NCBI RefSeq assembly: GCF_023015885.1
Contig: NZ_JALKBE010000008.1
Coordinates: forward strand, 81,683-145,682
Reading direction: 5' to 3'
Source of the DNA: Aliiroseovarius sp. S1123
Lineage (GTDB): Bacteria; Pseudomonadota; Alphaproteobacteria; Rhodobacterales; Rhodobacteraceae
Length of the DNA: 64,000 bases
The position numbers and the translations under genes were made by a program. This document shows positions 1 to 64,000 of this stretch, one piece after another; the first letter of the stretch is position 1, and each line of letters opens with the position of its first letter. Under the pieces are notes generated by a model that was not told the origin of the DNA, ran no database searches, and was given only the letters and a program-made list of their open reading frames with translations.

Positions 1-2
1 AT

Positions 3-1754
3 CACCCGGACATTCAGGACTTCATCACCGCCAAATCCGACGCCGCCCGTCTGCGCATGTTCAACATGTCGGTTCTGGTCACCGATGATTTCATGGAAGC
101 CGTGAAGTCGGACGGAAGCTGGGATCTGAAATTCAACGGCACGATCTATCACACGGTTGAAGCCCGTGATCTTTGGAACAAGATCATGAAGGCCACCTAT
201 GACTATGCCGAGCCGGGCGTGATCTTCATCGACCGGATCAACCAGATGAACAATCTGAACTATTGCGAGACGATCGCGGCGACCAATCCCTGTGGCGAAC
301 AGCCCCTGCCGCCCTATGGCGCGTGCCTGCTGGGGTCGATCAACCTTGCGAAGATGGTCAAGGATCCGTTCGAAGAGACCGCCGAACTGGATGGCGATGC
401 GCTGTCCGAGCTGGTCGCGACTGCGGTGCGCATGATGGACAATGTGGTGGACGAAAGCCGCTTCCCGCTGGAAGCCCAAGCGCAAGAAGCACAAGCCAAG
501 CGTCGGATCGGCCTTGGTGTGACCGGTCTGGCGGATGCACTTCTGATGCTGGGTCTGCGCTATGGCTCGGACGAGGCTGCGGCCCAAACCGAAGCGTGGA
601 TGAAGCAGATTGCACGCGCGTCCTATCTAGCGTCGGTCGAGCTGGCTAAGGAAAAAGGCCCGTTCCCGTTGTTCGACGCTGACAAATATCTTGCCTCGGG
701 TTCGCTTCAGGCGATGGATGACGACGTGCGTGACGCGATCCGCGAGCACGGTATCCGCAACGCGCTTCTGACCTCGATCGCACCCACAGGCACGATCAGC
801 CTTTATGCGGGCAACGTGTCTTCGGGGATCGAGCCGGTCTTTGCCTATGCCTATACCCGCAAAGTGCTGCAGCCCGATGGCACCCGCACCGAAGAAGAAG
901 TCGTGGATTACGCCGTGCAGCTGTGGCGCGACAAGTTTGGCGATAAAGAGCTGCCCGACTATTTCGTCAACGCGCAGACGCTGGCCCCGATGGATCACGT
1001 GAAGATGCAGGCGGCGGCGCAGAAATGGATCGACAGCTCGATTTCGAAAACCATCAACTGCCCGGAAGACATCAGCTTTGATGACTTCAAGGACGTCTAC
1101 ATGGAAGCGTGGGAAACCGGTTGTAAGGGGTGCACCACCTATCGCCCGAACGACGTAACCGGATCGGTTCTTTCTGTGTCCGAGGAAAGCGAGAAAGCAC
1201 CCGAGGCCGATAGCGGCGCAGACGTGGTTTATATCTCGGAACCGCTGGACCGCCCGCAATCGCTGGAAGGTCATACCTACAAGGTGAAATGGCCCGATAG
1301 CGAGCACGCGATCTATATCACCGTGAATGACCTGATCATCAACGGCCACCGCCGCCCGTTCGAGGTGTTCATCAACTCGAAGAACATGGAGCACTTCGCC
1401 TGGACGGTTGCACTGACCCGCATGATCTCGGCCGTGTTCCGCCGGGGTGGGGACGTAAGCTTCGTCGTGGAAGAGCTAAAAGCCGTATTCGACCCGCGTG
1501 GTGGGGCGTGGATGGACGGGAAATACATCCCCTCGATTTTGGCGGCCATCGGCTCGGTGATCGAGCGCCACATGGTGATCACCGGCTTCTTGGAAGGCGA
1601 AGGCATGGGGCTGAAGTCGGACCCGCAGGCGCAGGTTGTGAACCTTGGTGAACAACCGCGTGGCAAGGCCTGCCCCAGCTGTGGTCAATACGATATGCGG
1701 ATGATCGAGGGCTGCATGACCTGCGGCTCCTGCGGTCATTCCAAATGCGGTTAA
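3..1754 (+). CDS. nrdJ: Vitamin B12-dependent ribonucleotide reductase (class II), 3' part of gene
   Basis: Reduces ribonucleotides to deoxyribonucleotides with adenosylcobalamin as radical source, in the cytoplasm. The frame is open from base 3, so the real start lies upstream of the window; an internal ATG at 57 is not the start. Seen in the sequence: the NPCGEQPL substrate-loop motif, the APTGTIS motif, a [10 protein letters not shown] segment and a C-terminal cysteine-rich tail ([20 protein letters not shown]). This matches the long NrdJ type common in alphaproteobacteria. A strong hairpin terminator follows. The assignment is firm; only the N-terminal portion is missing. Confidence 0.95.
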
Positions 1755-2090
1755 GATCCGGACGCCGGATGCTTCAATAGGCCTTGCGCCCCATCATGGT
1801 TTCAACTCTTCAGCGCGCCCTGAATAAGGGCGCGCTTTGCGTTTAGACAGGCCCGTTCAGTCCACGACGGGAGCGTGTTTATACCTTCAGGGCCGATTCC
1901 CCGAGGTCGCGCTCAAACTCCTGAAAAACAGATGGTTTCTGCCTGAAAAGCAGGTTTCGATTGCTTTTTGGCGCAGAATAGGTGTGAATCGTAGCCAACA
2001 CTGATGAACCGGCATAATTTTGGCCGGTTTCTGATTTTACATTTTGTATTACGCAATTGTTGATGGATATTAGGAGTGTTCGTTAACGCA
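1755..2090. other. Intergenic region between nrdJ and the polysaccharide locus
   Basis: 336 bases with no supported gene. The first part holds the nrdJ terminator hairpin. The rest turns AT-rich towards 2040-2090 and ends in an AGGAG at 2072-2076 before the sulfotransferase start. It presumably contains the promoter of the forward operon, but no clear -35/-10 pair could be picked out by eye. Confidence 0.5.
1812..1845 (+). terminator. Rho-independent terminator of nrdJ
   Basis: A perfect 9-bp stem (AGCGCGCCC at 1812-1820, GGGCGCGCT at 1828-1836) with a 7-base loop is followed by TTGCGTTT. It lies about 60 bases after the nrdJ stop. Confidence 0.85.
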
Positions 2091-3020
2091 ATGAATTTAT
2101 TCAGCGATGAGAAGCAGTTTCATTTGATGACCCAATCCGCGCCGACTTTCATCCATATCGGGATACACAAGACCGGCTCGTCGACCTTGCAGCATAAATT
2201 TCGCACGCATGCGTCGATCTATTATGTCGAACGTGCGGACGTTCGCAATGCATTCATTGGCCACTCTCTGGACTTCGACGATCACCCCTTTCAGTCCGAG
2301 GCCGAGCGGGCTGCGGATCAATCCAAGGCGCTGGTCATGTCGCATGAACGGCTGTCGGGCTATCCGGCGTCGGGCGGGTTTGACCGCGAACTGATCGCGG
2401 GCCGTCTGGCCAAGGCCTTCCCCGATGCGAAGATATTGGTCGTGTTTCGCGAGCAATCCCGCTGGATCAAAAGCTTCTATCAGCAATATGTGGCAGACGG
2501 CGGCAGCCTGAAGTTGCGTGAATTTTTGACCAATCCACAGCCACAGATCTATAAACTTCCCGCGTTCGAGCTGGACTATCTGAATTATCATCAGTTGGTG
2601 TCGCTGTATCAGGGGCATTTCGGTGCCGACAATGTTCTGGCGCTTCCGTTTGAGCTGATGGTGAAGGATTTCGATGCGTTCTCGGGGCGCCTGAATGAAT
2701 TCTTCGGGTTTAATCTTGAGCTGGTGAACGAGGTGACAAACCGTGCCCGTCCGTTGATGCCGCTATTGTTCATGCGGTTCGTGAACGGGACCATCGGAAA
2801 CACGCAATTGTCGCCCGGTGGATTTGTTCCACTTGGGTATCTGAAACTGGCCACCAAGCTGCTGGGTGCGATGCCGGGCGCGCGGGCTTTGGATAAACGG
2901 ATTTCGGCCCGGTTTGATCGTCTGATTGATGAGAAGATCGAAGGCCACTACGATGAAAGTAACAAGGAGCTGGAAACCCTGATAGGTATGGATTTGAAGC
3001 CATATGGGTATTTCCGCTGA
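2091..3020 (+). CDS. Sulfotransferase family protein
   Basis: Likely transfers sulfate from PAPS to a polysaccharide or other acceptor. The N-terminal part has the 5'-phosphosulfate-binding loop (HIGIHKTGSSTLQ, Lys followed by Thr-Gly-Ser-Ser-Thr), and the middle has FREQSRWIKSFYQQY, like the 3'-phosphate-binding helix of the family. About 309 residues, no signal peptide, so cytoplasmic. The ATG at 2091 sits 14 bases after AGGAG; a GTG at 2076 and an ATG at 2127 are alternatives. It is the first gene of the forward block that opens the polysaccharide locus. The acceptor is unknown; a second sulfotransferase lies at 19563-20423. Confidence 0.82.
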   Translation: MNLFSDEKQFHLMTQSAPTFIHIGIHKTGSSTLQHKFRTHASIYYVERADVRNAFIGHSLDFDDHPFQSEAERAADQSKALVMSHERLSGYPASGGFDRELIAGRLAKAFPDAKILVVFREQSRWIKSFYQQYVADGGSLKLREFLTNPQPQIYKLPAFELDYLNYHQLVSLYQGHFGADNVLALPFELMVKDFDAFSGRLNEFFGFNLELVNEVTNRARPLMPLLFMRFVNGTIGNTQLSPGGFVPLGYLKLATKLLGAMPGARALDKRISARFDRLIDEKIEGHYDESNKELETLIGMDLKPYGYFR

Positions 3021-3168
3021 TCCGTCTGGGTCTGCAAGGCTTACGGTGCTGACGCCATTTTTCGGCGATACCTGCATCATTTAAGAAAACAACGCCGGCC
3101 GCCGGATTGATAGGCCGCGAGGGGGATAGTTGGGAAAGGTGGACCGCGTCAAAGGCGCGGAGTTTGAA

Positions 3169-4095
3169 ATGAGTCACGATTTACAAGAAATTGATACCGA
3201 TGTGCTGGGTGTGGATTTGCCGCGCCAAGATCGGTTTTACCGGCAGCTGTATCTGATCCGGCGATTTGAACAGAAATTGTTAGAGCTGTTCACGAACAAC
3301 ATGCTGGCAGGAACGACCCATACGTCGCAAGGGCAGGAGGCCAATGCGGTGGCGATCATGGAGGCGCTGAAGCTGGATCGCGACATGGTCTGGTCCAACC
3401 ACCGCTGCCATGGGCATTTCCTGTCCTATTGCGGCCAAAGCTATCGCCTTTTCGCCGAGATTCTGGGCCGCCGCACCGGGGCCTGTGGCGGGCGCGGAGG
3501 TTCGCAGCATTTGCATTGGCGCAACTTCTATTCCTCGGGCATTCAGGGTGGGTTCGCGGCGGCTGCCGTTGGTGCTGCGCTGGCTGAGAAGGATAAAGGC
3601 GCGATCAGCTGTATTTTCATGGGCGACGGTACAATGGGCGAGGGCTCGGTCTATGAGGCATTGAACTTCGCGTCGCTTCTGTCCGCACCCGTCCTGTTCG
3701 TGGTCGAGGATAATGGCATTGCCCAAACCACCCCGAAAGAACTGGGCGTTGCGGGATCGATCACAGATCGCGCGCGGGCCTTCGGGATCGACTGTCACCA
3801 TCTGGCCAGCACCGATGCGGATGAAATCTTTGCGACGGTCAGCCCCATCGTGGACCAGATCCGCACCACCGGACGCCCGGCGTGGCTGCATCTGGAAACG
3901 GTGCGCCTTGGACCGCATTCCAAAGGCGACGACACGCGCGACGAGGCTTTCGTGGCCGAGCTGCAAAAACGTGATCCCTTGACCGTGTATCGCGACCGCG
4001 TAGGCGACCCCGGCGCGCTAGAAACATGGTGCGACGATCACATCGCGCAGGTTCTGGATCTGGCTTTGAAGGATGATGTTGCATGCGCGTCGTAG
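3169..4095 (+). CDS. 2-oxoacid dehydrogenase E1 component, alpha subunit (ThDP-dependent)
   Basis: Catalyses thiamine-diphosphate-dependent decarboxylation of a 2-oxoacid (pyruvate-like) and, with the beta subunit, reductive acylation of a lipoyl arm. The ThDP motif begins at G152 (GDGTMGEG) and ends near N182 (VVEDNG). Other conserved E1-alpha elements are HRCHGHFL, TGACGGRGGSQH and GPHSKGDDTR, which resembles the loop that contacts E2. About 308 residues, on the short side, like acetoin/pyruvate dehydrogenase alpha chains. The ATG at 3169 has GGAG upstream and is preferred over a TTG at 3130. It overlaps the E1-beta gene by 13 bases. The substrate cannot be read from sequence; the setting among sugar genes argues against a purely central-metabolic role. 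Confidence 0.9.
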   Translation: MSHDLQEIDTDVLGVDLPRQDRFYRQLYLIRRFEQKLLELFTNNMLAGTTHTSQGQEANAVAIMEALKLDRDMVWSNHRCHGHFLSYCGQSYRLFAEILGRRTGACGGRGGSQHLHWRNFYSSGIQGGFAAAAVGAALAEKDKGAISCIFMGDGTMGEGSVYEALNFASLLSAPVLFVVEDNGIAQTTPKELGVAGSITDRARAFGIDCHHLASTDADEIFATVSPIVDQIRTTGRPAWLHLETVRLGPHSKGDDTRDEAFVAELQKRDPLTVYRDRVGDPGALETWCDDHIAQVLDLALKDDVACAS

Positions 4096-5012
4096 AAGAA
4101 CTTCGGGACAGCCTGTTTGGCATCATGCAGCGCGATCCGTCGACCATCGTGTTGGGCGAGGATTTGCTGGATCCCTATGGCGGGGCGTTCAAGGTCACGC
4201 AGGGTCTGTCAGATGCCTATCCGAATAACGTCATCACCACCCCGATCTCGGAAGCCGGTTTGGTCGGTGTCGGTCTGGGCATGGCCTTGCGCGGGCGCAC
4301 CGTGCTGGCCGAAATCATGTTCGGGGACTTCCTGACCCTGACGACAGACCAGTTGGTGAACCATGCCGCTAAGGTGAAGTGGATGTTCAACGACGCGGTG
4401 GACGCAAGCCTTGTTGTGCGCACGCCTATGGGCGGTGGGCGCGGCTATGGTCCGACCCATTCGCAAAGCATCGAGAAACATTTCTGCGGCGTGCCCGGTC
4501 TGACCGTCATGGCGGTGAACCAGTTTCAAAGCCCCGGAGATCTTTTGAAAGAGGCCGCCGAACTGGGCAGCCCGGTTCTGTTTATCGAAAACAAGATTAT
4601 GTACTCGAAACTGGTCGAGCCGGACCGGCTTGTCAGCTATGACCGCCCAGACGCCGTGATCCTGACCTATGGCGGCGTGACCGAGTTCTGCGTACAGGCG
4701 GCCGAGCGTCTTTTGGACGACGAAGAGCTGACCGTCGAAGTTGTTCCGGTTCAGCACTTGTCACCGTTGCCCGCGGATTTGATCCGTACCGCTGCCGCCA
4801 AATCTGACCGCGTGTTTACGGTCGAGGAAGGCACGGTAAGCTGGGGGTTTGGCGCGGCTGTTGCCGAGGAAATCCTGTCGGCCGGGATCACACCGCACCA
4901 CTTTCAATCGATAGCTGCTGACCCCACCGCCATCCCAAGCGCGCGCAATTGGGAGCTGGAAATCCTGCCCAGCGTCGACAAGATCGAACGCGCTGTTGTG
5001 GCCTCGTTTTAA
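4083..5012 (+). CDS. 2-oxoacid dehydrogenase E1 component, beta subunit
   Basis: Transketolase-like partner of the preceding alpha chain; the two form the E1 heterotetramer. Seen: the GEDLLDPYGG...TQGL start typical of E1-beta, TTPISEAG (catalytic Glu region), EIMFGDF, DQLVNHAAK, and PTHSQSIEKHF, matching the conserved G-P-x-H-S-Q-S-x-E motif. The C-terminal transketolase domain contains VEEGTVSWGFGAAVAE. 309 residues, a normal length. It overlaps the alpha gene by 13 bases and lies 9 bases before the lipoyl-acyltransferase gene, so the three are almost certainly translated from one mRNA. No E2 acyltransferase or E3 gene follows, which is unusual for such an operon. Confidence 0.92.
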   Translation: MRVVEELRDSLFGIMQRDPSTIVLGEDLLDPYGGAFKVTQGLSDAYPNNVITTPISEAGLVGVGLGMALRGRTVLAEIMFGDFLTLTTDQLVNHAAKVKWMFNDAVDASLVVRTPMGGGRGYGPTHSQSIEKHFCGVPGLTVMAVNQFQSPGDLLKEAAELGSPVLFIENKIMYSKLVEPDRLVSYDRPDAVILTYGGVTEFCVQAAERLLDDEELTVEVVPVQHLSPLPADLIRTAAAKSDRVFTVEEGTVSWGFGAAVAEEILSAGITPHHFQSIAADPTAIPSARNWELEILPSVDKIERAVVASF

Positions 5013-5021
5013 GGAAAGATC

Positions 5022-6110
5022 ATGGCACACATCGACATCATAACCCCCCGGGTGAATGCAAACGAAGACGAGGTTCTGGTGGCCGAACTGCATGTTGCGG
5101 TGGGCGATCAGGTTGACGTGGGCGATCTTCTGATCTCGGCGGAAACGACCAAAGCCTCGGTTGATATCGAGGCGACGCATGCGGGGACGGTGTCAAAGAT
5201 CAACGGCAAGAAAGGGCGAATGATCGCCAGTGGCAGCGTGATCGTGGTGATCGACATCGGCGGCGATAGCGCCGCTGCGGGCGACGATGCGGGCGGGGCC
5301 GACGGTGGCAGCGCCGAGGTGAAAGTGACCACTAAGGCTCGGTTGCGCGCGGAAGAGCTGGGGATTGATCTGGACGCGGTTCTACCAAAAGCAGGACGCA
5401 TCGGCGTGGCCGAGGTCGAGGCCGCTGCAGGCAAAGGCGCGGATGGCGGACCACAAGTGACGGCTATGCAGGCCGTTCTGGTCGGCGGCGGCGGGCACGG
5501 CGCCACGATTGGCGAGATCGCGGTTGCCTGCGGCTGGGATCTGATTGGCGCGGTGGACGGGAAGCTTCCCAAAGGCACGCAGGTCATCTCGGGGGTCGAG
5601 GTGATCGCAACGGATGAGGCGCTGCAGTCGCTTTATGACAGCGGTGTGCGGGTGGCGTTTGTCGGGATCGGCGGGGCGACCTCGTCCGAGACGCGACAGG
5701 CCGTGTTTGAAAAATTGCAAGCAATTGGTTTCACTTTGCCACCATTGGTGCATCCGACCGCCCATTTCGGCGCGGATGTGAAACTGGGAGCGGCCAGTTA
5801 TGTGCTGCCTAATGCGATGGTTGGGCCGCGCTGCCGGATCGGGGCGAATGTGATCGTGAACTCGTCTAGCACCGTTGCGCATGATTGCGTCGTGGGCGAC
5901 CATGCGCATTTGACACCCGCTGCCATTCTGGCGGGCAACGTCCGGATTGGGGCAAGCAGCGTAGTTGGTATGGGCGCGTCTGTGCTGTTCGGCGTTGAGG
6001 TGGGGCAGGGCTGCTTGATCCACAACAACGTCTCGGTCCTGATGGATGTGCCGGACTTCACTGAGCTGTCGTTGGAACACGCGCCGAAACGCCGGGATCT
6101 GGACGCCTAG
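5022..6110 (+). CDS. Lipoyl domain - peripheral-subunit-binding domain - PglD/NeuD-type sugar acyltransferase fusion
   Basis: Three modules are visible. Residues 1-80 form a lipoyl domain with the lipoylatable lysine at K44 (ETTKAS; biotin domains would show EAMKM). After a Gly/Ala/Asp-rich linker, residues about 101-136 match the peripheral-subunit-binding domain of E2 proteins (TTKARLRAEELGIDL, then GRIGVAEVEA). Residues about 147-362 are a NeuD/PglD sugar O/N-acyltransferase: the N-terminal VGGGGHG loop binds the nucleotide sugar, and a left-handed beta-helix of hexapeptide repeats follows, with the catalytic-type histidine H287 in VAHDCVVGDHAHL. The 2-oxoacid_dh E2 catalytic domain is absent. 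With E1 alpha and beta directly upstream, the inference is acylation of an aminosugar from acyl-dihydrolipoyl instead of acyl-CoA. An alternative is a normal CoA-using acyltransferase merely tethered to the dehydrogenase. The start has AAGGAAAG upstream. It converges with the next gene, sharing CTAG across both stop codons. Confidence 0.88.
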   Translation: MAHIDIITPRVNANEDEVLVAELHVAVGDQVDVGDLLISAETTKASVDIEATHAGTVSKINGKKGRMIASGSVIVVIDIGGDSAAAGDDAGGADGGSAEVKVTTKARLRAEELGIDLDAVLPKAGRIGVAEVEAAAGKGADGGPQVTAMQAVLVGGGGHGATIGEIAVACGWDLIGAVDGKLPKGTQVISGVEVIATDEALQSLYDSGVRVAFVGIGGATSSETRQAVFEKLQAIGFTLPPLVHPTAHFGADVKLGAASYVLPNAMVGPRCRIGANVIVNSSSTVAHDCVVGDHAHLTPAAILAGNVRIGASSVVGMGASVLFGVEVGQGCLIHNNVSVLMDVPDFTELSLEHAPKRRDLDA

Positions 6111-7177
6111 GTGCGGGTGGCGTTTCCGATCACCTGATCCCATTCCGCAAGGATGCGCGCGGGCGCCAAGCGGTCGCGATTGATCGCGGCGTTCCCGGCC
6201 ATATGCGCGCGAAGCGCTGGATCTTGCATCACGCGGATCACGGCGTCCGCCAAGGCGGGTGCGTCATCCACTGGCACGAGTAGCCCATTTTCGCCTTCGA
6301 CGATCATCTCGCGCGGGCCGAAATCACAATCGGTCGAGATCGCAGGAAGGCCCGACACCGTGGCTTCCGCCAGCACATTCGGGAAGCCTTCGAACCGCGA
6401 GGGCATGACCAGAAGATCCGCATCTGACAACCACGCACCGGGCGTCGGGCTGGAGCCGGGAAGCGCGACTTGATCCTTTAGGTTCAGCTTGTCGCGGAGC
6501 GCTTCCAAGGCTACGCGCTCGGGCCCTTCGCCGTGAATGGTCAGCGTTGCGTCCGGCAGGGCGGCCGTGATCTGCGCCATCGCGTTTAACAGAACATCAA
6601 AGCCCTTTTGCTTGTCCAACCGCCCCACGGCCACCAACCGCGTGCCGTCGGGTTTGGCCTGTACCGCGTGATCCGGGTTGGGTGCACATGGGTTGGGAAT
6701 GACCTTGGCCGTCGCCTGCACCGAATTGGGCAAATCCGCCCGCGCACGCGCGGTCTGCATGACGGCGCTGGCTGCACGACGCACCAGAAGGTTCTGCGCA
6801 TGCCGCCAGATCGGGTGGGCGTTTTGGGCCCGTGGATTATTGCGCTCCGAGATGACGACGGGCACGCCAGTCCCAATCGCTGCGGCAAGGGACAGAACAT
6901 TCACCTTGGTCAGGAAGGACAGGACCACATCGGGTTGCGTGGCCCTGATAGCGCGCCTGATCATCCAGAGCCGCGCCAGGGGATTGCTGCCTTTTGCCCC
7001 GTCCGGCAGCAGCAACCGCACGGTTTCGGGATACGGAAAATAGGACCTGCCACCCGGCATATCGAACCCCATGACAGTAACCTCGTCACCCAACTGGGCG
7101 CGATGTGCGGCGATCATGGCGACGACCTTCTCGGCGCCGCCTGCACCAAATCCACCCTGTATGATAAGGATCTTCAC
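6107..7177 (-). CDS. Glycosyltransferase family 4 protein
   Basis: GT-B fold sugar transferase, probably adding one residue to the lipid-linked repeat unit on the cytoplasmic side. The N-terminal GGFGAGGAEKVV loop and the C-terminal ...MPSRFEGFPNVLAEA motif (E-x7-E type) with VGRLDKQKGFD are characteristic. 356 residues, normal length. It is the last gene of the long reverse block; its stop overlaps the stop of the convergent lipoyl-acyltransferase gene by 4 bases, and it starts 3 bases after the GT2 gene ends. Donor and acceptor are unknown. Confidence 0.88.
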   Translation of the reverse strand: MKILIIQGGFGAGGAEKVVAMIAAHRAQLGDEVTVMGFDMPGGRSYFPYPETVRLLLPDGAKGSNPLARLWMIRRAIRATQPDVVLSFLTKVNVLSLAAAIGTGVPVVISERNNPRAQNAHPIWRHAQNLLVRRAASAVMQTARARADLPNSVQATAKVIPNPCAPNPDHAVQAKPDGTRLVAVGRLDKQKGFDVLLNAMAQITAALPDATLTIHGEGPERVALEALRDKLNLKDQVALPGSSPTPGAWLSDADLLVMPSRFEGFPNVLAEATVSGLPAISTDCDFGPREMIVEGENGLLVPVDDAPALADAVIRVMQDPALRAHMAGNAAINRDRLAPARILAEWDQVIGNATRT

Positions 7178-7180
7178 GCG

Positions 7181-8188
7181 TTACTCCGCGGCATTGGACA
7201 GCGTTGATTTCGAGGGATCCTGCGGTGGGGTCGCGGTGCTTCCACCCTCGTCATCGGGCGTATTCAACTGCGTCTCGATCAGGGGACGATGCAGGTTCTT
7301 CGACTGGATGAAGATACGGCCAATGTATTCGCCAAGAATGCCAAGGAACATGGCGTTCAACGTCATCGAGAGCAACAGCAGTACGGTGGTCGTTGCAAAA
7401 CCGGCGGGCCAGTCCTGTCCGAAGACCAGCTTGGCGACGATGTAGAACATCATCAACAGGAACGTCCCCAGCCCGACGAAGAGGCTGATATAGGACGCCA
7501 AGCGCAGTGGCAGAAGCGAATGGTTGATCAACCCGTCAATCGCAAGGGACAGCATGGCGCGGAAGGGGAACTTTGTTTCGCCCTCTAGCCGGGCCTGACG
7601 GTCATAATCAAACCCGATCTGGCTGAACCCCATACCGCTGATCAAGCCGCGCACATAGGGCGAGCGGTCGTCGACGCGCTTCAGCTCGTCCAGAATGCGG
7701 CGGTCGGTCAGGCGAAACTCGCCCGCGTTGCGGGGCAGGTTATCTTCGCTGATCCGGTCGATCAACGCATAAAAGAACCGGCGTGCGAAGGCGGTAATGC
7801 GCCCGTCCGGCAAGCTGCGGCGCACACCATAGACCACTTGATGCCCCTGTTTCCAAAGGTCCAGCATATGCGGGATCAGCTCGGGCGGGTCTTGCAGGTC
7901 GCAATCCAGCTGAATGGCACAAGCCCCGCGCGCCGCACGGTACCCGGTCAGAACCGAAGCCTGATAGCCCACGTTCTTAGAAAAGCGGATGACGCGGACA
8001 TTCGGGTCGTTCTGTGCAATCTCGGAGAGGATCAGGAAGGTGTCATCGTCCGAGTGGTTGTCGGTGAAAATGATCTCGGGCTCATAGTCGTCGAGCTCGT
8101 CAAACACGGCCAGAACGCGGTCATAGGCACGGCGGACATTGGCCTCTTCATTCAGGGCGGGGATTAGGACTGAAATTAACGTGGTCAT
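7181..8188 (-). CDS. Glycosyltransferase family 2 with C-terminal membrane helices (GtrB/ArnC/DPM1-like)
   Basis: Predicted to transfer a sugar from a nucleotide donor to undecaprenyl phosphate. The GT-A domain (about residues 1-225) has VLIPALNEEANV, FTDNHSDDDT and the DCDLQDPPE metal-binding motif. Two hydrophobic helices follow (about 228-285), the standard layout of GtrB and polyprenyl-phosphate hexose synthases. 335 residues. Its start overlaps the upstream reductase/epimerase gene by 4 bases. With GtrA (15174-15590) and a GT-C-like protein (13531-15177) in the same block it may form a three-part side-branch glycosylation system, which is an inference from context. Confidence 0.88.
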   Translation of the reverse strand: MTTLISVLIPALNEEANVRRAYDRVLAVFDELDDYEPEIIFTDNHSDDDTFLILSEIAQNDPNVRVIRFSKNVGYQASVLTGYRAARGACAIQLDCDLQDPPELIPHMLDLWKQGHQVVYGVRRSLPDGRITAFARRFFYALIDRISEDNLPRNAGEFRLTDRRILDELKRVDDRSPYVRGLISGMGFSQIGFDYDRQARLEGETKFPFRAMLSLAIDGLINHSLLPLRLASYISLFVGLGTFLLMMFYIVAKLVFGQDWPAGFATTTVLLLLSMTLNAMFLGILGEYIGRIFIQSKNLHRPLIETQLNTPDDEGGSTATPPQDPSKSTLSNAAE

Positions 8189-9153
8189 GCGCTCCTCCGT
8201 CCAAAGGGGGCCAGCGGGTCCAGCTCCTCCATCGCGTTGATCACGCGCGACAGGCCCGCGCGCAAATCAAGGCTGGGCCGCCAGCCGATTAGATCATGCA
8301 CCCGGTCCGAGATCAGGCAAAGCTCGTGGCCCGCGTCTGGGTGATGCGAATGCAAGGTTACAAGGTCGCGCGGTGCGCCGGTCAGCGCCAGCACCAGTTC
8401 AGCCACCTCGCGCATGCTGGGTGCCGTTGCAGATCCCAAGTTCATCACGTCGGGAAGCGGGCCATCGACGCGGCCAAGGCCAATCAGGGCGGTGACGATG
8501 TCGGACACATGCACCAGATCGCGACGATCCTCGGGCCGTTTGACATCAAAAGGCTCGCCCGCCAGACAGGCTTCGATCAGGGAGGGGACGATGAAATCGC
8601 CAGCCTGATCCGGTCCATAGGTCAGCGCCAACCGCGCGGTCGTGGCTTGGAATGGAAGGTGTGGGCGCGCAGCATTCAGGTAATGGGTGCCCGACAACAT
8701 GGACGCCGCATAGGCGTTGGTTGGCAGTGTATGCGCGTTTTCATCTTGCGGCGCTGCGGCGCGACCGTACTCGGCGATGGTCCCTGCACGGATGAAGGCT
8801 TTGGGCGGGATCTGCAGTGCATCGGCAGCCCGGATCATGGTCAGAAGCGGCGCGACGTTTGCCTCGTGCGCAGTTTCCAGATCGCGCAGCGGGTCCGAGG
8901 ACAGGAAACGGGTTTGTGCACTGAGGTGATAGATCACATCGGGCGCAATCTGCGCCATCTGCCGTGTAACGCCGTCCAAATCCAGCGGATCAATCCAATA
9001 GATGCCGATGCGCGCGGCGATGTCCTGAAGGCGGGCGGTGGACGACCCCGGGCGGGACAGCACGGCAACTTCGTCTCCGGCTTCGACCAACGCGCGTGCA
9101 AGATGCGAGCCGATGAAGCCCGTACCACCGGATATCAGGATACGACGGCTCAT
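8185..9153 (-). CDS. NAD(P)-dependent epimerase/dehydratase-type SDR, possible CDP-dideoxyhexose C4 reductase
   Basis: Extended short-chain dehydrogenase acting on a nucleotide sugar. The N-terminus carries the nucleotide-binding GGTGFIGSHL motif, and DLVHVSDIV is the usual C-terminal-half signature. The catalytic YxxxK is altered: it reads Y148-A-A-S-M152, so the lysine is replaced by methionine; a threonine remains in AGTIAEYG. Position directly downstream of rfbF-rfbG-rfbH and an acyltransferase suggests the final C4 step of a CDP-3,6-dideoxyhexose, as RfbJ/RfbS do, but similarity to those was not testable. 322 residues, overlapping genes on both sides by 4 bases. Confidence 0.78.
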   Translation of the reverse strand: MSRRILISGGTGFIGSHLARALVEAGDEVAVLSRPGSSTARLQDIAARIGIYWIDPLDLDGVTRQMAQIAPDVIYHLSAQTRFLSSDPLRDLETAHEANVAPLLTMIRAADALQIPPKAFIRAGTIAEYGRAAAPQDENAHTLPTNAYAASMLSGTHYLNAARPHLPFQATTARLALTYGPDQAGDFIVPSLIEACLAGEPFDVKRPEDRRDLVHVSDIVTALIGLGRVDGPLPDVMNLGSATAPSMREVAELVLALTGAPRDLVTLHSHHPDAGHELCLISDRVHDLIGWRPSLDLRAGLSRVINAMEELDPLAPFGRRSA

Positions 9154-10253
9154 ACACTTAGATCCTTCTGAAGGGCCTTGTCGCGACTGCGTCGGTTGCG
9201 AAAAAGCGTGACGGGCAGCTTTTCAAACAGCAGATAGGACACATGCGAAGTGGCAATGGCGACGATGAAGGTGACCACGCCGAACAGCAGGACACTGGCC
9301 CAAACGTTGTCCGAGAACAGGCCGAGCTTGTGAAACACTAGCCGCATGGGCATGTAAATATAGGGGTGCACCAGATACAGGCTGTAGCTGATCGTGCCCA
9401 GATACTGCGCCCAGCGGGCGGACAGAAGCCGCGCGGTGACGCTGTCTTTTTCGACCGCGAAAAGAAAATAGAGGAAGGTCAGGGCCATGCAGATCAGGGT
9501 GATCGGTTCGCGCAATTCGCCTGCACGGAAATCGAAATGCGCGCGAGACGCGGCATAGCCCAGCGACAGGGCGGTGATGACCTCGAGCAGCGCACGCGCC
9601 GGAAGCTTCTCGACGACGCGTCGGCCGTGGAGCACGAAGACAAGGATGCCCGCGACGAAATAGATGGATTTCGGGAACAGCACCAAGAACGCGACCGAGG
9701 CCAGCGCCATGATCAACTGAAGTCCGCGGAGCCTTTGGGTGATCGCAAAGGCGCCCAGCCCGGCCAGAAAATAGAACATCATCTCGTAGGTCAGGCTCCA
9801 CGCGTTCGGGGTCAGCTGTTCTGTCCCGGCCAGCAGGTTGGTGAAACTCAGCGCATAAAGGATGGTTGGCAGATCATTCAGCTTGGGCTGCAGGTTCGTG
9901 ACCGCGTTGCCTGCGATGAAGATCAACGAGAAGACCAGAAACAGCGGATAGATCCGCAGCATACGGCGGGTCGCGAAATCGCGCGGTTCATAGCGGAAGG
10001 CGCTGGGCAGGATGACAAAGCCCGATATGGCGAAGAACAGGTAGACAAAGAAGGTGCCGAAGTTCCACAGCGGCTCGGACATGGCCAGATAGGCGGCGTT
10101 GTCCGCATAGACATGTTCCGCCGTGCCGCCGATGATATGGGCAAACAGCACCATTGCCGACGCCAGGCCCCTCAGCCCATGAATGCCGGTATTGTGGCCG
10201 CCCTCGTAGGGCAGCCAATCCGGCAACTTATGAGGGGCGCGCAGGTTGGTCAT
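9150..10253 (-). CDS. Acyltransferase family 3 (OafA/YrhL-like) membrane protein
   Basis: Integral membrane O-acyltransferase that usually acetylates sugars of surface polysaccharide using cytoplasmic acetyl-CoA. The N-terminal HGLRGLASAMVLFAHI matches the R-G-(x)-A...H motif of the family, and about ten hydrophobic segments run through the protein, with SYSLYLVHP near the end. 367 residues, normal for a version without the SGNH domain. 4-base overlaps with both neighbours place it in the dideoxyhexose operon, so the dideoxy sugar or its glycoside is a plausible target. Confidence 0.87.
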   Translation of the reverse strand: MTNLRAPHKLPDWLPYEGGHNTGIHGLRGLASAMVLFAHIIGGTAEHVYADNAAYLAMSEPLWNFGTFFVYLFFAISGFVILPSAFRYEPRDFATRRMLRIYPLFLVFSLIFIAGNAVTNLQPKLNDLPTILYALSFTNLLAGTEQLTPNAWSLTYEMMFYFLAGLGAFAITQRLRGLQLIMALASVAFLVLFPKSIYFVAGILVFVLHGRRVVEKLPARALLEVITALSLGYAASRAHFDFRAGELREPITLICMALTFLYFLFAVEKDSVTARLLSARWAQYLGTISYSLYLVHPYIYMPMRLVFHKLGLFSDNVWASVLLFGVVTFIVAIATSHVSYLLFEKLPVTLFRNRRSRDKALQKDLSV

Positions 10254-11455
10254 TGGGCGGCAATCCCCTGATGCTGACGCGCGAAACCGGTGAAGACCTC
10301 ATGCATATAGTCCATGTGGGCGGGTGTCAGGCCGTGGTGCAGGGCCAGCAGAACCCCGCCTTTCATTACCTCATCCGCCACCGGATAGCCCGCCGGGTCG
10401 GTCTTGCAGGTGACATTCTGCATGGCGGGCTGGCGCAGGATGTTGCCGGTAAAGACCGGGCGGGTTTGAATGTCGGCGGTTTCCAGATGGATTTGCAGAT
10501 CGCGCCGCGTGAAGGGCGCGCCCTCGCGCAGGGTCAGCGGGAAAGACAGCCAACCGGTGCGGCTGTTCGGCAGCTGCTCGGGCAAGATGAACCAGTCTTC
10601 ATAGGCTTTGAAAAAGGCCATATGGGCGTCGAAATTCTTTTCGCGTTCGCTGATGTTGTGGTCCAGCTTATCGAGTTGAACCAGACCAAAGGCTGCGCTG
10701 ACTTCCGAGGGTTCAAGGTTATAGCCCAGATCCTCGAACAGGAATTTGGCGTCATAGTCGATGCCGTCGACCTTCACGTTAAAGCGGTTCTCGATGGTCT
10801 CGGATTCGACAAATAGGGACGAGCTGCGCCCCCACGAGCGTAAAAGCAGCGCCCTGCGGCCCAGTTCTTCGTCATTCACGCACAGCATTCCGCCGTTGCC
10901 CGCGCCGTTGATGACGTGCGAGCCATAGAAGCTGGTGGTCGACACGTCCGAGAATTTGCCGGTGCTGTCCGATCCGATCGTGGCGCCCAGCGTGTCGGCG
11001 CTGTCTTCGATGACTTTCAGGCTGTGGGCGTCGGCGATCTCGCGAATGCGTTGCCAGTCGGGCAGATTGCCAATTAGGGACGGGATCATCACGGCCGAGG
11101 TGTTGGGTGTGATCATCCGCTCAATCGCGTCCACGTCGATGTTATAGGTGCCGGGGGCGACATCTACGAAAGCGGGGACCAGCCCTTGGCGCACCAAGGG
11201 CGCGACCGTCGTGGCAAAGGTCAGGGCCGGGGTGATCACCTCGCTGCCTTTCGGCAGGTCCAAGATCTCGACCGCCAGATAATTCGCCGAAGAGCCCGAA
11301 TTCACCATGATCCCGTGGGATTTGGCAAAAAGCGCGGCGACGCGCTCTTGCATCTTGCGGACGCGCGGCCCCATCTGAGTCGACGTTTTCAGTACTTCGA
11401 CGACAGCGTCGATTTCGTCCTGACCATGAACGGTTTGACCGTAATTTACGCGCAT
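10250..11455 (-). CDS. rfbH: RfbH/ColD-like PLP-dependent sugar 3-dehydrase (DegT family) lacking Fe-S cysteines
   Basis: By position it should convert CDP-4-keto-6-deoxyglucose to the 3,6-dideoxy intermediate. The DegT/AHBA fold is clear (NSGSSANYLAVE, EVITPALTFATTV). The PLP lysine is replaced by histidine, H180, in SFYGSHVING, the hallmark of 3-dehydrases as opposed to aminotransferases. As recalled, classical RfbH/E1 proteins carry four [2Fe-2S] cysteines, in EDCCDALG and WGRDCYCAPGCDNTC. Here these read EDSADTLG and WGRSSSLFVESETIE, so all are gone. The gene for an RfbI/AscD-type reductase is also absent nearby. This fits a ColD-like mechanism using PMP without an iron-sulfur cluster. 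The start at 11455 has GGAGA upstream; an in-frame extension to 11902 lies over the rfbG gene and is rejected. 401 residues. Confidence 0.85.
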   Translation of the reverse strand: MRVNYGQTVHGQDEIDAVVEVLKTSTQMGPRVRKMQERVAALFAKSHGIMVNSGSSANYLAVEILDLPKGSEVITPALTFATTVAPLVRQGLVPAFVDVAPGTYNIDVDAIERMITPNTSAVMIPSLIGNLPDWQRIREIADAHSLKVIEDSADTLGATIGSDSTGKFSDVSTTSFYGSHVINGAGNGGMLCVNDEELGRRALLLRSWGRSSSLFVESETIENRFNVKVDGIDYDAKFLFEDLGYNLEPSEVSAAFGLVQLDKLDHNISEREKNFDAHMAFFKAYEDWFILPEQLPNSRTGWLSFPLTLREGAPFTRRDLQIHLETADIQTRPVFTGNILRQPAMQNVTCKTDPAGYPVADEVMKGGVLLALHHGLTPAHMDYMHEVFTGFARQHQGIAAQ

Positions 11456-11475
11456 AGTGGTCTCCTTCCCGGTCG

Positions 11476-12600
11476 CTATTGGGCGGCCAGTGATGTTGAA
11501 TTCTGTGGTGCCCCCGACATCAGCGCGCCGTATTGCGCGATCTGCGTCAGGGTGAAATCTTTCATGTTTTCTTGGGCGTGATGGGCGCGATGCCAGTCGA
11601 CGGTCATCCGAACGGCTGCGGGCAGATCCAGCTGCGGGCGCCAGCCCAATTGCGTTTGTGCCTTGGTGCTGTCCAGCCGCAGGACCCCGGCTTCGTGCAT
11701 GTTCGGGTCGGCCTGACCGAATTCGAACCGCGGCCCGTCGCGGCCCCAGCTGTCTTGCATCAAGCCTGCTAGGTCGCGGACATTGACGGTGCCCGAGACG
11801 TCGGGGCCGAAGTTCCAAGGCCCCGCGAAGGGCGCGCCATCGGACAAGAGCCGCGCGGCCAAAGCCAGATAGCCAGACAGAGGTTCCAGCACGTGCTGCC
11901 ACGGACGGATGCTGGAGGGGTTGCGGATCTGCACGGGCTCCCCTGCCACCGTGGCCCGCACGATGTCGGGGATCAGGCGATCCTCGCCCCAGTCGCCGCC
12001 GCCAAACACATTGCCCGCCCGCACCGTCGCCAATTGCGGTCCATCTGGCGCGTTGAAAAACGAACGCCCATAGGCTTGCGCGATCAGTTCTGTCGCCCCT
12101 TTCGAGGCGCTATAAGGATCCGAGCCGCCCATCGGGTCATTCTCGCGATAGCCCCAGCCCCACTCGTTGTTCTCGTAACACTTGTCGCTAGTTACGACGA
12201 TTGCAGCTTTCAGCGACGGCATCGCGCGGGCCAGATCCAAGACATGTGCGGTGCCCGAGACGTTGGTCGCGATGGTTGCCGCCGGTTCCACATAGGACCG
12301 CCGCACAAAGGGTTGCGCGGCCATGTGGATCACCAGATCGGCGTCAATGTCGCGTGCTTGTGCCAGCAGGGCGTCACGATCGCGAATGTCGATCAAACGG
12401 CTGTCCATGTCTGCTGTCAGCCCGGTCGCATCGCACAGGTTCGGCCCGGGCTCGGGCGCAAGCGCAATGCCGGACACACGGGCGCCAAGCTGCATCAGCC
12501 AATGGCTGATCCAACCGCCCTTGAACCCGGTGTGACCGGTGACAAGAACGTGGCGACCTTTGAATGCGCCGCCAAAATCAGAGGAAACAGCGCCGGACAT
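11476..12600 (-). CDS. rfbG: CDP-glucose 4,6-dehydratase
   Basis: Converts CDP-glucose to CDP-4-keto-6-deoxyglucose with bound NAD. The N-terminus has HVLVTGHTGFKGGW, the typical RfbG version of the Rossmann glycine motif (TGHTGFKG). VTSDKCYEN and the downstream YSASKGATE active-site YxxxK are intact, and RAGNVFGGGDW is a strong RfbG signature. About 374 residues, normal length. The ATG at 12600 is preferred because GAGG lies just before it within the end of rfbF; a TTG at 12612 is the alternative. It lies directly between rfbF and rfbH, so the order is that of a CDP-dideoxyhexose pathway. Confidence 0.93.
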   Translation of the reverse strand: MSGAVSSDFGGAFKGRHVLVTGHTGFKGGWISHWLMQLGARVSGIALAPEPGPNLCDATGLTADMDSRLIDIRDRDALLAQARDIDADLVIHMAAQPFVRRSYVEPAATIATNVSGTAHVLDLARAMPSLKAAIVVTSDKCYENNEWGWGYRENDPMGGSDPYSASKGATELIAQAYGRSFFNAPDGPQLATVRAGNVFGGGDWGEDRLIPDIVRATVAGEPVQIRNPSSIRPWQHVLEPLSGYLALAARLLSDGAPFAGPWNFGPDVSGTVNVRDLAGLMQDSWGRDGPRFEFGQADPNMHEAGVLRLDSTKAQTQLGWRPQLDLPAAVRMTVDWHRAHHAQENMKDFTLTQIAQYGALMSGAPQNSTSLAAQ

Positions 12601-12608
12601 CTTGGCCC

Positions 12609-13415
12609 TCAAATCGCAAGGGCTGTGATGTCTGACGGCAGTTCTTCATGGAACCGCAGCCAGGGCGGAGTTTCTTCTTCGCACAGGTCGTTCAGCGTGT
12701 TGCGATCCCGGATCGTGTCCATCGGGTGCCAGAAGCCGTCATGTTTGTACGCCATCAGCTCGCAATCCTGCGCCATCTGGGTCAGGGGCGATTGTTCAAG
12801 CGGTTCCATGTCATCGACGAAATAATCCATGACCTCAGGCTCGAACACGAAGAAGCCCCCATTGATCCAGGTATCGCGACGGCGGACCTTTTCGGTGAAG
12901 GCTTCCACCCGGTCACCAGCCAGTTCGATATTGCCGAACCGGGCCGGAGGCTGCACCGCGGTGACAGTCGCCAGTTTGCCGTGGGACTTATGGAACTCGA
13001 TCAGTGCGTTGATGTCGATGTTTCCCAACCCGTCCGAGTAGGTGACCATGAAGGGGCCGGGCCTCAGCCATTCTTTCAAGCGGCGAATGCGGCCACTGGT
13101 CATGGTCTTCGGGCCGGTGTCCACGACGGACACGTTCCACCCACCGGGAGAGGCAGGCACAAGGTCCATCTTGCCGCTGTCCAAAGACACGGTGATGTTG
13201 TTGGCGATCAGGTGATAGTTCGCAAAATACTGTTTCAGCGACAGAGATTTATACCCCGCTGCGACAATGAAGTCATTATGCCCAAATTGGCTGTAGATAT
13301 CCATGACGCGGGTGATAATTGGACGGCCACCGACCTCGACCATAGGTTTTGGGATGGTGACGGTTTCCTCGGCCAGACGCGAGCCCAAGCCACCGGCTAG
13401 CAAGATTGTCTGCAT
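12609..13415 (-). CDS. rfbF: Glucose-1-phosphate cytidylyltransferase
   Basis: Makes CDP-glucose from glucose 1-phosphate and CTP, the entry step for CDP-linked deoxysugars. The nucleotidyltransferase start LLAGGLGSRLAEET followed by IPKPMVEVGGRPI is textbook RfbF, as are MVTYSDGLGNID and NGGFFVFEPEV. 268 residues against about 257 for the usual enzyme. A GGGGGG run precedes the ATG. It is separated from the upstream membrane-protein gene by 115 bases, unlike the tight overlaps elsewhere, so an internal promoter is possible here. Confidence 0.94.
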   Translation of the reverse strand: MQTILLAGGLGSRLAEETVTIPKPMVEVGGRPIITRVMDIYSQFGHNDFIVAAGYKSLSLKQYFANYHLIANNITVSLDSGKMDLVPASPGGWNVSVVDTGPKTMTSGRIRRLKEWLRPGPFMVTYSDGLGNIDINALIEFHKSHGKLATVTAVQPPARFGNIELAGDRVEAFTEKVRRRDTWINGGFFVFEPEVMDYFVDDMEPLEQSPLTQMAQDCELMAYKHDGFWHPMDTIRDRNTLNDLCEEETPPWLRFHEELPSDITALAI

Positions 13416-13530
13416 AGTTCGTTCCCCCCTTTGAAAGTTGTTTGAACGAGAGTGAAAGGCGTTCCGATAAGTGCCACCCTAGGAACGCAGTTTAGAAAAT
13501 TGATTGGTTGAAAAGGTTGATGGATGGGGA
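13416..13530. other. Spacer before rfbF with an inverted repeat
   Basis: A 115-base gap breaks the otherwise overlapping reverse operon. It holds a 7-bp inverted repeat, GCGTTCC at 13459-13465 and GGAACGC at 13482-13488, with a 16-base spacer. No T-run follows on the minus strand, so an operator or promoter-linked site seems likelier than a terminator. No promoter boxes were identified with confidence. Confidence 0.35.
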
Positions 13531-15177
13531 TCATTCAGAAATCTCCCCGGGTTGAAGAAAAACGCGGCCCTCGCCATAGCGATTGTTCAGGCCGTTTACG
13601 GAAACTTCGCGATAGCCATGCGCCTTTGCGTAATTCAAAAGCGGTGCTTCCAGTGCGGTCTCATAACCCAGCAGGAAGGCGGCCGGTGGTTCCCGGTCGA
13701 AGACGGATGTGATCTGGTCTGCCCCGGCCATCACGTAATGTTTGGCCAAATCAGGGTCGGTATGTTCTGCGATGCGATAGGCAAATTGCCCCGTGGCCAG
13801 TTCCGGATAGACATCCAGCCCGGCCTCAAGCGGATAGATCGGCAGGAAGGTGGCCACTTTGCCGTTGACGATGCCTTGATCTGCCATTGCGGTGGCCAAG
13901 GCCCGCCCACCTGCATTCATACGCTGCGGCGTCGATGTGCTGGCACCCAGAGTGGTGCGCAGTTCCGGGGCCAGCCACGGCAGGGCGGTCAGCACACACA
14001 GAAGCGACGCTGCGGCAAGAACCGGACGCGTGTAGTCATGTTTTGTCCACGGCACGCGGGCAAACATCAGGGCGGCCAAAATGGGCAGTACGACAAGTGG
14101 TGCAATGTAGTATTGCGAGAAACCGGGCGTGGGTAGGAAGCTCATCGCTGCGGTGGTCAGAAGGGTTCCGAGGGTCACCAGAACCGGACCCAGCGCATGC
14201 TGGTCTGCGCCGTGCTGCGCTTCCGATCCCGTGAAGGCCATCCAGCCAAAGCACAGAATGACGAAGCCGATAATCAGCGGCACGCCTTCCAGCCAGATCC
14301 CATAGGCAAGCTGCGCTTTCGCCCCCAGTCCCAGCGCAAGGCCGGGTTCGGTCAGGCGGTTGACCTCCCAATAGGCGACGTGGGGGCCGGTGTGGAACTT
14401 GACGATATGCGCCAGGAAAAGCTGCGGATCAGACAAGAGTTGGATGAAGAGCGGCAGGGCGCCCACCAGCCCACCGATCAGGATCGGCAGAGCCACGCGG
14501 CGCACACGAAGCTTGAAGGGCAGGGCTGCGGGCAGCAAGAATGCAGCAATCGCGACAGGCGGAATGAACGCAACGGCGCTGACCTTCATGCCCGCCGCGA
14601 TGGACAGGCACAGGCCCGAGGCGAACAGGCGCGTGGTCCGCAGGCGCCGCTCGTTCAGCTCGATCAGGAAGAGTCCAAGCCCGGCAAGGGCAAAGGGCAG
14701 CTGCAACAGGTTGTTTGAGGCCGCCATGCCGGGTTCGTTCATCAAGGGATGACAGGTCAGGACAGCAACGGCAGAAAACAGCGACAGGCGCGTTGATCCG
14801 GACAGGCGCAGGGTCAGCCAGCTGGTCACACCCGCCAACATCAGCCACGCGGCAAAGATGCCCATCCGAGCCGAGAACAGAAGCCCTCCGGCCCCGAAGA
14901 TCAGGTCGAACCCGCGGAAATACCATGCGGAATAGGGGACGTGGTTATAGAAGATGTCCTGATAGAGCTCTAGCTCGCCCATCAGGCGGGCGGGGGGGAC
15001 GAACATCATCTCGTCCCGGCGTAATCCATAGCCCATGAGGCGGCCATAGACGGCGGCCAGAAGCACGGCAAACCCGATGACTAGGGCGATCTGGCCCATG
15101 CGGCGGGCGATGGGATCGTCTAGCGTCTTCGCGGTCGAAGCTGACGGGTCGGATTTGAACATCTCGGTCACACTCAT
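13531..15177 (-). CDS. Multi-spanning membrane protein, probable GT-C glycosyltransferase (family 39-like)
   Basis: 548 residues with about ten or eleven hydrophobic segments and a soluble C-terminal part, the layout of GT-C enzymes that use polyprenyl-phosphate sugars on the periplasmic side. The first external loop after the first helix contains GLRRDEMMFVPPARLMGELELYQD, cited here only by its acidic pair (R-D-E), the place where GT-C enzymes carry their catalytic acidic residue; HVPYSAWYF follows. No strong family-specific motif was recognised, so the function is inferred from topology and from the 4-base overlap with gtrA. It could also be a general PMT-like protein without known substrate. 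Confidence 0.62.
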   Translation of the reverse strand: MSVTEMFKSDPSASTAKTLDDPIARRMGQIALVIGFAVLLAAVYGRLMGYGLRRDEMMFVPPARLMGELELYQDIFYNHVPYSAWYFRGFDLIFGAGGLLFSARMGIFAAWLMLAGVTSWLTLRLSGSTRLSLFSAVAVLTCHPLMNEPGMAASNNLLQLPFALAGLGLFLIELNERRLRTTRLFASGLCLSIAAGMKVSAVAFIPPVAIAAFLLPAALPFKLRVRRVALPILIGGLVGALPLFIQLLSDPQLFLAHIVKFHTGPHVAYWEVNRLTEPGLALGLGAKAQLAYGIWLEGVPLIIGFVILCFGWMAFTGSEAQHGADQHALGPVLVTLGTLLTTAAMSFLPTPGFSQYYIAPLVVLPILAALMFARVPWTKHDYTRPVLAAASLLCVLTALPWLAPELRTTLGASTSTPQRMNAGGRALATAMADQGIVNGKVATFLPIYPLEAGLDVYPELATGQFAYRIAEHTDPDLAKHYVMAGADQITSVFDREPPAAFLLGYETALEAPLLNYAKAHGYREVSVNGLNNRYGEGRVFLQPGEISE

Positions 15178-15590
15178 GACGCATCCTTTCCGCCGCGCAG
15201 GGCTACTGAGACCAGTTTGAAGGACAAAAGCACGGTTGGGGCCAAGGCGATGGCCTGCGCCAGATAGGCACCGGCCCCGAAACTCATCAACAGTTTCAGC
15301 AGAACCGCGTTAAACAGATAGACGGCCACATAGGCCGCGACGTAGTGCGGGAAACGGCCATAGCCTCGCGTGCCGAAGACGAAACGCCCGTGGGTCATGT
15401 GATTGAACACCACGCCGATGGCGAATTGCAGCGCCAGCGCGATCTGCGGGTGGGCACCCGAAAAGACGAACGCGGCGTAGACCGAATAGCCAAACGCGGT
15501 GTTCACCACGCCCGCCACAAGGAACCGCAGGAAGCGGTTGTCGGGCGGCGAGGTTTCGCCCGAAGGGGAGGTCGCGACCGCCCGGATCAT
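15174..15590 (-). CDS. GtrA family membrane protein
   Basis: Small four-helix membrane protein proposed to flip undecaprenyl-phosphate-linked sugar, for later addition to polysaccharide. After a short polar N-terminus, FLRFLVAGVVNTAFGYSVYAAFVF and the FNHMTHGRFVF loop match the family pattern (RFxxVGxxxTxxxxxxxxxL, then N-x-x-W/H-x-F-x-x-R-x-x-V-F). 138 residues, usual size. It overlaps both neighbours by 4 bases and is translationally coupled to the GT-C-like gene downstream. Confidence 0.88.
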   Translation of the reverse strand: MIRAVATSPSGETSPPDNRFLRFLVAGVVNTAFGYSVYAAFVFSGAHPQIALALQFAIGVVFNHMTHGRFVFGTRGYGRFPHYVAAYVAVYLFNAVLLKLLMSFGAGAYLAQAIALAPTVLLSFKLVSVALRGGKDAS

Positions 15591-16825
15591 GACGCAAGCT
15601 CGGCATAGGCGAGACCCTTGGGAAGTCTCGCGTCACGGTCAAGAGGCTCAACGCCCATGTGTTGCATCAGGATGGAGTTCACAAGATGCACATCATAGGT
15701 CCGGCAGGCATGTTCGCGTGCGGCGTGACCCATGGCGGTCGCAAGGGAGGGATCGTCGATGAAGCGTTTCATCGTCTGCGCAAGGGCGCTCGCGTCCCCT
15801 TGAGGAAAGACCATACCAGACACGCCGTCTTGGGTGGCTTCGCCACAACCGGGGGCGTCTGTGGTGATCACAGCGCGTCCACAGGACATGGCCTCAAGGA
15901 TCGACCGCGGAACGCCCTCACGCAGCTCGGTCGGCAAGACAAACACGCTGCACTTGGCCAGATACGGACGTACGTCACGTGTCTCGCCCAACCAGTTGAC
16001 CAGCCCGCGTTTCTGCCAATCGGCAAAAAGGTCTGGGTCAATGGCGTCAGGATTGCTGTCTGCCGGTCCCAAAATGTCGATGTCACATTCATGCCCTTGG
16101 GCACGAAGAATTTCAGCGGCCTTGCCAAGGGTCAAAAGCCCCTTGCTGCGCAAAAGCCGCCCGATGAACAGAAATTTCACACGCCCTTGAGGGACAGGAG
16201 TTTCAGTAAAACGCCGCGTATCCACGCCGGATCCGGGCACGTCATGCAGCGGCACGCGGTCCGGGATCAGGTGAAAGCGGCGAATGTCGCGCCGGTCGGC
16301 CGAGTTGTAGCAAAACGCGCCATGAATGCGGCGCAGTGCCACTCGGTGCAATAGGATCGACAAGTCACGAACGCGCTTGCGCCGACCCGTCGGGTTCTCT
16401 TCCATGAAGCTATAGCCCAGCCCCGTGAACAGCGCATAGCGATGCGGGACGCCCGCGATTTGCGCGGCGAGGCTGCCGTAGATGTTGGGCTTCATGGTGT
16501 ACGAGATCACCAGCTCGGGCTTTTCTTTCTGAAAGAAGCGGACCAGCGCCCAAAGTGTCCCCAGATCGCGTAGCGGGTTGGTCCCCGTGCGGTCCATCGA
16601 AATAGGGCAGGGACGTACGCCATTGTCGCGCAGGGTCTGGGCGGTCTCGTCATCGATGTCAGCGGCGGCGGCCAAAACCTCGTAGCCGTTCGCGGCCAAC
16701 CTGCGGATCAGGTCGAGGCGGAAATTTACCAACGACCAGCCAAGGCTTCCCAGAACCACGGCCTTCTTCGGCGCGTCATTCGCGGCCGAGATATGTGTTC
16801 GAGGCGCCCCCAGCATTATCGTCAC
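15587..16825 (-). CDS. Glycosyltransferase family 4 protein (PglA/WbpX-like)
   Basis: GT-B glycosyltransferase adding a sugar to the lipid carrier on the cytoplasmic face. The N-terminal domain has SLGWSLVNFRLDLIRRL and YTMKPNIYGSL, features of the group that works on PglC-type lipid-linked sugars. The C-terminal domain has FLFIGRLLRSKG and PTELREGVPRSILEAMSCG (E-x7-E). 412 residues including an N-terminal extension. It directly follows the PglF-like dehydratase gene with a 4-base overlap, supporting a role in extending a bacillosamine-type lipid intermediate. Confidence 0.86.
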   Translation of the reverse strand: MTIMLGAPRTHISAANDAPKKAVVLGSLGWSLVNFRLDLIRRLAANGYEVLAAAADIDDETAQTLRDNGVRPCPISMDRTGTNPLRDLGTLWALVRFFQKEKPELVISYTMKPNIYGSLAAQIAGVPHRYALFTGLGYSFMEENPTGRRKRVRDLSILLHRVALRRIHGAFCYNSADRRDIRRFHLIPDRVPLHDVPGSGVDTRRFTETPVPQGRVKFLFIGRLLRSKGLLTLGKAAEILRAQGHECDIDILGPADSNPDAIDPDLFADWQKRGLVNWLGETRDVRPYLAKCSVFVLPTELREGVPRSILEAMSCGRAVITTDAPGCGEATQDGVSGMVFPQGDASALAQTMKRFIDDPSLATAMGHAAREHACRTYDVHLVNSILMQHMGVEPLDRDARLPKGLAYAELAS

Positions 16826-18957
16826 TCACCCGCCCACAGGCTTGTGCGGGATGCGATGCCAACCTCGGCCAGACGCTGCGGGCCAGCGACAGGTGCGGGA
16901 TAGGACGGACGATGGCTGCGGATACAATGCACATTCTCGCGCGGGGTATCATCCGCGTGCTCGCCATATCCAGGACACAGGTCGATCAACTGACGGCGCA
17001 CAGCAGCTTCGTCGCCCGCGCGTGCGGCGGTTTCGAGTGCGACGATCGCAGAGCGAAGATGCGCCATCGGGATGCCGTCCGGTAGGGCGCTTTCGACGGA
17101 TTCGATGCCACTGTCGCGACGCTCTTCGGCCTTGTCGAACAGCTCTTCAAACAGCTTTTCGCCCGGACGGATGCCAACAAAGTCGATGTCGATATCACGG
17201 TAGGGTTCCAGCCCGGCCATGCGGATCATACGCTCGGCCAGATCAACGATTTTCACTGGCTCGCCCATGTCCAAAACGAAGATCTCGCCCAGACCCGAGT
17301 TGCGGGCCAGACCCTTGGCGGCTGCCACCACGGTCAGCTGAACAGCTTCGCGGATGGTCATGAAGAAGCGCTCCATCCGGCGGTCAGTGACGGTCAGTGG
17401 ACCACCTTCGGTAATCTGTTTCTGGAACAGCGGGATCAACGACCCGGACGACCCCAGTACATTGCCGAACCGGACCGAGAAGAAGCGCGTCTGCGTCGTC
17501 GATTTCGGGCTTTGCTTCTGATAGGTGATACGGTCCTGCGCTTGGGCATAGAACTCGGCCACGCGCTTGGTCGCGCCCATCACATTGGTGGTGTTAACGG
17601 CCTTGTCGGTTGAAATCTGAACCATGGCAATCGCACCGACATCACGCGCGGCATCCGCCACGTTCCGCGTGCCGATAACGTTGGTCAGCACACCTTCACA
17701 GGGGTTCAGTTCCACCATCGGCACGTGCTTCAATGCAGCGGCATTGAAGACCAGTTCGGGCTTATATCGCTGGAATACGGTCTGAACGCGCTGGGCATCG
17801 CGGATACAGCCCACATGGACCTGACGGTTCACGTCGGGATAGTTCTTTCCAAGGTCCATATCGATCGAGTAGGCATTGAATTCGCAATTGTCCAACAGCA
17901 CCAGAAGTGATGGATCGAACGAAGCGATCTGGCGTGACAGCTCGCTACCGATTGAGCCTCCGGCCCCAGTGATCAACACCCGACGCCCTTCGATCATCTG
18001 GCGCAGCAGCGACCGCTCCACAGCTTTCTGCGGACGGTTCAGGATGTCTTCAGGTTCAATTGCACGCAGCTTAATCTCGTTATCAACAACCTGATCCAGC
18101 GCGGGATCGGCCAGGCCGGGCAAACGCGAGATCTTGATGCCGTTCGAGGTCGCCCAAGACAGAAGCTCGAAGATTCCTTTGTTGTCGAAATAGGACACAT
18201 CTTCGGTCAGCAGTATCTGCTGCGCCTTCAGATCACAGTCCTCCAGCGCCTTGATGGCCCGCTTGGGTTCGCGAATAGAGCCAAGAATGCGCGCACTGTG
18301 GAAATGCAACCCGGTCGAGCCGGTGGCATCGTCAATGATCCCAACCGGAACATAGGTCGAACCACTGCGGTCGAGCGAGCGTAAGAACAGGTCGCAATTC
18401 GTGCCGGTGCCAACAAGGACCACGGGAATTTGCTTTTCCGCGATGCGATCGGCACGCTTGGTACGACGGACCAGCTCGCGGTGGCGTGCAACAATGCGCA
18501 GCGCGCCGGTGAACGGTATCGTCGCCAGAAACTGAATGATAAAGATCGAGAAGGTGATCGGTTCCAAGGCTGCGATTTGTGCCGCGATCAGAATCTGAAC
18601 GCAAATCGCCATAATTGCTCCGCGCGAGATCACCATCACATCGTTCAAAGAGGTTGATCGCGAATGACGTGTGTAAAAGCCCATCACGGTAAAAACGACC
18701 AGATTGACGATGCCTGCTAAAAGCATCATCGGCGTCATCACGGCAAACAGTTCCGAAGTGACCGATCCACCTTGCGACAGGCTGATTGCGGCAAACACCG
18801 CTGCGGCCGAAGCAATCATGTCTCCGACAACTAGCTTGTGATTTGCACATAGCTCGATCTTCTTCTGAGCAAGCCAGTACTTCAGTGCTTCTTGTATTCC
18901 GGTGCGCGTGGACGCATCGCCTTCGCGAGAAGGCCCGAACCCCATTCCATCAAGCAT
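16822..18957 (-). CDS. Membrane-bound nucleotide-sugar 4,6-dehydratase (PglF/WbpM/CapD-like)
   Basis: Predicted to make UDP-4-keto-6-deoxy-GlcNAc, the first step to bacillosamine-, FucNAc- or QuiNAc-type sugars. The N-terminal half has four hydrophobic helices (about residues 45-150) and a CoA-binding-like Rossmann domain; the C-terminal half is the catalytic SDR domain with VLITGAGGSIGSELSRQI and STDKAVNTTNVMGATKR, in which the usual YxxxK tyrosine is methionine, as is normal for this family. 711 residues, slightly longer than usual, with a polar tail ending in GE. It heads the reverse block; the region upstream carries a long inverted repeat. An aminotransferase and acyltransferase that could follow it in the pathway are encoded at 32580 and 5022. 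Confidence 0.93.
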   Translation of the reverse strand: MLDGMGFGPSREGDASTRTGIQEALKYWLAQKKIELCANHKLVVGDMIASAAAVFAAISLSQGGSVTSELFAVMTPMMLLAGIVNLVVFTVMGFYTRHSRSTSLNDVMVISRGAIMAICVQILIAAQIAALEPITFSIFIIQFLATIPFTGALRIVARHRELVRRTKRADRIAEKQIPVVLVGTGTNCDLFLRSLDRSGSTYVPVGIIDDATGSTGLHFHSARILGSIREPKRAIKALEDCDLKAQQILLTEDVSYFDNKGIFELLSWATSNGIKISRLPGLADPALDQVVDNEIKLRAIEPEDILNRPQKAVERSLLRQMIEGRRVLITGAGGSIGSELSRQIASFDPSLLVLLDNCEFNAYSIDMDLGKNYPDVNRQVHVGCIRDAQRVQTVFQRYKPELVFNAAALKHVPMVELNPCEGVLTNVIGTRNVADAARDVGAIAMVQISTDKAVNTTNVMGATKRVAEFYAQAQDRITYQKQSPKSTTQTRFFSVRFGNVLGSSGSLIPLFQKQITEGGPLTVTDRRMERFFMTIREAVQLTVVAAAKGLARNSGLGEIFVLDMGEPVKIVDLAERMIRMAGLEPYRDIDIDFVGIRPGEKLFEELFDKAEERRDSGIESVESALPDGIPMAHLRSAIVALETAARAGDEAAVRRQLIDLCPGYGEHADDTPRENVHCIRSHRPSYPAPVAGPQRLAEVGIASRTSLWAGE

Positions 18958-19562
18958 TTTTAGAACCCTTTTCGGCTCTGAGATAAAAAAACATCATTCA
19001 AATTTCGTGACGCTCCAGGGGCGCACGACAGAAATCCATACATTCAGTGATGTTGAACCGGCTGACATTTTCCGACACAGGCGGCCGGAGAATGTCAGCC
19101 GTAGAGATTAACAAATAAAATTGTTCAACATCCCATCACACTCGTTACTCGCGTGCCCTCACCAAAACTTTTTACTGCGCCAAAATCTGGCAAACAAAAT
19201 CCGCACTTAAAAATGCGCGCGGGTATACAACTGGGGCGGAGAGCACAGACACAAAATTCTTTTGCTATTGAGAAACAGACCCACCCCTGGAAGCTTCGAT
19301 GAAAAAATCAAAACGTAACCTGTTTCAGCAAAGTTCAGCTTAGCGCAATCTTTGCCTTATTTCTAACAAATTGTAGACACGTACTGTTTCTATTTTTGAA
19401 ACATATAATGATTACAGTGTGTTGTGTGTTGCGATTTATGGCAATTAGGCGTGTTCTATGATGGCTCTTGTTCTTGCACGAAAGGAGAACTCGCAAAGAA
19501 AGATCGGAAAAGGACGTAACGTCGCTGACAATGCAACCAAAAGTGGTTCTAAATAGAATCGG
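18958..19562. other. Long AT-rich intergenic region between the two reverse polysaccharide operons
   Basis: 605 bases without a convincing gene. The half next to 18957 must contain the promoter and leader of the dehydratase operon and holds a 16-bp inverted repeat (separate entry). The middle is AT-rich, with a TATAAT at 19404-19409 on the plus strand. A 32-codon plus-strand reading frame at 19458-19556 has no Shine-Dalgarno and no recognised family, so it is only noted. No hairpin plus T-run was found for the operon ending at 19563. Confidence 0.5.
19059..19101. promoter_or_regulatory. 16-bp inverted repeat upstream of the PglF-like operon
   Basis: Arms CGGCTGACATTTTCCG (19059-19074) and CGGAGAATGTCAGCCG (19086-19101) are complementary except for one base, separated by 11 bases. 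The repeat lies about 100 bases before the start codon at 18957. There is no T-run after it on the minus strand, so it is more likely an operator or a leader hairpin than a terminator. No other copy was noticed in the window. Confidence 0.55.
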
Positions 19563-20423
19563 TTAACGGGCGCTTTCGTTGGTCTTGGAAGTGCCGCGTG
19601 AGTGGGTCCAATGCGGCAGAAAGCCGGGTGCCAGCTTGGACAATTCTGACTTGTCGGCCAGATAGAACTCCTCCATCGCCTGTTTCAGATCGTCTGGAAG
19701 CGCTGGATAGGTGAAGGGCTTGGCAACAAGGTTCCGCAATGTGCTGACCGGCGGCCGGGTGCGGATCGGGTCGAGAAGCGGACGAAGCGGTGCGAGGACA
19801 CGCCGCAAAGGTCCCGGAACTGCCGCGGCATGTTTGTCCTTTACCTTCTCGCGCACTGGCGGGGTCAGCTGGCCGGTATAGCCGATGTGATCCGCGACCC
19901 ATTGCAATTGCCGATCCGGATGCGTGGCGACATCTTCAAATGCCAAAAGCAGGATTTGCTTGTGCGGGAACAGGGCATAGAAGCGCTTCAGATGGTGACC
20001 ATAGAGCCCATCATTCAGAAACCGTTCGGTCGCGGCTTTTTGCGGATCAAGGTGGCGGCGGATATCCTCGTTCACCTCTCCGCGGCGCAGCAACATGCAG
20101 TAATCCGAGTACGCACGCTGAACGGGGTCGCGCATCTGAACGATCATTTTCACGTCCGGATAAGTGGCATGAATGCGCTCGGCGGCTTCGGGCTGGGTCA
20201 GATAAGAGTTTGATTTCTCGCCTACGATGTCATCGGGCTGAGCGCCGTCGAACTGAGCGTTGAACCAATCAAAGCCCTTGTCATAGACACGCGAGAAGAA
20301 GTGCAGTTCGGGCGCGGGCATGAAGATACCGGGCGAGGCCGAAAGGGAGTGTTGCTCCCATGTCGTCGCGCATTTGGCAGCGCCGATGATCAGAAAGTCG
20401 ATGGGACGGGGCGTGGTGGTCAT
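19563..20423 (-). CDS. Sulfotransferase domain protein
   Basis: PAPS-dependent sulfotransferase of the heparan-sulfate N-sulfotransferase/NodH-like type, expected to sulfate a sugar. The N-terminal IIGAAKCATTWEQHSL is the 5'-phosphosulfate loop (K-C-A-T-T instead of the commoner K-x-G-T-T), PELHFF is typical of the next strand, and RDPVQRAYSDY is the 3'-phosphate-binding motif with its conserved Arg and Ser. 286 residues. It is the last gene of the reverse export operon, 3 bases after a glycosyltransferase gene, so the exported polysaccharide is its likely substrate. Confidence 0.9.
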   Translation of the reverse strand: MTTTPRPIDFLIIGAAKCATTWEQHSLSASPGIFMPAPELHFFSRVYDKGFDWFNAQFDGAQPDDIVGEKSNSYLTQPEAAERIHATYPDVKMIVQMRDPVQRAYSDYCMLLRRGEVNEDIRRHLDPQKAATERFLNDGLYGHHLKRFYALFPHKQILLLAFEDVATHPDRQLQWVADHIGYTGQLTPPVREKVKDKHAAAVPGPLRRVLAPLRPLLDPIRTRPPVSTLRNLVAKPFTYPALPDDLKQAMEEFYLADKSELSKLAPGFLPHWTHSRGTSKTNESAR

Positions 20424-20426
20424 AGT

Positions 20427-21599
20427 TTAATCCCTCTGTCCGGCAAGCATATCATAGACGGCGGTGGTTTTGGCGATATGGACGTCCAGCCCATACTGTC
20501 CACGAACGTCCTTCTGTGCGGCGTCCAAGATACGCGCGCGCAGGCCGCTGTCTTCGATCAGATCGCGCATGGGGGCGGCAAAGGCCCGAGCTTCCCAGGG
20601 ATCCACAAGAAACCCGGTCTCGCCATCTGTGATCGCTTCTGGGTTGCCGCCATGTCGCGTCGCTATGACGGGGGTGCCCAGATGCATCGCCTCGATCAGC
20701 GTTCGGCCAAATGGTTCGTCCAGCGCCGTGATCAGCAGCGCATCGACGCCTGCCATCGCAGGGGCAGGGGGATCTCGAAACCCCATCAAATGCAGGTTTG
20801 CGGACAGCCCATGCGCAGCAGCGCGGTCGACGCAGGCCTGATCCAGGCCCGAGCCTTCCGTTTCGACCCGGCCAAAGATCAGCCCATGCACCGGGCGGTT
20901 GGGCATCGCATCCCGCACGGCCTTGACCGCGTCCACGAAATGTACCGGGCGCTTGCGGTCATTCAATACGCCGAAATAGGCCAAGAGCACGCTGTTATCT
21001 GGTACGCCCAGTTCGGTGCACAGCGCTTTGTGGCAGGCCACACGATCCGGAATGTCCGGGTCCAGATCAAACGGGCTGCGGACAACTTGGAACCGGTCAT
21101 CAATCGACCGGACGGGGCGCTCGGGGCGCGAAAACTCGGACACCGACAGAATGCGATCTGCCAGCAGAGGGGCGATGATATTCGCCCCCTTGGCGTCAGG
21201 CCCTTGCCGGTGATGCCAGATGAATTTGCAGCCAGCGAGCTTGGCCGGCAGGCTCCAGGAGCCATGCATGCGACCATCATTGGTGTGTACGATGTCGATC
21301 CGGTTTTTCTTTAGATAGCGTACCATCTGCGGGACGGATCGCAGCAGAAATCCAAACCGCGAGGCATCTTGCGGGCTGCGGCTGTGCTTGGGGGCAATGA
21401 TGCGAGGGGTTTCGAGCACCTCGTAAGACAGACCCATATCCGAGATATAGGCGCCCAATGCGCCGCCCTCGCGGTGTAGCGCAATGACAGGTTCGTAGCG
21501 CTCTGGATCAAGGTTGCGGATCAACCCCAGCGCCGAGACATGGCTGCCCCCAATCGTGGCACCCCCGACAAAGGGATAGAAAATGCGTATTTTGGTCAT
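20427..21599 (-). CDS. Glycosyltransferase family 4 protein
   Basis: GT-B glycosyltransferase of the polysaccharide locus. The N-terminal FVGGATIGGSHVSAL loop, HTNDGRMHGSWSLPAKL and the C-terminal LDEPFGRTLIEAMHLGTPVIAT segment (E-x7-E) are diagnostic. The start at 21599 (MTKIRIFYPF) fits the family start and has AGG upstream; a longer frame to 21662 would overlap the export gene. 390 residues. Specific donor and linkage unknown. Confidence 0.87.
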   Translation of the reverse strand: MTKIRIFYPFVGGATIGGSHVSALGLIRNLDPERYEPVIALHREGGALGAYISDMGLSYEVLETPRIIAPKHSRSPQDASRFGFLLRSVPQMVRYLKKNRIDIVHTNDGRMHGSWSLPAKLAGCKFIWHHRQGPDAKGANIIAPLLADRILSVSEFSRPERPVRSIDDRFQVVRSPFDLDPDIPDRVACHKALCTELGVPDNSVLLAYFGVLNDRKRPVHFVDAVKAVRDAMPNRPVHGLIFGRVETEGSGLDQACVDRAAAHGLSANLHLMGFRDPPAPAMAGVDALLITALDEPFGRTLIEAMHLGTPVIATRHGGNPEAITDGETGFLVDPWEARAFAAPMRDLIEDSGLRARILDAAQKDVRGQYGLDVHIAKTTAVYDMLAGQRD

Positions 21600-21618
21600 G
21601 AAAAGCCTAAAAAAAGAA

Positions 21619-22848
21619 CTACTGAGAATTAGTGGATAGTGAGGCCGAGCGCGAGACTTCAATCGTGTCGCCGGGCATGAGCGGGTCGGTGGGGGCGATG
21701 ATCAACGATACAGGCGCACCATCGACCACCCGCGTGACGCGATATTCGGTCTGCTCTTCGGTCAACGGGTCGGGCACGGCCAAGCCGCTTGCGACCGCTT
21801 GGGCGCGCAAGGCCTCGGATGTGGCAAGTCGGATGTCCAGACGGGCAAGATCGCGGTCAACCCGGTTCAATTGTTCCAAGGTGCTGGCGCGGGCGTCATC
21901 TGTCAGGGCCAGCGTGTCGCGTTCGGCGCGGTTAAGCTGTTGGCGGGCCGTCAGACGGGCGATTTCCAACTGCAGTCGCTTGCTTTCCAGATCGTTCAGC
22001 GCGGTGGTCAGCGCGTTGACACGCGTATTGACCGTCAATCCGCGTTGTTTCAGGGACGTCACATCGTCCAGTTCGGCCGTAGTGCGTGCGATCTGTTCCG
22101 AGCGCAGGGTGATTTGGGCGGTCATACGCTCGATCTGCTCGCGTAGCACCGCTTGCAAATCGCGCAGCCTATCGGCTTGCGAGGCACGCGCATTTTGGGT
22201 GGCTTCCAGGATGTCGCCTTCAATGCCACGCGGGCGCGGGCGGAGAGAGGTGGCGGTGCCGTCCGCCGCGCGATCCAGATCGTCCAGATCCGCGACCAGT
22301 CGGGCACGCTCTGCCTGGAGGGCGTCAATTTCGGCCTCAAGGCTGCGGACCTCTCCTCCCAAGCGCATTGTGTCCTGTGCAAACGCGCCCACATTGCCCG
22401 GATGCAGGCGGATCAAGCCGCTGGACAGGGCCAAAGCCTGTTGCGCCGTCAAACCGGGCCGAAAGGCGTACGCACCTGGTGCCGTGACCTCGCCCAACAC
22501 AAAGATTGGCTGGTGGCCGGTCACTTCGATGCCAACGCGTGGGGCAGGCGAAATGCCCAGTTTGCGCTCGATTTCGAACTCGATTTGACGCGCCAATGCC
22601 GGGGCGGTCTGGCCGATGGCGCTGATGCTGCCGATCAGGGGCATGGACAGAACGCCATCGGTCGAAATGCGATACTCGCCCGAGACTCCGTCAAGCACGG
22701 TAAAGGCGTTGCGATCCCCGTCCCAGCGCAACACGCGCAGGCGTAGTTCGTCCTGTGCATGCAGTTGATACTCGGCCGCCCGGGCATGATCCGAGAGGGC
22801 AAGCGTGGTCAGGATCATGGTAAAAACAAGGGAAATGATGCGGATCAT
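21619..22848 (-). CDS. Polysaccharide export protein, ExoF/Wza-like, with coiled-coil
   Basis: Secreted protein of the polysaccharide export pathway. A cleavable signal peptide (about residues 1-24, ending ARA-A) is followed by a Poly_export domain (YQLHAQDELRLRV, ISTDGVLSMPLIGSI) and an SLBB-like segment (GEVTAPGAYAFRPG). Residues about 165-350 are charged and helical, a likely coiled coil, as in ExoF of rhizobia. No lipobox cysteine is seen, unlike Wza. 409 residues. 4-base overlap with the polymerase gene. It may connect the inner-membrane tyrosine kinase to the outer membrane. Confidence 0.86.
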   Translation of the reverse strand: MIRIISLVFTMILTTLALSDHARAAEYQLHAQDELRLRVLRWDGDRNAFTVLDGVSGEYRISTDGVLSMPLIGSISAIGQTAPALARQIEFEIERKLGISPAPRVGIEVTGHQPIFVLGEVTAPGAYAFRPGLTAQQALALSSGLIRLHPGNVGAFAQDTMRLGGEVRSLEAEIDALQAERARLVADLDDLDRAADGTATSLRPRPRGIEGDILEATQNARASQADRLRDLQAVLREQIERMTAQITLRSEQIARTTAELDDVTSLKQRGLTVNTRVNALTTALNDLESKRLQLEIARLTARQQLNRAERDTLALTDDARASTLEQLNRVDRDLARLDIRLATSEALRAQAVASGLAVPDPLTEEQTEYRVTRVVDGAPVSLIIAPTDPLMPGDTIEVSRSASLSTNSQ

Positions 22849-24188
22849 GGGCGTACTCTTTTGTTACGAAGGACCGAGATTTGCGGGTTGGGCGGGCGGG
22901 GGCGCGGGGCAGGGTCCCGCAATGTGGCAGCGGTCAAGGAAAACAGAAGGATCCATGGGACATTCCAGAACCGCGCGAAAAAGGTTGGGAACATGTTGAA
23001 GGCGGCGGCATAGATCAGCAAAACCACGAGCGTGATCGCCCAAACCAGTCGGTTCGCACCCTCGGCGATGGCGGCCCAGATCAAGATGGCTCCTGACAGG
23101 AAGAATCCGATCAGCCCCAGCATCGAAATCAAGCCGCCTTCGACGAAGGCCAGCATATAGGTGTTGTGTACGGCTGCATGATGCGAACTGATCTCGCGGA
23201 ATTGTTCGACGCCGAGGCCGACAAAGATCGTGTCCTTCATGACGGCGAAGGCCTCTTGCATCAGCTGTGCGCGGTCCGAAAACGTCCCGGCCCCCGACAG
23301 GTTGCGATCCAGTAGCGGGTTCAGCACACGCTCTTGAAATACAGCGGGCATGAAGGTGTCTCCGAACAGGACCATGAGCCCCGCAACGGCAATAAACGCG
23401 GCGGCCGAGATTGGCAGATACTTAAACGGGCCAACGATGGTGATCAGCAGCGTAACACCAAGAATTGTTGCCAAAAGGCCTGACACCGATCCGGTCAGCA
23501 TGATGCCGTAGATCAGCGGCGGCAGGCACAAAAATACCGTGCGCAGTTTGAACTCGCCCATCTTGTACAGGCCCAGCACCAGCACAATCGCAATGGCCCC
23601 ATGCACGGCGCCCTCGTTTTCGCGCTGGAACAGCGAACGCATTCGCCCAGAACCGGACACCAGCATGTGGTTTGGATTGTCGACGAAATGCACGACATAG
23701 GCCCCGAAGACCATGACGAAGACGTAAGACGCGACCAACAGTTTCACCAGCGCGATGGTCTGGGCGTAGGACCGCCCGCCAAGGATCATTGGCAGCACCA
23801 GAAGCGAATAGCCGTATTGGGCAAACGTGTTGGGCAGGGCCAGTGGGTTGCCATTGACGACGGAGCTGACGGTCAGCCCCCCCATAAAGGCGAAGAAAGA
23901 CATGAACCAGAAGGCGGTGGCCGGGCCGAAGAACTTGATGCTCAGCGTGCGGTTGGCCAGCATCAGGATAAAAGCCATCAGGGCCACGATGTCCGATGCC
24001 GTGACATAGACCGAGTCCAGCTTGACGTGGTTCATCGGGGCCAGCACGACCGCCGCCGCGATCAATATACCTGTCGGGGTCGCAAGGCCCGCGCTGACCA
24101 ACCCAAAGGGATCCCTCCGGGGCTGACGTCTGCGACGCGCAGATGACCGCAATGGGAGAGGCGAGGCGTGGTCCCGGCGCATAATCAT
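22845..24188 (-). CDS. O-antigen ligase/polymerase family membrane protein (Wzy/ExoQ-like)
   Basis: About eleven hydrophobic segments with one large loop before the last helices, the Wzy_C/WaaL plan. The loop holds LMQEAFAVMKDTIFVGLGVEQF and HHAAVHNTYMLAFVEGG; the R/Q...H-x-x-H-N-x-Y/F pattern with H-N is the usual periplasmic-loop signature of this superfamily. 447 residues. It sits between the flippase and export genes, so polymerisation of the repeat unit is more likely than ligation to lipid A, but the two cannot be told apart from sequence. Confidence 0.85.
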   Translation of the reverse strand: MIMRRDHASPLPLRSSARRRRQPRRDPFGLVSAGLATPTGILIAAAVVLAPMNHVKLDSVYVTASDIVALMAFILMLANRTLSIKFFGPATAFWFMSFFAFMGGLTVSSVVNGNPLALPNTFAQYGYSLLVLPMILGGRSYAQTIALVKLLVASYVFVMVFGAYVVHFVDNPNHMLVSGSGRMRSLFQRENEGAVHGAIAIVLVLGLYKMGEFKLRTVFLCLPPLIYGIMLTGSVSGLLATILGVTLLITIVGPFKYLPISAAAFIAVAGLMVLFGDTFMPAVFQERVLNPLLDRNLSGAGTFSDRAQLMQEAFAVMKDTIFVGLGVEQFREISSHHAAVHNTYMLAFVEGGLISMLGLIGFFLSGAILIWAAIAEGANRLVWAITLVVLLIYAAAFNMFPTFFARFWNVPWILLFSLTAATLRDPAPRPRPPNPQISVLRNKRVRP

Positions 24189-25540
24189 GAGCGCACCTCA
24201 GACTTGCTTGCGGTGTCAGGGCGGGTTTTGGCTTCAAGCGTTCGCATGACCAGCCAACCGCAAGCCACAAGCCAAAGCGTATTGCTGATCAGGTGGCTTA
24301 GCGCCGCGCCATTCACACCGAAAGTGACAACGAAAGGATAGATCAACGCGAAGAAAAGTGCCGCCGTTGCCGCGCCGATCAGCATCAGTTCCCGGTCGTG
24401 ACCGAGGCTGAGAAGGACAGGCCCGAGAATGACGCCAGCCAGAAAGAGCGCCACGGCCACGGCCTGAATGGACACGACGGGGGCCGCGGCGACGAAGGCC
24501 TCGCCAAAGGCCGCATCCAGGATGGGGACGATGTAGATCAACGCGGGAATAACGCCTGCCAACAGGATTGCGCAAAAGGCGACGCTGATCCAAAGCGCAG
24601 TTTTGCGAATGCGCACGTAGTCGCCGCTGGCGGCAAGGCGGCTGAACTCGGGGAAAACGGCCTGCTTGATCGGGCGGCCAAGGCGGATTGCGGCGTCTCC
24701 GCATTTGCGGGCGATATGATAGTGGCCGACAAAGACAGGAGCGACGAGCGCACCAAGGATCACCACGTCCAGCCGCTGTGTGGTCTGGCGCAGGATCACG
24801 GCAAGGTTCGAATTCCACATGAACCGCAGGAAGCCTCGGTTTTGACCCAAGGTGGCGATCAGGCTTCCAAATCGAGGCTTCTGTCCGCGTTGCCGCATTT
24901 CGCGACGTCCGAAGATGAAAGCAATCAAACCTTCTGCAAGGCTGAACAGGACGAAGATGACCACGAAATGAACCAATGAGCCGCCCACCAGCCAGGCAAT
25001 GATGGACAGAAGCAACCGGAACAGGGCCGTTGCCGCGTCGATCTTGGCTAGCAGGTCAAACCGGTCATAGAGCCTGAGAAGCGCCACACCGGTGGCCCTC
25101 AGCGACAGTGCCACCGCAAGTGCCCCCAGTGACAACAGATGCGCAGCACCGCCATCCAGCCCTATGGATCCAGCGACCAAAGGGGCCAGGAAGAGGATCA
25201 GCGCCGCAGCAGCCAGCCCTCCGATCACGTCAAGCACGATGGACAGACCCACCAGATTTTCAAACCGCGCAGTGTCTTTTTCTTCCAACGCGATGCTGCC
25301 GTATTGGATCACCGCTTGCCACGGTTCAAAATGCACAAGCCGCGCGTTGATCCGGGCAAATGCCTCGATCAAGGCCAGCGCGCCCAACCCCGCAGCCCCC
25401 AGTGCCCGTGCCGACACCGCCAACGAGATCATCCCCAAAATCGCCATCGCAACCTGAGAAGAGAATATCCACTTCAAATTGCGTACAAGGCGTTGGGCGA
25501 CTTGGTCGTGTGGAAGGATCTGACGCAGGCGCTGGATCAT
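24185..25540 (-). CDS. Polysaccharide flippase (Wzx, MATE/MVF superfamily)
   Basis: Moves the undecaprenyl-diphosphate-linked repeat unit across the inner membrane. About twelve to fourteen hydrophobic helices over 451 residues; the start (NLKWIFSSQVAMAILGMISLAVSARALGAAGLG) reads as the typical first helix pair of oligosaccharide flippases, cited here for the conserved A-R-x-L-G-x-x-x-x-G pattern. GGAGA precedes the ATG, and the gene overlaps the upstream lyase-like gene by 4 bases. With the polymerase next door and the Wzc-like kinase upstream it completes a Wzx/Wzy-dependent pathway. Confidence 0.87.
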   Translation of the reverse strand: MIQRLRQILPHDQVAQRLVRNLKWIFSSQVAMAILGMISLAVSARALGAAGLGALALIEAFARINARLVHFEPWQAVIQYGSIALEEKDTARFENLVGLSIVLDVIGGLAAAALILFLAPLVAGSIGLDGGAAHLLSLGALAVALSLRATGVALLRLYDRFDLLAKIDAATALFRLLLSIIAWLVGGSLVHFVVIFVLFSLAEGLIAFIFGRREMRQRGQKPRFGSLIATLGQNRGFLRFMWNSNLAVILRQTTQRLDVVILGALVAPVFVGHYHIARKCGDAAIRLGRPIKQAVFPEFSRLAASGDYVRIRKTALWISVAFCAILLAGVIPALIYIVPILDAAFGEAFVAAAPVVSIQAVAVALFLAGVILGPVLLSLGHDRELMLIGAATAALFFALIYPFVVTFGVNGAALSHLISNTLWLVACGWLVMRTLEAKTRPDTASKSEVRS

Positions 25541-26985
25541 TTAATGTCTCCGGCAAGCAATGCCAGCCAGGTTTCCACATGGCTGAGTGTGCTTCCCGAC
25601 GGGCGCGCCCACGGATTATTTGGCAGGTCGGGGGACAGGCCGGGCGTTGCCGCCTCATAATCATCGGGAAGCCCATCGCGGTCACTATCAACGATACGTG
25701 GGGCGCCGGGAAGCGTGGGCCATCCGCCAACCTGGTCCGGGTTGTCGATCACGCGGCCCAGGCATTTCAGAGTGTCATTGATCACTTGCTTGTCCAGAGC
25801 ATCCAGATGGACATTGCCCGGCAACCGGTCACCCACGTGGGTCAGGACTTTCTCAAGCGTGTCTTTCGTTCTGTATATTGGTGCGGAAAAGGGTCCACTT
25901 GTCGTCGGAATGCGTCGTGCTTTGGCGGTTGGGTTCAGAACAGAGAAGGTCCGCGGATTGCACCCGGCAGCCGCGCCGGTTTTGTTTCGGAAAGCCATGA
26001 TCGACACGCGCGTCGTACGTTTCCATTCGAAGACCTGAACGGCTTCGGGTGTCTTGGACTTCGTGCTTGGACCGCTGAGTGCGATATTCCCGCCATAGAT
26101 GATCGTCACATCGCCCACGAGGTCATAGAACTCGCCGAATTGGCTTTTGGGGTTATAAAATACGTTGTTCAACACCTCGATTGGCCCCACATCAGTACCC
26201 TTGATGTCGGGCATCCGGTCACGGTGATGTGCAAAAAGGTTCCGCGCAATCGTGATCCGGCCACAGATGTTGTTTTCCTTCTCGTGCGAGCAGATCAGCG
26301 CCCCTTTCGAATGTCGGCCTTTCGGGTGGGTGCTGTGATCCAAGCTAAGCGCCAGAATGCTGTCGGCCAGCGTGATATTGGCGACCTTCCCGCCGGACAC
26401 ATGGATATTGAACGTCTCGTCCGTGGCAAACTGCATCGAGAGATTGCCGAGATAGATCTTCTTGGCGTCCTCAAGCGTGATCGCATCCACATTGGCGGAC
26501 GGTGTGACGCTGGGGCCGGGGCGGACCTTCAGAAAACGGATCACCACCTCGCGCGAGTTTTTCACGATCAGGGGCGTTTGGATCGAGTTGCGGTTGCGCA
26601 GCTGGATCCCCTTTCCCGGCGCGGTTTGGCCCGCAATGTGTATGTTTGAACCAACGAATATCGGGCTATCGAGCATGATTGTGCCCGAGACCCGGAAAAC
26701 ACAGACCCGCGGCCGCCCGTCATTCTTGGCGCAGGCACGCAACGTGCCCGTGCCGCTATCCGCAAGCGAAGTCACCTCTACGATGTCGCCGCCCTTCCAC
26801 GCCAACGCCTTGGCCCCAAAGCCAAGCGCACCGGGGAACGCGATGTCCTGTGCCAGCGCGGGAACGGTTGCTGTAATAAGTCCCATACTGGCAGCAACAG
26901 AGGCAGCGGTCGGGGCAAATCGCGGCCGGCACCTCCTGAGGCGATTACGAATAATATCCCTCACCGTAATTATAGTATTGAGCAT
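25537..26985 (-). CDS. Secreted pectate-lyase-like right-handed beta-helix protein
   Basis: Probable polysaccharide lyase or carbohydrate-binding beta-helix protein of the periplasm or outside. An N-terminal signal-like region ends at ALAQ-D. The body has the family 1 lyase pattern: GTLRACAKN, FRVSGTIML, HIAGQTAPGKGIQL, REVVIRFLKVRPG, then SLDHSTHP and NLFAHHRDRMPDI, where the R-x-P-x and surrounding residues resemble the pectate lyase active-site strand. Near the C-terminus SDRDGLPDDYE is a calcium-binding thrombospondin-3/dockerin-like loop. The ATG at 26985 is chosen; the frame stays open to 27024, and either start overlaps the end of the kinase gene (41 bases or more). About 482 residues. 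It may trim or release the polymer, as other lyases in export operons do. Confidence 0.83.
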   Translation of the reverse strand: MLNTIITVRDIIRNRLRRCRPRFAPTAASVAASMGLITATVPALAQDIAFPGALGFGAKALAWKGGDIVEVTSLADSGTGTLRACAKNDGRPRVCVFRVSGTIMLDSPIFVGSNIHIAGQTAPGKGIQLRNRNSIQTPLIVKNSREVVIRFLKVRPGPSVTPSANVDAITLEDAKKIYLGNLSMQFATDETFNIHVSGGKVANITLADSILALSLDHSTHPKGRHSKGALICSHEKENNICGRITIARNLFAHHRDRMPDIKGTDVGPIEVLNNVFYNPKSQFGEFYDLVGDVTIIYGGNIALSGPSTKSKTPEAVQVFEWKRTTRVSIMAFRNKTGAAAGCNPRTFSVLNPTAKARRIPTTSGPFSAPIYRTKDTLEKVLTHVGDRLPGNVHLDALDKQVINDTLKCLGRVIDNPDQVGGWPTLPGAPRIVDSDRDGLPDDYEAATPGLSPDLPNNPWARPSGSTLSHVETWLALLAGDIK

Positions 26986-28807
26986 AACCACCATATCCCA
27001 ATCTTTGATGTCTGCGCGTATCAACGTCGTTGATCAGGGTTGCCGTGATCGGCAGACCATCTCGTTTCAGCCGTTCAACGGAATCCACCAGAACGTTTTC
27101 TGGCGTGCGTCCCCAACGAACCACTTGCCAGATTTCATCCGCCAGCACGCCGATGCGGACGGTGTCGTCCACGACCAGCACGGGCGGCGTATCAACAATC
27201 ACAAGATCATATTTTTCCCGCAGCTCGGTTCTGAGGGTCGCCAATTGCTGGCGCTGCGCTTTCAGATTGGATCCGCTGCGCGCATCCACCGAGAGAAAGT
27301 CCAAGCCCTCGACGGTTTTGCCACCCAGCGAGACAGGGCCGGGGACAACTTTGCCCGACAGGACGTCCGCTAGTTTTGCAGGCTTGGTATTCGCTTCAAG
27401 CAACTTCGACGCCGCCTCGCGGTGACTGTCCATGTCGATGATCAAGGTGCTCAGCCCATCCAGTGCGGCCGACACGCCAAGTGCCACAGTGACTGTGGAC
27501 TTGCCCTCATGGGGCAGGCCGGATGTGATCATGACCACCCAGCCTTCGTTACTGTCGTCAAACCACAGCCCGGTTGCGCCGCGAACCGCTTGTGCGAACA
27601 TTGTATGGGGCTTGGCGATAAGGTATTTGGCGACGCCTTCGCGGCGCATCGCGCCTGCGTCGCGTCCAATCCGGGGCAGGAAGCCCGCATTCGGCAGGCC
27701 GGAAATCCGCATGGTCTGCGTTTCATTCCACAGCCGTCGGTTCATCAGGTCCAGAATAAGTGCGACGACAAAGGCCAAGACCAGCCCACCGACCGCGGCA
27801 ACCACAAGCGAGGCCTTCATATTCGGCCACGAGGCCGCAACCGGGGGACGGGCGACCGAGACTTGCCGCGCGCCCTGCGAGACCAGATTGATCTGGGTCT
27901 CAAGCTCGTTCAGTTTTTCGATGGCGGTCTGATAGCGCAGGCGCTGCACTTCCAGCAGACGTTCGCGGCGCATCTGTTCAAGCTCGGCGCGGGTGCGTTC
28001 TTGAAGCTCGATCTCGACCTTCGTAAGCTCACTTTGAAGCCGCTCGGCGTCTTGACTTGCATCCGCGGTCTTCAGGAATGTCGTGAGATACTGCACTTGC
28101 GATCGCAGCCGGTCTGGAAGCTGGTCGTCATCCAACTTGTTCTCTCGAATGAAGTTGGCCAGCTCGACTTCGGCCAGCGTCAGTTCTTCTCCCAAGGTTT
28201 CGACGCGTTCGCGCAGGAAGACGATCGAGCTTGAGACGCTGGCACGTTGGTCGGCCAGACTGTTTTCGATGTAAACTGCAGGGATGGCGTTGGCGATATC
28301 GGCGGCAAGGCGTGCTGAATTTGCCGTAGAAATAATGTCGATGGCCAAGCTTTCGCCCGAGCGGAAGACGCCATAAGCCCCTTGGATCTTGTCGAGCACC
28401 TGCTCTTGATGCAACGCCGGGTCGACAGGCTGCCCGTCCGAGGTCAGAGACACGAATTTCGGATTGTCATAAAGGCCAAGATACACTGCCAACTGATCGG
28501 CAAAGGCACGTGATTTCAGGACGTCCATTTCGGTTTCGATGACCGCGCGCGACAGTTCGAAGCTTTCCAGCTGCGTGTCTGCTTGGCGCACGCGCGTATC
28601 AAGCCCTGTCAGAACCAGCGTCGCCCGCGCCGTAAAGCGTTCCTCAAGCCGGTCGACCACAAAGTATGTGGCGGCAATCACCGCAACGACAATCAGGATA
28701 ATCAGGCGCAGATGCCGTCGCAGGATCAGCCAAAATCCATCTAGCCCAATACGATCAAAATCGTTCGAACCGCTGTCCTCGCCACCGATTTGCGCGTCGA
28801 TCTTCAT
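26945..28807 (-). CDS. Chain-length determinant / bacterial tyrosine kinase (Wzc/ExoP-like)
   Basis: Inner-membrane polysaccharide co-polymerase controlling chain length and export. A cytoplasmic N-terminus, a first helix at about residues 33-50, a long periplasmic Wzz domain with coiled-coil (to about 325), a second helix at about 335-355, then the BY-kinase domain: Walker A TSGLPHEGKSTV with K436, Walker A' LIIDMD and Walker B LVIVDTPP. The C-terminus is a tyrosine cluster: seven tyrosines in the last 16 residues, the autophosphorylation tail of this family. 620 residues. GGAG lies 8 bases before the ATG. It heads the export operon; a phosphatase that could reverse the phosphorylation is discussed at 33755. 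Confidence 0.94.
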   Translation of the reverse strand: MKIDAQIGGEDSGSNDFDRIGLDGFWLILRRHLRLIILIVVAVIAATYFVVDRLEERFTARATLVLTGLDTRVRQADTQLESFELSRAVIETEMDVLKSRAFADQLAVYLGLYDNPKFVSLTSDGQPVDPALHQEQVLDKIQGAYGVFRSGESLAIDIISTANSARLAADIANAIPAVYIENSLADQRASVSSSIVFLRERVETLGEELTLAEVELANFIRENKLDDDQLPDRLRSQVQYLTTFLKTADASQDAERLQSELTKVEIELQERTRAELEQMRRERLLEVQRLRYQTAIEKLNELETQINLVSQGARQVSVARPPVAASWPNMKASLVVAAVGGLVLAFVVALILDLMNRRLWNETQTMRISGLPNAGFLPRIGRDAGAMRREGVAKYLIAKPHTMFAQAVRGATGLWFDDSNEGWVVMITSGLPHEGKSTVTVALGVSAALDGLSTLIIDMDSHREAASKLLEANTKPAKLADVLSGKVVPGPVSLGGKTVEGLDFLSVDARSGSNLKAQRQQLATLRTELREKYDLVIVDTPPVLVVDDTVRIGVLADEIWQVVRWGRTPENVLVDSVERLKRDGLPITATLINDVDTRRHQRLGYGGYAQYYNYGEGYYS

Positions 28808-28992
28808 GAATCAATCTCCATTCGGGTCACGATCTGTTTCCGAATGGCGAAAACACGATGACGACGTTCACCAGAAACGCGCCACATAACCCCTATCAAC
28901 TTCTTTTCCCGCCGTCCGGCGGGCCACCCAAATTCGTCCAGTTCCTAACTTTCCCCAAGGAGCGGGACGCCGTTAAAATCATGTCTCTGCGT

Positions 28993-30132
28993 CTAAAATT
29001 TCACAGAGCGTGCGCGGTCATAAGCCGCATAATGACGATCGACATAGATCGCTGTCGAAAAATTCTTTGTCACGCGTTCCCGCGCTAGTTTCCCCAAGGT
29101 TGCCCTAGCCACAGGGCCTTCGTCAATGAGTTCTGCAACCGCAAGTGCTTGTTTTTCTGGCTGTGCGGGCGGAACAACGCGCCCTGTGTCACCCACAAGC
29201 ATGGCGCAATCGCCGACATCCGTGACCACGCAAGGAACCTCGGCAGCCATGGCTTCGGATACCGCAAGGGGAAAGGCTTCGCCCCAGGCCGAGGACAACA
29301 GGAAGATGTCAAAACCGGGCACAATGCGGTGAATGTCGGGGCGCGTCTCGATGATGCTGACCCGGTCCGAAATGCCCAGATCCTGTGCGGCTTGGTCGGC
29401 TAAACTGCCGTGGTGGCCTTCGCCCACCAGTACCGCATGCACGTCATGGCCCATCTCGGCCAGCTGCGCCGTGGCCTTCACCATGGCAACGTGATCTTTC
29501 ATCGGATGATTGCGCGCGACGTTCCCGATGATCAGGCGCCCTTCGGGAATGCCTGCGATTTCGGATAGGCGCGCACGGGCGTCGGGGTCGGGTTTGAACA
29601 CCTCTGTATCGACGGCATTTGCAATCAGCTCGACCCGGTCGGGGCAGAATCCGATGGCCTCGTGCTGTTGTTGCGAGACGCCCGAGCAATAGGTGATCAA
29701 CTCGATTTTCCGCGACAGTGCGGCCATCATTCGGACAACCATTTGGGTCGACCGTTTCTCGTTCTTGATGTCTTGAAGCGAATGATGCACTGCCCAGACT
29801 TGCGTGGCTCGCTGGCGCTTGGGCAGCAATTTCAGCCCGGCCCAAGCCGCAAGACAACCATGATACATCCAGCCATGCACCACATCCGGGCGCGCGTCAC
29901 GTAGCATGCGCCGCAGACGCCACAGCGCACCAAGAGTGATCCTTCCCGGACGTAGCCCAAGATCGGTCACCTCAACCCCCAAGTCCTCGATCTGCGACGC
30001 GACCGAACCGGGGGGCACCAACGATATCACGGAATGCGACTGCGCATCATCTTTCAAAGCAGATAAATATCTTTGCAACATAATTTGAGCGCCGCCGACA
30101 TCCGTGGTTGTGACGACATGAATAACTTTCAT
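28993..30132 (-). CDS. Glycosyltransferase family 4 protein
   Basis: GT-B glycosyltransferase. The start MKVIHVVTTTDVGGAQIML is the conserved family beginning, which is why 30132 is chosen over an in-frame ATG at 30174. The C-terminal LLSSAWGEAFPLAVSEAMAAEVPCV segment carries the E-x7-E type motif, and GNVARNHPMKDH is the usual linker strand. 379 residues. It is divergent from the pglC-like gene with about 200 AT-rich bases between them, and lies 185 bases upstream of the kinase gene, so it may or may not share its transcript. Confidence 0.87.
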   Translation of the reverse strand: MKVIHVVTTTDVGGAQIMLQRYLSALKDDAQSHSVISLVPPGSVASQIEDLGVEVTDLGLRPGRITLGALWRLRRMLRDARPDVVHGWMYHGCLAAWAGLKLLPKRQRATQVWAVHHSLQDIKNEKRSTQMVVRMMAALSRKIELITYCSGVSQQQHEAIGFCPDRVELIANAVDTEVFKPDPDARARLSEIAGIPEGRLIIGNVARNHPMKDHVAMVKATAQLAEMGHDVHAVLVGEGHHGSLADQAAQDLGISDRVSIIETRPDIHRIVPGFDIFLLSSAWGEAFPLAVSEAMAAEVPCVVTDVGDCAMLVGDTGRVVPPAQPEKQALAVAELIDEGPVARATLGKLARERVTKNFSTAIYVDRHYAAYDRARSVKF

Positions 30133-30332
30133 GGGGCAAGCTTGCATGGAATCTGAATGTCTGGCAAGCTTCATTCATTACGTATGTGCATGTTGGGGCG
30201 GGATTTTCTGGTTCAAAGCCGTTTTGGTGTCGCGTTGGGTATTTTGTTCCAACAGGGATGCGACCGCGGTGCTTCGGTGTGCTCTGACAACTTCTTTTCG
30301 CCTGTTTCAGGCCCTTGATTGCTGGACACTTA
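30133..30332. promoter_or_regulatory. Divergent promoter region between reverse GT4 and forward PglC-like genes
   Basis: About 200 bases of AT-richer sequence between two divergent operons of the polysaccharide locus. Promoters in both directions must be near here, but no -35/-10 pair stands out by eye. The start at 30333 has only a weak GGA upstream. Confidence 0.4.
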
Positions 30333-30941
30333 ATGAATCGATTGCTCGAGATTTTGATCTGCCTGTGCATGTTGGTGGTTGCCGTGCCCCTCTGCGCGGT
30401 GACCTATCTGATCGTCGTCAAGGCCCTCGGCCATCCGGTGATGTTTCGCCAGACACGGGCGGGGAAGGGCGGTGTGCCTTTCGACGTGATCAAGTTTCGA
30501 ACCCTCACGGATGACCGCGACGAACATGGCATTTGGTTGCCGGATGAAGAGCGTCTGACCCCCGCCGGGAAATTCCTGCGCCGCACGCGGTTTGACGAGC
30601 TTCCGCAGCTATTCATCATTTTGGCGGGCCGCATGGCACTGGTCGGCCCCCGTCCGCTGATGGGCGAGACAATCGACGGGTTCGGTGCGGATGGGATCAA
30701 GCGCGGGTCGGTCCGACCGGGCCTGACCGGATGGTCTCAGGTCAGCGGAAATACTGCGCTGAACGATGACGAGAAGCTGACGCTGGATCTGTGGTATGTG
30801 GCCCATCGCACGACCGCGTTAGATTTTCGTATTCTGGTCGAGACGATCGGTGTTGCCCTGTTCGGAGAGCATCGGCGCGAAGATCGGATCGCGGCGGCAG
30901 AGCATTGGGGAAGCACATTAAACGCGCAGGCCCAAGCATGA
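30333..30941 (+). CDS. Undecaprenyl-phosphate phosphosugar transferase (PglC/WcaJ-type initiating enzyme)
   Basis: Starts repeat-unit assembly by moving a sugar 1-phosphate to undecaprenyl phosphate. A single N-terminal hydrophobic hairpin (about residues 5-27) is followed by the monotopic catalytic domain: FRQTRAGKGG, KFRTLTDDRDEHG (with the catalytic D-E region in RFDELPQLF), LVGPRPLMGE and RPGLTGWSQVSGN. The short length (202 residues) and D-R-D-E-H-G/L-P-D-E-E-R pattern are closest to PglC, the bacillosamine phosphate transferase, as recalled. Its stop overlaps the formyltransferase start (ATGA). Confidence 0.92.
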   Translation: MNRLLEILICLCMLVVAVPLCAVTYLIVVKALGHPVMFRQTRAGKGGVPFDVIKFRTLTDDRDEHGIWLPDEERLTPAGKFLRRTRFDELPQLFIILAGRMALVGPRPLMGETIDGFGADGIKRGSVRPGLTGWSQVSGNTALNDDEKLTLDLWYVAHRTTALDFRILVETIGVALFGEHRREDRIAAAEHWGSTLNAQAQA

Positions 30942-31867
30942 CGTCCGGCATGAAGATTGTTTTGGTCGGCGCGGTGGAAAGCACCCAGATTGCCCTGAAT
31001 GCGCTTTGTACCTCGGGCCACGCGCCCGCAATGGTCGTGACCTTGCCGCCCGAGCTTGCGCATCGCCATTCGGATTTTGTCGACGTGGCGCCGCTGGCGC
31101 AGGAATATGGCTGCGCCCTGCATCTGACTGGCAAAAGTGACAGCGCAGAAACGATCTCCGCCATCCGTGCGCTCGACCCGGATTTGGTGCTGGTGATCGG
31201 CTGGTCTCAGCTGTGCGGAGCCGAGTTTCGCGCGGTGCCAAAGCTGGGATGCATCGGATTTCACCCCTCGGACCTACCCAAATTGCGGGGGCGGGCGGTT
31301 TTGCCGTGGACGATTCTCTTGAGGGAACGGGTTATCGGCACCTCGCTTTTTTGGCTTGGCGAGGGCGCAGATACCGGCCCCATCGCCGCGAAATCACGGT
31401 TCGAGGTCGACCCCGAGACGATCACCGCGCGGGAACTTTATGACCGCCATATGGAGGCGCTCGCTGACATGTTGCCCCCGCTGATGGAGCGCATCGCGTC
31501 AGGCGACGTTCCCCGCGTTCCGCAGGACGAGGCTGGGGCCAGCCTATGTGCCTTGCGTCGGCCCGAGGATGGATTGATCGACTGGACCACCCCCGCCGCC
31601 GACATTCACCGCCTGATCCGCGCAGCGGGCCCCCCTTATCCCGGCGCGTTCACCCATGCGGCGGATGGGACCAAGCTGGTGTTGACGGCTGTCCGCCACA
31701 CACCGCGCGCGGGCTACTATATCGGTCTGCCCGGGCAGGTGCAGGACATCGATGGGCGAACCTTTACGGTCGCATGCGGTGACGGAAACTGCATTGATAT
31801 TCTTGATTGGCAGGGGGCGGAGGCGCCTCCGAAATTACATAGTAAACTTGGAAAGATGACGACATGA
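30938..31867 (+). CDS. Formyltransferase family protein, probable sugar N-formyltransferase
   Basis: Likely moves a formyl group from N10-formyltetrahydrofolate to an aminosugar. The Rossmann-like formyltransferase domain has FHPSDLPKLRGRAVLPWTI with H109 and a conserved aspartate in GEGADTGPI. The canonical N-x-H is G-F-H here, a form also seen in other sugar-type relatives as recalled. A C-terminal beta domain (about residues 205-300) resembles the C-terminal part of methionyl-tRNA formyltransferase. 309 residues. ATGA overlaps at both ends couple it to the PglC-like transferase and to a deacetylase, which argues for a sugar substrate; a true fmt is unlikely here. Confidence 0.83.
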   Translation: MTSGMKIVLVGAVESTQIALNALCTSGHAPAMVVTLPPELAHRHSDFVDVAPLAQEYGCALHLTGKSDSAETISAIRALDPDLVLVIGWSQLCGAEFRAVPKLGCIGFHPSDLPKLRGRAVLPWTILLRERVIGTSLFWLGEGADTGPIAAKSRFEVDPETITARELYDRHMEALADMLPPLMERIASGDVPRVPQDEAGASLCALRRPEDGLIDWTTPAADIHRLIRAAGPPYPGAFTHAADGTKLVLTAVRHTPRAGYYIGLPGQVQDIDGRTFTVACGDGNCIDILDWQGAEAPPKLHSKLGKMTT

Positions 31868-32568
31868 GCACGCTTGCCTCGACCGCATTTGGCGGCGATC
31901 CCAAAGCACCGGTCCTAGTGATTGCCCCCCATCCTGATGACGAGGTGCTGGGCGTCGGCGGCACCATCGCGCGGCTGGCCGACGAGGGACGCGAGGTGCA
32001 TGTGGCGGTGGTCACCAAAGGGGGGCTGCCGCTCTTTACCGAAGACATGACCGCCCGCGTCCGGGCCGAGGCCCGCGCCGCCCATGATCATCTGGGTGTG
32101 GCCAAGACCCATTGGCTGGATTTCCCCGCTGCCGAACTGGCCGAGCATCCGCATGGCGGGTTGAACGCTGGCCTTGGCAAGCTGGTGCGAGATCTGGCGC
32201 CTGGGCTGATTTTCGTCACTCATCCCGGCGACATTCACATGGACCACCAGCTGTCGTTCCTGTCGACGCTGGTCGCCAGCCGACCGCATCAGCAGGATTA
32301 TCCGACCACGATTTTGGCCTATGAGACGCTGTCGGAAACCAACTGGAATGCGCCCTATCTGACGCCCGCTTTCGTGCCGAACGTGTTCATCGACGTCACG
32401 GAAACGCTCGAGCGCAAGCTGGAGGCGTTCCAGATGTTTGCGAGCCAGGTGAAAGAGCCGCCGCATGAGCGATCCGTCAACGCCTTGCGCGCTTTGGCGA
32501 CCTTGCGCGGGGCCACGGTGCATCGCCACGCGGCCGAGGGTTTTGTCCTTGTGCGCAGCGTGATCTGA
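31864..32568 (+). CDS. PIG-L family N-deacetylase
   Basis: Zinc-dependent de-N-acetylase of the LmbE/PIG-L group, acting on an N-acetyl sugar. The metal-binding APHPDDEVLGVGG motif lies near residues 19-31, and the second metal-binding part is GDIHMDHQ. 234 residues, standard length, cytoplasmic. Translational coupling (ATGA) to the formyltransferase suggests a two-step swap: remove the acetyl group, then put formyl on the free amine. That order is an inference. Confidence 0.9.
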   Translation: MSTLASTAFGGDPKAPVLVIAPHPDDEVLGVGGTIARLADEGREVHVAVVTKGGLPLFTEDMTARVRAEARAAHDHLGVAKTHWLDFPAAELAEHPHGGLNAGLGKLVRDLAPGLIFVTHPGDIHMDHQLSFLSTLVASRPHQQDYPTTILAYETLSETNWNAPYLTPAFVPNVFIDVTETLERKLEAFQMFASQVKEPPHERSVNALRALATLRGATVHRHAAEGFVLVRSVI

Positions 32569-32579
32569 GGGAGACACCC

Positions 32580-33743
32580 ATGTCCAACTGGCCCGTATTC
32601 GATGAAGAACAGATCGCTGCCGTGACCGAGGTTTTGCGCTCGGGCAAGGTGAATGCGTGGACTGGCCCAGATGTGTGGGCCTTCGAGGAAGAGTTTGCCG
32701 ATTGGTTCGGCGTGCCGCACGCGATTGCGATGGCCAACGGCACCGTCACGCTGGACGCGGCCCTGCATGTATTGGGCCTGAGTGAGGGCGACGAGGTCAT
32801 CGTCACGCCCCGCAGCTTCATCGCGTCTGCCAGCTCGGTGTCCCTGAAAGGCGGCGTGCCGGTCTTCGCGGATGTCGGCCCAGACAGCCAGAACATTACG
32901 GCGGACACCATTGCACCCCTGATCACGCCCCGCACCAAGGGGATCATCCCGGTGCATCTGGGCGGCTGGCCCTGCGATATGCCCGCCATCATGGATCTGG
33001 CGCGGGCGCATGACCTGTGGGTGATCGAAGATTGCGCGCAGGCGCATGGTGCAATGATTGGTGATCAGCATGTGGGTAGCTTCGGCACCTTCGGGTCATT
33101 CTCGTTCTGTCAGGACAAGATCATGTCCACGGGTGGCGAGGGCGGCATACTGACCACAAACGACCGTGACCTCTGGTCCAAAGCGTGGAGCTTCAAGGAC
33201 CACGGCAAGGATTATGATGTGGTGTTCAACACCGTGCACCCTCCGGGCTTTCGTTGGCTGCATGGGGCCGGGCCGGGGACGAACCTGCGTATGACAGGGC
33301 CGTCTGCGGCCATTGGACGGGTACAGTTGAAACGTCTAGCGGACTGGCGCGCGCATCGTGCGGCGAACGCAGGCATTCTGGCGCAAGCTCTGTCAGAATT
33401 GGAAGCGATCCGCGTGCCGAAATTGCCGGATGACATGACCCACGCCTATTACCGTTTCTATGCCTTCGTACGCCCCGAAGCGTTGAAAAACGACTGGAGC
33501 CGCGACCGCATCATCGCCGAGGTCTCGGGCGCGGGGTTCCCGATATTCTCGGGCAGTTGTTCCGAGATCTATCGCGAAGGCACTTTCACGCGCTATGGTC
33601 TGGGACCAGACGCGCCGCTTCCGGTGGCGCGGGAATTGGGCGACACTAGCTTGTGTTTCTTGGTGGATCCGACGTGGACCACAGAGCGCACGCAGGACTT
33701 GGGTGACTGTTTGCAAACGGTGGTCGTGAAGGCGACACGGTAA
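32580..33743 (+). CDS. DegT/DnrJ/EryC1/StrS aminotransferase (PglE/perosamine-synthase-like)
   Basis: PLP-dependent aminotransferase placing an amino group on a 4-keto (or 3-keto) nucleotide sugar. The AHBA fold is clear: AMANGTVTLDAALHVLG, EVIVTPRSFIASA, IPVHLGGWPCDM, VIEDCAQAHGA, and the PLP lysine in SFCQDKIMSTGGEGG. 387 residues. GAGGGAGA lies before the start. Unlike the RfbH-like protein at 10250, it keeps the lysine and is therefore a true aminotransferase. It could follow the PglF-like dehydratase and feed the lipoyl-acyltransferase or the formyltransferase. Confidence 0.9.
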   Translation: MSNWPVFDEEQIAAVTEVLRSGKVNAWTGPDVWAFEEEFADWFGVPHAIAMANGTVTLDAALHVLGLSEGDEVIVTPRSFIASASSVSLKGGVPVFADVGPDSQNITADTIAPLITPRTKGIIPVHLGGWPCDMPAIMDLARAHDLWVIEDCAQAHGAMIGDQHVGSFGTFGSFSFCQDKIMSTGGEGGILTTNDRDLWSKAWSFKDHGKDYDVVFNTVHPPGFRWLHGAGPGTNLRMTGPSAAIGRVQLKRLADWRAHRAANAGILAQALSELEAIRVPKLPDDMTHAYYRFYAFVRPEALKNDWSRDRIIAEVSGAGFPIFSGSCSEIYREGTFTRYGLGPDAPLPVARELGDTSLCFLVDPTWTTERTQDLGDCLQTVVVKATR

Positions 33744-33754
33744 GAAAGGGTGGA

Positions 33755-34570
33755 ATGGGAACGTTTCTAAGCAACCTGTTTCAGAAGTTCGGGGGCGGCG
33801 CCGCGTTCGACGCGCCATTGGCCCCGGATCAGCCTTTTATGGTGATTGGCGATATTCACGGACAGCTTGAGGCGTTGGATGCCACGCTGGATCGGATCGC
33901 AAAAGATCCTGCCCACGCTGAACTGCCCCTGGTCTTTGTCGGAGACTATATGGATCGCGGCCCGCACAGTGCAGGGGTGCTGAACCGGTTGATGGGGCTA
34001 CAGGCCTCGGACCCGCGCGACATCACTTGTCTGCGTGGCAACCACGAACAGCTTTTGCTGAACTTCCTCGACAACCCGCCAATGAACGCGCCGGTTTGGT
34101 TCGCGAATGGCGGGCTTGCCACGCTGAACAGTTTTGGCATCCGCGCCACGAAACTGGACATGCGCGGAGAGCGTGTTCTGATGGTGCGCGAGCGGTTGAA
34201 GATGGAGCTGGGGGACGAGGCTTTATCTTTCCTGCAGGCGCTGCCCACTGTCTGGCAGACCGGGAATGTCGCCGTGGTGCATGCGGGGGCCGACCCTGCC
34301 ACGCCGATCGCCGACCAAGACGAGGATGTGCTGATCTGGGGGCATGCAGATTTCAGAACGCGACCGCGCGCTGACGGGGTCTGGGTCGTGCATGGTCACA
34401 CGATCGTACCCAATGTGATGGTCCGTCAGGGGAGGATCTCGGTCGATACTGGGGCGTTTCAAACGGGTGCACTGCCAGCTGTGTCTGTCTCATCGGACGG
34501 CGTTCAGGTCGTGGGGCGGGGGGGCAGTCTGCGGATTTGGCCCGCCGAGGACACGCACGAAGCCAGTTGA
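33755..34570 (+). CDS. PPP-family metallophosphatase (serine/threonine-type)
   Basis: Di-metal phosphatase with the three PPP signatures: GDIHGQLEAL, GDYMDRGPHS and LRGNHEQ, plus later metal ligands in VVHAGAD and VVHGHTI. 271 residues, no signal peptide. It begins 11 bases after the aminotransferase gene in the forward polysaccharide operon. Bacterial PPP enzymes can dephosphorylate Ser/Thr or Tyr. No low-molecular-weight tyrosine phosphatase (Wzb) is seen in this locus, so this protein is a candidate partner of the Wzc-like kinase, though it might instead act on a sugar phosphate or nucleotide. Confidence 0.88.
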   Translation: MGTFLSNLFQKFGGGAAFDAPLAPDQPFMVIGDIHGQLEALDATLDRIAKDPAHAELPLVFVGDYMDRGPHSAGVLNRLMGLQASDPRDITCLRGNHEQLLLNFLDNPPMNAPVWFANGGLATLNSFGIRATKLDMRGERVLMVRERLKMELGDEALSFLQALPTVWQTGNVAVVHAGADPATPIADQDEDVLIWGHADFRTRPRADGVWVVHGHTIVPNVMVRQGRISVDTGAFQTGALPAVSVSSDGVQVVGRGGSLRIWPAEDTHEAS

Positions 34571-34737
34571 CAGAACCGTCTTTCACGGCCACAACTTCCC
34601 CATCCGCAGCGATGGCGTCGCTGCCCTGTGTGCCACATGCACACCGGTCCGGAGATCAACTGCCCTGGACGCCGGGGAGTTTGGTTGGCCGGGCATATTC
34701 CTACACATCCCGGCCTCGGAAGATGGAGAGATGTGAT

Positions 34738-35946
34738 ATGTCACGCCCTCAGTACTTTGTTTGTGAAAACGGTGAAAAAGCCCCGCTGCCCTTCTCGGAT
34801 GCGGAATATGAACGTCGCTTGACGGGGCTGCGCAAGATCATGGCCGCGCGCGGTGTGGAAGCGGTTGTGTTCTCTTCGATGCACAACATCGCCTACTACT
34901 CTGGCTTTCTATATTGTGCCTTTGGCCGCCCCTATGCGCTGGTCGTCACGGCGGATAGGTCGACCACGGTGTCGGCCAATATCGACGCAGGCCAGCCATG
35001 GCGCCGCTGCTACGGTGACAACGTCATCTATACGGATTGGGAGCGCAACAACTATTGGCGCGCGGTGAAAAACCTTGTCGGCAATGCCAAGTCGATCGGG
35101 ATCGAAGGCGACCACATGACCTTGGCGCAGCGCGGACTGGCAGAAGAGTTCCTGTCTGACAGCAGCTTCACCGACATCGCTGGCGACACGATGCAGGCCC
35201 GCATGATCAAATCGGCCGAGGAAATCGCGCTGATCCGTGAAGGGGCGCGTATCGCTGATGTGGGCGGTGCCGCCATCCACGATGCGATCCGTGTCGGAGC
35301 CCGCGAAATTGACATCGCAATGGCTGGTCGCGACGCGATGGAGTTGGAAATCTCGCGTGCCCATCCCGACAGCGAAATCCGCGATAGCTGGGTCTGGTTC
35401 CAGTCGGGGATCAACACCGATGGCGCCCACAACCCTGTGACCACGCGCAAGCTGGAAGGTGGCGATATTCTGTCGCTGAACACCTTCCCGATGATCTCGG
35501 GTTATTACACTGCGTTGGAGCGTACCCTGTTTGTAGGCGAGCCGGATGCGGAAAGCCTGCGCATCTGGGAGGCCAACGTCGCCGCGCACGAGCTGGGGAT
35601 CAGTCTGATTAAACCCGGCGCGACCTGCTCGGGTATCACGGCCGAGATCAACAAGTTTTTTGAGGCCGAAGGGCTGCTTCAGTATCGGTCGTTTGGCTAT
35701 GGTCACTCGTTCGGTGTGTTGTCGCATTACTATGGCCGCGAGGCCGGGTTGGAGCTGCGCGAGGACATCGACACGGTGCTGGAACCCGGCATGGTTGTAT
35801 CGATGGAGCCGATGCTGTTCCTGCCGGAAGGCACAGCCGGTGCGGGCGGCTATCGCGAGCATGACATTCTGGTCGTCGGAGAGGACGGCGCCGAGAACAT
35901 CACCGGTTTCCCCTATGGTCCGGGTCATAACATTATTTCGCGATAG
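34738..35946 (+). CDS. Creatinase (creatine amidinohydrolase), M24 pita-bread fold
   Basis: Predicted to hydrolyse creatine to sarcosine and urea. The N-terminal creatinase domain is followed by the M24 domain. The strong marker is FQSGINTDGAHNPVTTR, matching as recalled the creatinase segment that contains the catalytic histidine. Metal ligands of true aminopeptidases are not all present, as expected. 402 residues, against about 403 for the Pseudomonas enzyme. Start at 34738 after GGAGAG; an in-frame extension upstream is not supported. It is followed by a polyamine-type ABC transporter, which may import the substrate or a related guanidino compound. An Xaa-Pro peptidase or DMSP lyase DddP seems less likely. 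Confidence 0.88.
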   Translation: MSRPQYFVCENGEKAPLPFSDAEYERRLTGLRKIMAARGVEAVVFSSMHNIAYYSGFLYCAFGRPYALVVTADRSTTVSANIDAGQPWRRCYGDNVIYTDWERNNYWRAVKNLVGNAKSIGIEGDHMTLAQRGLAEEFLSDSSFTDIAGDTMQARMIKSAEEIALIREGARIADVGGAAIHDAIRVGAREIDIAMAGRDAMELEISRAHPDSEIRDSWVWFQSGINTDGAHNPVTTRKLEGGDILSLNTFPMISGYYTALERTLFVGEPDAESLRIWEANVAAHELGISLIKPGATCSGITAEINKFFEAEGLLQYRSFGYGHSFGVLSHYYGREAGLELREDIDTVLEPGMVVSMEPMLFLPEGTAGAGGYREHDILVVGEDGAENITGFPYGPGHNIISR

Positions 35947-36334
35947 GTGAAGATTCTGGCGCAAAAACCTCATTGCAGGTCGCTTAACGGCTAAACCACG
36001 ACAATAATAATCGTCAAACTATCTATATTCGACGAAAAATGTCGTGGGCATAGCGTTACCATGACCCAACGGCAGGGCGGGAATCATCGCGTGACAAGCC
36101 CTGTTTGCAAAAAGCCGTTTCGCCGGAAAATACGGCGAAATGGCACCTCAAGACAGGAAAGGCCAGACCGAACATGTGAAGGGAAGAGCGGAACGTCGAA
36201 GTGCTTGATAGAGCCGTCGAAAAGCGCATCTTCCGGTGGAATGGGGTGAATAAAGTCGAATTGACTGTTGAATTCGTTCATTTCTTCGTGTTGGCTGGTG
36301 TGTGAAAAAAAAGAACATAGACCAGGGGGGTCAC
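35947..36334. other. Intergenic region upstream of the ABC transporter operon
   Basis: 388 bases with no supported gene; a 62-codon frame at 36061-36249 has no family resemblance and no ribosome site. The region is AT-rich at first (TATCTATATTCGACG near 36021) and contains a strong stem-loop (separate entry). It most likely holds the promoter and leader of the transporter operon. Confidence 0.45.
36114..36144. promoter_or_regulatory. 12-bp stem-loop in the transporter leader
   Basis: GCCGTTTCGCCG at 36114-36125 pairs with CGGCGAAATGGC at 36133-36144, with a single G-T pair and a 7-base loop (GAAAATA). There is no T-run after it. It lies about 190-220 bases before the ATPase start and about 170 after the creatinase stop. 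It could be an RNA hairpin in the leader or a protein-binding site. Confidence 0.5.
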
Positions 36335-37435
36335 TTGGCTGAAGCTGTAACCGACGACGGATTTGTCGTTTTCGATCGTGTCCAAAAAAGCTACGACGGC
36401 GAAACATTGGTCGTAAAAGACCTGAACCTGTCGATTGCGAAGGGCGAGTTTCTTACCATGCTCGGGCCGTCTGGATCCGGGAAAACCACCTGCTTGATGA
36501 TGCTGGCCGGTTTCGAGACCGCAACCCACGGTGATATCCGCCTGGGTGGTCAACCGATCAACAACATTCCACCGCATAAGCGCGGTATTGGCATGGTGTT
36601 CCAGAACTATGCGCTGTTCCCGCACATGACGATTGCCGAAAACTTGGCCTTCCCGCTGGAAGTGCGCAAGATGGGCAAATCCGAGCGTGAAGAGAAGATC
36701 AAGCGTGCATTGGACATGGTGGAAATGGGCTCATTCGGCGGGCGCCGTCCGTCGCAATTGTCCGGTGGTCAGCAGCAGCGTGTTGCACTGGCCCGCGCGC
36801 TGGTGTTCGAACCTGAACTGGTTTTGATGGATGAACCGCTGGGCGCGCTGGACAAGCAACTGCGTGAAAAAATGCAGTTCGAGATCACCGATCTGGCACA
36901 TAATCTGGGCATCACTACGGTCTACGTGACCCACGATCAGACCGAAGCTCTGACCATGTCGGATAACGTCGCTGTGTTTGACGATGGCCGCATTCAGCAG
37001 CTGGCGCCGCCGGATCTTCTGTACGAAAAGCCGGAGAACAGCTTCGTCGCGCAGTTCATCGGTGAAAACAACACCTTGGAAGGCGTCGTGACCGAGATCG
37101 CGGGCGATACCTGCGTGGTCCGTCTGGATGACGGGGAAGAGCTGGACGCCACCCCGATCAACGTCTCGAAAGTGGGCGAGCGCACCAAGGTGTCGATCCG
37201 TCCCGAACGTGTCGAATACAACAAGGAACGCCTGCAGGAAGGCGCCCATACGCTGAAAGCCGAAGTGCTTGAGTTCATCTATATGGGTGACATTTTCCGC
37301 ACCCGCCTGCGCGTTGCTGGCAATGATGAGTTTATCATCAAGACCCGTAACGCCCCGGATGTGGAGCGTCTGAAGCCGGGCCAGCAGATCGAGATCGGCT
37401 GGCTGCCGCAGGATTGCCGCGCGCTGGACGCATAA
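36335..37435 (+). CDS. Polyamine-type ABC transporter ATP-binding protein (PotA-like)
   Basis: Energises uptake together with the two permeases downstream. Walker A is GPSGSGKTT, the signature is LSGGQQQRVALARAL, Walker B is LVLMDEPLGALD, and the H-loop is YVTHDQTEA. A C-terminal TOBE domain follows (about residues 275-360). The start is uncertain: a TTG at 36335 has a G-rich stretch just upstream and gives the family-like start MAEAV; a GTG at 36302 would add 11 residues but has no ribosome site. First gene of a four-gene operon. Confidence 0.92.
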   Translation: MAEAVTDDGFVVFDRVQKSYDGETLVVKDLNLSIAKGEFLTMLGPSGSGKTTCLMMLAGFETATHGDIRLGGQPINNIPPHKRGIGMVFQNYALFPHMTIAENLAFPLEVRKMGKSEREEKIKRALDMVEMGSFGGRRPSQLSGGQQQRVALARALVFEPELVLMDEPLGALDKQLREKMQFEITDLAHNLGITTVYVTHDQTEALTMSDNVAVFDDGRIQQLAPPDLLYEKPENSFVAQFIGENNTLEGVVTEIAGDTCVVRLDDGEELDATPINVSKVGERTKVSIRPERVEYNKERLQEGAHTLKAEVLEFIYMGDIFRTRLRVAGNDEFIIKTRNAPDVERLKPGQQIEIGWLPQDCRALDA

Positions 37436-37551
37436 ACAGAATTGCTACGGGGGCGTGGCAACACGGCCCCGGGCATCTTGCCAGGGAATTGCCATGCAGC
37501 CCGTCATGCAGTTCCGACCAATCAAACGGGATAACTAGGGAGAATTAAAGT

Positions 37552-38658
37552 ATGAAACTTGCGAAGATGTTTATGGCCACCTCGGCCCTGACGCTTGCCG
37601 GTAACGTGGCAACCGCCGAGGAAATGGCCAACGAACTGACGCTGGTGTCCTGGGGTGGTGCCTATCAGGCCAGCCAGGTGAAGGCCTATGTCGAACCGTA
37701 TCTGGAGATGCACCCCGAGGTTAAAGTGACCTGGGACGAAAGCTCGGGCGAAGCCGTTGCGAAACTGCGTGCCATGAACGAAACCGGCAACGTCACTTGG
37801 GACCTTGTTGACGCCGTTGCTTCGGATTCGATGCGCCTGTGCGACGAAGGTCTGGCTGAAGAAATCAACCATGACGAAGATCTGGCCGCTGCCCCCGATG
37901 GCACCTCGGCTTCGGATGACTTCGGTGACCTGCTGGTTTCGGACTGCTTTGTACCGCAGATCGTTTACTCGACCACCTTCGGCTATCGTAAAGATCTGGT
38001 TGGCGACACCAAGCCTGACAGCGTTTGCGCGATCTTCGATCTGGACACTTGGCCGGGCAAGCGCTCGCTGCAGAAGCGTCCGATCGACAACATGGAATGG
38101 GCTCTGTACTGCGACGGCGTTGAAAAAGATGCCATCTATGACACGCTGGGCACTGACGAAGGCGTAAACCAGGCGCTGGCCAAACTTGACACCATCAAAG
38201 ATCAGGTTGTCTGGTGGACTGCTGGTGCAGAAACCCCGCAGCTGCTGGCTGACGGTGAAGTTGTCTTCGGTTCGACCTTCAACGGTCGTCTGTTCTCGGC
38301 CATCGCCGAACAGAACCAGCCGATCGAGATGCTGTGGGACATGCAGTCGTTTGACCTTGACGGTTGGATTGTTCCTGCTGGTCTGCCCGCAGACCGCAAA
38401 GCACGCGTCATGGACTTCCTGAAGTTCGCGACCGACACTCAGCGTCTGGCTGATCAAGCTGCCTACATCTCGTACGGTCCGGCCCGTGCATCGTCGGCCC
38501 CGATGGTTGGCAAGCACGCCGAACTGGGCATCGACATGGCTCCGCACATGCCGACCGACCCGGCAAACTCGGGCAACGTACACGTGTATGACTACGAATG
38601 GTGGGCAGACAACCGTGACGATCTGAACGCAAAGTTCGAAGCTTGGCTGGCCAAGTAA
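37552..38658 (+). CDS. Polyamine-type ABC transporter substrate-binding protein
   Basis: Periplasmic binding protein of the PotD/extracellular solute-binding family 1 group. The signal peptide covers about residues 1-22 (MKLAKMFMATSALTLAG...ATA-EE). The start of the mature protein, ELTLVSWGGAYQASQVKAY, is typical of this group, and four cysteines lie in the mature part (CDEG, SDCFV, VCAIF, YCDGV), possibly giving disulfides. 368 residues. GGGAGAA is present upstream. Which ligand it binds cannot be read; creatine, a guanidino compound or a polyamine are options given the creatinase upstream. Confidence 0.9.
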   Translation: MKLAKMFMATSALTLAGNVATAEEMANELTLVSWGGAYQASQVKAYVEPYLEMHPEVKVTWDESSGEAVAKLRAMNETGNVTWDLVDAVASDSMRLCDEGLAEEINHDEDLAAAPDGTSASDDFGDLLVSDCFVPQIVYSTTFGYRKDLVGDTKPDSVCAIFDLDTWPGKRSLQKRPIDNMEWALYCDGVEKDAIYDTLGTDEGVNQALAKLDTIKDQVVWWTAGAETPQLLADGEVVFGSTFNGRLFSAIAEQNQPIEMLWDMQSFDLDGWIVPAGLPADRKARVMDFLKFATDTQRLADQAAYISYGPARASSAPMVGKHAELGIDMAPHMPTDPANSGNVHVYDYEWWADNRDDLNAKFEAWLAK

Positions 38659-38667
38659 TCTGACGTC

Positions 38668-38691
38668 GAAGGGGGCCTTCGGGCCTCCTTC
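38668..38691 (+). terminator. Hairpin after the binding-protein gene
   Basis: GAAGGGGGCC (38668-38677) and GGCCTCCTTC (38682-38691) form a 10-bp stem with one G-T pair around a TTCG tetraloop. The following run is weak (ACCCCCTTATTTT). Such stem-loops after binding-protein genes often stabilise the message or cause partial termination, giving more binding protein than permease. Confidence 0.6.
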
Positions 38692-38772
38692 ACCCCCTTA
38701 TTTTAAATATCTGATTTGTTTGTCAATTTACCTGACTGAAACCAAGAAACGGCAACAGCCGACAGGGAAGAT

Positions 38773-40047
38773 ATGAGCGATATGACCGACACCGGCGGCC
38801 CGGTACTGGCCGCAGATGGAACACCGCTGAAGCGTAGTCTGGCGCGGGCGCTGCGACGGCAGAAGATGCGGGCCTTGATGCTGATTGCGCCACTTTTGCT
38901 GTTCATTTTGATCAGCTTCATTCTGCCCGTTGCAGATATGCTCTATCGGTCGGTTCAAAACGGGATCGTCACTGAAACGCTGCCGCGGTCCGTTGTGGCC
39001 TTGGCTGACTGGGATGCCAAAAGTGGCGACCTTCCATCCGAGGCAGTCTTCGCAGCCATGGCTGCCGACCTGAAAGAAGCTGCGGCCGCCAAGACCCACA
39101 CGAAGGTCGGCACGCGTCTTAACTATGAAAATCCAGGTATCTCATCGTTGTTCCGAAAGACCGGGCGCAAGGCCAAGAAATTTGACCTTGAGAACGGTGG
39201 ACCTTGGAAAGAAGCCCTGATTGACATCAATGAAGGGTGGGGCGAGCCGGACAACTGGCGCACCATTCAAACGTACTCTCCGCCGGTGACTGCAGGTTAC
39301 TTTCTGAACGCTGTCGATATGCGTGTTGGACCGGATGGCGCAGAAGCCCGTCCTGAAAGTGAGCAGATTTACATGAATCTGCTGAAACGGACGCTGTGGA
39401 TGTCGTTGACCATTACGGTGTGCTGCATTCTGCTGGCCTATCCTGTTGCGTGGATTTTGGCCAACCTGCCAATGCGCCAGGCAAACATGCTTATGATCTT
39501 GGTATTGCTTCCCTTCTGGACGTCGCTTCTGGTGCGTACTTCTGCTTGGAAGATCCTTCTGCAGCAGCAGGGTGTGATCAACGATATTCTGGTTTGGATT
39601 GGCTTGGTCGATGACAGCGCAAGGCTTGTCATCATCAACAACCAGTTCGGCACGATCGTGGCGATGACCCACATTCTGCTGCCGTTCATGATCCTGCCGA
39701 TGTATTCGGTGATGCAGACCATTCCGCCCACCTATCTGCGCGCAGCTAAAAGCCTTGGCGCAACCGACTGGACGGCGTTCTGGCGGGTCTATTTCCCGCA
39801 GACAGTACCGGGCATCGGTGCGGGTTCGATCCTCGTCTTCATTCTGGCGATTGGGTACTACATTACGCCGGCCTTGGTCGGTGGTACGAAAGGCACGTTC
39901 ATCTCGAACCAGATTGCCTTCCACATCTCAAGTTCTCTGAACTGGGGCTTGGCCTCGGCGCTGGGTGCTATTCTTCTGGCGGTCGTTTTGGTCCTGTACT
40001 GGGCCTATGACAAGATCGTCGGCATTGACAACGTGAAGCTGGGGTAA
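38773..40047 (+). CDS. Polyamine-type ABC transporter permease, with large periplasmic insertion
   Basis: Inner-membrane permease, PotB-like. A first helix at about residues 36-56 is followed by an unusually long non-membrane stretch (about 57-205) before the remaining five helices. The EAA loop that contacts the ATPase is RAAKSLGATDWTAFWRVYFP. 424 residues, about 130-140 longer than a standard PotB owing to the insertion. It is followed 5 bases later by the second permease. The insertion may help dock the binding protein. Confidence 0.9.
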   Translation: MSDMTDTGGPVLAADGTPLKRSLARALRRQKMRALMLIAPLLLFILISFILPVADMLYRSVQNGIVTETLPRSVVALADWDAKSGDLPSEAVFAAMAADLKEAAAAKTHTKVGTRLNYENPGISSLFRKTGRKAKKFDLENGGPWKEALIDINEGWGEPDNWRTIQTYSPPVTAGYFLNAVDMRVGPDGAEARPESEQIYMNLLKRTLWMSLTITVCCILLAYPVAWILANLPMRQANMLMILVLLPFWTSLLVRTSAWKILLQQQGVINDILVWIGLVDDSARLVIINNQFGTIVAMTHILLPFMILPMYSVMQTIPPTYLRAAKSLGATDWTAFWRVYFPQTVPGIGAGSILVFILAIGYYITPALVGGTKGTFISNQIAFHISSSLNWGLASALGAILLAVVLVLYWAYDKIVGIDNVKLG

Positions 40048-40052
40048 CGGAC

Positions 40053-40904
40053 ATGGCTCTTCCATCATATGCAAGCACCGGCCAGCGCATCTGGTACTAC
40101 ACATTCCGTGTAATCTGCGGGTTGATCTTTTTCTTCCTGATTGCGCCGATCGCCGTCGTTATCCCTCTGAGCTTTAACTCGCAGGATTTCTTCACCTTCA
40201 CGAAAGAAATGCTGAGCTTCGATCCGGCAGGGTATTCGCTGAAGCACTATCGTGACTTCTTCTCGAACCCCGACTGGCAGGATGCTTTGTGGAACTCGGT
40301 CAAGATTGCGCCTACTGCGACGCTGCTGTCCGTATCGCTGGGCACCTTGGCCGCCATCGGTCTGAGCCAACCGCACGTGCCCGCACGTCGCGCCATCATG
40401 GCCACGCTGATCTCGCCGATGATCGTGCCGCTGATCATCTCGGCAGCTGGGATGTACTTCTTCTATTCCCGCATCGGTCTGGCCGGCACCTATTGGGGCG
40501 TTGTTCTGGCGCACGCCGCGCTGGGGATCCCCTTTGTGATCATCACCGTGACCGCAACGCTGGTGGGCTTTGACCGCTCGCTGACACGCGCGGCGGCGAA
40601 TATGGGCGCAGATCCAGTGACCACCTTCTTCCGTGTGCAGATGCCGCTGATCCTGCCGGGCGTGATCTCGGGTGCGCTGTTTGCCTTCATCACCTCGTTC
40701 GACGAAGTGGTTGTGGTGATCTTCGTGGGTTCGGCCAAGCAACAGACGCTTCCGTGGCAGATGTTTATTGGCCTGCGCGAGCAGATCAGCCCGACCATTC
40801 TGGCGGTAGCCACGATCCTGGTCGTCATCTCGATCGCGCTTCTGACCACGGTTGAGCTTCTGCGCCGCCGGTCCGAGCGCCTGCGCGGGATGTCTCCGGG
40901 CTGA
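40053..40904 (+). CDS. Polyamine-type ABC transporter permease (PotC-like)
   Basis: Second permease of the transporter, six predicted helices. The EAA loop reads RAAANMGADPVTTFFRVQMPL. 283 residues, normal for PotC. It follows the PotB-like gene by 5 bases; a hairpin terminator ends the operon at 40930. Confidence 0.92.
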   Translation: MALPSYASTGQRIWYYTFRVICGLIFFFLIAPIAVVIPLSFNSQDFFTFTKEMLSFDPAGYSLKHYRDFFSNPDWQDALWNSVKIAPTATLLSVSLGTLAAIGLSQPHVPARRAIMATLISPMIVPLIISAAGMYFFYSRIGLAGTYWGVVLAHAALGIPFVIITVTATLVGFDRSLTRAAANMGADPVTTFFRVQMPLILPGVISGALFAFITSFDEVVVVIFVGSAKQQTLPWQMFIGLREQISPTILAVATILVVISIALLTTVELLRRRSERLRGMSPG

Positions 40905-40929
40905 GGGTTGCAGAAAACTTAAAAAGATC

Positions 40930-40957
40930 AGGCGCCTATATGGCGCCTTTTCTTTTG
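40930..40957 (+). terminator. Rho-independent terminator of the ABC transporter operon
   Basis: AGGCGCC (40930-40936), a 5-base loop TATAT, GGCGCCT (40942-40948), then TTTCTTTT. Confidence 0.85.
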
Positions 40958-41140
40958 CAAATTGTTGTTGTGACGGCGCGCGCAAGAGGGATTTATTAAC
41001 CGTTTTCCGGCAACTCTGTCGGAAATGTGTGACCGAGTGCGCAGCCGGGTCGTTTCGGCCCCTTGCAGCCCCCCAAACACACGACTAGGTTGGCATCAGG
41101 TGCCCAGAACGGGCTTTGGCGCGAAGAGAAAGCAGGCGAC

Positions 41141-41773
41141 ATGCACGATCCGATTGATACCTATATGAACACCCTTGTCCCGATGGTGGTCGAGCAGACC
41201 TCGCGCGGGGAGCGGGCTTATGACATCTTCTCGCGCCTGTTGAAGGAACGGATCATTTTCCTGTCCGGCCCGGTGCATGACGGCATGTCCAGCCTGATCG
41301 TGGCGCAGCTTCTGCACCTTGAGGCTGAGAATCCGAACAAAGAGATCTCGATGTATATCAACTCGCCCGGTGGTGTGGTGACCTCGGGCCTGTCGATTTA
41401 TGACACGATGCAATACATCAAACCCAAAGTGTCGACCCTGGTGATCGGTCAGGCCGCGTCGATGGGATCGCTGCTGTTGGCCGCAGGTGAAAGCGGCATG
41501 CGCTTCTCGCTGCCCAATTCGCGCGTCATGGTGCACCAGCCGTCCGGCGGCTATCAGGGCCAAGCGACGGACATCATGATCCACGCTCAGGAAACCCAGA
41601 AGCTGAAGGATCGCCTGAACGGGATCTATGTGAAGCATACCGGCCAGAAGATGGAAGCCGTGGTCGAAGCGCTGGAGCGTGACAACTTCATGGACCCGCA
41701 GGACGCCAAAGACTGGGGCCTGATTGACGAGATCGTCGAGAACCGTGCCAAAGGCGACGACGCTGAAGCCTGA
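41141..41773 (+). CDS. clpP: ATP-dependent Clp protease proteolytic subunit
   Basis: Serine protease forming the double-heptamer chamber used by ClpX and ClpA. The catalytic serine is about S107 in [11 protein letters not shown], the histidine about H132 in VMVHQPSGG, and the aspartate lies in the [16 protein letters not shown] segment. The start at 41141 ([14 protein letters not shown]) matches alphaproteobacterial ClpP; an in-frame frame open from 41063 is rejected. 210 residues. clpX follows 135 bases downstream. Confidence 0.97.
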
Positions 41774-41908
41774 TCTTGAGGGGCCTGTCATGGGCCCGTC
41801 AAAAAGCTGATTGTACCTGTTCCATCCCTGGCCTAAGCTGGGGATAGGGGCAAAAGACCGCCCGGAAGGGCTTAACGGGGTCGGTATCCGGCCGAATGGG
41901 ACTGGACT

Positions 41909-43177
41909 ATGGCGAATAATTCCTCTGGTGACAGCAAGAACACGCTCTACTGCTCGTTCTGCGGTAAAAGCCAGCACGAGGTGCGCAAACTGATTGCGGG
42001 CCCGACGGTGTTCATCTGCGATGAATGTGTTGAGCTGTGCATGGATATCATCCGTGAAGAAACCAAGTCGTCGGGGCTGAAAACTTCGGATGGGGTTCCG
42101 ACACCGCAGGATATCTGTCAGGTTTTGGACGATTACGTGATCGGGCAGGGGCATGCCAAGCGCGTGCTGTCTGTGGCGGTTCACAACCATTATAAACGTC
42201 TGAACCATGCCGCCTCCAACGGCGACGAGATTGAGCTGGCGAAGTCCAACATCATGCTGATCGGCCCGACAGGCTGCGGTAAGACGCTGCTGGCCCAGAC
42301 GCTGGCGCGCATTCTGGATGTGCCGTTCACCATGGCTGACGCTACCACGCTGACCGAAGCCGGTTACGTGGGCGAGGACGTGGAAAACATCATTCTGAAG
42401 CTGCTGCAGGCATCCGAATACAATGTGGAACGTGCGCAGCGCGGCATCGTCTATATCGATGAGGTCGACAAGATCACCCGCAAATCGGACAATCCCTCGA
42501 TCACCCGCGACGTATCGGGCGAGGGTGTGCAGCAAGCGCTGCTGAAGATCATGGAAGGCACTGTGGCCTCGGTTCCGCCGCAAGGTGGCCGCAAGCACCC
42601 TCAGCAGGAATTCCTGCAAGTGGACACCACGAACATTCTGTTCATCTGTGGTGGCGCCTTCGCCGGTCTGGACAAGATCATCGCGCAGCGCGGCAAAGGT
42701 TCGGCGATGGGCTTTGGTGCTGACGTGCGTGAGAACGACGACCGCGGCGTGGGCGAACTGTTCAAAGAGCTGGAACCGGAAGATCTGCTGAAATTCGGCC
42801 TGATCCCGGAATTTGTTGGCCGTCTGCCGGTGATTGCAACGCTGGAAGATCTGGACGCGGAAGCTCTGGTCACAATCCTGACTGCACCGAAGAACGCTCT
42901 GGTCAAGCAATACCAGCGCCTGTTCGAACTGGAAGACGCACAGCTGACCTTCACCGAAGACGCGCTGAAAGCCATCGCGAAACGCGCCATTGAGCGTAAG
43001 ACCGGTGCACGCGGGCTGCGCTCGATCATGGAAGACATCCTGCTGGACACGATGTTCGACCTGCCGGGCCTTGAGAACGTGGACGAGGTGGTCGTGAATG
43101 ACGAGGCGGTGACCTCGGACGCCAAGCCGCTGATCATCTATGCGGACACCGCGAAGGAAGAAGTGACCGCCAGCTAA
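41909..43177 (+). CDS. clpX: ATP-dependent Clp protease ATP-binding subunit ClpX
   Basis: AAA+ unfoldase that feeds tagged and specific substrates to ClpP. The N-terminal C4 zinc domain ([19 protein letters not shown]) recruits substrates; Walker A is [11 protein letters not shown], Walker B is VYIDEVDKI, and the sensor-2 region contains [12 protein letters not shown]. 422 residues, normal. Its position after clpP is the usual order. A hairpin terminator lies 32 bases after the stop. Confidence 0.98.
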
Positions 43178-43208
43178 ACGCGCGTGAACTGATTCCCAAA
43201 AGCATTAC

Positions 43209-43242
43209 AAAGCCATCGCCGTGCGCGGTGGCTTTTCCTTTT
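43209..43242 (+). terminator. Rho-independent terminator of clpX
   Basis: AAAGCCATCGC (43209-43219), loop CGTGC, GCGGTGGCTTT (43225-43235), with one G-T pair, then TTCCTTTT. Confidence 0.85.
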
Positions 43243-43363
43243 GCGACCTGCCTACGTGCGAAACTGGCTTCAAATCGCGCAAGGATCGTGGATTAGAGGG
43301 CAAAGCTCTGGACCTTCGGCCTGCCATGGGCCATATCAAGTGTAAGAAATTTCGGAGATCGAC

Positions 43364-43735
43364 ATGCGGCTTCTTTCGCTTCTGACATGGTACCACAGTG
43401 AGACGATCGGAACCTGGCTGTTCACCCGCCGTAAAGGCGTGAAAGTCGGGCAAGACGATCAGGGAAACGTCTTCTATCGCAATCAGGACGACAGCCGCCG
43501 CTGGGTGATCTATAACGGCGAGCCCGAGGCTAGCCGCGTCAGCCCCGATTGGCATGGCTGGCTGCATCACACGTTCGACAATTGCCCGGAAGACAAGCCG
43601 CTGGCCCACAAAGAGTGGGAAAAGCCGCATCAGGACAACCTGACGGGTACGGTGTTGGCCTATGCGCCTGTTGGGTCCCTGCGTCAGGCCGCCCCGGCCG
43701 AGCGTAGCGACTATGACGCTTGGCAGCCCGAATAA
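43364..43735 (+). CDS. NADH:ubiquinone oxidoreductase NDUFA12-like (B17.2) accessory subunit
   Basis: Accessory subunit of respiratory complex I, found in alphaproteobacteria and mitochondria. Signature pieces are [39 protein letters not shown], and [12 protein letters not shown], as expected for the family. 123 residues. In this group of bacteria the gene usually stands apart from nuo, next to mlaD and DUF2155, as it does here. Confidence 0.93.
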
Positions 43736-43780
43736 GCCGGACAAGTCCACCGATCAGCGAGTACACGAGGGTCGTTTCCT

Positions 43781-44239
43781 ATGAGCAATAGCCACACAAC
43801 CGAGGTCGTGACCGGCAGCATCGTGCTGGTGGTTGCTGTTGGGTTCCTGCTGTATGCGGGCCAGATCGTGGGTCTGTCCGGGACAGGGACGACGAATAGC
43901 TATACCGCCTCCTTCCGCACGGCAGACGGTATCTCGATTGGGACGGATGTGCGTCTGGGCGGCGTTAAAGTCGGCGCCGTGACCGACATCACACTGAACC
44001 CGGACACGTTCCGCGCGGATGCGGATTTCACGGTGCAGTCGGATGTGGCTTTGCCGGAAGACACCGCCATCATCATCTCGTCCGAGGGGCTTTTAGGTGG
44101 CAACTACGTCGAGCTTCTGCCCGGCGGATCGCCTTTCAACCTGGAACCCGGCGCCGAGATTGAAGACACTCAGGGCTCGGTCAGCCTTGTGCAGTTGCTG
44201 CTGAAATACGTCGCTGGTGGCGAGGATAGCGCCGAGTGA
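43781..44239 (+). CDS. mlaD: MlaD-type MCE domain protein, outer-membrane lipid asymmetry
   Basis: Membrane-anchored periplasmic protein of the Mla phospholipid transport system. One N-terminal helix (about residues 8-30, TGSIVLVVAVGFLLYAGQIV) anchors an MCE domain with IGTDVRLGGVKVGAV and ISSEGLLGGNYVEL. 152 residues, normal. Other mla genes are not in this window. Its stop overlaps the start of the DUF2155 gene (GTGA). Confidence 0.93.
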   Translation: MSNSHTTEVVTGSIVLVVAVGFLLYAGQIVGLSGTGTTNSYTASFRTADGISIGTDVRLGGVKVGAVTDITLNPDTFRADADFTVQSDVALPEDTAIIISSEGLLGGNYVELLPGGSPFNLEPGAEIEDTQGSVSLVQLLLKYVAGGEDSAE

Positions 44240-44595
44240 TCCGTGCCGCTGTAACCCTGTCCGCCGCCCTGTTCGCGGCCAGCACGGCTTGGGCTGAAAC
44301 CGCCAAGGCGTCAGGTGCGTTCTTGCGCGGGTTGGACAAGGTGTCGGGCACGCCCGTGGACTTCAAGATGAATGTGGGCGACACGGTCGAGCTGGGCCGC
44401 CTGCGCGTCACGTTGGGCGAATGCCGCTATCCCACCGACAACCCCTCGGGCGACGCTTTTGCGTGGCTGGTGGTGCGCGATGGCAATGCGGAAGAAACCA
44501 CGTTTGAAGGCTGGATGATCGCATCCTCGCCCGCGCTGAACGCCCTAGATCACCCGCGTTATGACGTCTGGGTGCTGCGCTGCGTCACCGAATAA
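44236..44595 (+). CDS. DUF2155 domain periplasmic protein
   Basis: Small exported protein of unknown function. A signal peptide (about residues 1-20, ending AWA-E) is followed by the DUF2155 domain with [22 protein letters not shown], cited for its conserved L-D-K-x-x-x-x-x-x-x-F-x-x-x-x-G start, and ECRYPTDNP plus [21 protein letters not shown] later. 119 residues. The start is GTG, coupled to mlaD. Its 3' end overlaps the convergent aat gene by 37 bases. Two cysteines (ECRY and LRCV) may form a disulfide. Confidence 0.9.
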
Positions 44596-45209
44596 GCGTC
44601 GGGCAGGGGGCGACTTGTCAGGTCGGCCTGACCCTCTAACGCATTTCTTAACAGTTGATGATAGGCCGCGCGTGGGATCTCGACCGCGCCTAAACTGGCC
44701 AAGTGCGGGGTCAGGAACTGGGTGTCGAACAGCGTGAAGCCACACGCCCGCAGATGGGTCACCAGATAGGCCAGCGCAATTTTTGACGCATCCCGGCGGC
44801 GCGAGAACATGCTTTCTCCGAAGAATGCGCCGCCCAAACTCACGCCATAGACGCCACCGACCAGATCGTCGCCCTCCCACAGTTCAAGCGAATGGGCATG
44901 TCCCATCTTGTGCAGCTGTTCATACAGCGCGAAGATCGTGTCGTTGATCCAGGTTTCGTCCCGGTCAGCACAGCCCGCAACCGTCCCCGCGAAATCTTTG
45001 TTCAGCGTGACCTGATAGGGCGTGCGGTGGATCGTACGGGCAAGGCTTCGCGAGATGTGAAAGCCGTCCAGCGGGAAGACCCCGCGAAGCTTTGGATCAA
45101 CCCAGAAGACCTCGGGATCATCGCGCCCTTCAGCCATGGGAAATACGCCCATGGAATAGGCTTTCAACAATAACTCAGCAGTTAAAGGAGGAGAGGTGGG
45201 GTGGGCCAA
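44559..45209 (-). CDS. aat: Leucyl/phenylalanyl-tRNA--protein transferase
   Basis: Adds Leu or Phe to the N-terminus of proteins with basic N-terminal residues, marking them for ClpAP degradation. [59 protein letters not shown] and [12 protein letters not shown] are hallmark segments, cited in parts by their W-x-x-P-x-x-R-G and G-E-S-M-F-S motifs. 216 residues. The start is a TTG at 45209 with AAGGG just before it; it follows accC by 6 bases, so it is part of the accB-accC-aat transcript. Confidence 0.95.
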
Positions 45210-45215
45210 TGGCCC

Positions 45216-46568
45216 TTACCCCATGTTTTCATCCAGCCAGCGTTCCAGCCAGTGGATATTGTAATTACCCGATTGGATGTCCGCCTCGGCCAGCAGCTTG
45301 TCAAACAGCGGGACGGTGGTATCGATCCCGTCGATGATCAGTTCCCCCAATGCGCGGCTTAGACGTGCCAGCGCCTCGGGACGGTCGCGGCCATGCACGA
45401 TCAGCTTGCCGATCAGGCTGTCGTAATAGGGCGGGATCGAATAGCCATCATACAGAGCGCTATCCATCCGTACACCCAGACCGCCGGGGGCGTGGTACTG
45501 GGTAATCTTGCCCGGGCTGGGGGTGAAGTTCGGTAGACGCTCGGCGTTCAGGCGCACTTCGATCGCGTGGCCGTTCACTTCCAGATCAGATTGCGCGAAG
45601 GACAGGGGGTAGCCTTCCGCCACACGGATCTGTTCCCGAACCAGATCGACACCAAAGATGGACTCGGTCACAGGGTGTTCCACTTGCAGACGGGTGTTCA
45701 TCTCAATGAAATAGAACTCGCCATCTTCATAGAGGAATTCGATCGTACCAGCACCGGAATAGCCCATCTCGGCAACGGCATTGGCGCAGATCGAGCCGAT
45801 CCGCTCGCGTTCTTCCGGGCTGATCGAGGGGCCGGGGGCCTCTTCGAAGACCTTCTGGTGACGACGCTGTAGCGAGCAGTCGCGTTCCGCCAGATGCACG
45901 CCACCGCCTTGGCCATCGCCAAAGACCTGAACTTCGATGTGACGCGGTTTCTGGAGGTATTTCTCCATATACACTTCGTCATTGCCGAAGGCGGCTTTCG
46001 CTTCCGAACGGGCGGTGGAAAATGCTGTGTCGATATCGGCTTCGGTCTCGGCCACTTTCATGCCGCGCCCACCACCACCGGCGGTCGCTTTGATGATGAC
46101 CGGATAGCCCATCTCGGCCGCAGTCTTGCGCGCGTTTTCGATGTCGGGAACGCCACCGTCCGAGCCCGGAACAACCGGGATGCCCAGTTTGATCGCGGTG
46201 TCTTTCGCGGTGATCTTGTCGCCCATCATGCGGATGTGCGCGGCCGAGGGGCCGATGAAAGTGATCTCGTGATCTTCCAGCGCTTTCACGAAGGTCGCGT
46301 TTTCTGACAGGAAGCCGTAACCGGGGTGCACAGCTTGCGCGCCGGTGATTTCGCACGCGGCGATAATTGCGGGGATCGACAGATAGCTGTCGGTGCCGGC
46401 GTTGGGGCCGATACAGACACTTTCATCTGCCATGCGCACATGCATTGCGTCCACGTCAGCGGTCGAATGCACGGCAACGGTCTTGATGCCCATCTCGCGG
46501 GCAGCTCGGATCACGCGCAGCGCAATCTCGCCCCGGTTGGCAATCAGGATTTTATCGAATTGGGCCAT
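45216..46568 (-). CDS. accC: Acetyl-CoA carboxylase, biotin carboxylase subunit
   Basis: ATP-dependent carboxylation of the biotin on AccB, the first committed step of fatty acid synthesis. It starts [22 protein letters not shown]-grasp features include [15 protein letters not shown] and the biotin carboxylase [12 protein letters not shown] segment, with [16 protein letters not shown] for Mg and bicarbonate binding. 450 residues, normal. It lies 10 bases after accB. Confidence 0.98.
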
Positions 46569-46578
46569 GATCCGCCCC

Positions 46579-47070
46579 TTATTCGATGATCATCAGCGGC
46601 GCGCCAAATTCGACCGGCGAGCCATCTTCGACCAGAATGCGGGTTACTTTACCTGCGCGCGGGGCCGGGATCTGGTTCATCGTCTTCATCGCTTCGATGA
46701 TCAGAACGGTTTGGCCTTCGGACACGGTGTCGCCCACGTTGACAAATGCCGGGCTGCCAGGCTCGGCTTGCAAATAAGCAGTGCCGACCATTGGCGAGGG
46801 TACAGCGCCGGGGTGGCTTGCCGGATCATTCGAGGCTGCCGCCGGAGCTTCTGCGGCAGGCGCGGCTGCCGGAGCAGCAGGCGCAGGGGCCGCAGCGACA
46901 GGCGCAGCGATCTGTTGAACGACCTCTTTTGCGCGGCTGACGCGCACGTTCAGACTGTCGTTTTCGCCATAGTCGCGCATGACTTCCAGCTCGGTCAGGT
47001 CGTTTTCCTGAAGCAGTTTCGCCAGTGCTTCGATGAATGCCACATCGGTGTCGTGATTTTTCTTGGCCAT
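46579..47070 (-). CDS. accB: Acetyl-CoA carboxylase biotin carboxyl carrier protein
   Basis: Carries biotin between the carboxylase and carboxyltransferase. An N-terminal domain (to about residue 60) is joined by an Ala/Pro-rich linker to the biotinyl domain, with the modified lysine K129 in EAMKTMNQI. The start at 47070 (MAKKNHD) has GAGG upstream; a longer frame to 47127 is not needed. 163 residues. Confidence 0.97.
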
Positions 47071-47198
47071 GGGTCCTCGCCCTAGATTGTCTGCCTGTCT
47101 ATCTATGCAGGCTTTGTGTCTTTGCAACGCTTATAAGACGCTACGTAAGGGGAGAAAAGCAAGAAGGGCGGCGAAATCGGATATTCGCCCGAATTCTG

Positions 47199-47645
47199 TC
47201 AGGAATTCTGGGTGGCCTCCGCGGAAAACGGGTCATTAGACTGGGGCGACGTGTCCTTCTGACGGATCTCGGGCGCAGCTAGCGCTTTTTCCGCGTCGGC
47301 GGCCGGTTCAGACTGAGGCGCGCGGTCACCTGACAGCGATCGCGCCAACTCGATCTTCGCCAAACGCTGGTGCAGCGCGCGTTCCATTTCCAGCACATTC
47401 ATCTGAAAGGTCGGCGGTGGCCCAACCGGCTGGTTCGGATCCGGAGGCGGCTCGATCGCATCGGGTTGTCGCCCTTCGCTCAATGCCTGCGTGTTGCCAT
47501 GCTCCTGCGTGTTGTGCGGATCCGCGCGGGTTTCGCCAGCGGTCGGCGATTTTTCCACGCGGTTCGGGTCAGGGGCCGGTCGCGTCGGCCGCTGCGCCAT
47601 CAATGTGGCCTGCGCCCCCAAAGGGGACAGTACTGTAAATTCCAT
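47199..47645 (-). CDS. Hypothetical protein, proline-rich and probably disordered
   Basis: 148 residues, not recognised. Low in hydrophobic segments, rich in Pro, Gln and charged residues, with one helical part around NVLEMERALHQRLAKIELARSL. GGAG lies 5 bases before the ATG at 47645, which supports translation; the frame remains open upstream over the neighbouring regulator gene, and that extension is rejected. It lies between accB and a LuxR-type regulator, on the same strand as both. Confidence 0.6.
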   Translation of the reverse strand: MEFTVLSPLGAQATLMAQRPTRPAPDPNRVEKSPTAGETRADPHNTQEHGNTQALSEGRQPDAIEPPPDPNQPVGPPPTFQMNVLEMERALHQRLAKIELARSLSGDRAPQSEPAADAEKALAAPEIRQKDTSPQSNDPFSAEATQNS

Positions 47646-47764
47646 CTTTAGCTCCGTTGACTTCGGAGCCCCCACCACTTGGCAGTTTATTCGGTCAAGT
47701 GTTGCCAGAATCTTAAGAATTGGTGGGGAAAATTCACGAAGGTTAACGTGGTCTGAACGAAGGC

Positions 47765-48307
47765 TTAAAGCGGCATGCCCGAGAATTTCGCCACAAGCTC
47801 GGGCAGTTTGCGTGCCCCAAACTTCTGTAACAGCCGTGCGCGATGCGCTTCGACCGTGCGATAGCTTAGCCCCAACGTCAGGCCAATTTCTTTCGAAGTT
47901 TTGCCCTGACAGGTCAGGATCGCCACGTCGCGTTCGCGCGGGGTCAGCTCGACGACGGGGCGTTCGGCGGACAGGTCCGCGAAGCTCCAAACCCCTTGTC
48001 TGAAAGGGTCATCGGGCGTCAGGCTGGTGCCACGCACACGGCACCAGAACATATCACCGTCCAAGCGCCGCATGATGCGTTCGTCTTCATATCGTCCTGT
48101 CTCGCGCAGGATGTCACCGCCGACATCCGCCACTTTTTCATAGTCTTTCAGGGACGGGTACAAGCGTTCCAGCGGCATGTCTTTGAAGCTGTCGACCTCG
48201 GCCCCGAACATCTCGGCAAAGCGCAAGTTGCATTGGCGCACGATCCTGTTTTCGGTCAGCGCAAGCCCTGTGGGCGCGTACATGAAGGCAAGATCCATCT
48301 GGGTCAT
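47765..48307 (-). CDS. PAS - LuxR-type HTH transcriptional regulator
   Basis: Predicted DNA-binding regulator. Residues about 5-110 are a PAS-like sensor (GLALTENRIVRQCNLRFAEMFG, with the N-x-x-F-x-x-x-F/G pattern, then RRLDGDMFWCRVRG). The C-terminal LuxR/GerE domain is clear: LTPRERDVAILTCQGKTSKEI, then GLSYRTVEAHRARLLQKFG. About 180 residues from the ATG at 48307; a TTG at 48379 would add 24. Divergent from the acyl-CoA synthetase gene, which it may regulate. Confidence 0.82.
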   Translation of the reverse strand: MTQMDLAFMYAPTGLALTENRIVRQCNLRFAEMFGAEVDSFKDMPLERLYPSLKDYEKVADVGGDILRETGRYEDERIMRRLDGDMFWCRVRGTSLTPDDPFRQGVWSFADLSAERPVVELTPRERDVAILTCQGKTSKEIGLTLGLSYRTVEAHRARLLQKFGARKLPELVAKFSGMPL

Positions 48308-48427
48308 GGCCCCACTCTGCCAAAGCTTTGACGACAATTCAAACAGTTGCGTAGTTTTACGGGGCTTGCGTGGAAACAAATTGTCGTCCGATAGTCATTT
48401 GGTTGATCATGGCGAAAGAGAGGTCTC

Positions 48428-49933
48428 ATGAATCTGGCACATTGGCTAGAGCGCACGGCGCAGGTGAATGGCGACCGGCCGGCGGTGTTTCGAGGGGCCG
48501 AGCAGGTCTTTACCTATGACGGTTTCTTCCGCGCCGCGCAGGGGCTGGCGGCGGGATTGGCTGCGCGTGGTGTCGGGCCGGGCGACCGAGTGGCCTTGTT
48601 CATGAAGAACTGCCCGCAATATTTGCTGGGGTTTTACGGCGTGTGGGGGCTGGGCGCGGCGGTCGTTCCGATCAATGCCAAGCTACATCCGAAAGAGGCG
48701 GCTTTTATCATTGAAAATTCGGGTGCCAAGCTGGTCTTGGTCACAGATGATCTGGCGGACGGGCTTACTGGTGTGACTGAAACGCCGCTGATCCACGTCG
48801 AACGTCCCGAATTTGTCGAACTATTCATGCACGAGCCGCTGCCGGTGGCCGAGCGCGCGGGGTCTGATTTGGCGTGGCTGTTCTATACCTCCGGCACAAC
48901 CGGGCAGCCCAAGGGCGTTTATATCAGTCACGACATGATCCGGTCGACCTCGTTGTCCTATTTGTTGGACTGCGATGACGTCTCGCCCGATGACGGGGTC
49001 TTTTACATGGCGCCGATGAGCCACGGGGCGGGGATCTATTCACCAATCCACGTGGCGCGCGGGGCACGGCACATCACACCTGCCTCGGGCGGGTTTGATG
49101 AGATCGAGTTGCTGGACACGGCTGAGGCGCAAGGCCCGCTTCAGATGTTTATGGCGCCCACGATGGTGCGGCGGTTTACCGATATCGCCAAGGCTGCTGG
49201 GCGTCGCGGCGAGGGGATCAAGACCATCGTCTATGGCGGTGGACCCATGTATCTGGCGGATATTGAAGAGGCCGTCGATTGGTTCGGCCCGCGCTTCGTG
49301 CAGATCTATGGGCAAGGCGAGTGCCCGATGGCGATTACCGCGCTGTCGCGCGCTGAAGTGGCCGACCGTAAGCATCCGCGCTGGCGCGAAAGACTGGCCT
49401 CGGTCGGACGGGCACAAAGCGTGGTCGAGGTGCGGATCGGGGACGAGGCCGGGCAGCCTTTGCCACCCGGCGAGGTGGGCGAGATCATGGTGCGCGGCAC
49501 CCCCGTCATGCCTGGTTATTGGAATAATCCTGACGCCACCACGAAAACGCTGGTGGATGGCTGGCTGATGACCGGAGACATGGGGTTTCTGGATGAAGAC
49601 GGATATCTGACCATGCGGGATCGTTCGAAGGATGTAATCATCTCGGGTGGGACAAATATCTATCCGCGCGAGGTTGAAGAGGCGCTTTTAACCCACCCGG
49701 ATGTACACGAGGTTAGCGTGGTTGGACGCCCAAGTGCGGAGTGGGGCGAAGACGTTGTGGCGTTTGTTGTGCTGGCAAAAGGGGTCGCGCTGAACGAATC
49801 CGCGCTGGACGCGCATTGCTTGGAAAACATCGCCCGGTTCAAACGGCCCAAAGCCTATACCGTGCTGTCTGAGCTGCCCAAGAACAACTATGGCAAGGTG
49901 CTGAAAACCGAGCTGCGCAAGATGTGCGACTAA
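48428..49933 (+). CDS. AMP-dependent acyl-CoA synthetase / acid-CoA ligase
   Basis: Activates a carboxylic acid via an acyl-adenylate to a CoA thioester. The AMP-binding motif YTSGTTGQPKG, YGQGECP, the hinge region DRSKDVIISGGTNIYPREVEE and the C-terminal lysine in PKNNYGKVLKTEL are all intact. 501 residues, typical for medium-chain or aromatic-acid ligases. The substrate is not predictable here. Divergent from the PAS-LuxR gene; followed by a strong terminator. Confidence 0.92.
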   Translation: MNLAHWLERTAQVNGDRPAVFRGAEQVFTYDGFFRAAQGLAAGLAARGVGPGDRVALFMKNCPQYLLGFYGVWGLGAAVVPINAKLHPKEAAFIIENSGAKLVLVTDDLADGLTGVTETPLIHVERPEFVELFMHEPLPVAERAGSDLAWLFYTSGTTGQPKGVYISHDMIRSTSLSYLLDCDDVSPDDGVFYMAPMSHGAGIYSPIHVARGARHITPASGGFDEIELLDTAEAQGPLQMFMAPTMVRRFTDIAKAAGRRGEGIKTIVYGGGPMYLADIEEAVDWFGPRFVQIYGQGECPMAITALSRAEVADRKHPRWRERLASVGRAQSVVEVRIGDEAGQPLPPGEVGEIMVRGTPVMPGYWNNPDATTKTLVDGWLMTGDMGFLDEDGYLTMRDRSKDVIISGGTNIYPREVEEALLTHPDVHEVSVVGRPSAEWGEDVVAFVVLAKGVALNESALDAHCLENIARFKRPKAYTVLSELPKNNYGKVLKTELRKMCD

Positions 49934-49935
49934 AA

Positions 49936-49961
49936 AAGGCGCGCCGTTTCGGGCGCGCCTT
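49936..49961 (+). terminator. Hairpin terminator after the acyl-CoA synthetase gene
   Basis: AAGGCGCGCC (49936-49945), loop GTTTCG, GGCGCGCCTT (49952-49961), a perfect 10-bp stem preceded by an A-run. It sits between convergent genes and could serve both directions. Confidence 0.8.
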
Positions 49962-49983
49962 GTGCGTCGTCATGATGTCCAGA

Positions 49984-50268
49984 TCAGACCGGGCAGGGCT
50001 CCTGACGATAGGTGCCGTCGCCATTCGAGTAGGCGCACATGTTGGTGTGATAGTTGCGGGCCACCATGATGCCTGCGGCAGCGCCGGCCAGCGTGGTCAG
50101 AACCGTCCAGTTCCTGTTGGCTCCGATGGCGTTCGCGGTGATCAGGCCAGCGCTGATCCCGGCGACACCGCCGATGATGGTTTTCTCTTGATCGGTCAGT
50201 GGGCGGCTCATACAGGCGGTCAGAGCCAGAGAGGCGACGCAGGCAAGGGTCAGTGCGGATTTCTTCAT
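49984..50268 (-). CDS. Small lipoprotein with glycine-rich membrane segment
   Basis: 94 residues. The lipoprotein signal peptide ends in the lipobox LTAC (about residue 19). A glycine/alanine-rich helix follows (IIGGVAGISAGLITANAIGAN and TLAGAAAGIMV), reminiscent of glycine-zipper proteins, then a C-terminal part with two cysteines. GGAGG precedes the ATG. Function unknown; an envelope protein is likely. Confidence 0.82.
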   Translation of the reverse strand: MKKSALTLACVASLALTACMSRPLTDQEKTIIGGVAGISAGLITANAIGANRNWTVLTTLAGAAAGIMVARNYHTNMCAYSNGDGTYRQEPCPV

Positions 50269-50553
50269 GTTATCCTCCAGGATGAAAGGCTGTTTTCATA
50301 CTCTTTCTAGGGGATTTTCAGGTCAAGGACACAAAGCGGCGCATCGCGGCCAGAACCCGGCAGGATATTGCCACTCGACTGGGGTGGTGTTTCCAATAGG
50401 CTTGTTAATGTGTCTCTGCAGTCATGTTCATCTTTGAAAAAGTTGTGTTAAGGCGCTACAAAGGCGCAATCTTTTTGTAAACAGACTTGGGGTGTTGCGG
50501 AGTAAGTTGAAAATGCCGCTCGCCCTCATTAACGCAAGGCAAAGTGACGACGT

Positions 50554-51894
50554 ATGCCGCATTCCAGACTGACCGGAAGCCGAATTCGTGAACGCAGGCT
50601 GGTGTTGGGCCAAAAGCAGGCCGCACTTGCCAAGGACGTCGGGATATCCGCCGCCTATCTGAACCTGATCGAGCATAACCGCCGTCGCGTGGGTGACAGC
50701 CTGCTCGAGGCGCTGGCGAAGGCATTGAAAACCGATCCCGCGGTGCTGGCGGAAGGTGCCGAGGCTGCGTTGCTGGGTGCGCTGAGCGAGGCGGACAAGC
50801 GGCTGCCGCAAGCACAGGCCGAGCTGGACCGGTCAGAAGATTTTGCGGGCCGGTTCCCCGGCTGGGCGTCGCTTGTCATGGCGCAGAACCAACGGATCCA
50901 AGAGCTTGAACAGATGGTCGAGGCCCTGTCTGACCGCTTGACCCATGACCCGGAATTGGCAGCGTCCTTGCACGAAGTGATCTCGGCGGTGACGGCGATC
51001 CGGTCGACGGCTGCCATTCTGTCCGGCGGAGGTGAGGTCGATCAAGAGTGGCAGGACCGCTTTCTGCGCAACATGCGAGACGAGGGGATGCGCCTATCCA
51101 GCGCCGCGCAGGGCCTGGTCGAGTTTCTGGACGCGGGCAGCAGCGAAGAGGCCGTTCCCATCGGCCCGTCGGAAGAGCTGGCAACGTTCTTGGATGGCAA
51201 CGCCCACTATTTCCCAAACCTCGAATGCCCATCGGCGTGGAAAGCCAATGCACGTGATCAGGCGATTGCGACCATCATCGCGGAAAGCGCGGCTCTGACC
51301 TCGCGTGAGGCACAGGACATGGCGCGCCAATTTCTGATTCAGTATGTGCGGGATGCGGAAGCCATGCCCATGCAAGCGTTCCAGACAGCGCGTTCAGCGC
51401 TTGGTTGGGATCCGGCGGCCTTGGCGCGCGAGTTTCGGCAATCGCTGCCGTCTGTCATGCGGCGCATCGCGTTTCTGCCGGCAGGTTCGGATGGGACCGT
51501 CGCTGGGTTGATCAGCTGTGATGGGGCGGGCGCGCTGGTGCTGCGCAAGGCTGTGCCGGGGTTTGCTCTGCCGCGCTTTGGTGCTGCCTGTCCCTATTGG
51601 CCGCTCTTCCAAGCATTGGCCCAGCCGGAAAGGCCCATGCGTGCCGTTGTGCGCCAGCCGGGTGGAGCGCGGCGGCGTCACGTCTGTCAGGCTATCTCTG
51701 TCCAACAGGAAGCACCGTCTTTTGATCGCCCCCCAGTTTATGAAGCCTACATGCTGATCCGCGAGCTAGATGACGCGCTGGATGGCGAAGCGATGTCTCA
51801 TGCCACCCCGATCGAGGTCGGATCCACCTGCCGGGTGTGCCCCCGGACCGACTGTGCCGCCCGCCGCGAGGCGACAATTCTGTCGGCCGGGTGA
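50554..51894 (+). CDS. XRE-family regulator with DUF2083 (ScfR-like)
   Basis: Transcriptional regulator. An N-terminal XRE HTH (RIRERRLVLGQKQAALAKDVGISAAYLNLIEHNRR, cited by its G-I-S-x-x-Y-L-N-x-I-E core) is followed by a coiled region and a stretch at about residues 130-190 (LHEVISAVTAIRSTAAIL) that looks like a histidine-kinase dimerisation helix pair with a conserved H. The C-terminal half resembles DUF2083 of short-chain-fatty-acid regulators and ends with a cysteine cluster CRVCPRTDC. 446 residues. Upstream of a response regulator and a symporter-kinase gene, but 120 bases separate it from the former. Confidence 0.82.
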   Translation: MPHSRLTGSRIRERRLVLGQKQAALAKDVGISAAYLNLIEHNRRRVGDSLLEALAKALKTDPAVLAEGAEAALLGALSEADKRLPQAQAELDRSEDFAGRFPGWASLVMAQNQRIQELEQMVEALSDRLTHDPELAASLHEVISAVTAIRSTAAILSGGGEVDQEWQDRFLRNMRDEGMRLSSAAQGLVEFLDAGSSEEAVPIGPSEELATFLDGNAHYFPNLECPSAWKANARDQAIATIIAESAALTSREAQDMARQFLIQYVRDAEAMPMQAFQTARSALGWDPAALAREFRQSLPSVMRRIAFLPAGSDGTVAGLISCDGAGALVLRKAVPGFALPRFGAACPYWPLFQALAQPERPMRAVVRQPGGARRRHVCQAISVQQEAPSFDRPPVYEAYMLIRELDDALDGEAMSHATPIEVGSTCRVCPRTDCAARREATILSAG

Positions 51895-52014
51895 ATTTGT
51901 CGACTTTTCAACGTCGCAACGCTGCCGTTCAGACGTGTTTTGCTTGATTGCAGCCGTGATCTTGGCGATAGTCGCTGGACGGTGCGGATATGCCGCATCC
52001 CGGGGGAGGGGCTT

Positions 52015-52383
52015 ATGACAAGACAGGTGCTGGTCATCGAGGATGAACCGAACATCGCCGAGGCCATCAGCTTTATCCTAAGTCGCGATGGCTGGAGTGT
52101 CTCAACCCATGCCAGTGGGACCACCGCGGTTCAGGCCGTGCGCGACGCGAAACCTGACGTGCTGATCCTTGATGTTATGCTGCCGGGTAAGTCAGGCTAT
52201 GATATTTTGCAGGATTTACGCAGCGCCGATGATACTCGTGCACTTCCAGTTCTGATGTTGACCGCACGCGGGCAGAAGACCGACCGAGAGCTGGCCGAGC
52301 GACTGGGGGTGAACCGGTTCATGACAAAACCCTTCTCGAACTCGGAAATGCTGACAAACCTACGCGAGTTGGTCGGGGGCTGA
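52015..52383 (+). CDS. Single-domain response regulator
   Basis: CheY-like receiver with no output domain. The acidic pocket is E9-D10, the phosphoacceptor D53 (ILDVMLPGKSG), the conserved Thr lies in MLTARG and the Lys in FMTKPF. 122 residues. GGGGGAGGGG precedes the ATG. It is followed by a small membrane protein and the large symporter-histidine kinase, its likely phosphodonor. Confidence 0.92.
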   Translation: MTRQVLVIEDEPNIAEAISFILSRDGWSVSTHASGTTAVQAVRDAKPDVLILDVMLPGKSGYDILQDLRSADDTRALPVLMLTARGQKTDRELAERLGVNRFMTKPFSNSEMLTNLRELVGG

Positions 52384-52389
52384 CCGCGC

Positions 52390-52683
52390 ATGAGGTCCCC
52401 GCGTGAACCCCTGTTCCTTGCGCGCCAAAGCTATCGCCGGCGCCGGATCGAGGATGCCGCGCGGCTGTTGCCTCTGTTGGGTGTCGTTCTGTTTCTTTTG
52501 CCCTTGATGGTCGGTGGGGTTATCGGCTCGGTGCGCGTTGCGTTTGTTTTCTCGTCCTGGTTCTTTTTGATCCTGTCCGCGATGACCCTTGCGCGTTACC
52601 TTGGGCGTGACACGGGGCAGCGTCCCATCGGATCACAGTCCAAGCCGATTGCCCCATCTGACGATCCCACAGGACCCCTCTGA
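52390..52683 (+). CDS. Small membrane protein between response regulator and histidine kinase
   Basis: 97 residues, two hydrophobic helices (about 25-45 and 50-66) between basic N- and polar C-termini. No family recognised. It overlaps the kinase gene by 1 base (TGATG) and follows the regulator by 6 bases, so it is expressed with them and may be an accessory of the kinase. Confidence 0.78.
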   Translation: MRSPREPLFLARQSYRRRRIEDAARLLPLLGVVLFLLPLMVGGVIGSVRVAFVFSSWFFLILSAMTLARYLGRDTGQRPIGSQSKPIAPSDDPTGPL

Positions 52684-55421
52684 TGCTGACATTCAACACG
52701 CTTGTCGGGGTCTGTCTCCTCTATGTCATCATGCTGTTTGTGGTGGCGTTTGTTGCCGACAAACGCGCGCGGCGCAGCAAGGTGCGGTTCCTGACTTCGC
52801 CGATGATCTATACGTTGTCGCTGTCAGTCTATTGTACTGCGTGGACCTTCTATGGCGCTGTTGGGAACGCAGCCCGCTCGGGGCTGGAATACGTCACCAT
52901 CTATCTAGGGCCGACCTTGGTGATGATCGGCTGGTGGTGGTTTCTGCGCAAACTTGTGCGGGTGGGGCGCAGCCAGCGTGTGACCTCGATTGCGGACCTG
53001 GTATCGTCCCGCTATGGCAAGTCGAACCTGCTGGGCGTGCTGGTGACCCTGATCGCCGTGATCGGCACCACGCCCTATATCGCGCTTCAACTTCAATCCG
53101 TGACGCTGTCTTTTGCGGTATTTGCGCGCGACAGATCCGCCGGTTGGATCATTCCCGACCTCGAACAGACCGCCATCTGGGTGGCCGGGGGGCTGGCCCT
53201 GTTTACGATCCTCTTCGGGACACGAAACCTTGACGTGAACGAGCGCCATCACGGCGTTGTCACCGCGATCGCGGTCGAGGCTGTCGTGAAGCTGGTGGCG
53301 CTTCTGGCGGTGGGGATCTTTGTGGTCTGGGGTATTGGTGGCGGCCCGCAAGGCATTGCCGCTGCGATGGAACAAGCCATTCAGGCCGCCCCTGAAGGCG
53401 CTTGGACCTTGCAAGGCGGGCGCTGGGTCGGTCTGACTTTCCTGTCTGCAGCGGCGTTCCTGACCCTTCCGCGCATGTTTCAGGTTCTGGTGGTCGAGAA
53501 CGTGGATGAACGCCAACTGGCCACGGCGTCATGGGCATTCCCGCTCTATCTGTTTTTGATGAGCCTGTTCGTCATCCCTATCGCCGTTGTGGGGTTGGCG
53601 ATCTTGCCGAAGGGTGAAAACCCGGACCTTTTCGTGCTGACCCTGCCGCTGTACTTTGAACAAGATGGGCTGGCGATGTTGTCTTTCCTTGGGGGGTTCA
53701 GCTCGGCCACCTCGATGGTGATTGTCGCCTCTATCGCGTTGGCAACGATGGTGTCGAACCACATCATCATGCCCATCTGGCTGTCGACCCGGCTTGGGGC
53801 GGGTGCGTCTGAATACCGAGATGCCCGCCAGATTCTGCTGTCTGCGCGCCGGTTGTCCATCGTGGGCATCCTTGCGCTGGGCTATTTCTACTATCGCATC
53901 TCTGGCGGCGGGTCTGCGCTGGCGGCGATCGGGCTGATCTCGTTCGCGGGGGTTGCGCAGGTACTGCCAGCAATGGCTGGCGGATTGTTCTGGCGCGGGG
54001 CATCGCGTAGCGGGGCCGTTGCAGGATTGATCACTGGCTTTGCGATCTGGGCCTACACGCTTTTCCTGCCCAGCTTCGGCGAAGCTGGCGTCATGAGCGC
54101 GTCTGTTCTTGCACATGGTCCTTGGGGGATTGAGGCCTTGCGACCGCAGGCCCTGTTCGGTGTGAATGGTCTGGACCCCGTTGTACATGCGTTGTTCTGG
54201 TCCCTTGTCCTGAACTGCGTGGTGTTCGTCCTGATCTCACTTCTGTCTTTTCCCAGCCCGCTGGAGCGCCTGCAGGCGGCCCAGTTTGTCAACGTGCTGG
54301 ACCACTCGGGCCCCGCGCGCGGGCGCAGCTTTAATGCGGCCACATCAGAGGACCTTTTGGTGATGGCGCAGCAGGTCATGGGATCGGATCAGGCGCAGGC
54401 ATGGTTCCAGGCGCAAGCAGAACAGCAGGGAAAGCAAGGCTATCTTCCCGACACGACCCCGGACTTCATTGGGCGATTAGAGCGCGAACTGTCCGGGCTT
54501 GTCGGAACCGCAACCGCGCACGCGATGATCGCGCAAATTTTGGGCGGCGCAGCCGTGTCGGTCGATGACCTTTTGGCCGTGGCGGATGAAACCCAACAGA
54601 TGCTGGAACAGACTTCGCAGCTGGAAGCCAAGCAGCTTGAGCTAACCACCACCGCGCGGCAGCTCTCTGAAGTGAACGAGAAGCTGACACAGCTGTCGAT
54701 CCAGAAAGATGCGTTCCTTAGTCAGATCAGCCACGAACTGCGTACGCCCATGACTTCGATCCGCGCGTTCTCGGAAATTCTGCGGGATGGGGGCGCCAGT
54801 GATCCCGCGGCCGCCGCGCGCCATGCCTCGATCATCCACGACGAAAGCGTGCGTTTGACCCGGCTTCTGGACGACCTCTTGGACCTCAGCGTGTTGGAAA
54901 ACGGCCAAGTGCAGCTTTACCCGCGGCATGAGGTTCTGCACGAGGTGCTGGACCGCGCGATTGCGGCCACAAGTTCGGTCATTGATCAGGAAAAGATGCA
55001 TATCCACCGCAATCGCTCGGACGAAGGGGTGGCGCTTTATACCGATACCGACCGGTTAGCGCAGGTGTTCATCAACCTGATCTCGAATGCTGCAAAATAC
55101 TGCGACGCGAAGGGCAAGCGCTTGGCGATCCGCGTGCGGCAGCGTGGGGGACGGTTGCAGGTGGATTTCGTTGACAATGGCAGCGGTGTGCCCTTTGAAA
55201 GCCAGTCCATGATCTTCGAGAAGTTTTCGCGACTGTCCGATCAGGCAGCTGCAGGCGGTGCAGGACTTGGCTTGGCGATCTGCCGGGAGATCATGGACAA
55301 GTTGGATGGCTCCATTACCTATCTGCCGGGACAAAGCGGCGGCGCGTTTCGTGTCACGCTGCCCGTTGGCTCTCATTCTCCGTTTGGCCGTACGTGGCCG
55401 TCTGACATCAATCATTTGTAA
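52683..55421 (+). CDS. Sodium:solute symporter - histidine kinase fusion (CbrA-like)
   Basis: Hybrid of transporter and sensor. Residues about 1-510 form a sodium/solute symporter with about thirteen helices. A linker and coiled region (about 560-670) leads to the HisKA domain, with the phosphorylated histidine H684 in SQISHELRTP, then the ATPase domain with NLISNAAKYC (N box), DNGSGVPFE and GAGLGLAI (G boxes). 912 residues. No receiver domain; the single-domain regulator upstream is its probable partner. Its ligand is unknown, and whether it still transports is not clear. Confidence 0.92.
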   Translation: MLTFNTLVGVCLLYVIMLFVVAFVADKRARRSKVRFLTSPMIYTLSLSVYCTAWTFYGAVGNAARSGLEYVTIYLGPTLVMIGWWWFLRKLVRVGRSQRVTSIADLVSSRYGKSNLLGVLVTLIAVIGTTPYIALQLQSVTLSFAVFARDRSAGWIIPDLEQTAIWVAGGLALFTILFGTRNLDVNERHHGVVTAIAVEAVVKLVALLAVGIFVVWGIGGGPQGIAAAMEQAIQAAPEGAWTLQGGRWVGLTFLSAAAFLTLPRMFQVLVVENVDERQLATASWAFPLYLFLMSLFVIPIAVVGLAILPKGENPDLFVLTLPLYFEQDGLAMLSFLGGFSSATSMVIVASIALATMVSNHIIMPIWLSTRLGAGASEYRDARQILLSARRLSIVGILALGYFYYRISGGGSALAAIGLISFAGVAQVLPAMAGGLFWRGASRSGAVAGLITGFAIWAYTLFLPSFGEAGVMSASVLAHGPWGIEALRPQALFGVNGLDPVVHALFWSLVLNCVVFVLISLLSFPSPLERLQAAQFVNVLDHSGPARGRSFNAATSEDLLVMAQQVMGSDQAQAWFQAQAEQQGKQGYLPDTTPDFIGRLERELSGLVGTATAHAMIAQILGGAAVSVDDLLAVADETQQMLEQTSQLEAKQLELTTTARQLSEVNEKLTQLSIQKDAFLSQISHELRTPMTSIRAFSEILRDGGASDPAAAARHASIIHDESVRLTRLLDDLLDLSVLENGQVQLYPRHEVLHEVLDRAIAATSSVIDQEKMHIHRNRSDEGVALYTDTDRLAQVFINLISNAAKYCDAKGKRLAIRVRQRGGRLQVDFVDNGSGVPFESQSMIFEKFSRLSDQAAAGGAGLGLAICREIMDKLDGSITYLPGQSGGAFRVTLPVGSHSPFGRTWPSDINHL

Positions 55422-55466
55422 ACCTTGTCTTGGCAGTGTCGAGGCGATCTATCGCTTGGAACTGAC

Positions 55467-56444
55467 ATGTCCGATTCAGACACACTCAGCGTGTTGCAAC
55501 GCAAAGCCGGGGCAGGGCAGCCCTCCTTGGATATCCCGCGCCTCTCGGCGGCGGGGGCATTGGGCAACGCGCTGCGGCGTGCCGGGCAGGACATGGCGGG
55601 CGTCTTGATTGCGGTGACATCAGTCGACCAAGACAAAGCAGTGTTGGGTGACATGTTGGAAGGTCTTCCCGAACATGCGCTTGTGTGTCTGGTGGAAGGG
55701 CCAGATAGCAGTTTCGGCTTGGCAGTTCTGGACCAGAGCCTGATGGCCGGACTGGTCGAAGTGCAGACCGTCGGCAAGGTGTCCGCGGCTTCGGCAGCGG
55801 ACCGCGCGCCCACGCGCACGGATGCGGCCATTTGCGCTGATTTTGTGGATCGCACCCTCGAGTGTTTCGAGGTCGAGGCGCATGGTGCGCAGCTGGACAT
55901 CGTTCCGCAGGTGTCGGGTTATCGCTACGCGCTGCCGATCATGGATCGGGAAGTCATCTCTCTGACACTGGCAAATATCCACTACCATACTTTTCGGGCA
56001 GAACTGGATCTTGCGGGTGGTGCGAAACAGGGTGTGCTGACCGTGATCCTGCCCTGCGAAGCCTCGGCCAGCGCAGCGCAAGGCCATCCGACTACCGGGG
56101 GTGCGCCGGAACAGACAATCGCAGATGTGGCCATGACCTGCCGGGCAGAGCTGCGGGCGATCCTGTATCAGGTCCATCTTCCGGTAACGGAAGTGGCAAA
56201 TCTTGAGGTCGGGATGACGATCTCGGTACCGCTTCAGGCCATGGGGCAGGTGGAGCTGTTGGATCCAGGCAACGAGGTTGTGACCACCTGCCGGCTGGGA
56301 CGGATGCATGGTCAACGCGCTTTGCGTATAGGCCCGGCCCCTGATCCCCTTGCGGCACCGATGCTGCCCGAACAGGCGCTCTCGCACGCCATAGCCGCTC
56401 CAACGCCGACGCCTCCTGCTCAGACTGATATGCCAACCCCTTAA
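55467..56444 (+). CDS. FliM/FliN-type (SpoA domain) protein, orphan
   Basis: 325 residues. The C-terminal part (about 210-280) matches the SpoA domain of FliN/FliM: TIADVAMTCRAEL, then NLEVGMTISVPL and CRLGRMHGQRALRI. The N-terminal part is less conserved. No other flagellar gene is in the window. The start at 55467 (MSDSDTL) is 45 bases after the kinase stop. It may be a diverged motor-switch protein or one with a role outside the flagellum; the kinase context is intriguing. Confidence 0.78.
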   Translation: MSDSDTLSVLQRKAGAGQPSLDIPRLSAAGALGNALRRAGQDMAGVLIAVTSVDQDKAVLGDMLEGLPEHALVCLVEGPDSSFGLAVLDQSLMAGLVEVQTVGKVSAASAADRAPTRTDAAICADFVDRTLECFEVEAHGAQLDIVPQVSGYRYALPIMDREVISLTLANIHYHTFRAELDLAGGAKQGVLTVILPCEASASAAQGHPTTGGAPEQTIADVAMTCRAELRAILYQVHLPVTEVANLEVGMTISVPLQAMGQVELLDPGNEVVTTCRLGRMHGQRALRIGPAPDPLAAPMLPEQALSHAIAAPTPTPPAQTDMPTP

Positions 56445-56518
56445 AGCCTGAATTTGCTTGACCTGTATCAATGCAGTGCTTGGTGTCTGGCTTCAAAATT
56501 AGGGCAAAGGAGAGCACT

Positions 56519-56845
56519 ATGGTAGATGTGAACAGGTACCGTGAAATTCTGAATGCGCGGATGAAAGAGTTGGACAAGCGTCTTCACGAGATCGAAGACG
56601 AGCTGGACAGCCATCAGTCAAAAGACTGGGAAGAACTGGCTGTCGAGCGCGAAGAGGACGAGGTCTTGGAAGGGTTGGGGAATTCTGGCCAGACCGAGAT
56701 CGCTCAGATTCAGGCCGCTTTCGCTCGGATGGATGAGGGCGAGTTCGGCTATTGTGTGGAATGTGGGACTGAAATCTCGCCCGAGCGGCTGAATGTGCTG
56801 CCACATACACCCTTTTGCCGCGATTGCGCAGCGAAGCACGTATGA
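56519..56845 (+). CDS. TraR/DksA family zinc-finger protein
   Basis: RNA-polymerase-secondary-channel-type regulator. A charged coiled-coil N-terminus (about residues 1-70, with DVNRYREILNARMKELDKR in part) is followed by a C4 zinc finger (CVECGTEIS, then CRDC). 108 residues, shorter than E. coli DksA, like other alphaproteobacterial relatives. AAAGGAGAG precedes the ATG at 56519. Confidence 0.9.
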   Translation: MVDVNRYREILNARMKELDKRLHEIEDELDSHQSKDWEELAVEREEDEVLEGLGNSGQTEIAQIQAAFARMDEGEFGYCVECGTEISPERLNVLPHTPFCRDCAAKHV

Positions 56846-56925
56846 GGAACGTCGCCGCCGGTGGAGGGGCGGCGATGGACTTCCCGATGGGCTTGCCTGT
56901 CTGATATAATAAAGGAGAGGATATA

Positions 56926-57138
56926 ATGGCATTTGAAGAGCTTAAGGCCTCGATCAGTATGATCCTGGACGAAATCGCAAAACGGCCCGAGGATCGTCAT
57001 ATCCTGCAAGAACGGTTGCGCGAGAAAATCGCGGAACTGGACAAATTGGGATTGCCGGTACCCGAAGATATTCGCCGGTTCGAAGGTGAACTTGAGCAGG
57101 ATGACGCAGACGATCTGTTCGATAACATGCCTATTTGA
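56926..57138 (+). CDS. Small conserved-type hypothetical protein
   Basis: 70 residues, acidic, helical, no signal or membrane segment. An AAAGGAGAGG ribosome site 5-14 bases before the ATG is strong support for translation. No family recognised. Confidence 0.7.
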   Translation: MAFEELKASISMILDEIAKRPEDRHILQERLREKIAELDKLGLPVPEDIRRFEGELEQDDADDLFDNMPI

Positions 57139-57266
57139 CCGGGGCTGCAGCCGTTTTTGTGACAAATCCGACCGGGCGGTCAGGAAAGATTGCATGATGG
57201 CGCCATCAGCCATTGACAAGGTTGCCCTTGTTCTGCCCCTTGAGGAGAACTGATCACGGAGGAACC

Positions 57267-59351
57267 ATGTCCGAACCTGTCACCCTGCGCGTCGAAAACA
57301 CTGTTGCGGTCGTCACCATCGAAAATCCGCCAGTCAATGCCCTCAGACATGCGGTACGTGCGGGCCTGTTCGAAAACATTCAGGCCGCTATCGCGGATGA
57401 CGCGGTGCGCGCAATTGTGCTGGCCGCCGAAGGGCGGACTTTCCCGGCAGGTGCTGATGTGCGCGAATTCGGGCGGCCGCGTGAAACGCCGATCCTGTCT
57501 CAGGTGTGCGACCTACTGGAAACCAGCCCCAAACCCACGATCGCCGCTGTGCATGGCAACGCGCTGGGCGGTGGCTTTGAACTGGCTTTGGCCTGCCACT
57601 ATCGCGTCGTGCTGCGCGGCGCCCGCCTGGGCCTGCCCGAGGTGAAACTGGGCGTTCTTCCGGGCGGGGGCGGGACACAACGTGTACCGCGTATCTTTGG
57701 TGCTGAAGCTGCACTGGATCTGATGCTATCGGGTAAACCGATTCCCGCACAAAAAGCGCTCAACCTGGGTCTGGTGGACCAGATTGTGGACGCAGATGTC
57801 GCGGGGGCTGCGATCGCGAAGGCCGAGCAGGTGATCGCAGAAGGCGCCAAGATCCGACCGACGCGCGAGCGCGCCGAGGGGCTGCAAGACCCGGTGGCTT
57901 ATGCGAACGCAATCGCAACCCGTCGCGAGAAGATGAAGAACAGCCCGCAGCCCTCGATTGCCGAGATCATCAACTGCGTCGAAGCCGCGCAAATCCTGCC
58001 GTTCGAGGCAGGCATCGCCAAAGAGCGTGCGGCCTTTGATGAATGCGAAACAGGCCCCGAGGCGACTGCCTTGCGCCACGCCTTCTTCGCGGAACGGCGC
58101 GCCGCGAAAGTGCCCGAATTGAAGGGGGCAACGTTGCGCCCTGTTACCTCGATCGGCGTGGTCGGGGCAGGCACGATGGGGGCGGGAATTGCGATTTCCT
58201 GTCTGGATGCTGGGTTCCCCGTTGTGCTGGTCGAACGTGATCAAGAGGGGCTGGAACGCGGCGTTCAGCGCATTGTTGCGAACTATGACAAGTCGGTCGC
58301 AAAGGGTCGTATTGATGCGGCCACCGGGGAAGAGCGCCTGTCGCGCCTGACCGGCACTACCGACATGCAGGATCTGACTCCGGTCGATCTAATCATCGAG
58401 GCGGTCTTTGAAGACGAAGACGTGAAACGCAACGTGTTCGCTCAGTTGGACGCGGTGATGAAGCCGGGCGGAATTCTTGCGACGAACACCTCGTATCTGG
58501 ATATCGACGCGCTTGCGGCCACAATCTCGCGCCCGCAGGACGTGGTCGGGTATCACTTCTTCTCGCCTGCGCACATCATGAAGCTGCTGGAAATTGTTGT
58601 GGGTGAAAAAACCGATCCCAACGTGGTCGCGACCGGATTCGAACTGGCCCGTAAACTGCGCAAAGTGCCGGTGCGGGCAGGGGTGGCCGATGGCTTTATC
58701 GGCAACCGCGTGCTGGCGGCCTATCGTTTGGCGGCGGATTTCATGCTGGAAGATGGTGCAACGCCTGCCCAGATCGACGCGGCGATGCGCGCCTATGGCT
58801 TCCCCATTGGTCCCTATCAGGTGCTGGATATGGCGGGGCTGGACATCTCATGGGCGCGGCGCAAACGTCTGGCCGCCACCCGTGCGCCGGAAGATCGCTA
58901 TGTCTCGATTGGGGACAAGATCTGCGAGCAAGGCTGGTTCGGTCAGAAAGCGGGCCGGGGGTATTACATCCATGATCAAGAGGGCGGCCCGGTCGAGAAC
59001 CCCGACGTGCTAGCGATCATCGAGGAAGAGCGCCGGATCCAAGGGATCACCCCGCGCAGCTTCACAGAACAGGAAATCCAAGAGCGCTGCCTGTTTGCTA
59101 TGGCGAACGAGGGCGCGCGTTTGGTTGCAGAGCGCGTCGCGCTGCGTCCGTCCGATGTGGATGTGGTGCTGCTCTATGGCTACGGCTTCCCGCGTCATCG
59201 CGGTGGCCCGATGATGGCGGCCGATCAGGCCGGTCTATTGGCCGTTAAGAATGCTCTGGCCGGCTGGCAGGTGGAAGAGCCGCGCTTTTGGGCGCCGTCG
59301 CCGCTGTTTGATGAGCTGATCAAGAACGGCAAGAAATTCGGGGATCTGTAA
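57267..59351 (+). CDS. Bifunctional enoyl-CoA hydratase / 3-hydroxyacyl-CoA dehydrogenase (FadB/FadJ-like)
   Basis: Beta-oxidation enzyme carrying out hydration of enoyl-CoA and NAD-dependent oxidation of the 3-hydroxyacyl-CoA. The N-terminal crotonase domain (about 1-190) has AAVHGNALGGGFELALACHY and LPEVKLGVLPGGGGTQRVPR, the two oxyanion-hole/acid-base regions. The dehydrogenase domain starts at about residue 290 with GVVGAGTMGAGIAIS and has the catalytic H in YHFFSPAHIM. 694 residues, a common size for FadJ-type fusions. Start at 57267 after GGAGGAA. No thiolase gene is adjacent. Confidence 0.92.
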   Translation: MSEPVTLRVENTVAVVTIENPPVNALRHAVRAGLFENIQAAIADDAVRAIVLAAEGRTFPAGADVREFGRPRETPILSQVCDLLETSPKPTIAAVHGNALGGGFELALACHYRVVLRGARLGLPEVKLGVLPGGGGTQRVPRIFGAEAALDLMLSGKPIPAQKALNLGLVDQIVDADVAGAAIAKAEQVIAEGAKIRPTRERAEGLQDPVAYANAIATRREKMKNSPQPSIAEIINCVEAAQILPFEAGIAKERAAFDECETGPEATALRHAFFAERRAAKVPELKGATLRPVTSIGVVGAGTMGAGIAISCLDAGFPVVLVERDQEGLERGVQRIVANYDKSVAKGRIDAATGEERLSRLTGTTDMQDLTPVDLIIEAVFEDEDVKRNVFAQLDAVMKPGGILATNTSYLDIDALAATISRPQDVVGYHFFSPAHIMKLLEIVVGEKTDPNVVATGFELARKLRKVPVRAGVADGFIGNRVLAAYRLAADFMLEDGATPAQIDAAMRAYGFPIGPYQVLDMAGLDISWARRKRLAATRAPEDRYVSIGDKICEQGWFGQKAGRGYYIHDQEGGPVENPDVLAIIEEERRIQGITPRSFTEQEIQERCLFAMANEGARLVAERVALRPSDVDVVLLYGYGFPRHRGGPMMAADQAGLLAVKNALAGWQVEEPRFWAPSPLFDELIKNGKKFGDL

Positions 59352-59372
59352 ACCCGATCACCAAAATCGACT

Positions 59373-59396
59373 GATGGGGCCGCGTCTGGCCCCATC
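59373..59396. terminator. Hairpin between convergent genes
   Basis: GATGGGGCC (59373-59381), loop GCGTCT, GGCCCCATC (59388-59396), a perfect 9-bp stem without a T-run. It sits between the stop of the forward fad-type gene and the stop of a reverse small-protein gene and may serve both. Confidence 0.6.
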
Positions 59397-59402
59397 GGCA
59401 CA

Positions 59403-59618
59403 TCAGCTCAACGACACGCCCAGGATGACGCACATCAGGCCCAGCACGGACAGGCCAAGCGCCCCCATGTTCAGGGCCATTGCCTTTTGAACGCGCGCGC
59501 GCAGTTCGGCATCTTCCAGTCCTTCACGTTTGGCCTTCATGACCTTCAACGCGCTGGCCACCAGCCCGACAAGGCCGATAACCGACATGATTGCTCCAAC
59601 GATGATCAGCCAGTCCAT
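59403..59618 (-). CDS. Small two-helix membrane protein
   Basis: 71 residues with helices at about 3-25 and 48-69 and a basic/acidic cytoplasmic loop (MKAKREGLEDAELRARVQKA). AGGAGA lies 5 bases before the ATG. No family assigned. Divergent from the gapR gene. Confidence 0.75.
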   Translation of the reverse strand: MDWLIIVGAIMSVIGLVGLVASALKVMKAKREGLEDAELRARVQKAMALNMGALGLSVLGLMCVILGVSLS

Positions 59619-59771
59619 GGTGGTCTCCTATTTGGTTTCTCAGCGCCTACCGCGCAAGATGCCGCTGCGCAAGACCTGTGAGGCCTTGAAGGCGGCTATC
59701 TGTCGGGCTAAATCGGGTTTCAACATCGCCTGTCACGTTTCGCGGGCATTCATCACAGGTAAGAGGGCCCC

Positions 59772-60029
59772 ATGGACGATCATCAGACCCAAAGCAGCTA
59801 TCGCGTCACCGCAGACGAGCTTCGCCAGTTCATTGAACGCATCGAGCGTTTGGACATGGAGAAAAAGGACATTGCGGACCAGCAAAAAGAGGTAATGGCC
59901 GAAGCGAAAGGTCGTGGCTATGACACCAAGGTGATGCGTAAAGTCATCGCCCTGCGCAAGCGTGATGCCAACGACATCGCCGAGGAAGAGGCGGTTCTGG
60001 ATATGTATAAGGAAGCGCTGGGCATGTAA
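59772..60029 (+). CDS. gapR: GapR-like nucleoid-associated protein (DUF2312)
   Basis: Small helical DNA-binding protein that in Caulobacter binds overtwisted DNA and is important for replication. [19 protein letters not shown] and [19 protein letters not shown] are the signature segments; the family ends with E-E-A-V-L-D-x-Y, seen here as [12 protein letters not shown]. 85 residues, normal. Followed by a strong terminator. Confidence 0.95.
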
Positions 60030-60050
60030 GCCCGCCGCATATCGGAATGG

Positions 60051-60077
60051 AAGGGCCCTTTGGGGCCCTTTTTTTTA
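60051..60077 (+). terminator. Rho-independent terminator of gapR
   Basis: AAGGGCCC (60051-60058), loop TTTG, GGGCCCTT (60063-60070), then a T-run reaching 60076. It runs into the stop codon of the convergent gene at 60075. Confidence 0.9.
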
Positions 60078-60953
60078 TGCGTTCAGAACCGTAACGCCGG
60101 GGATGTTGGCAATGTCCTTAATGTCGCTTTCGTAGTTTTCCGTCAGCTCATCGACCAGATCCTGCGTCCAGCCCGAAAGCCCGATCTCGTGCTCGACGGC
60201 ACCATCCCTTGCAAACTTGTCCAGGAAGGCGGCAAGGATCCTGCGGCGGTGAACCTCATTCTGGAACGGGTTTTCACGCAGATAGGTGCGCAGGCGGGTC
60301 ATCCCCTCGGGCTTGGTGATCCGTTCGAGAATGTCCAAGCTGCCGCGTTCAAGCATGTTCGTGGTGCCCAGCCCTGAAATCTCCTGCATGATGTCCGGCC
60401 AGATCAGCGGGGTGTCTTCGTTGCACCAGACTGTAATTGGCGTGTCGGGGTTGGCCTCGCGAATATTCTCGATCACGTCTGCCCAGAACAAGTCGCGCGG
60501 GTCTATTGATCCCAGCATCAGCTCGCGCTTCTGGTCGTCCAGACGCGCGGCAAGGTCGGGCATGAAATTTGCGATGCAACTGATCCCCATAAAAAAGCTG
60601 ACATCGTGGTCTGGAAACAGATTGCGCATCCACGAGGTGTTGCGCGCCGCAAGAGGGTACAGTCGCCCATCTTCGATTGCGCGATGATGAACACCAAGCG
60701 AATGCTCATGACCAAGGATAATCCGCTGAGCTTCCTTGGAATCAATTAGCTCGTCAATCAGCATGTCCTGCGTATCGGCGCTGGCCACGCTTCCCTTCAG
60801 CTTGACCATGATTTGGCCCAGAAGCCCGCGATACCGCGTAGGGCCGGGGACAGCGACCCCTTCCTGAAACAACTGATTGGCGTTCTTCAGAAGAGATTTC
60901 GTCAGAAGGTCGTCGTCCGTGCAATGTGCGCCGATATGGATTGCGATTTTCAT
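60075..60953 (-). CDS. Hypothetical protein with degenerate sulfotransferase-like N-terminus
   Basis: 292 residues, no signal peptide or membrane helix, not assignable with confidence. The N-terminus (IHIGAHCTDDDLLTKSL) parallels the sulfotransferase at 2091 (IHIGIHKTGSSTLQHKF), but the phosphosulfate-binding K-T-G-S-S is replaced by C-T-D-D-D, so PAPS binding looks lost. Later, TGISCIANFMP-like and ERITKPEGMTRLRTYLREN segments give no further clue. It may be a non-catalytic relative or a different enzyme. Convergent with gapR, divergent from the iron-type permease. Confidence 0.72.
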   Translation of the reverse strand: MKIAIHIGAHCTDDDLLTKSLLKNANQLFQEGVAVPGPTRYRGLLGQIMVKLKGSVASADTQDMLIDELIDSKEAQRIILGHEHSLGVHHRAIEDGRLYPLAARNTSWMRNLFPDHDVSFFMGISCIANFMPDLAARLDDQKRELMLGSIDPRDLFWADVIENIREANPDTPITVWCNEDTPLIWPDIMQEISGLGTTNMLERGSLDILERITKPEGMTRLRTYLRENPFQNEVHRRRILAAFLDKFARDGAVEHEIGLSGWTQDLVDELTENYESDIKDIANIPGVTVLNA

Positions 60954-61039
60954 CTGTCGCCTGTGTTCTGCTGCCTGCCGCAGTGAAACATACTGGGGAT
61001 TTCTGGACAGTTAAACAAATTTCAGGTTAAAGCCGATAC

Positions 61040-62701
61040 ATGGTTGAGCAAAAGACTCGGATTGAGACGCCAAGACGCGTCAGGCATCGGCTAAACATTT
61101 GGTCTATCGGGGCAATTGTGATTGCCGCGCTGGTCGTGTTGCCGATCCTGTCGATCCTATGGTTGGCGCTTACACCGGAAGAAAACGCTTGGCCGCATTT
61201 GATGGCGACGACCTTGCCGCGTTACGTGACCAACACGATGATCATTTCCCTGTCCGTTGGGTTCTTATCCGCTGCGGTGGGGACGGGATCCGCTTGGTTG
61301 ATCACCATGTACCGTTTCCCCGGTGCGCGGTGGCTGGAATGGCTTTTGCTTACCCCGTTGGCGATCCCGGCCTATGTCGGCGCCTATGCGCTGGTCGATT
61401 TTCTGGAATATGCCGGACCGCTTCAAACCGGGTTGCGGTCTGTATTCGGCTGGGAAAGCGCGCGCGACTATTGGTTCCCCGAGATCCGCTCGCGTTGGGC
61501 AGCCATCGTCGTGCTGGCAGCGGCGCTGAACCCCTATGTTTTCCTGCTGGCCCGCGCGGCGTTTCGAGAACAATCCGCTGATGCGTACGAAGTTGCCCGC
61601 GCCTTGGGTGCAGGGCCCTTTGCCCGTTTCTGGAGGGTTGGTCTGCCCTTGGCACGTCCCGCGATCGCGGCAGGCGTGGCCATCGTGATGATGGAAACGG
61701 TGTCGGATTTCGGTGTGGTCGATTATTTCGCTGTGCAAACCCTGACCACGGGCATTTTTACTGTCTGGCTCGAGGGGCACAACGCCGGGGGTGCGGCGCA
61801 GATCGCCTTGGTCATTCTCGGGTTCGTTTTTCTTCTGGCTGCGCTTGAAAAACTCGGTCGCTCGCGCAGCCGGTTCTATCGGATGTCACGTCAAAGTCGG
61901 CCGGTCGAACCGCGGCCGCTGGGGCGGCTCGGCGGTTTGACTGCATTGATGCTGTGCGCGGTCCCTTTCGTGATCGGCTTTGTGCTGCCCGTTGCCGTGC
62001 TGTTTTCACATGCGTTGGCCAAGCCGGAATACTGGCTGTCGAACGGGCTGATCTCGGCGTTGGTGCACACGTTGACCGTTGGGTCGGTTGCTGCTCTTGT
62101 GACCGTGGTGGGCGCGCTGTTTCTTGTCTATGGGGTGCGCCTGTCCGGCAGCGCATTGGCGCGCAAACTGATGCCGCTCACAACCATCGGATATGCTGCA
62201 CCCGGTGCTGTGCTGGGCATCGGGATCCTGATCCCGATGGCGGCAGCAGACAACGCGATGGCGGACGGGGTTCTGGCGGTTACCGGGTGGGATCCCGGAC
62301 TGGTCATGACGGGCACGGCCTTTGCCGTGATCTATGCCTATTGCGTGCGGTTCTTTGCCATCGCCCAAGGTGCCACCGACGCCGCGATCGAACGTGTCTC
62401 GCCCAACATCCCAATGGCCGCGCGATCGCTCGGCCGATCAGCCCGCGGTGCCCTCTCCGAGGTCTATTTCCCGTTGATTCGAGGCTCGGTCGGCACGGCG
62501 CTTCTGCTGGTCTTCGTCGACAGCGTGAAAGAACTGCCAGCAACCTTGCTTCTGCGCCCCTTCAACTACGGCACACTCGCAACGCGCGTCTACGAACAGG
62601 CCTCGCTCGAGCAACTGGGACAGGCGGCCCCGCCCGCATTGATGGTGATCGCCGTCGGCCTCTGCGCAGTCGCCCTGATGGCCCGCGCCAGCCGCCGCTG
62701 A
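61040..62701 (+). CDS. Iron(III)-type ABC transporter permease, two fused permease domains (FbpB/ThiP-like)
   Basis: Inner-membrane permease in one chain of 553 residues with about twelve helices. Each half has an EAA loop: EVARALGAGPFARFWRVGLPL and AARSLGRSARGALSEVYFPL, which mark contact sites for the ATPase. The fusion is normal for FbpB- and ThiP-type permeases. The binding protein and ATPase genes are not adjacent, so they must be elsewhere or outside the window. It ends 47 bases before the tRNA-Thr gene. Confidence 0.88.
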   Translation: MVEQKTRIETPRRVRHRLNIWSIGAIVIAALVVLPILSILWLALTPEENAWPHLMATTLPRYVTNTMIISLSVGFLSAAVGTGSAWLITMYRFPGARWLEWLLLTPLAIPAYVGAYALVDFLEYAGPLQTGLRSVFGWESARDYWFPEIRSRWAAIVVLAAALNPYVFLLARAAFREQSADAYEVARALGAGPFARFWRVGLPLARPAIAAGVAIVMMETVSDFGVVDYFAVQTLTTGIFTVWLEGHNAGGAAQIALVILGFVFLLAALEKLGRSRSRFYRMSRQSRPVEPRPLGRLGGLTALMLCAVPFVIGFVLPVAVLFSHALAKPEYWLSNGLISALVHTLTVGSVAALVTVVGALFLVYGVRLSGSALARKLMPLTTIGYAAPGAVLGIGILIPMAAADNAMADGVLAVTGWDPGLVMTGTAFAVIYAYCVRFFAIAQGATDAAIERVSPNIPMAARSLGRSARGALSEVYFPLIRGSVGTALLLVFVDSVKELPATLLLRPFNYGTLATRVYEQASLEQLGQAAPPALMVIAVGLCAVALMARASRR

Positions 62702-62748
62702 ACTTTCACTTGCACCTTCTGAAAGAAGCAATTAGATCGTGCCCGAGT

Positions 62749-62824
62749 GCCCCTATAGCTCAGCTGGTAGAGCAACTGATTTGTAATCAGTAGGTCCGCG
62801 GTTCGAGTCCGTGTGGGGGCACCA
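62749..62824 (+). tRNA. tRNA-Thr (anticodon TGT), CCA encoded
   Basis: 76 bases folding as a cloverleaf: acceptor GCCCCTA pairs with TGGGGGC, the anticodon stem-loop is ACTGA-TTTGTAA-TCAGT with anticodon TGT at 62782-62784, and the T-arm contains GGTTCGAGTCC. Discriminator A at 62821 is followed by encoded CCA. It is a typical insertion site for genomic islands, and restriction-modification debris follows it. Confidence 0.96.
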
Positions 62825-63097
62825 TATACTTCATCTATATTATTGATGTTAAATGATAAATGCGTTTTTATGCATTTACTATCCACCTTATAGTCCACCC
62901 CTGGAGAGCCGCAACTCTAGTCTTGTTCTGAGAAGAAATCCGTCGTGAACGGCGTCCAAAGCTCGAGTAAATGGCGGATAGGCAGTTTGTTGTGAGTTTT
63001 CAGGTATTAGTTTGCTCCAAGTCATTGCCATGATGAAAGTTTTAGATCAATTATCTTGGTAAAGTTGAGAATGTGTGGCGTCCATTGCTGCCGATAT
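62825..63097. other. AT-rich spacer after tRNA-Thr
   Basis: 273 bases with visibly lower GC than the flanking genes and no supported gene. No repeat of the tRNA 3' end was found within it. Consistent with the start of acquired DNA. Confidence 0.4.
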
Positions 63098-63910
63098 ATG
63101 GGGATAGTTGATTTGAAGGTAGAGACAGCACTATTTGCGGCGGCCGACAAAATGCGCGGCTCGATGGACGCCGGTGAATACAAGCACATCGCCCTGGGCC
63201 TCCTGTTCCTGCGTTACGTCTCCATGTCTTTCGAACGCCTGCACACCAAGCTGAGCGAGGATGATTACTCCGACGCTGAAGATCGCGACGAATACTTAGC
63301 CGAAAGTATCTTCTGGGTGCCGGAAAAGGCGCGTTGGTCCACGCTCGCTAAGCAATCCAAGGATCCCAAAATCGGCATCATGATTGACGACGCGATGCGC
63401 GCGATCGAGGCTGATAACGAAACCCTCAAGGGCGCACTGCCCAAGGTCTTTGGCAAGGAAAGCATCGACCGCGCCATGCTCACCGGCCTGATGGACCTGT
63501 TTTCGAACCTCAAGCTTGAAGGCACCAAGGCCGACTTTGACCTGATCGGCCGCATTTACGAATACTGTATCGGCGAATTCGCCAGTTCCGAGGGCAAGCG
63601 TGGCGGCGAATTCTACACGCCGAAATCCGTCGTCGACACACTGATCGAGATGATCGAGCCAACCAAGGGCCGCGTCTATGACCCTTGCTGCGGCACCGGG
63701 GGCTTCTTCGTCCAGTCCGAGAAATTCATCGACGCTCATTCCGGCCAACGCAACGACATCGCCATCTATGGGCAGGAACGCAACCACACCACCTTTGGTC
63801 TGGCGCGCATGAACCTCGCCATCCGGGGCATCTTCGGCGACATCCGTTGGAATTCCGAAGGCACCCTGGTCTGTCCGTCGTCAGGGTTTTTGGAACCAAT
63901 GGCTGCGTAA
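63098..63910 (+). pseudogene. hsdM: Type I restriction-modification methyltransferase subunit HsdM, truncated
   Basis: N-terminal and SAM-binding parts of HsdM: KMRGSMDAGEYKHIALGLLF, FYTPKSVVDTLIEMI, the SAM motif DPCCGTGGFF and IYGQERNHTTFGLARMNL. The similarity stops at about RWNSEG, 63870, before the N-P-P-F catalytic motif expected about 20 residues later; a foreign tail of 13 residues leads to a stop at 63910. Full HsdM proteins are about 500 residues, so this one cannot methylate. The start at 63098 is tentative. The break coincides with what looks like an IS end. Confidence 0.85.
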
Positions 63911-64000
63911 ACTAATAGAGAGTTTGGCTCATCTGGTTGGTTTCATTATGCGGCGTGGTGGCGGTGATGCAAGCGTCGCGTTTCGAGTGTCTTTTGTTTG
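63872..64000. mobile_element. Probable end of an insertion sequence interrupting hsdM
   Basis: From TGTCCGTCGTCAGG at 63872 the sequence no longer encodes HsdM. The TG start resembles IS3-like terminal repeats, but only one end is in the window and no transposase could be identified, so the family is open. Orientation is not determined. Confidence 0.42.

What the first reader, a model, noticed from the sequence alone, without database searches (positions are those of the whole stretch)
5022..6110. Sugar acyltransferase fused to lipoyl and peripheral-subunit-binding domains
One 362-residue protein carries a lipoyl domain (K44 in ETTKAS), a peripheral-subunit-binding domain (about 101-136) and a complete PglD/NeuD-type left-handed beta-helix acyltransferase (VGGGGHG, H287). 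PglD/NeuD enzymes are known as CoA users without lipoyl domains. The E2 catalytic domain that normally follows these two modules is replaced by an unrelated acyltransferase. Seen directly: the three domains in one open frame. Inferred: acyl transfer from lipoyl thioester to an aminosugar.
Basis: partly seen in the sequence, partly recalled or inferred. Interest (0 to 1): 0.93.

Follow-up and report, generated by a model that had tools for sequence, protein, structure and literature searches.

The report
Sugar acylator powered by lipoyl arm
A bacterium carries a three-gene set in which a sugar-acylating enzyme is fused to the swinging lipoyl arm known from pyruvate dehydrogenase and follows the genes for its likely acyl-making partner, so it would likely put a small acyl group straight onto an amino sugar without coenzyme A.

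Summary
The three-part protein is real. E1beta lies by the fused gene in 28 of 29 distinct places (the other contig starts at the gene) and by 0 of 34 unfused NeuD genes. The E1s form their own clade apart from pyruvate-type E1 (100/100) with a fixed polar signature. That clade includes RenH of the renieramycin plasmid and a Streptomyces ACP-E1alpha-E1beta-E2 set laid out like SclQ1-4, whose homologues QncN/QncL/QncM are reported to make and attach a glycolyl unit (PMC6335953). There an E2 core follows the lipoyl domain; here a left-handed beta-helix sugar acyltransferase takes its place. Its catalytic-type His is kept, but the C-terminal GxPA motif, whose proline seems to be the one that answers to CoA in PglD-type enzymes, is gone (0 of 138 against 30 of 35). 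Most likely it is a substitute E2 that moves an acyl group (best guess glycolyl) from lipoyl to an amino sugar. Lipoylation, donor, acceptor and CoA independence are untested. New variant of a known kind; the paper searches listed no description.

The parts
3169..4095 (+). E1alpha (thiamine-diphosphate-binding subunit), dedicated clade; the listed ORF opens at TTG 3130, the ATG at 3169 gives 308 aa, the length of a listed relative (P0181)
   Evidence: Pfam E1_dh E 1.3e-41; E1alpha tree: cassette rows one side of a branch against PDH-type rows 100/99, 100/100 with other rows; signature T62 H91 Q126 Q199 K265 D268 in ORF-3130 numbering
4083..5012 (+). E1beta (transketolase pyrimidine + C-terminal domains); start overlaps the E1alpha stop by 13 bases
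   Evidence: Pfam Transket_pyr 1.8e-25, Transketolase_C 9.3e-16; E57 and H126 kept in 26 of 26 cassette E1betas and in 23 of 23 PDH-type ones; sequence
5011..5018 (+). AAGGAAAG, ribosome-binding-like purine stretch before the ATG at 5022
   Evidence: read from sequence; function inferred
5022..6110 (+). lipoyl - peripheral-subunit-binding-like - NeuD/PglD left-handed beta-helix acyltransferase fusion, 362 aa
5022..5261 (+). lipoyl domain, residues 1-80; K44 codon at 5151-5153; NANED motif residues 12-16
   Evidence: Pfam Biotin_lipoyl 6-77; K44 in 145 of 146 fused rows, N14 in 146 of 146; Foldseek matches to lipoyl domains 3crk, 2dnc, 1gjx, 1qjo
5322..5447 (+). peripheral-subunit-binding-like segment, residues about 101-142
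5466..6095 (+). NeuD/PglD-type acyltransferase domain, residues 149-358; catalytic-type His287 codon at 5880-5882

Best explanation
The protein at 5022-6110 is a lipoyl-PSBD-like-NeuD fusion encoded directly behind E1alpha and E1beta genes, and it is predicted to act as a substitute E2 that passes an acyl group from its lipoyl arm straight to an amino sugar. Steps: (1) E1alpha/E1beta with thiamine diphosphate would take a two-carbon unit from a polar donor (a ketose phosphate or hydroxypyruvate are the best guesses). (2) It would reductively acylate the lipoyl group on K44, giving most likely a glycolyl thioester. (3) The swinging lipoyl domain would deliver this thioester into the cleft between NeuD subunits, where H287 would help the sugar amine attack it. 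(4) A general E3, of which the genome has three candidates, would re-oxidise the arm, perhaps docked on the PSBD-like segment. Shown: the domains, the gene order and its conservation, the dedicated E1 clade, the loss of the GxPA motif, and genes for LipA, LipB and Lpd in the genome. Inferred: lipoylation, the donor, the glycolyl identity, the sugar and the absence of CoA.
For: (a) Gene coupling: E1beta by the fused gene in 28 of 29 distinct places and E1alpha in 27 of 29; both kinds of absence are contig ends (L081, L038) (31 loci, two pairs the same place). In the loci where distances were measured E1beta ends at most 755 bases away, on the same strand. 0 of 34 unfused NeuD loci have either (flanks about 1.5 kb or less). 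(b) The genome has four clear E1_dh genes (a fifth match has 34 bits) and three 2-oxoacid_dh cores; the cassette E1 is the only clear one without an E2 core on its contig. Three Lpd over cut-off, two LipA, one LipB. (c) K44 in 145 of 146 fused rows, in an ETTKA context also found in many E2s with a DHRxxDG motif. (d) Acceptor-domain swap: of 11 cassette-type E1alpha places in 398 genomes (at least 316 bits; the next match has 264; only the 5 best candidates per genome were scored), 5 are followed by lipoyl-NeuD, 1 by another lipoyl-hexapeptide protein, 4 by lipoyl-E2 core; 1 lies at a contig end. Two further lipoyl-hexapeptide proteins that my NeuD profile does not match (L091, L133) also follow such E1 genes. 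(e) The E1s of five loci of the NRPS/ACP kind lie in the same clade and share T62, H91, Q126, K265 and D268 in 5 of 5; none of 13 PDH-type rows has any of these (in a wider set of 21, three have D268). Qnc homologues of such sets are reported to make and attach a C2 glycolicacyl unit (PMC6335953, passages). (f) GxP(A/G) near the C-terminus: 0 of 138 main fused rows, 30 of 35 unfused, 9 of the 11 nearest unfused; a conserved proline in the last turn of such enzymes turns cis on CoA binding (PMC8040287). H287 is kept in 138 of 138.
Against: No biochemistry. The minor fused groups (8 rows) are less clear: 2 of 8 keep GxP(A/G), and positions 288 and 305 vary. Loss of GxPA could mean a changed C-terminus rather than a changed donor, and that this motif holds the CoA-linked proline is my inference from its place. 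The NeuD domain still fits CoA-bound PerB and PglD structures well. Single-sequence Pfam sees no PSBD here. No E3 gene is among the neighbours scanned. The glycolyl assignment rests on kinship of E1s and on polar replacements whose active-site role I recall rather than computed. The nearest DegT (10253) carries His where aminotransferases have Lys; a DegT not so examined lies 26 kb away (32580). Only 10 of 25 loci show a DegT homologue, so an amino sugar as acceptor is not shown.
Confidence: 0.62

Rival explanations
1. An ordinary acetyl-CoA-dependent NeuD N-acetyltransferase that carries the lipoyl-PSBD module only for docking or local supply: the E1-lipoyl unit makes acyl groups that are first handed to CoA by one of the cell's ordinary E2 cores, and the fused NeuD takes acyl-CoA.
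For: The NeuD domain matches CoA-bound PerB and PglD closely and is only 2 bits under the NeuD cut-off; the genome has three E2 cores.
Against: Loss of GxPA in 138 of 138 main-clade rows; no E2 core gene beside the cassette; tight E1 coupling. A detour through CoA would not need the lipoyl domain fused to the transferase.
Confidence: 0.17
2. As the best explanation, but the acyl group is acetyl, lactyl or another group from a 2-oxoacid, not glycolyl, and the E1 is a true 2-oxoacid dehydrogenase.
For: The best solved relatives of both E1 subunits are pyruvate- and branched-chain-type enzymes; the residues E57 and H126 of E1beta are kept.
Against: PDH-type residues F, Y, M, M, M are replaced by T, H, Q, Q, K in 23 of 23 cassette rows (of the wider set only L224 has M at 199), nearly the same set as in the five E1s of NRPS/ACP loci (4 of 5 with Q199).
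Confidence: 0.3
3. The beta-helix domain is not a sugar acyltransferase here but a lipoyl:CoA transacylase, so the cassette exports acyl-CoA.
For: It occupies the place of the E2 core.
Against: Sugar-gene surroundings in the window and in relatives; NeuD family sequence; loss of GxPA argues against a usual CoA site.
Confidence: 0.05
4. A decayed or vestigial fusion without function.
For: Patchy presence: 2 of 20 congeners have a full-length relative.
Against: K44, H287 and the E1 signature residues are conserved over distant loci; a 96%-identical copy in another species.
Confidence: 0.03

Closest known systems
QncN/QncL/QncM (C2 glycolicacyl unit for a non-ribosomal peptide) and SclQ1-4 (scleric acid), PMC6335953
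   Same: Dedicated E1alpha, E1beta and lipoyl-bearing acyltransferase. Loci of this kind (L232 RenH/RenI, L233 Streptomyces ACP-E1alpha-E1beta-E2, and L234-L236) share the E1 clade and signature with the window; Asn at lipoyl position 14 in 8 of 9 E2-core partners of this E1 clade.
   Different: There a 2-oxoacid_dh core follows the lipoyl domain and an ACP belongs to the set; here a NeuD beta-helix takes the core's place and the acceptor would be an amino sugar. The Qnc and Scl sequences themselves were not in hand; kinship is through L232-L236.
PglD / PerB / VioB / NeuD sugar N-acyltransferases
   Different: Fused to lipoyl + PSBD-like modules, coupled to E1, and lacking the C-terminal GxPA motif. 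PglD-type enzymes such as Pcryo_0637 use acetyl-CoA (PMC8040287, passages).
Dihydrolipoyl acyltransferase (E2) of pyruvate and branched-chain dehydrogenases
   Same: N-terminal lipoyl and PSBD-like modules in the same order; gene lies behind E1alpha and E1beta.
   Different: No 2-oxoacid_dh catalytic core; Asn at position 14 with Glu/Asp at 15, where 71 E2 lipoyl rows of other kinds have mostly D/T/S and M.
LpxA / LpxD
   Same: Left-handed beta-helix acyltransferases taking the acyl group from a protein-bound thioester (recalled: acyl-ACP); LpxD structures appear in the fold list.
   Different: Donor arm is phosphopantetheine on a separate protein; here it would be lipoyl-lysine on the same chain.

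Membership tests
NeuD/PglD family sugar acyltransferase (TIGR03570) | score over the NCBIfam cut-off (160.8 bits) | tested here: not met
   158.8 bits; narrowly under
NeuD/PglD family sugar acyltransferase (TIGR03570) | PglD_N plus left-handed beta-helix fold | tested here: met
   Pfam, AF2 model, PerB/PglB/VioB/PglD top structures
NeuD/PglD family sugar acyltransferase (TIGR03570) | catalytic His | tested here: met
   H287, 138 of 138 main fused rows
NeuD/PglD family sugar acyltransferase (TIGR03570) | C-terminal GxPA (common in unfused members; taken to hold the proline that responds to CoA) | tested here: not met
   0 of 138 main fused rows, 30 of 35 unfused rows
NeuD/PglD family sugar acyltransferase (TIGR03570) | acyl-CoA as donor | not testable with these tools
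   needs assay
E2 dihydrolipoyl acyltransferase | lipoyl domain with lipoylable Lys | tested here: met
   Pfam; K44 in 145 of 146 rows; the modification itself is not testable here
E2 dihydrolipoyl acyltransferase | peripheral-subunit-binding domain | tested here: inconclusive
   no Pfam hit in this protein, but 24 of 55 relatives at E<=1 and hhalign 95.2
E2 dihydrolipoyl acyltransferase | 2-oxoacid_dh (PF00198) catalytic core | tested here: not met
   no match
QncN/QncL-type C2-unit loading system | E1alpha/E1beta of the same clade and signature | tested here: met
   for E1alpha, against L232-L236 as stand-ins; Qnc sequences not in hand
QncN/QncL-type C2-unit loading system | E2-core acyltransferase domain after the lipoyl domain | tested here: not met
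   NeuD domain there instead
QncN/QncL-type C2-unit loading system | dedicated acyl carrier protein gene beside it | not tested
   ORFs under 80 aa were not listed; none of the window ORFs scanned matches an ACP

The most novel reading that the evidence does not exclude
A C2 hand-off machine known from antibiotic assembly lines has been re-plumbed into cell-surface glycan synthesis: an E1 of the QncN/RenH kind cuts a glycolyl unit from a sugar phosphate, loads it on a lipoyl arm, and a beta-helix transferase fused to that arm puts it on a nucleotide-linked amino sugar, with no CoA, no acyl carrier protein and no ATP. The transferase module behind the arm has been exchanged more than once in evolution (E2 core, NeuD or other hexapeptide transferases).
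Probability: 0.4. Interest if true: 0.92.

Novelty: new variant of a known kind. Interest (0 to 1): 0.82.

Why it matters
As far as I know, sugar N- and O-acyltransferases are described as users of acyl-CoA or acyl-ACP. A transferase that takes its acyl group from a lipoyl arm charged on the spot by its own E1 would be a third donor class. It would offer a source for unusual N-acyl groups such as glycolyl in bacterial polysaccharides, show that the acceptor module of 2-oxoacid-dehydrogenase-like complexes can be swapped, and give a modular route to install acyl groups from cheap keto compounds. Many genes named simply 'NeuD family sugar acetyltransferase' (names) would need a new reading.

Tried and rejected
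Singular fusion: rejected, 146 fused rows were in hand. Chance neighbour of E1: rejected by 28 of 29 against 0 of 34. One single fusion event: not supported; in the NeuD-domain tree (98 rows, 69 fused and 29 unfused) the fused label needs 4 changes, 3 forced by starred branches; a main clade of 63 fused rows (100/98, with one unfused, P0064, likely partial) and two small long-stemmed groups (bootstrap not settled, long branches). E1 being a plain pyruvate dehydrogenase: not supported by the trees. Biotin instead of lipoate: the residue after K44 is A, S or T in 145 of 146 rows, not the Met of the usual biotin motif (recalled), and ETTKA occurs in E2s; not proven. Flagellin 'lipoylation' paper PMC4875605 (passages) speaks of fatty acid chains and is unrelated. 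Plasmid search with the whole fused protein: 67 records, no place covering 80% of it; the 40 listed match the NeuD part only. Paper searches aimed at a description: none among the titles and abstract starts listed, which for most of these calls were only a part of the hits, aimed at naphthyridinomycin, aimed at RenH, listed no paper using those names as wanted. Of the papers, I saw passages of PMC8040287, PMC4875605, PMC6335953 and PMC2663715, and section 11 of PMC8040287. VIA-align rows cover mainly residues 147-362, so the N-terminal part was hardly tested there.

Rows dropped before counts: P0055 and P0064 (likely partial; P0055 has a PSBD-like hit; P0064 lies within the fused clade) left out of the 35 unfused rows. 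L006/L065 and L007/L066 are the same places and counted once in the 29 (one search lists 31). In some searches, L227 was labelled E2-core partner although its contig ends just behind E1alpha, and L224 was labelled beta-helix partner although its 740-aa lipoyl-hexapeptide protein matches my NeuD profile only weakly. L098 and L224 share sequence and are taken as the same place. In one search the K/H pattern for DegT rows was unreliable and is not used, except SFYGSHV in the window's own DegT, which can be read. The PSBD hits are with a profile made from the same family and are not used as evidence.

Full report

The gene set. Directly upstream on the same strand are E1alpha (ATG 3169 to 4095) and E1beta (4083-5012), overlapping by 13 bases, then an AAGGAAAG stretch and the fused gene at 5022; that they are one operon is inferred. 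In the genome there are four clear E1_dh genes and a fifth match at 34 bits; three of the four have a 2-oxoacid_dh core on the same contig within about 3 kb, the fourth is this one. Three Lpd genes over cut-off, two LipA and one LipB are present, so lipoylation and re-oxidation are possible. The genus is Aliiroseovarius if the named records of two congeners are right.

Conservation. A genome-contig scan with a 14-row alignment kept 80 of 81 relatives, of which 25 (L065-L089) match over most or all of the fusion, from Aliiroseovarius, Mesorhizobium, Rhizobium, Sphingomonas, Anaerolineales, Burkholderiales, Nitrosomonas, Chromatiales, Opitutia and others. The other 55 match over a part, mostly the lipoyl domain of E2s of Mycobacterium and kin; three of them (L091, L098, L133) turned out to be lipoyl proteins with hexapeptide repeats lying behind cassette-like E1 genes. 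E1beta is present by the fused gene in 28 of 29 distinct places and E1alpha in 27 of 29; the exceptions are contig ends. Of 34 unfused NeuD loci with flanks of about 1.5 kb or less none has E1. In two Anaerolineales loci (L078, L082) a gap of about 0.75 kb separates E1beta from the fused gene.

The E1 is not of the pyruvate kind. E1alpha trees put the cassette rows on one side of a branch from PDH-type rows (23 against 23 rows, 100/99; PDH-type rows one group at 100/100). Of 23 cassette rows, all have T62, N90, H91, Q126, Q199, K265 and D268, where the 21 PDH-type rows have F (19 of 21), S or G mostly, Y (21), M (18), M (18), M (18) and P (16; D in 3). The Tyr is, by the YR motif as I recall it, the Y102alpha of G. 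stearothermophilus E1 that PMC2663715 places near the lactyl-ThDP methyl group and notes to be His in E. coli E1p (passages). More polar replacements suggest a more polar donor; that is inference. E1beta keeps E57 and H126 in 26 of 26 rows.

Same E1, other acceptors. In 398 genomes of the phylum, 11 E1alpha places score at least 316 bits with the cassette profile and the next 264 (the 5 best candidates per genome were scored). Downstream: 5 lipoyl-NeuD (G000, G377, G346, G157, G479), 1 lipoyl-hexapeptide protein of 740 aa (G272, weak NeuD match), 4 lipoyl + 2-oxoacid_dh core (G205, G217, G134, G120), 1 at a contig end. In G120 the lipoyl-E2 is followed by a phosphopantetheinyl transferase protein. 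In the plasmid collection, the nine top rows for E1alpha (41-49% identity) come from Nonomuraea, four renieramycin plasmids (RenH), two records of one Streptantibioticus strain and two Streptomyces; the other 51 rows listed are at most 42% (144 records in all). [quoted passage not shown] In that paper deletion of sclQ1-4 left residual product, which its authors put down to glycolic acid from elsewhere. The five E1s taken (L232-L236; two of these records have no annotation there) fall in the clade and carry T62, H91, Q126, K265 and D268. The lipoyl domains agree: Asn14 in 146 of 146 fused rows and 8 of 9 E2-core partners of this E1 clade, whereas the 71 E2 lipoyl rows of other kinds have D 54, T 9, S 5 as the commonest letters. 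So the lipoyl-E1 unit looks like one inherited machine, and the module behind it differs.

What changed in the NeuD domain. Comparing 138 main-clade fused rows with 35 unfused ones, His287 is kept (138 of 138; 33 of 35), as is Gly305 (137 of 138; 33 of 35), equivalent by 18-residue spacing to the oxyanion-hole Gly160 of Pcryo_0637 (PMC8040287, passages; equivalence inferred). Met317 (138 of 138; A in 22 of 35 unfused) and Asn335 (137 of 138; A in 31 of 35) mark the fused clade. A GxP(A/G) motif near the C-terminus is present in 30 of 35 unfused rows, 2 of 8 minor fused rows and 0 of 138 main fused rows, and in 9 of the 11 unfused rows nearest in the tree. PMC8040287 (section 11) states that a conserved proline switches from trans to cis when CoA binds. 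That I equate this proline with the GxPA motif rests on its place in the last turn.

How it most likely works. E1 charges the lipoyl arm; the arm swings into the NeuD active site; the sugar amine takes the acyl group; an Lpd re-oxidises the arm. The sugar is unknown. Surrounding genes make glycans: GT4, GT2, epimerase, Acyl_transf_3, an RfbH-like DegT, an SDR and a nucleotidyltransferase at 6.1-13.4 kb, a Polysacc_synt_2 protein at 16.8-19.0 kb, and formyltransferase, PIG-L and DegT at 30.8-33.7 kb. A DegT homologue lies in 10 of the 25 L065-L089 loci and PIG-L in 4 (several contigs are short).

Limits. No tool can show lipoylation, the donor or the product. The two minor fused groups branch elsewhere in the NeuD tree on long stems and are less clearly stripped of the GxPA motif, so they may be separate fusions or fast-evolving members. 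In the E1 tree with the NRPS-type rows the beta-helix label needs 7 changes, 4 forced, which suggests repeated swapping, but several inner supports are weak and two labels are uncertain (L224, L227).

Noticed in passing
window 10253-11902 (-), with 11476-12612 (-) and 12609-13415 (-): RfbH-like DegT (308 bits to PRK15407, under its cut-off of 423) with His (SFYGSHV) where aminotransferases have the PLP lysine (recalled), next to an SDR and a nucleotidyltransferase: looks like a CDP-3,6-dideoxyhexose route (RfbF/G/H type; name recalled).
   Followed up: partly
window 30791-33740 (+): Formyltransferase, PIG-L deacetylase and DegT in a row: a second amino-sugar set; PIG-L and DegT homologues are also upstream of the cassette in four Mesorhizobium loci (L067, L068, L069, L074).
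   Followed up: partly
window 2076-3020 (+), 19566-20423 (-): Two sulfotransferase-family genes, one just upstream of the cassette, one within the polysaccharide region.
   Followed up: no
L098 5455-7695 (+) and L224 2998-5217 (-) (same place, Magnetococcales), L091 2825-4462 (+) (Thermoleophilia), L133 9770-11032 (+) (Acidobacteria): Lipoyl proteins of 421-747 aa with hexapeptide repeats but no clear NeuD domain, behind cassette-like E1 genes: further acceptor modules behind the same kind of E1.
   Followed up: partly
L226 5902-10071 (+) (G120): Joined E1alpha-E1beta, lipoyl-E2 core, then a phosphopantetheinyl transferase protein whose first part looks like an ACP by eye: a possible acyl-ACP loading set.
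   Followed up: partly
L077, L222, L223, L225, L226, L228, L229, L230: E1alpha and E1beta are joined in one frame of about 640-690 aa in several members of this E1 clade, as in RenH (L232).
   Followed up: no
G001-G020: Only 2 of 20 congeners have a full-length relative of the fusion (89% and 96% identity); the cassette is patchy within the genus, as expected for exchanged surface-glycan genes.
   Followed up: partly
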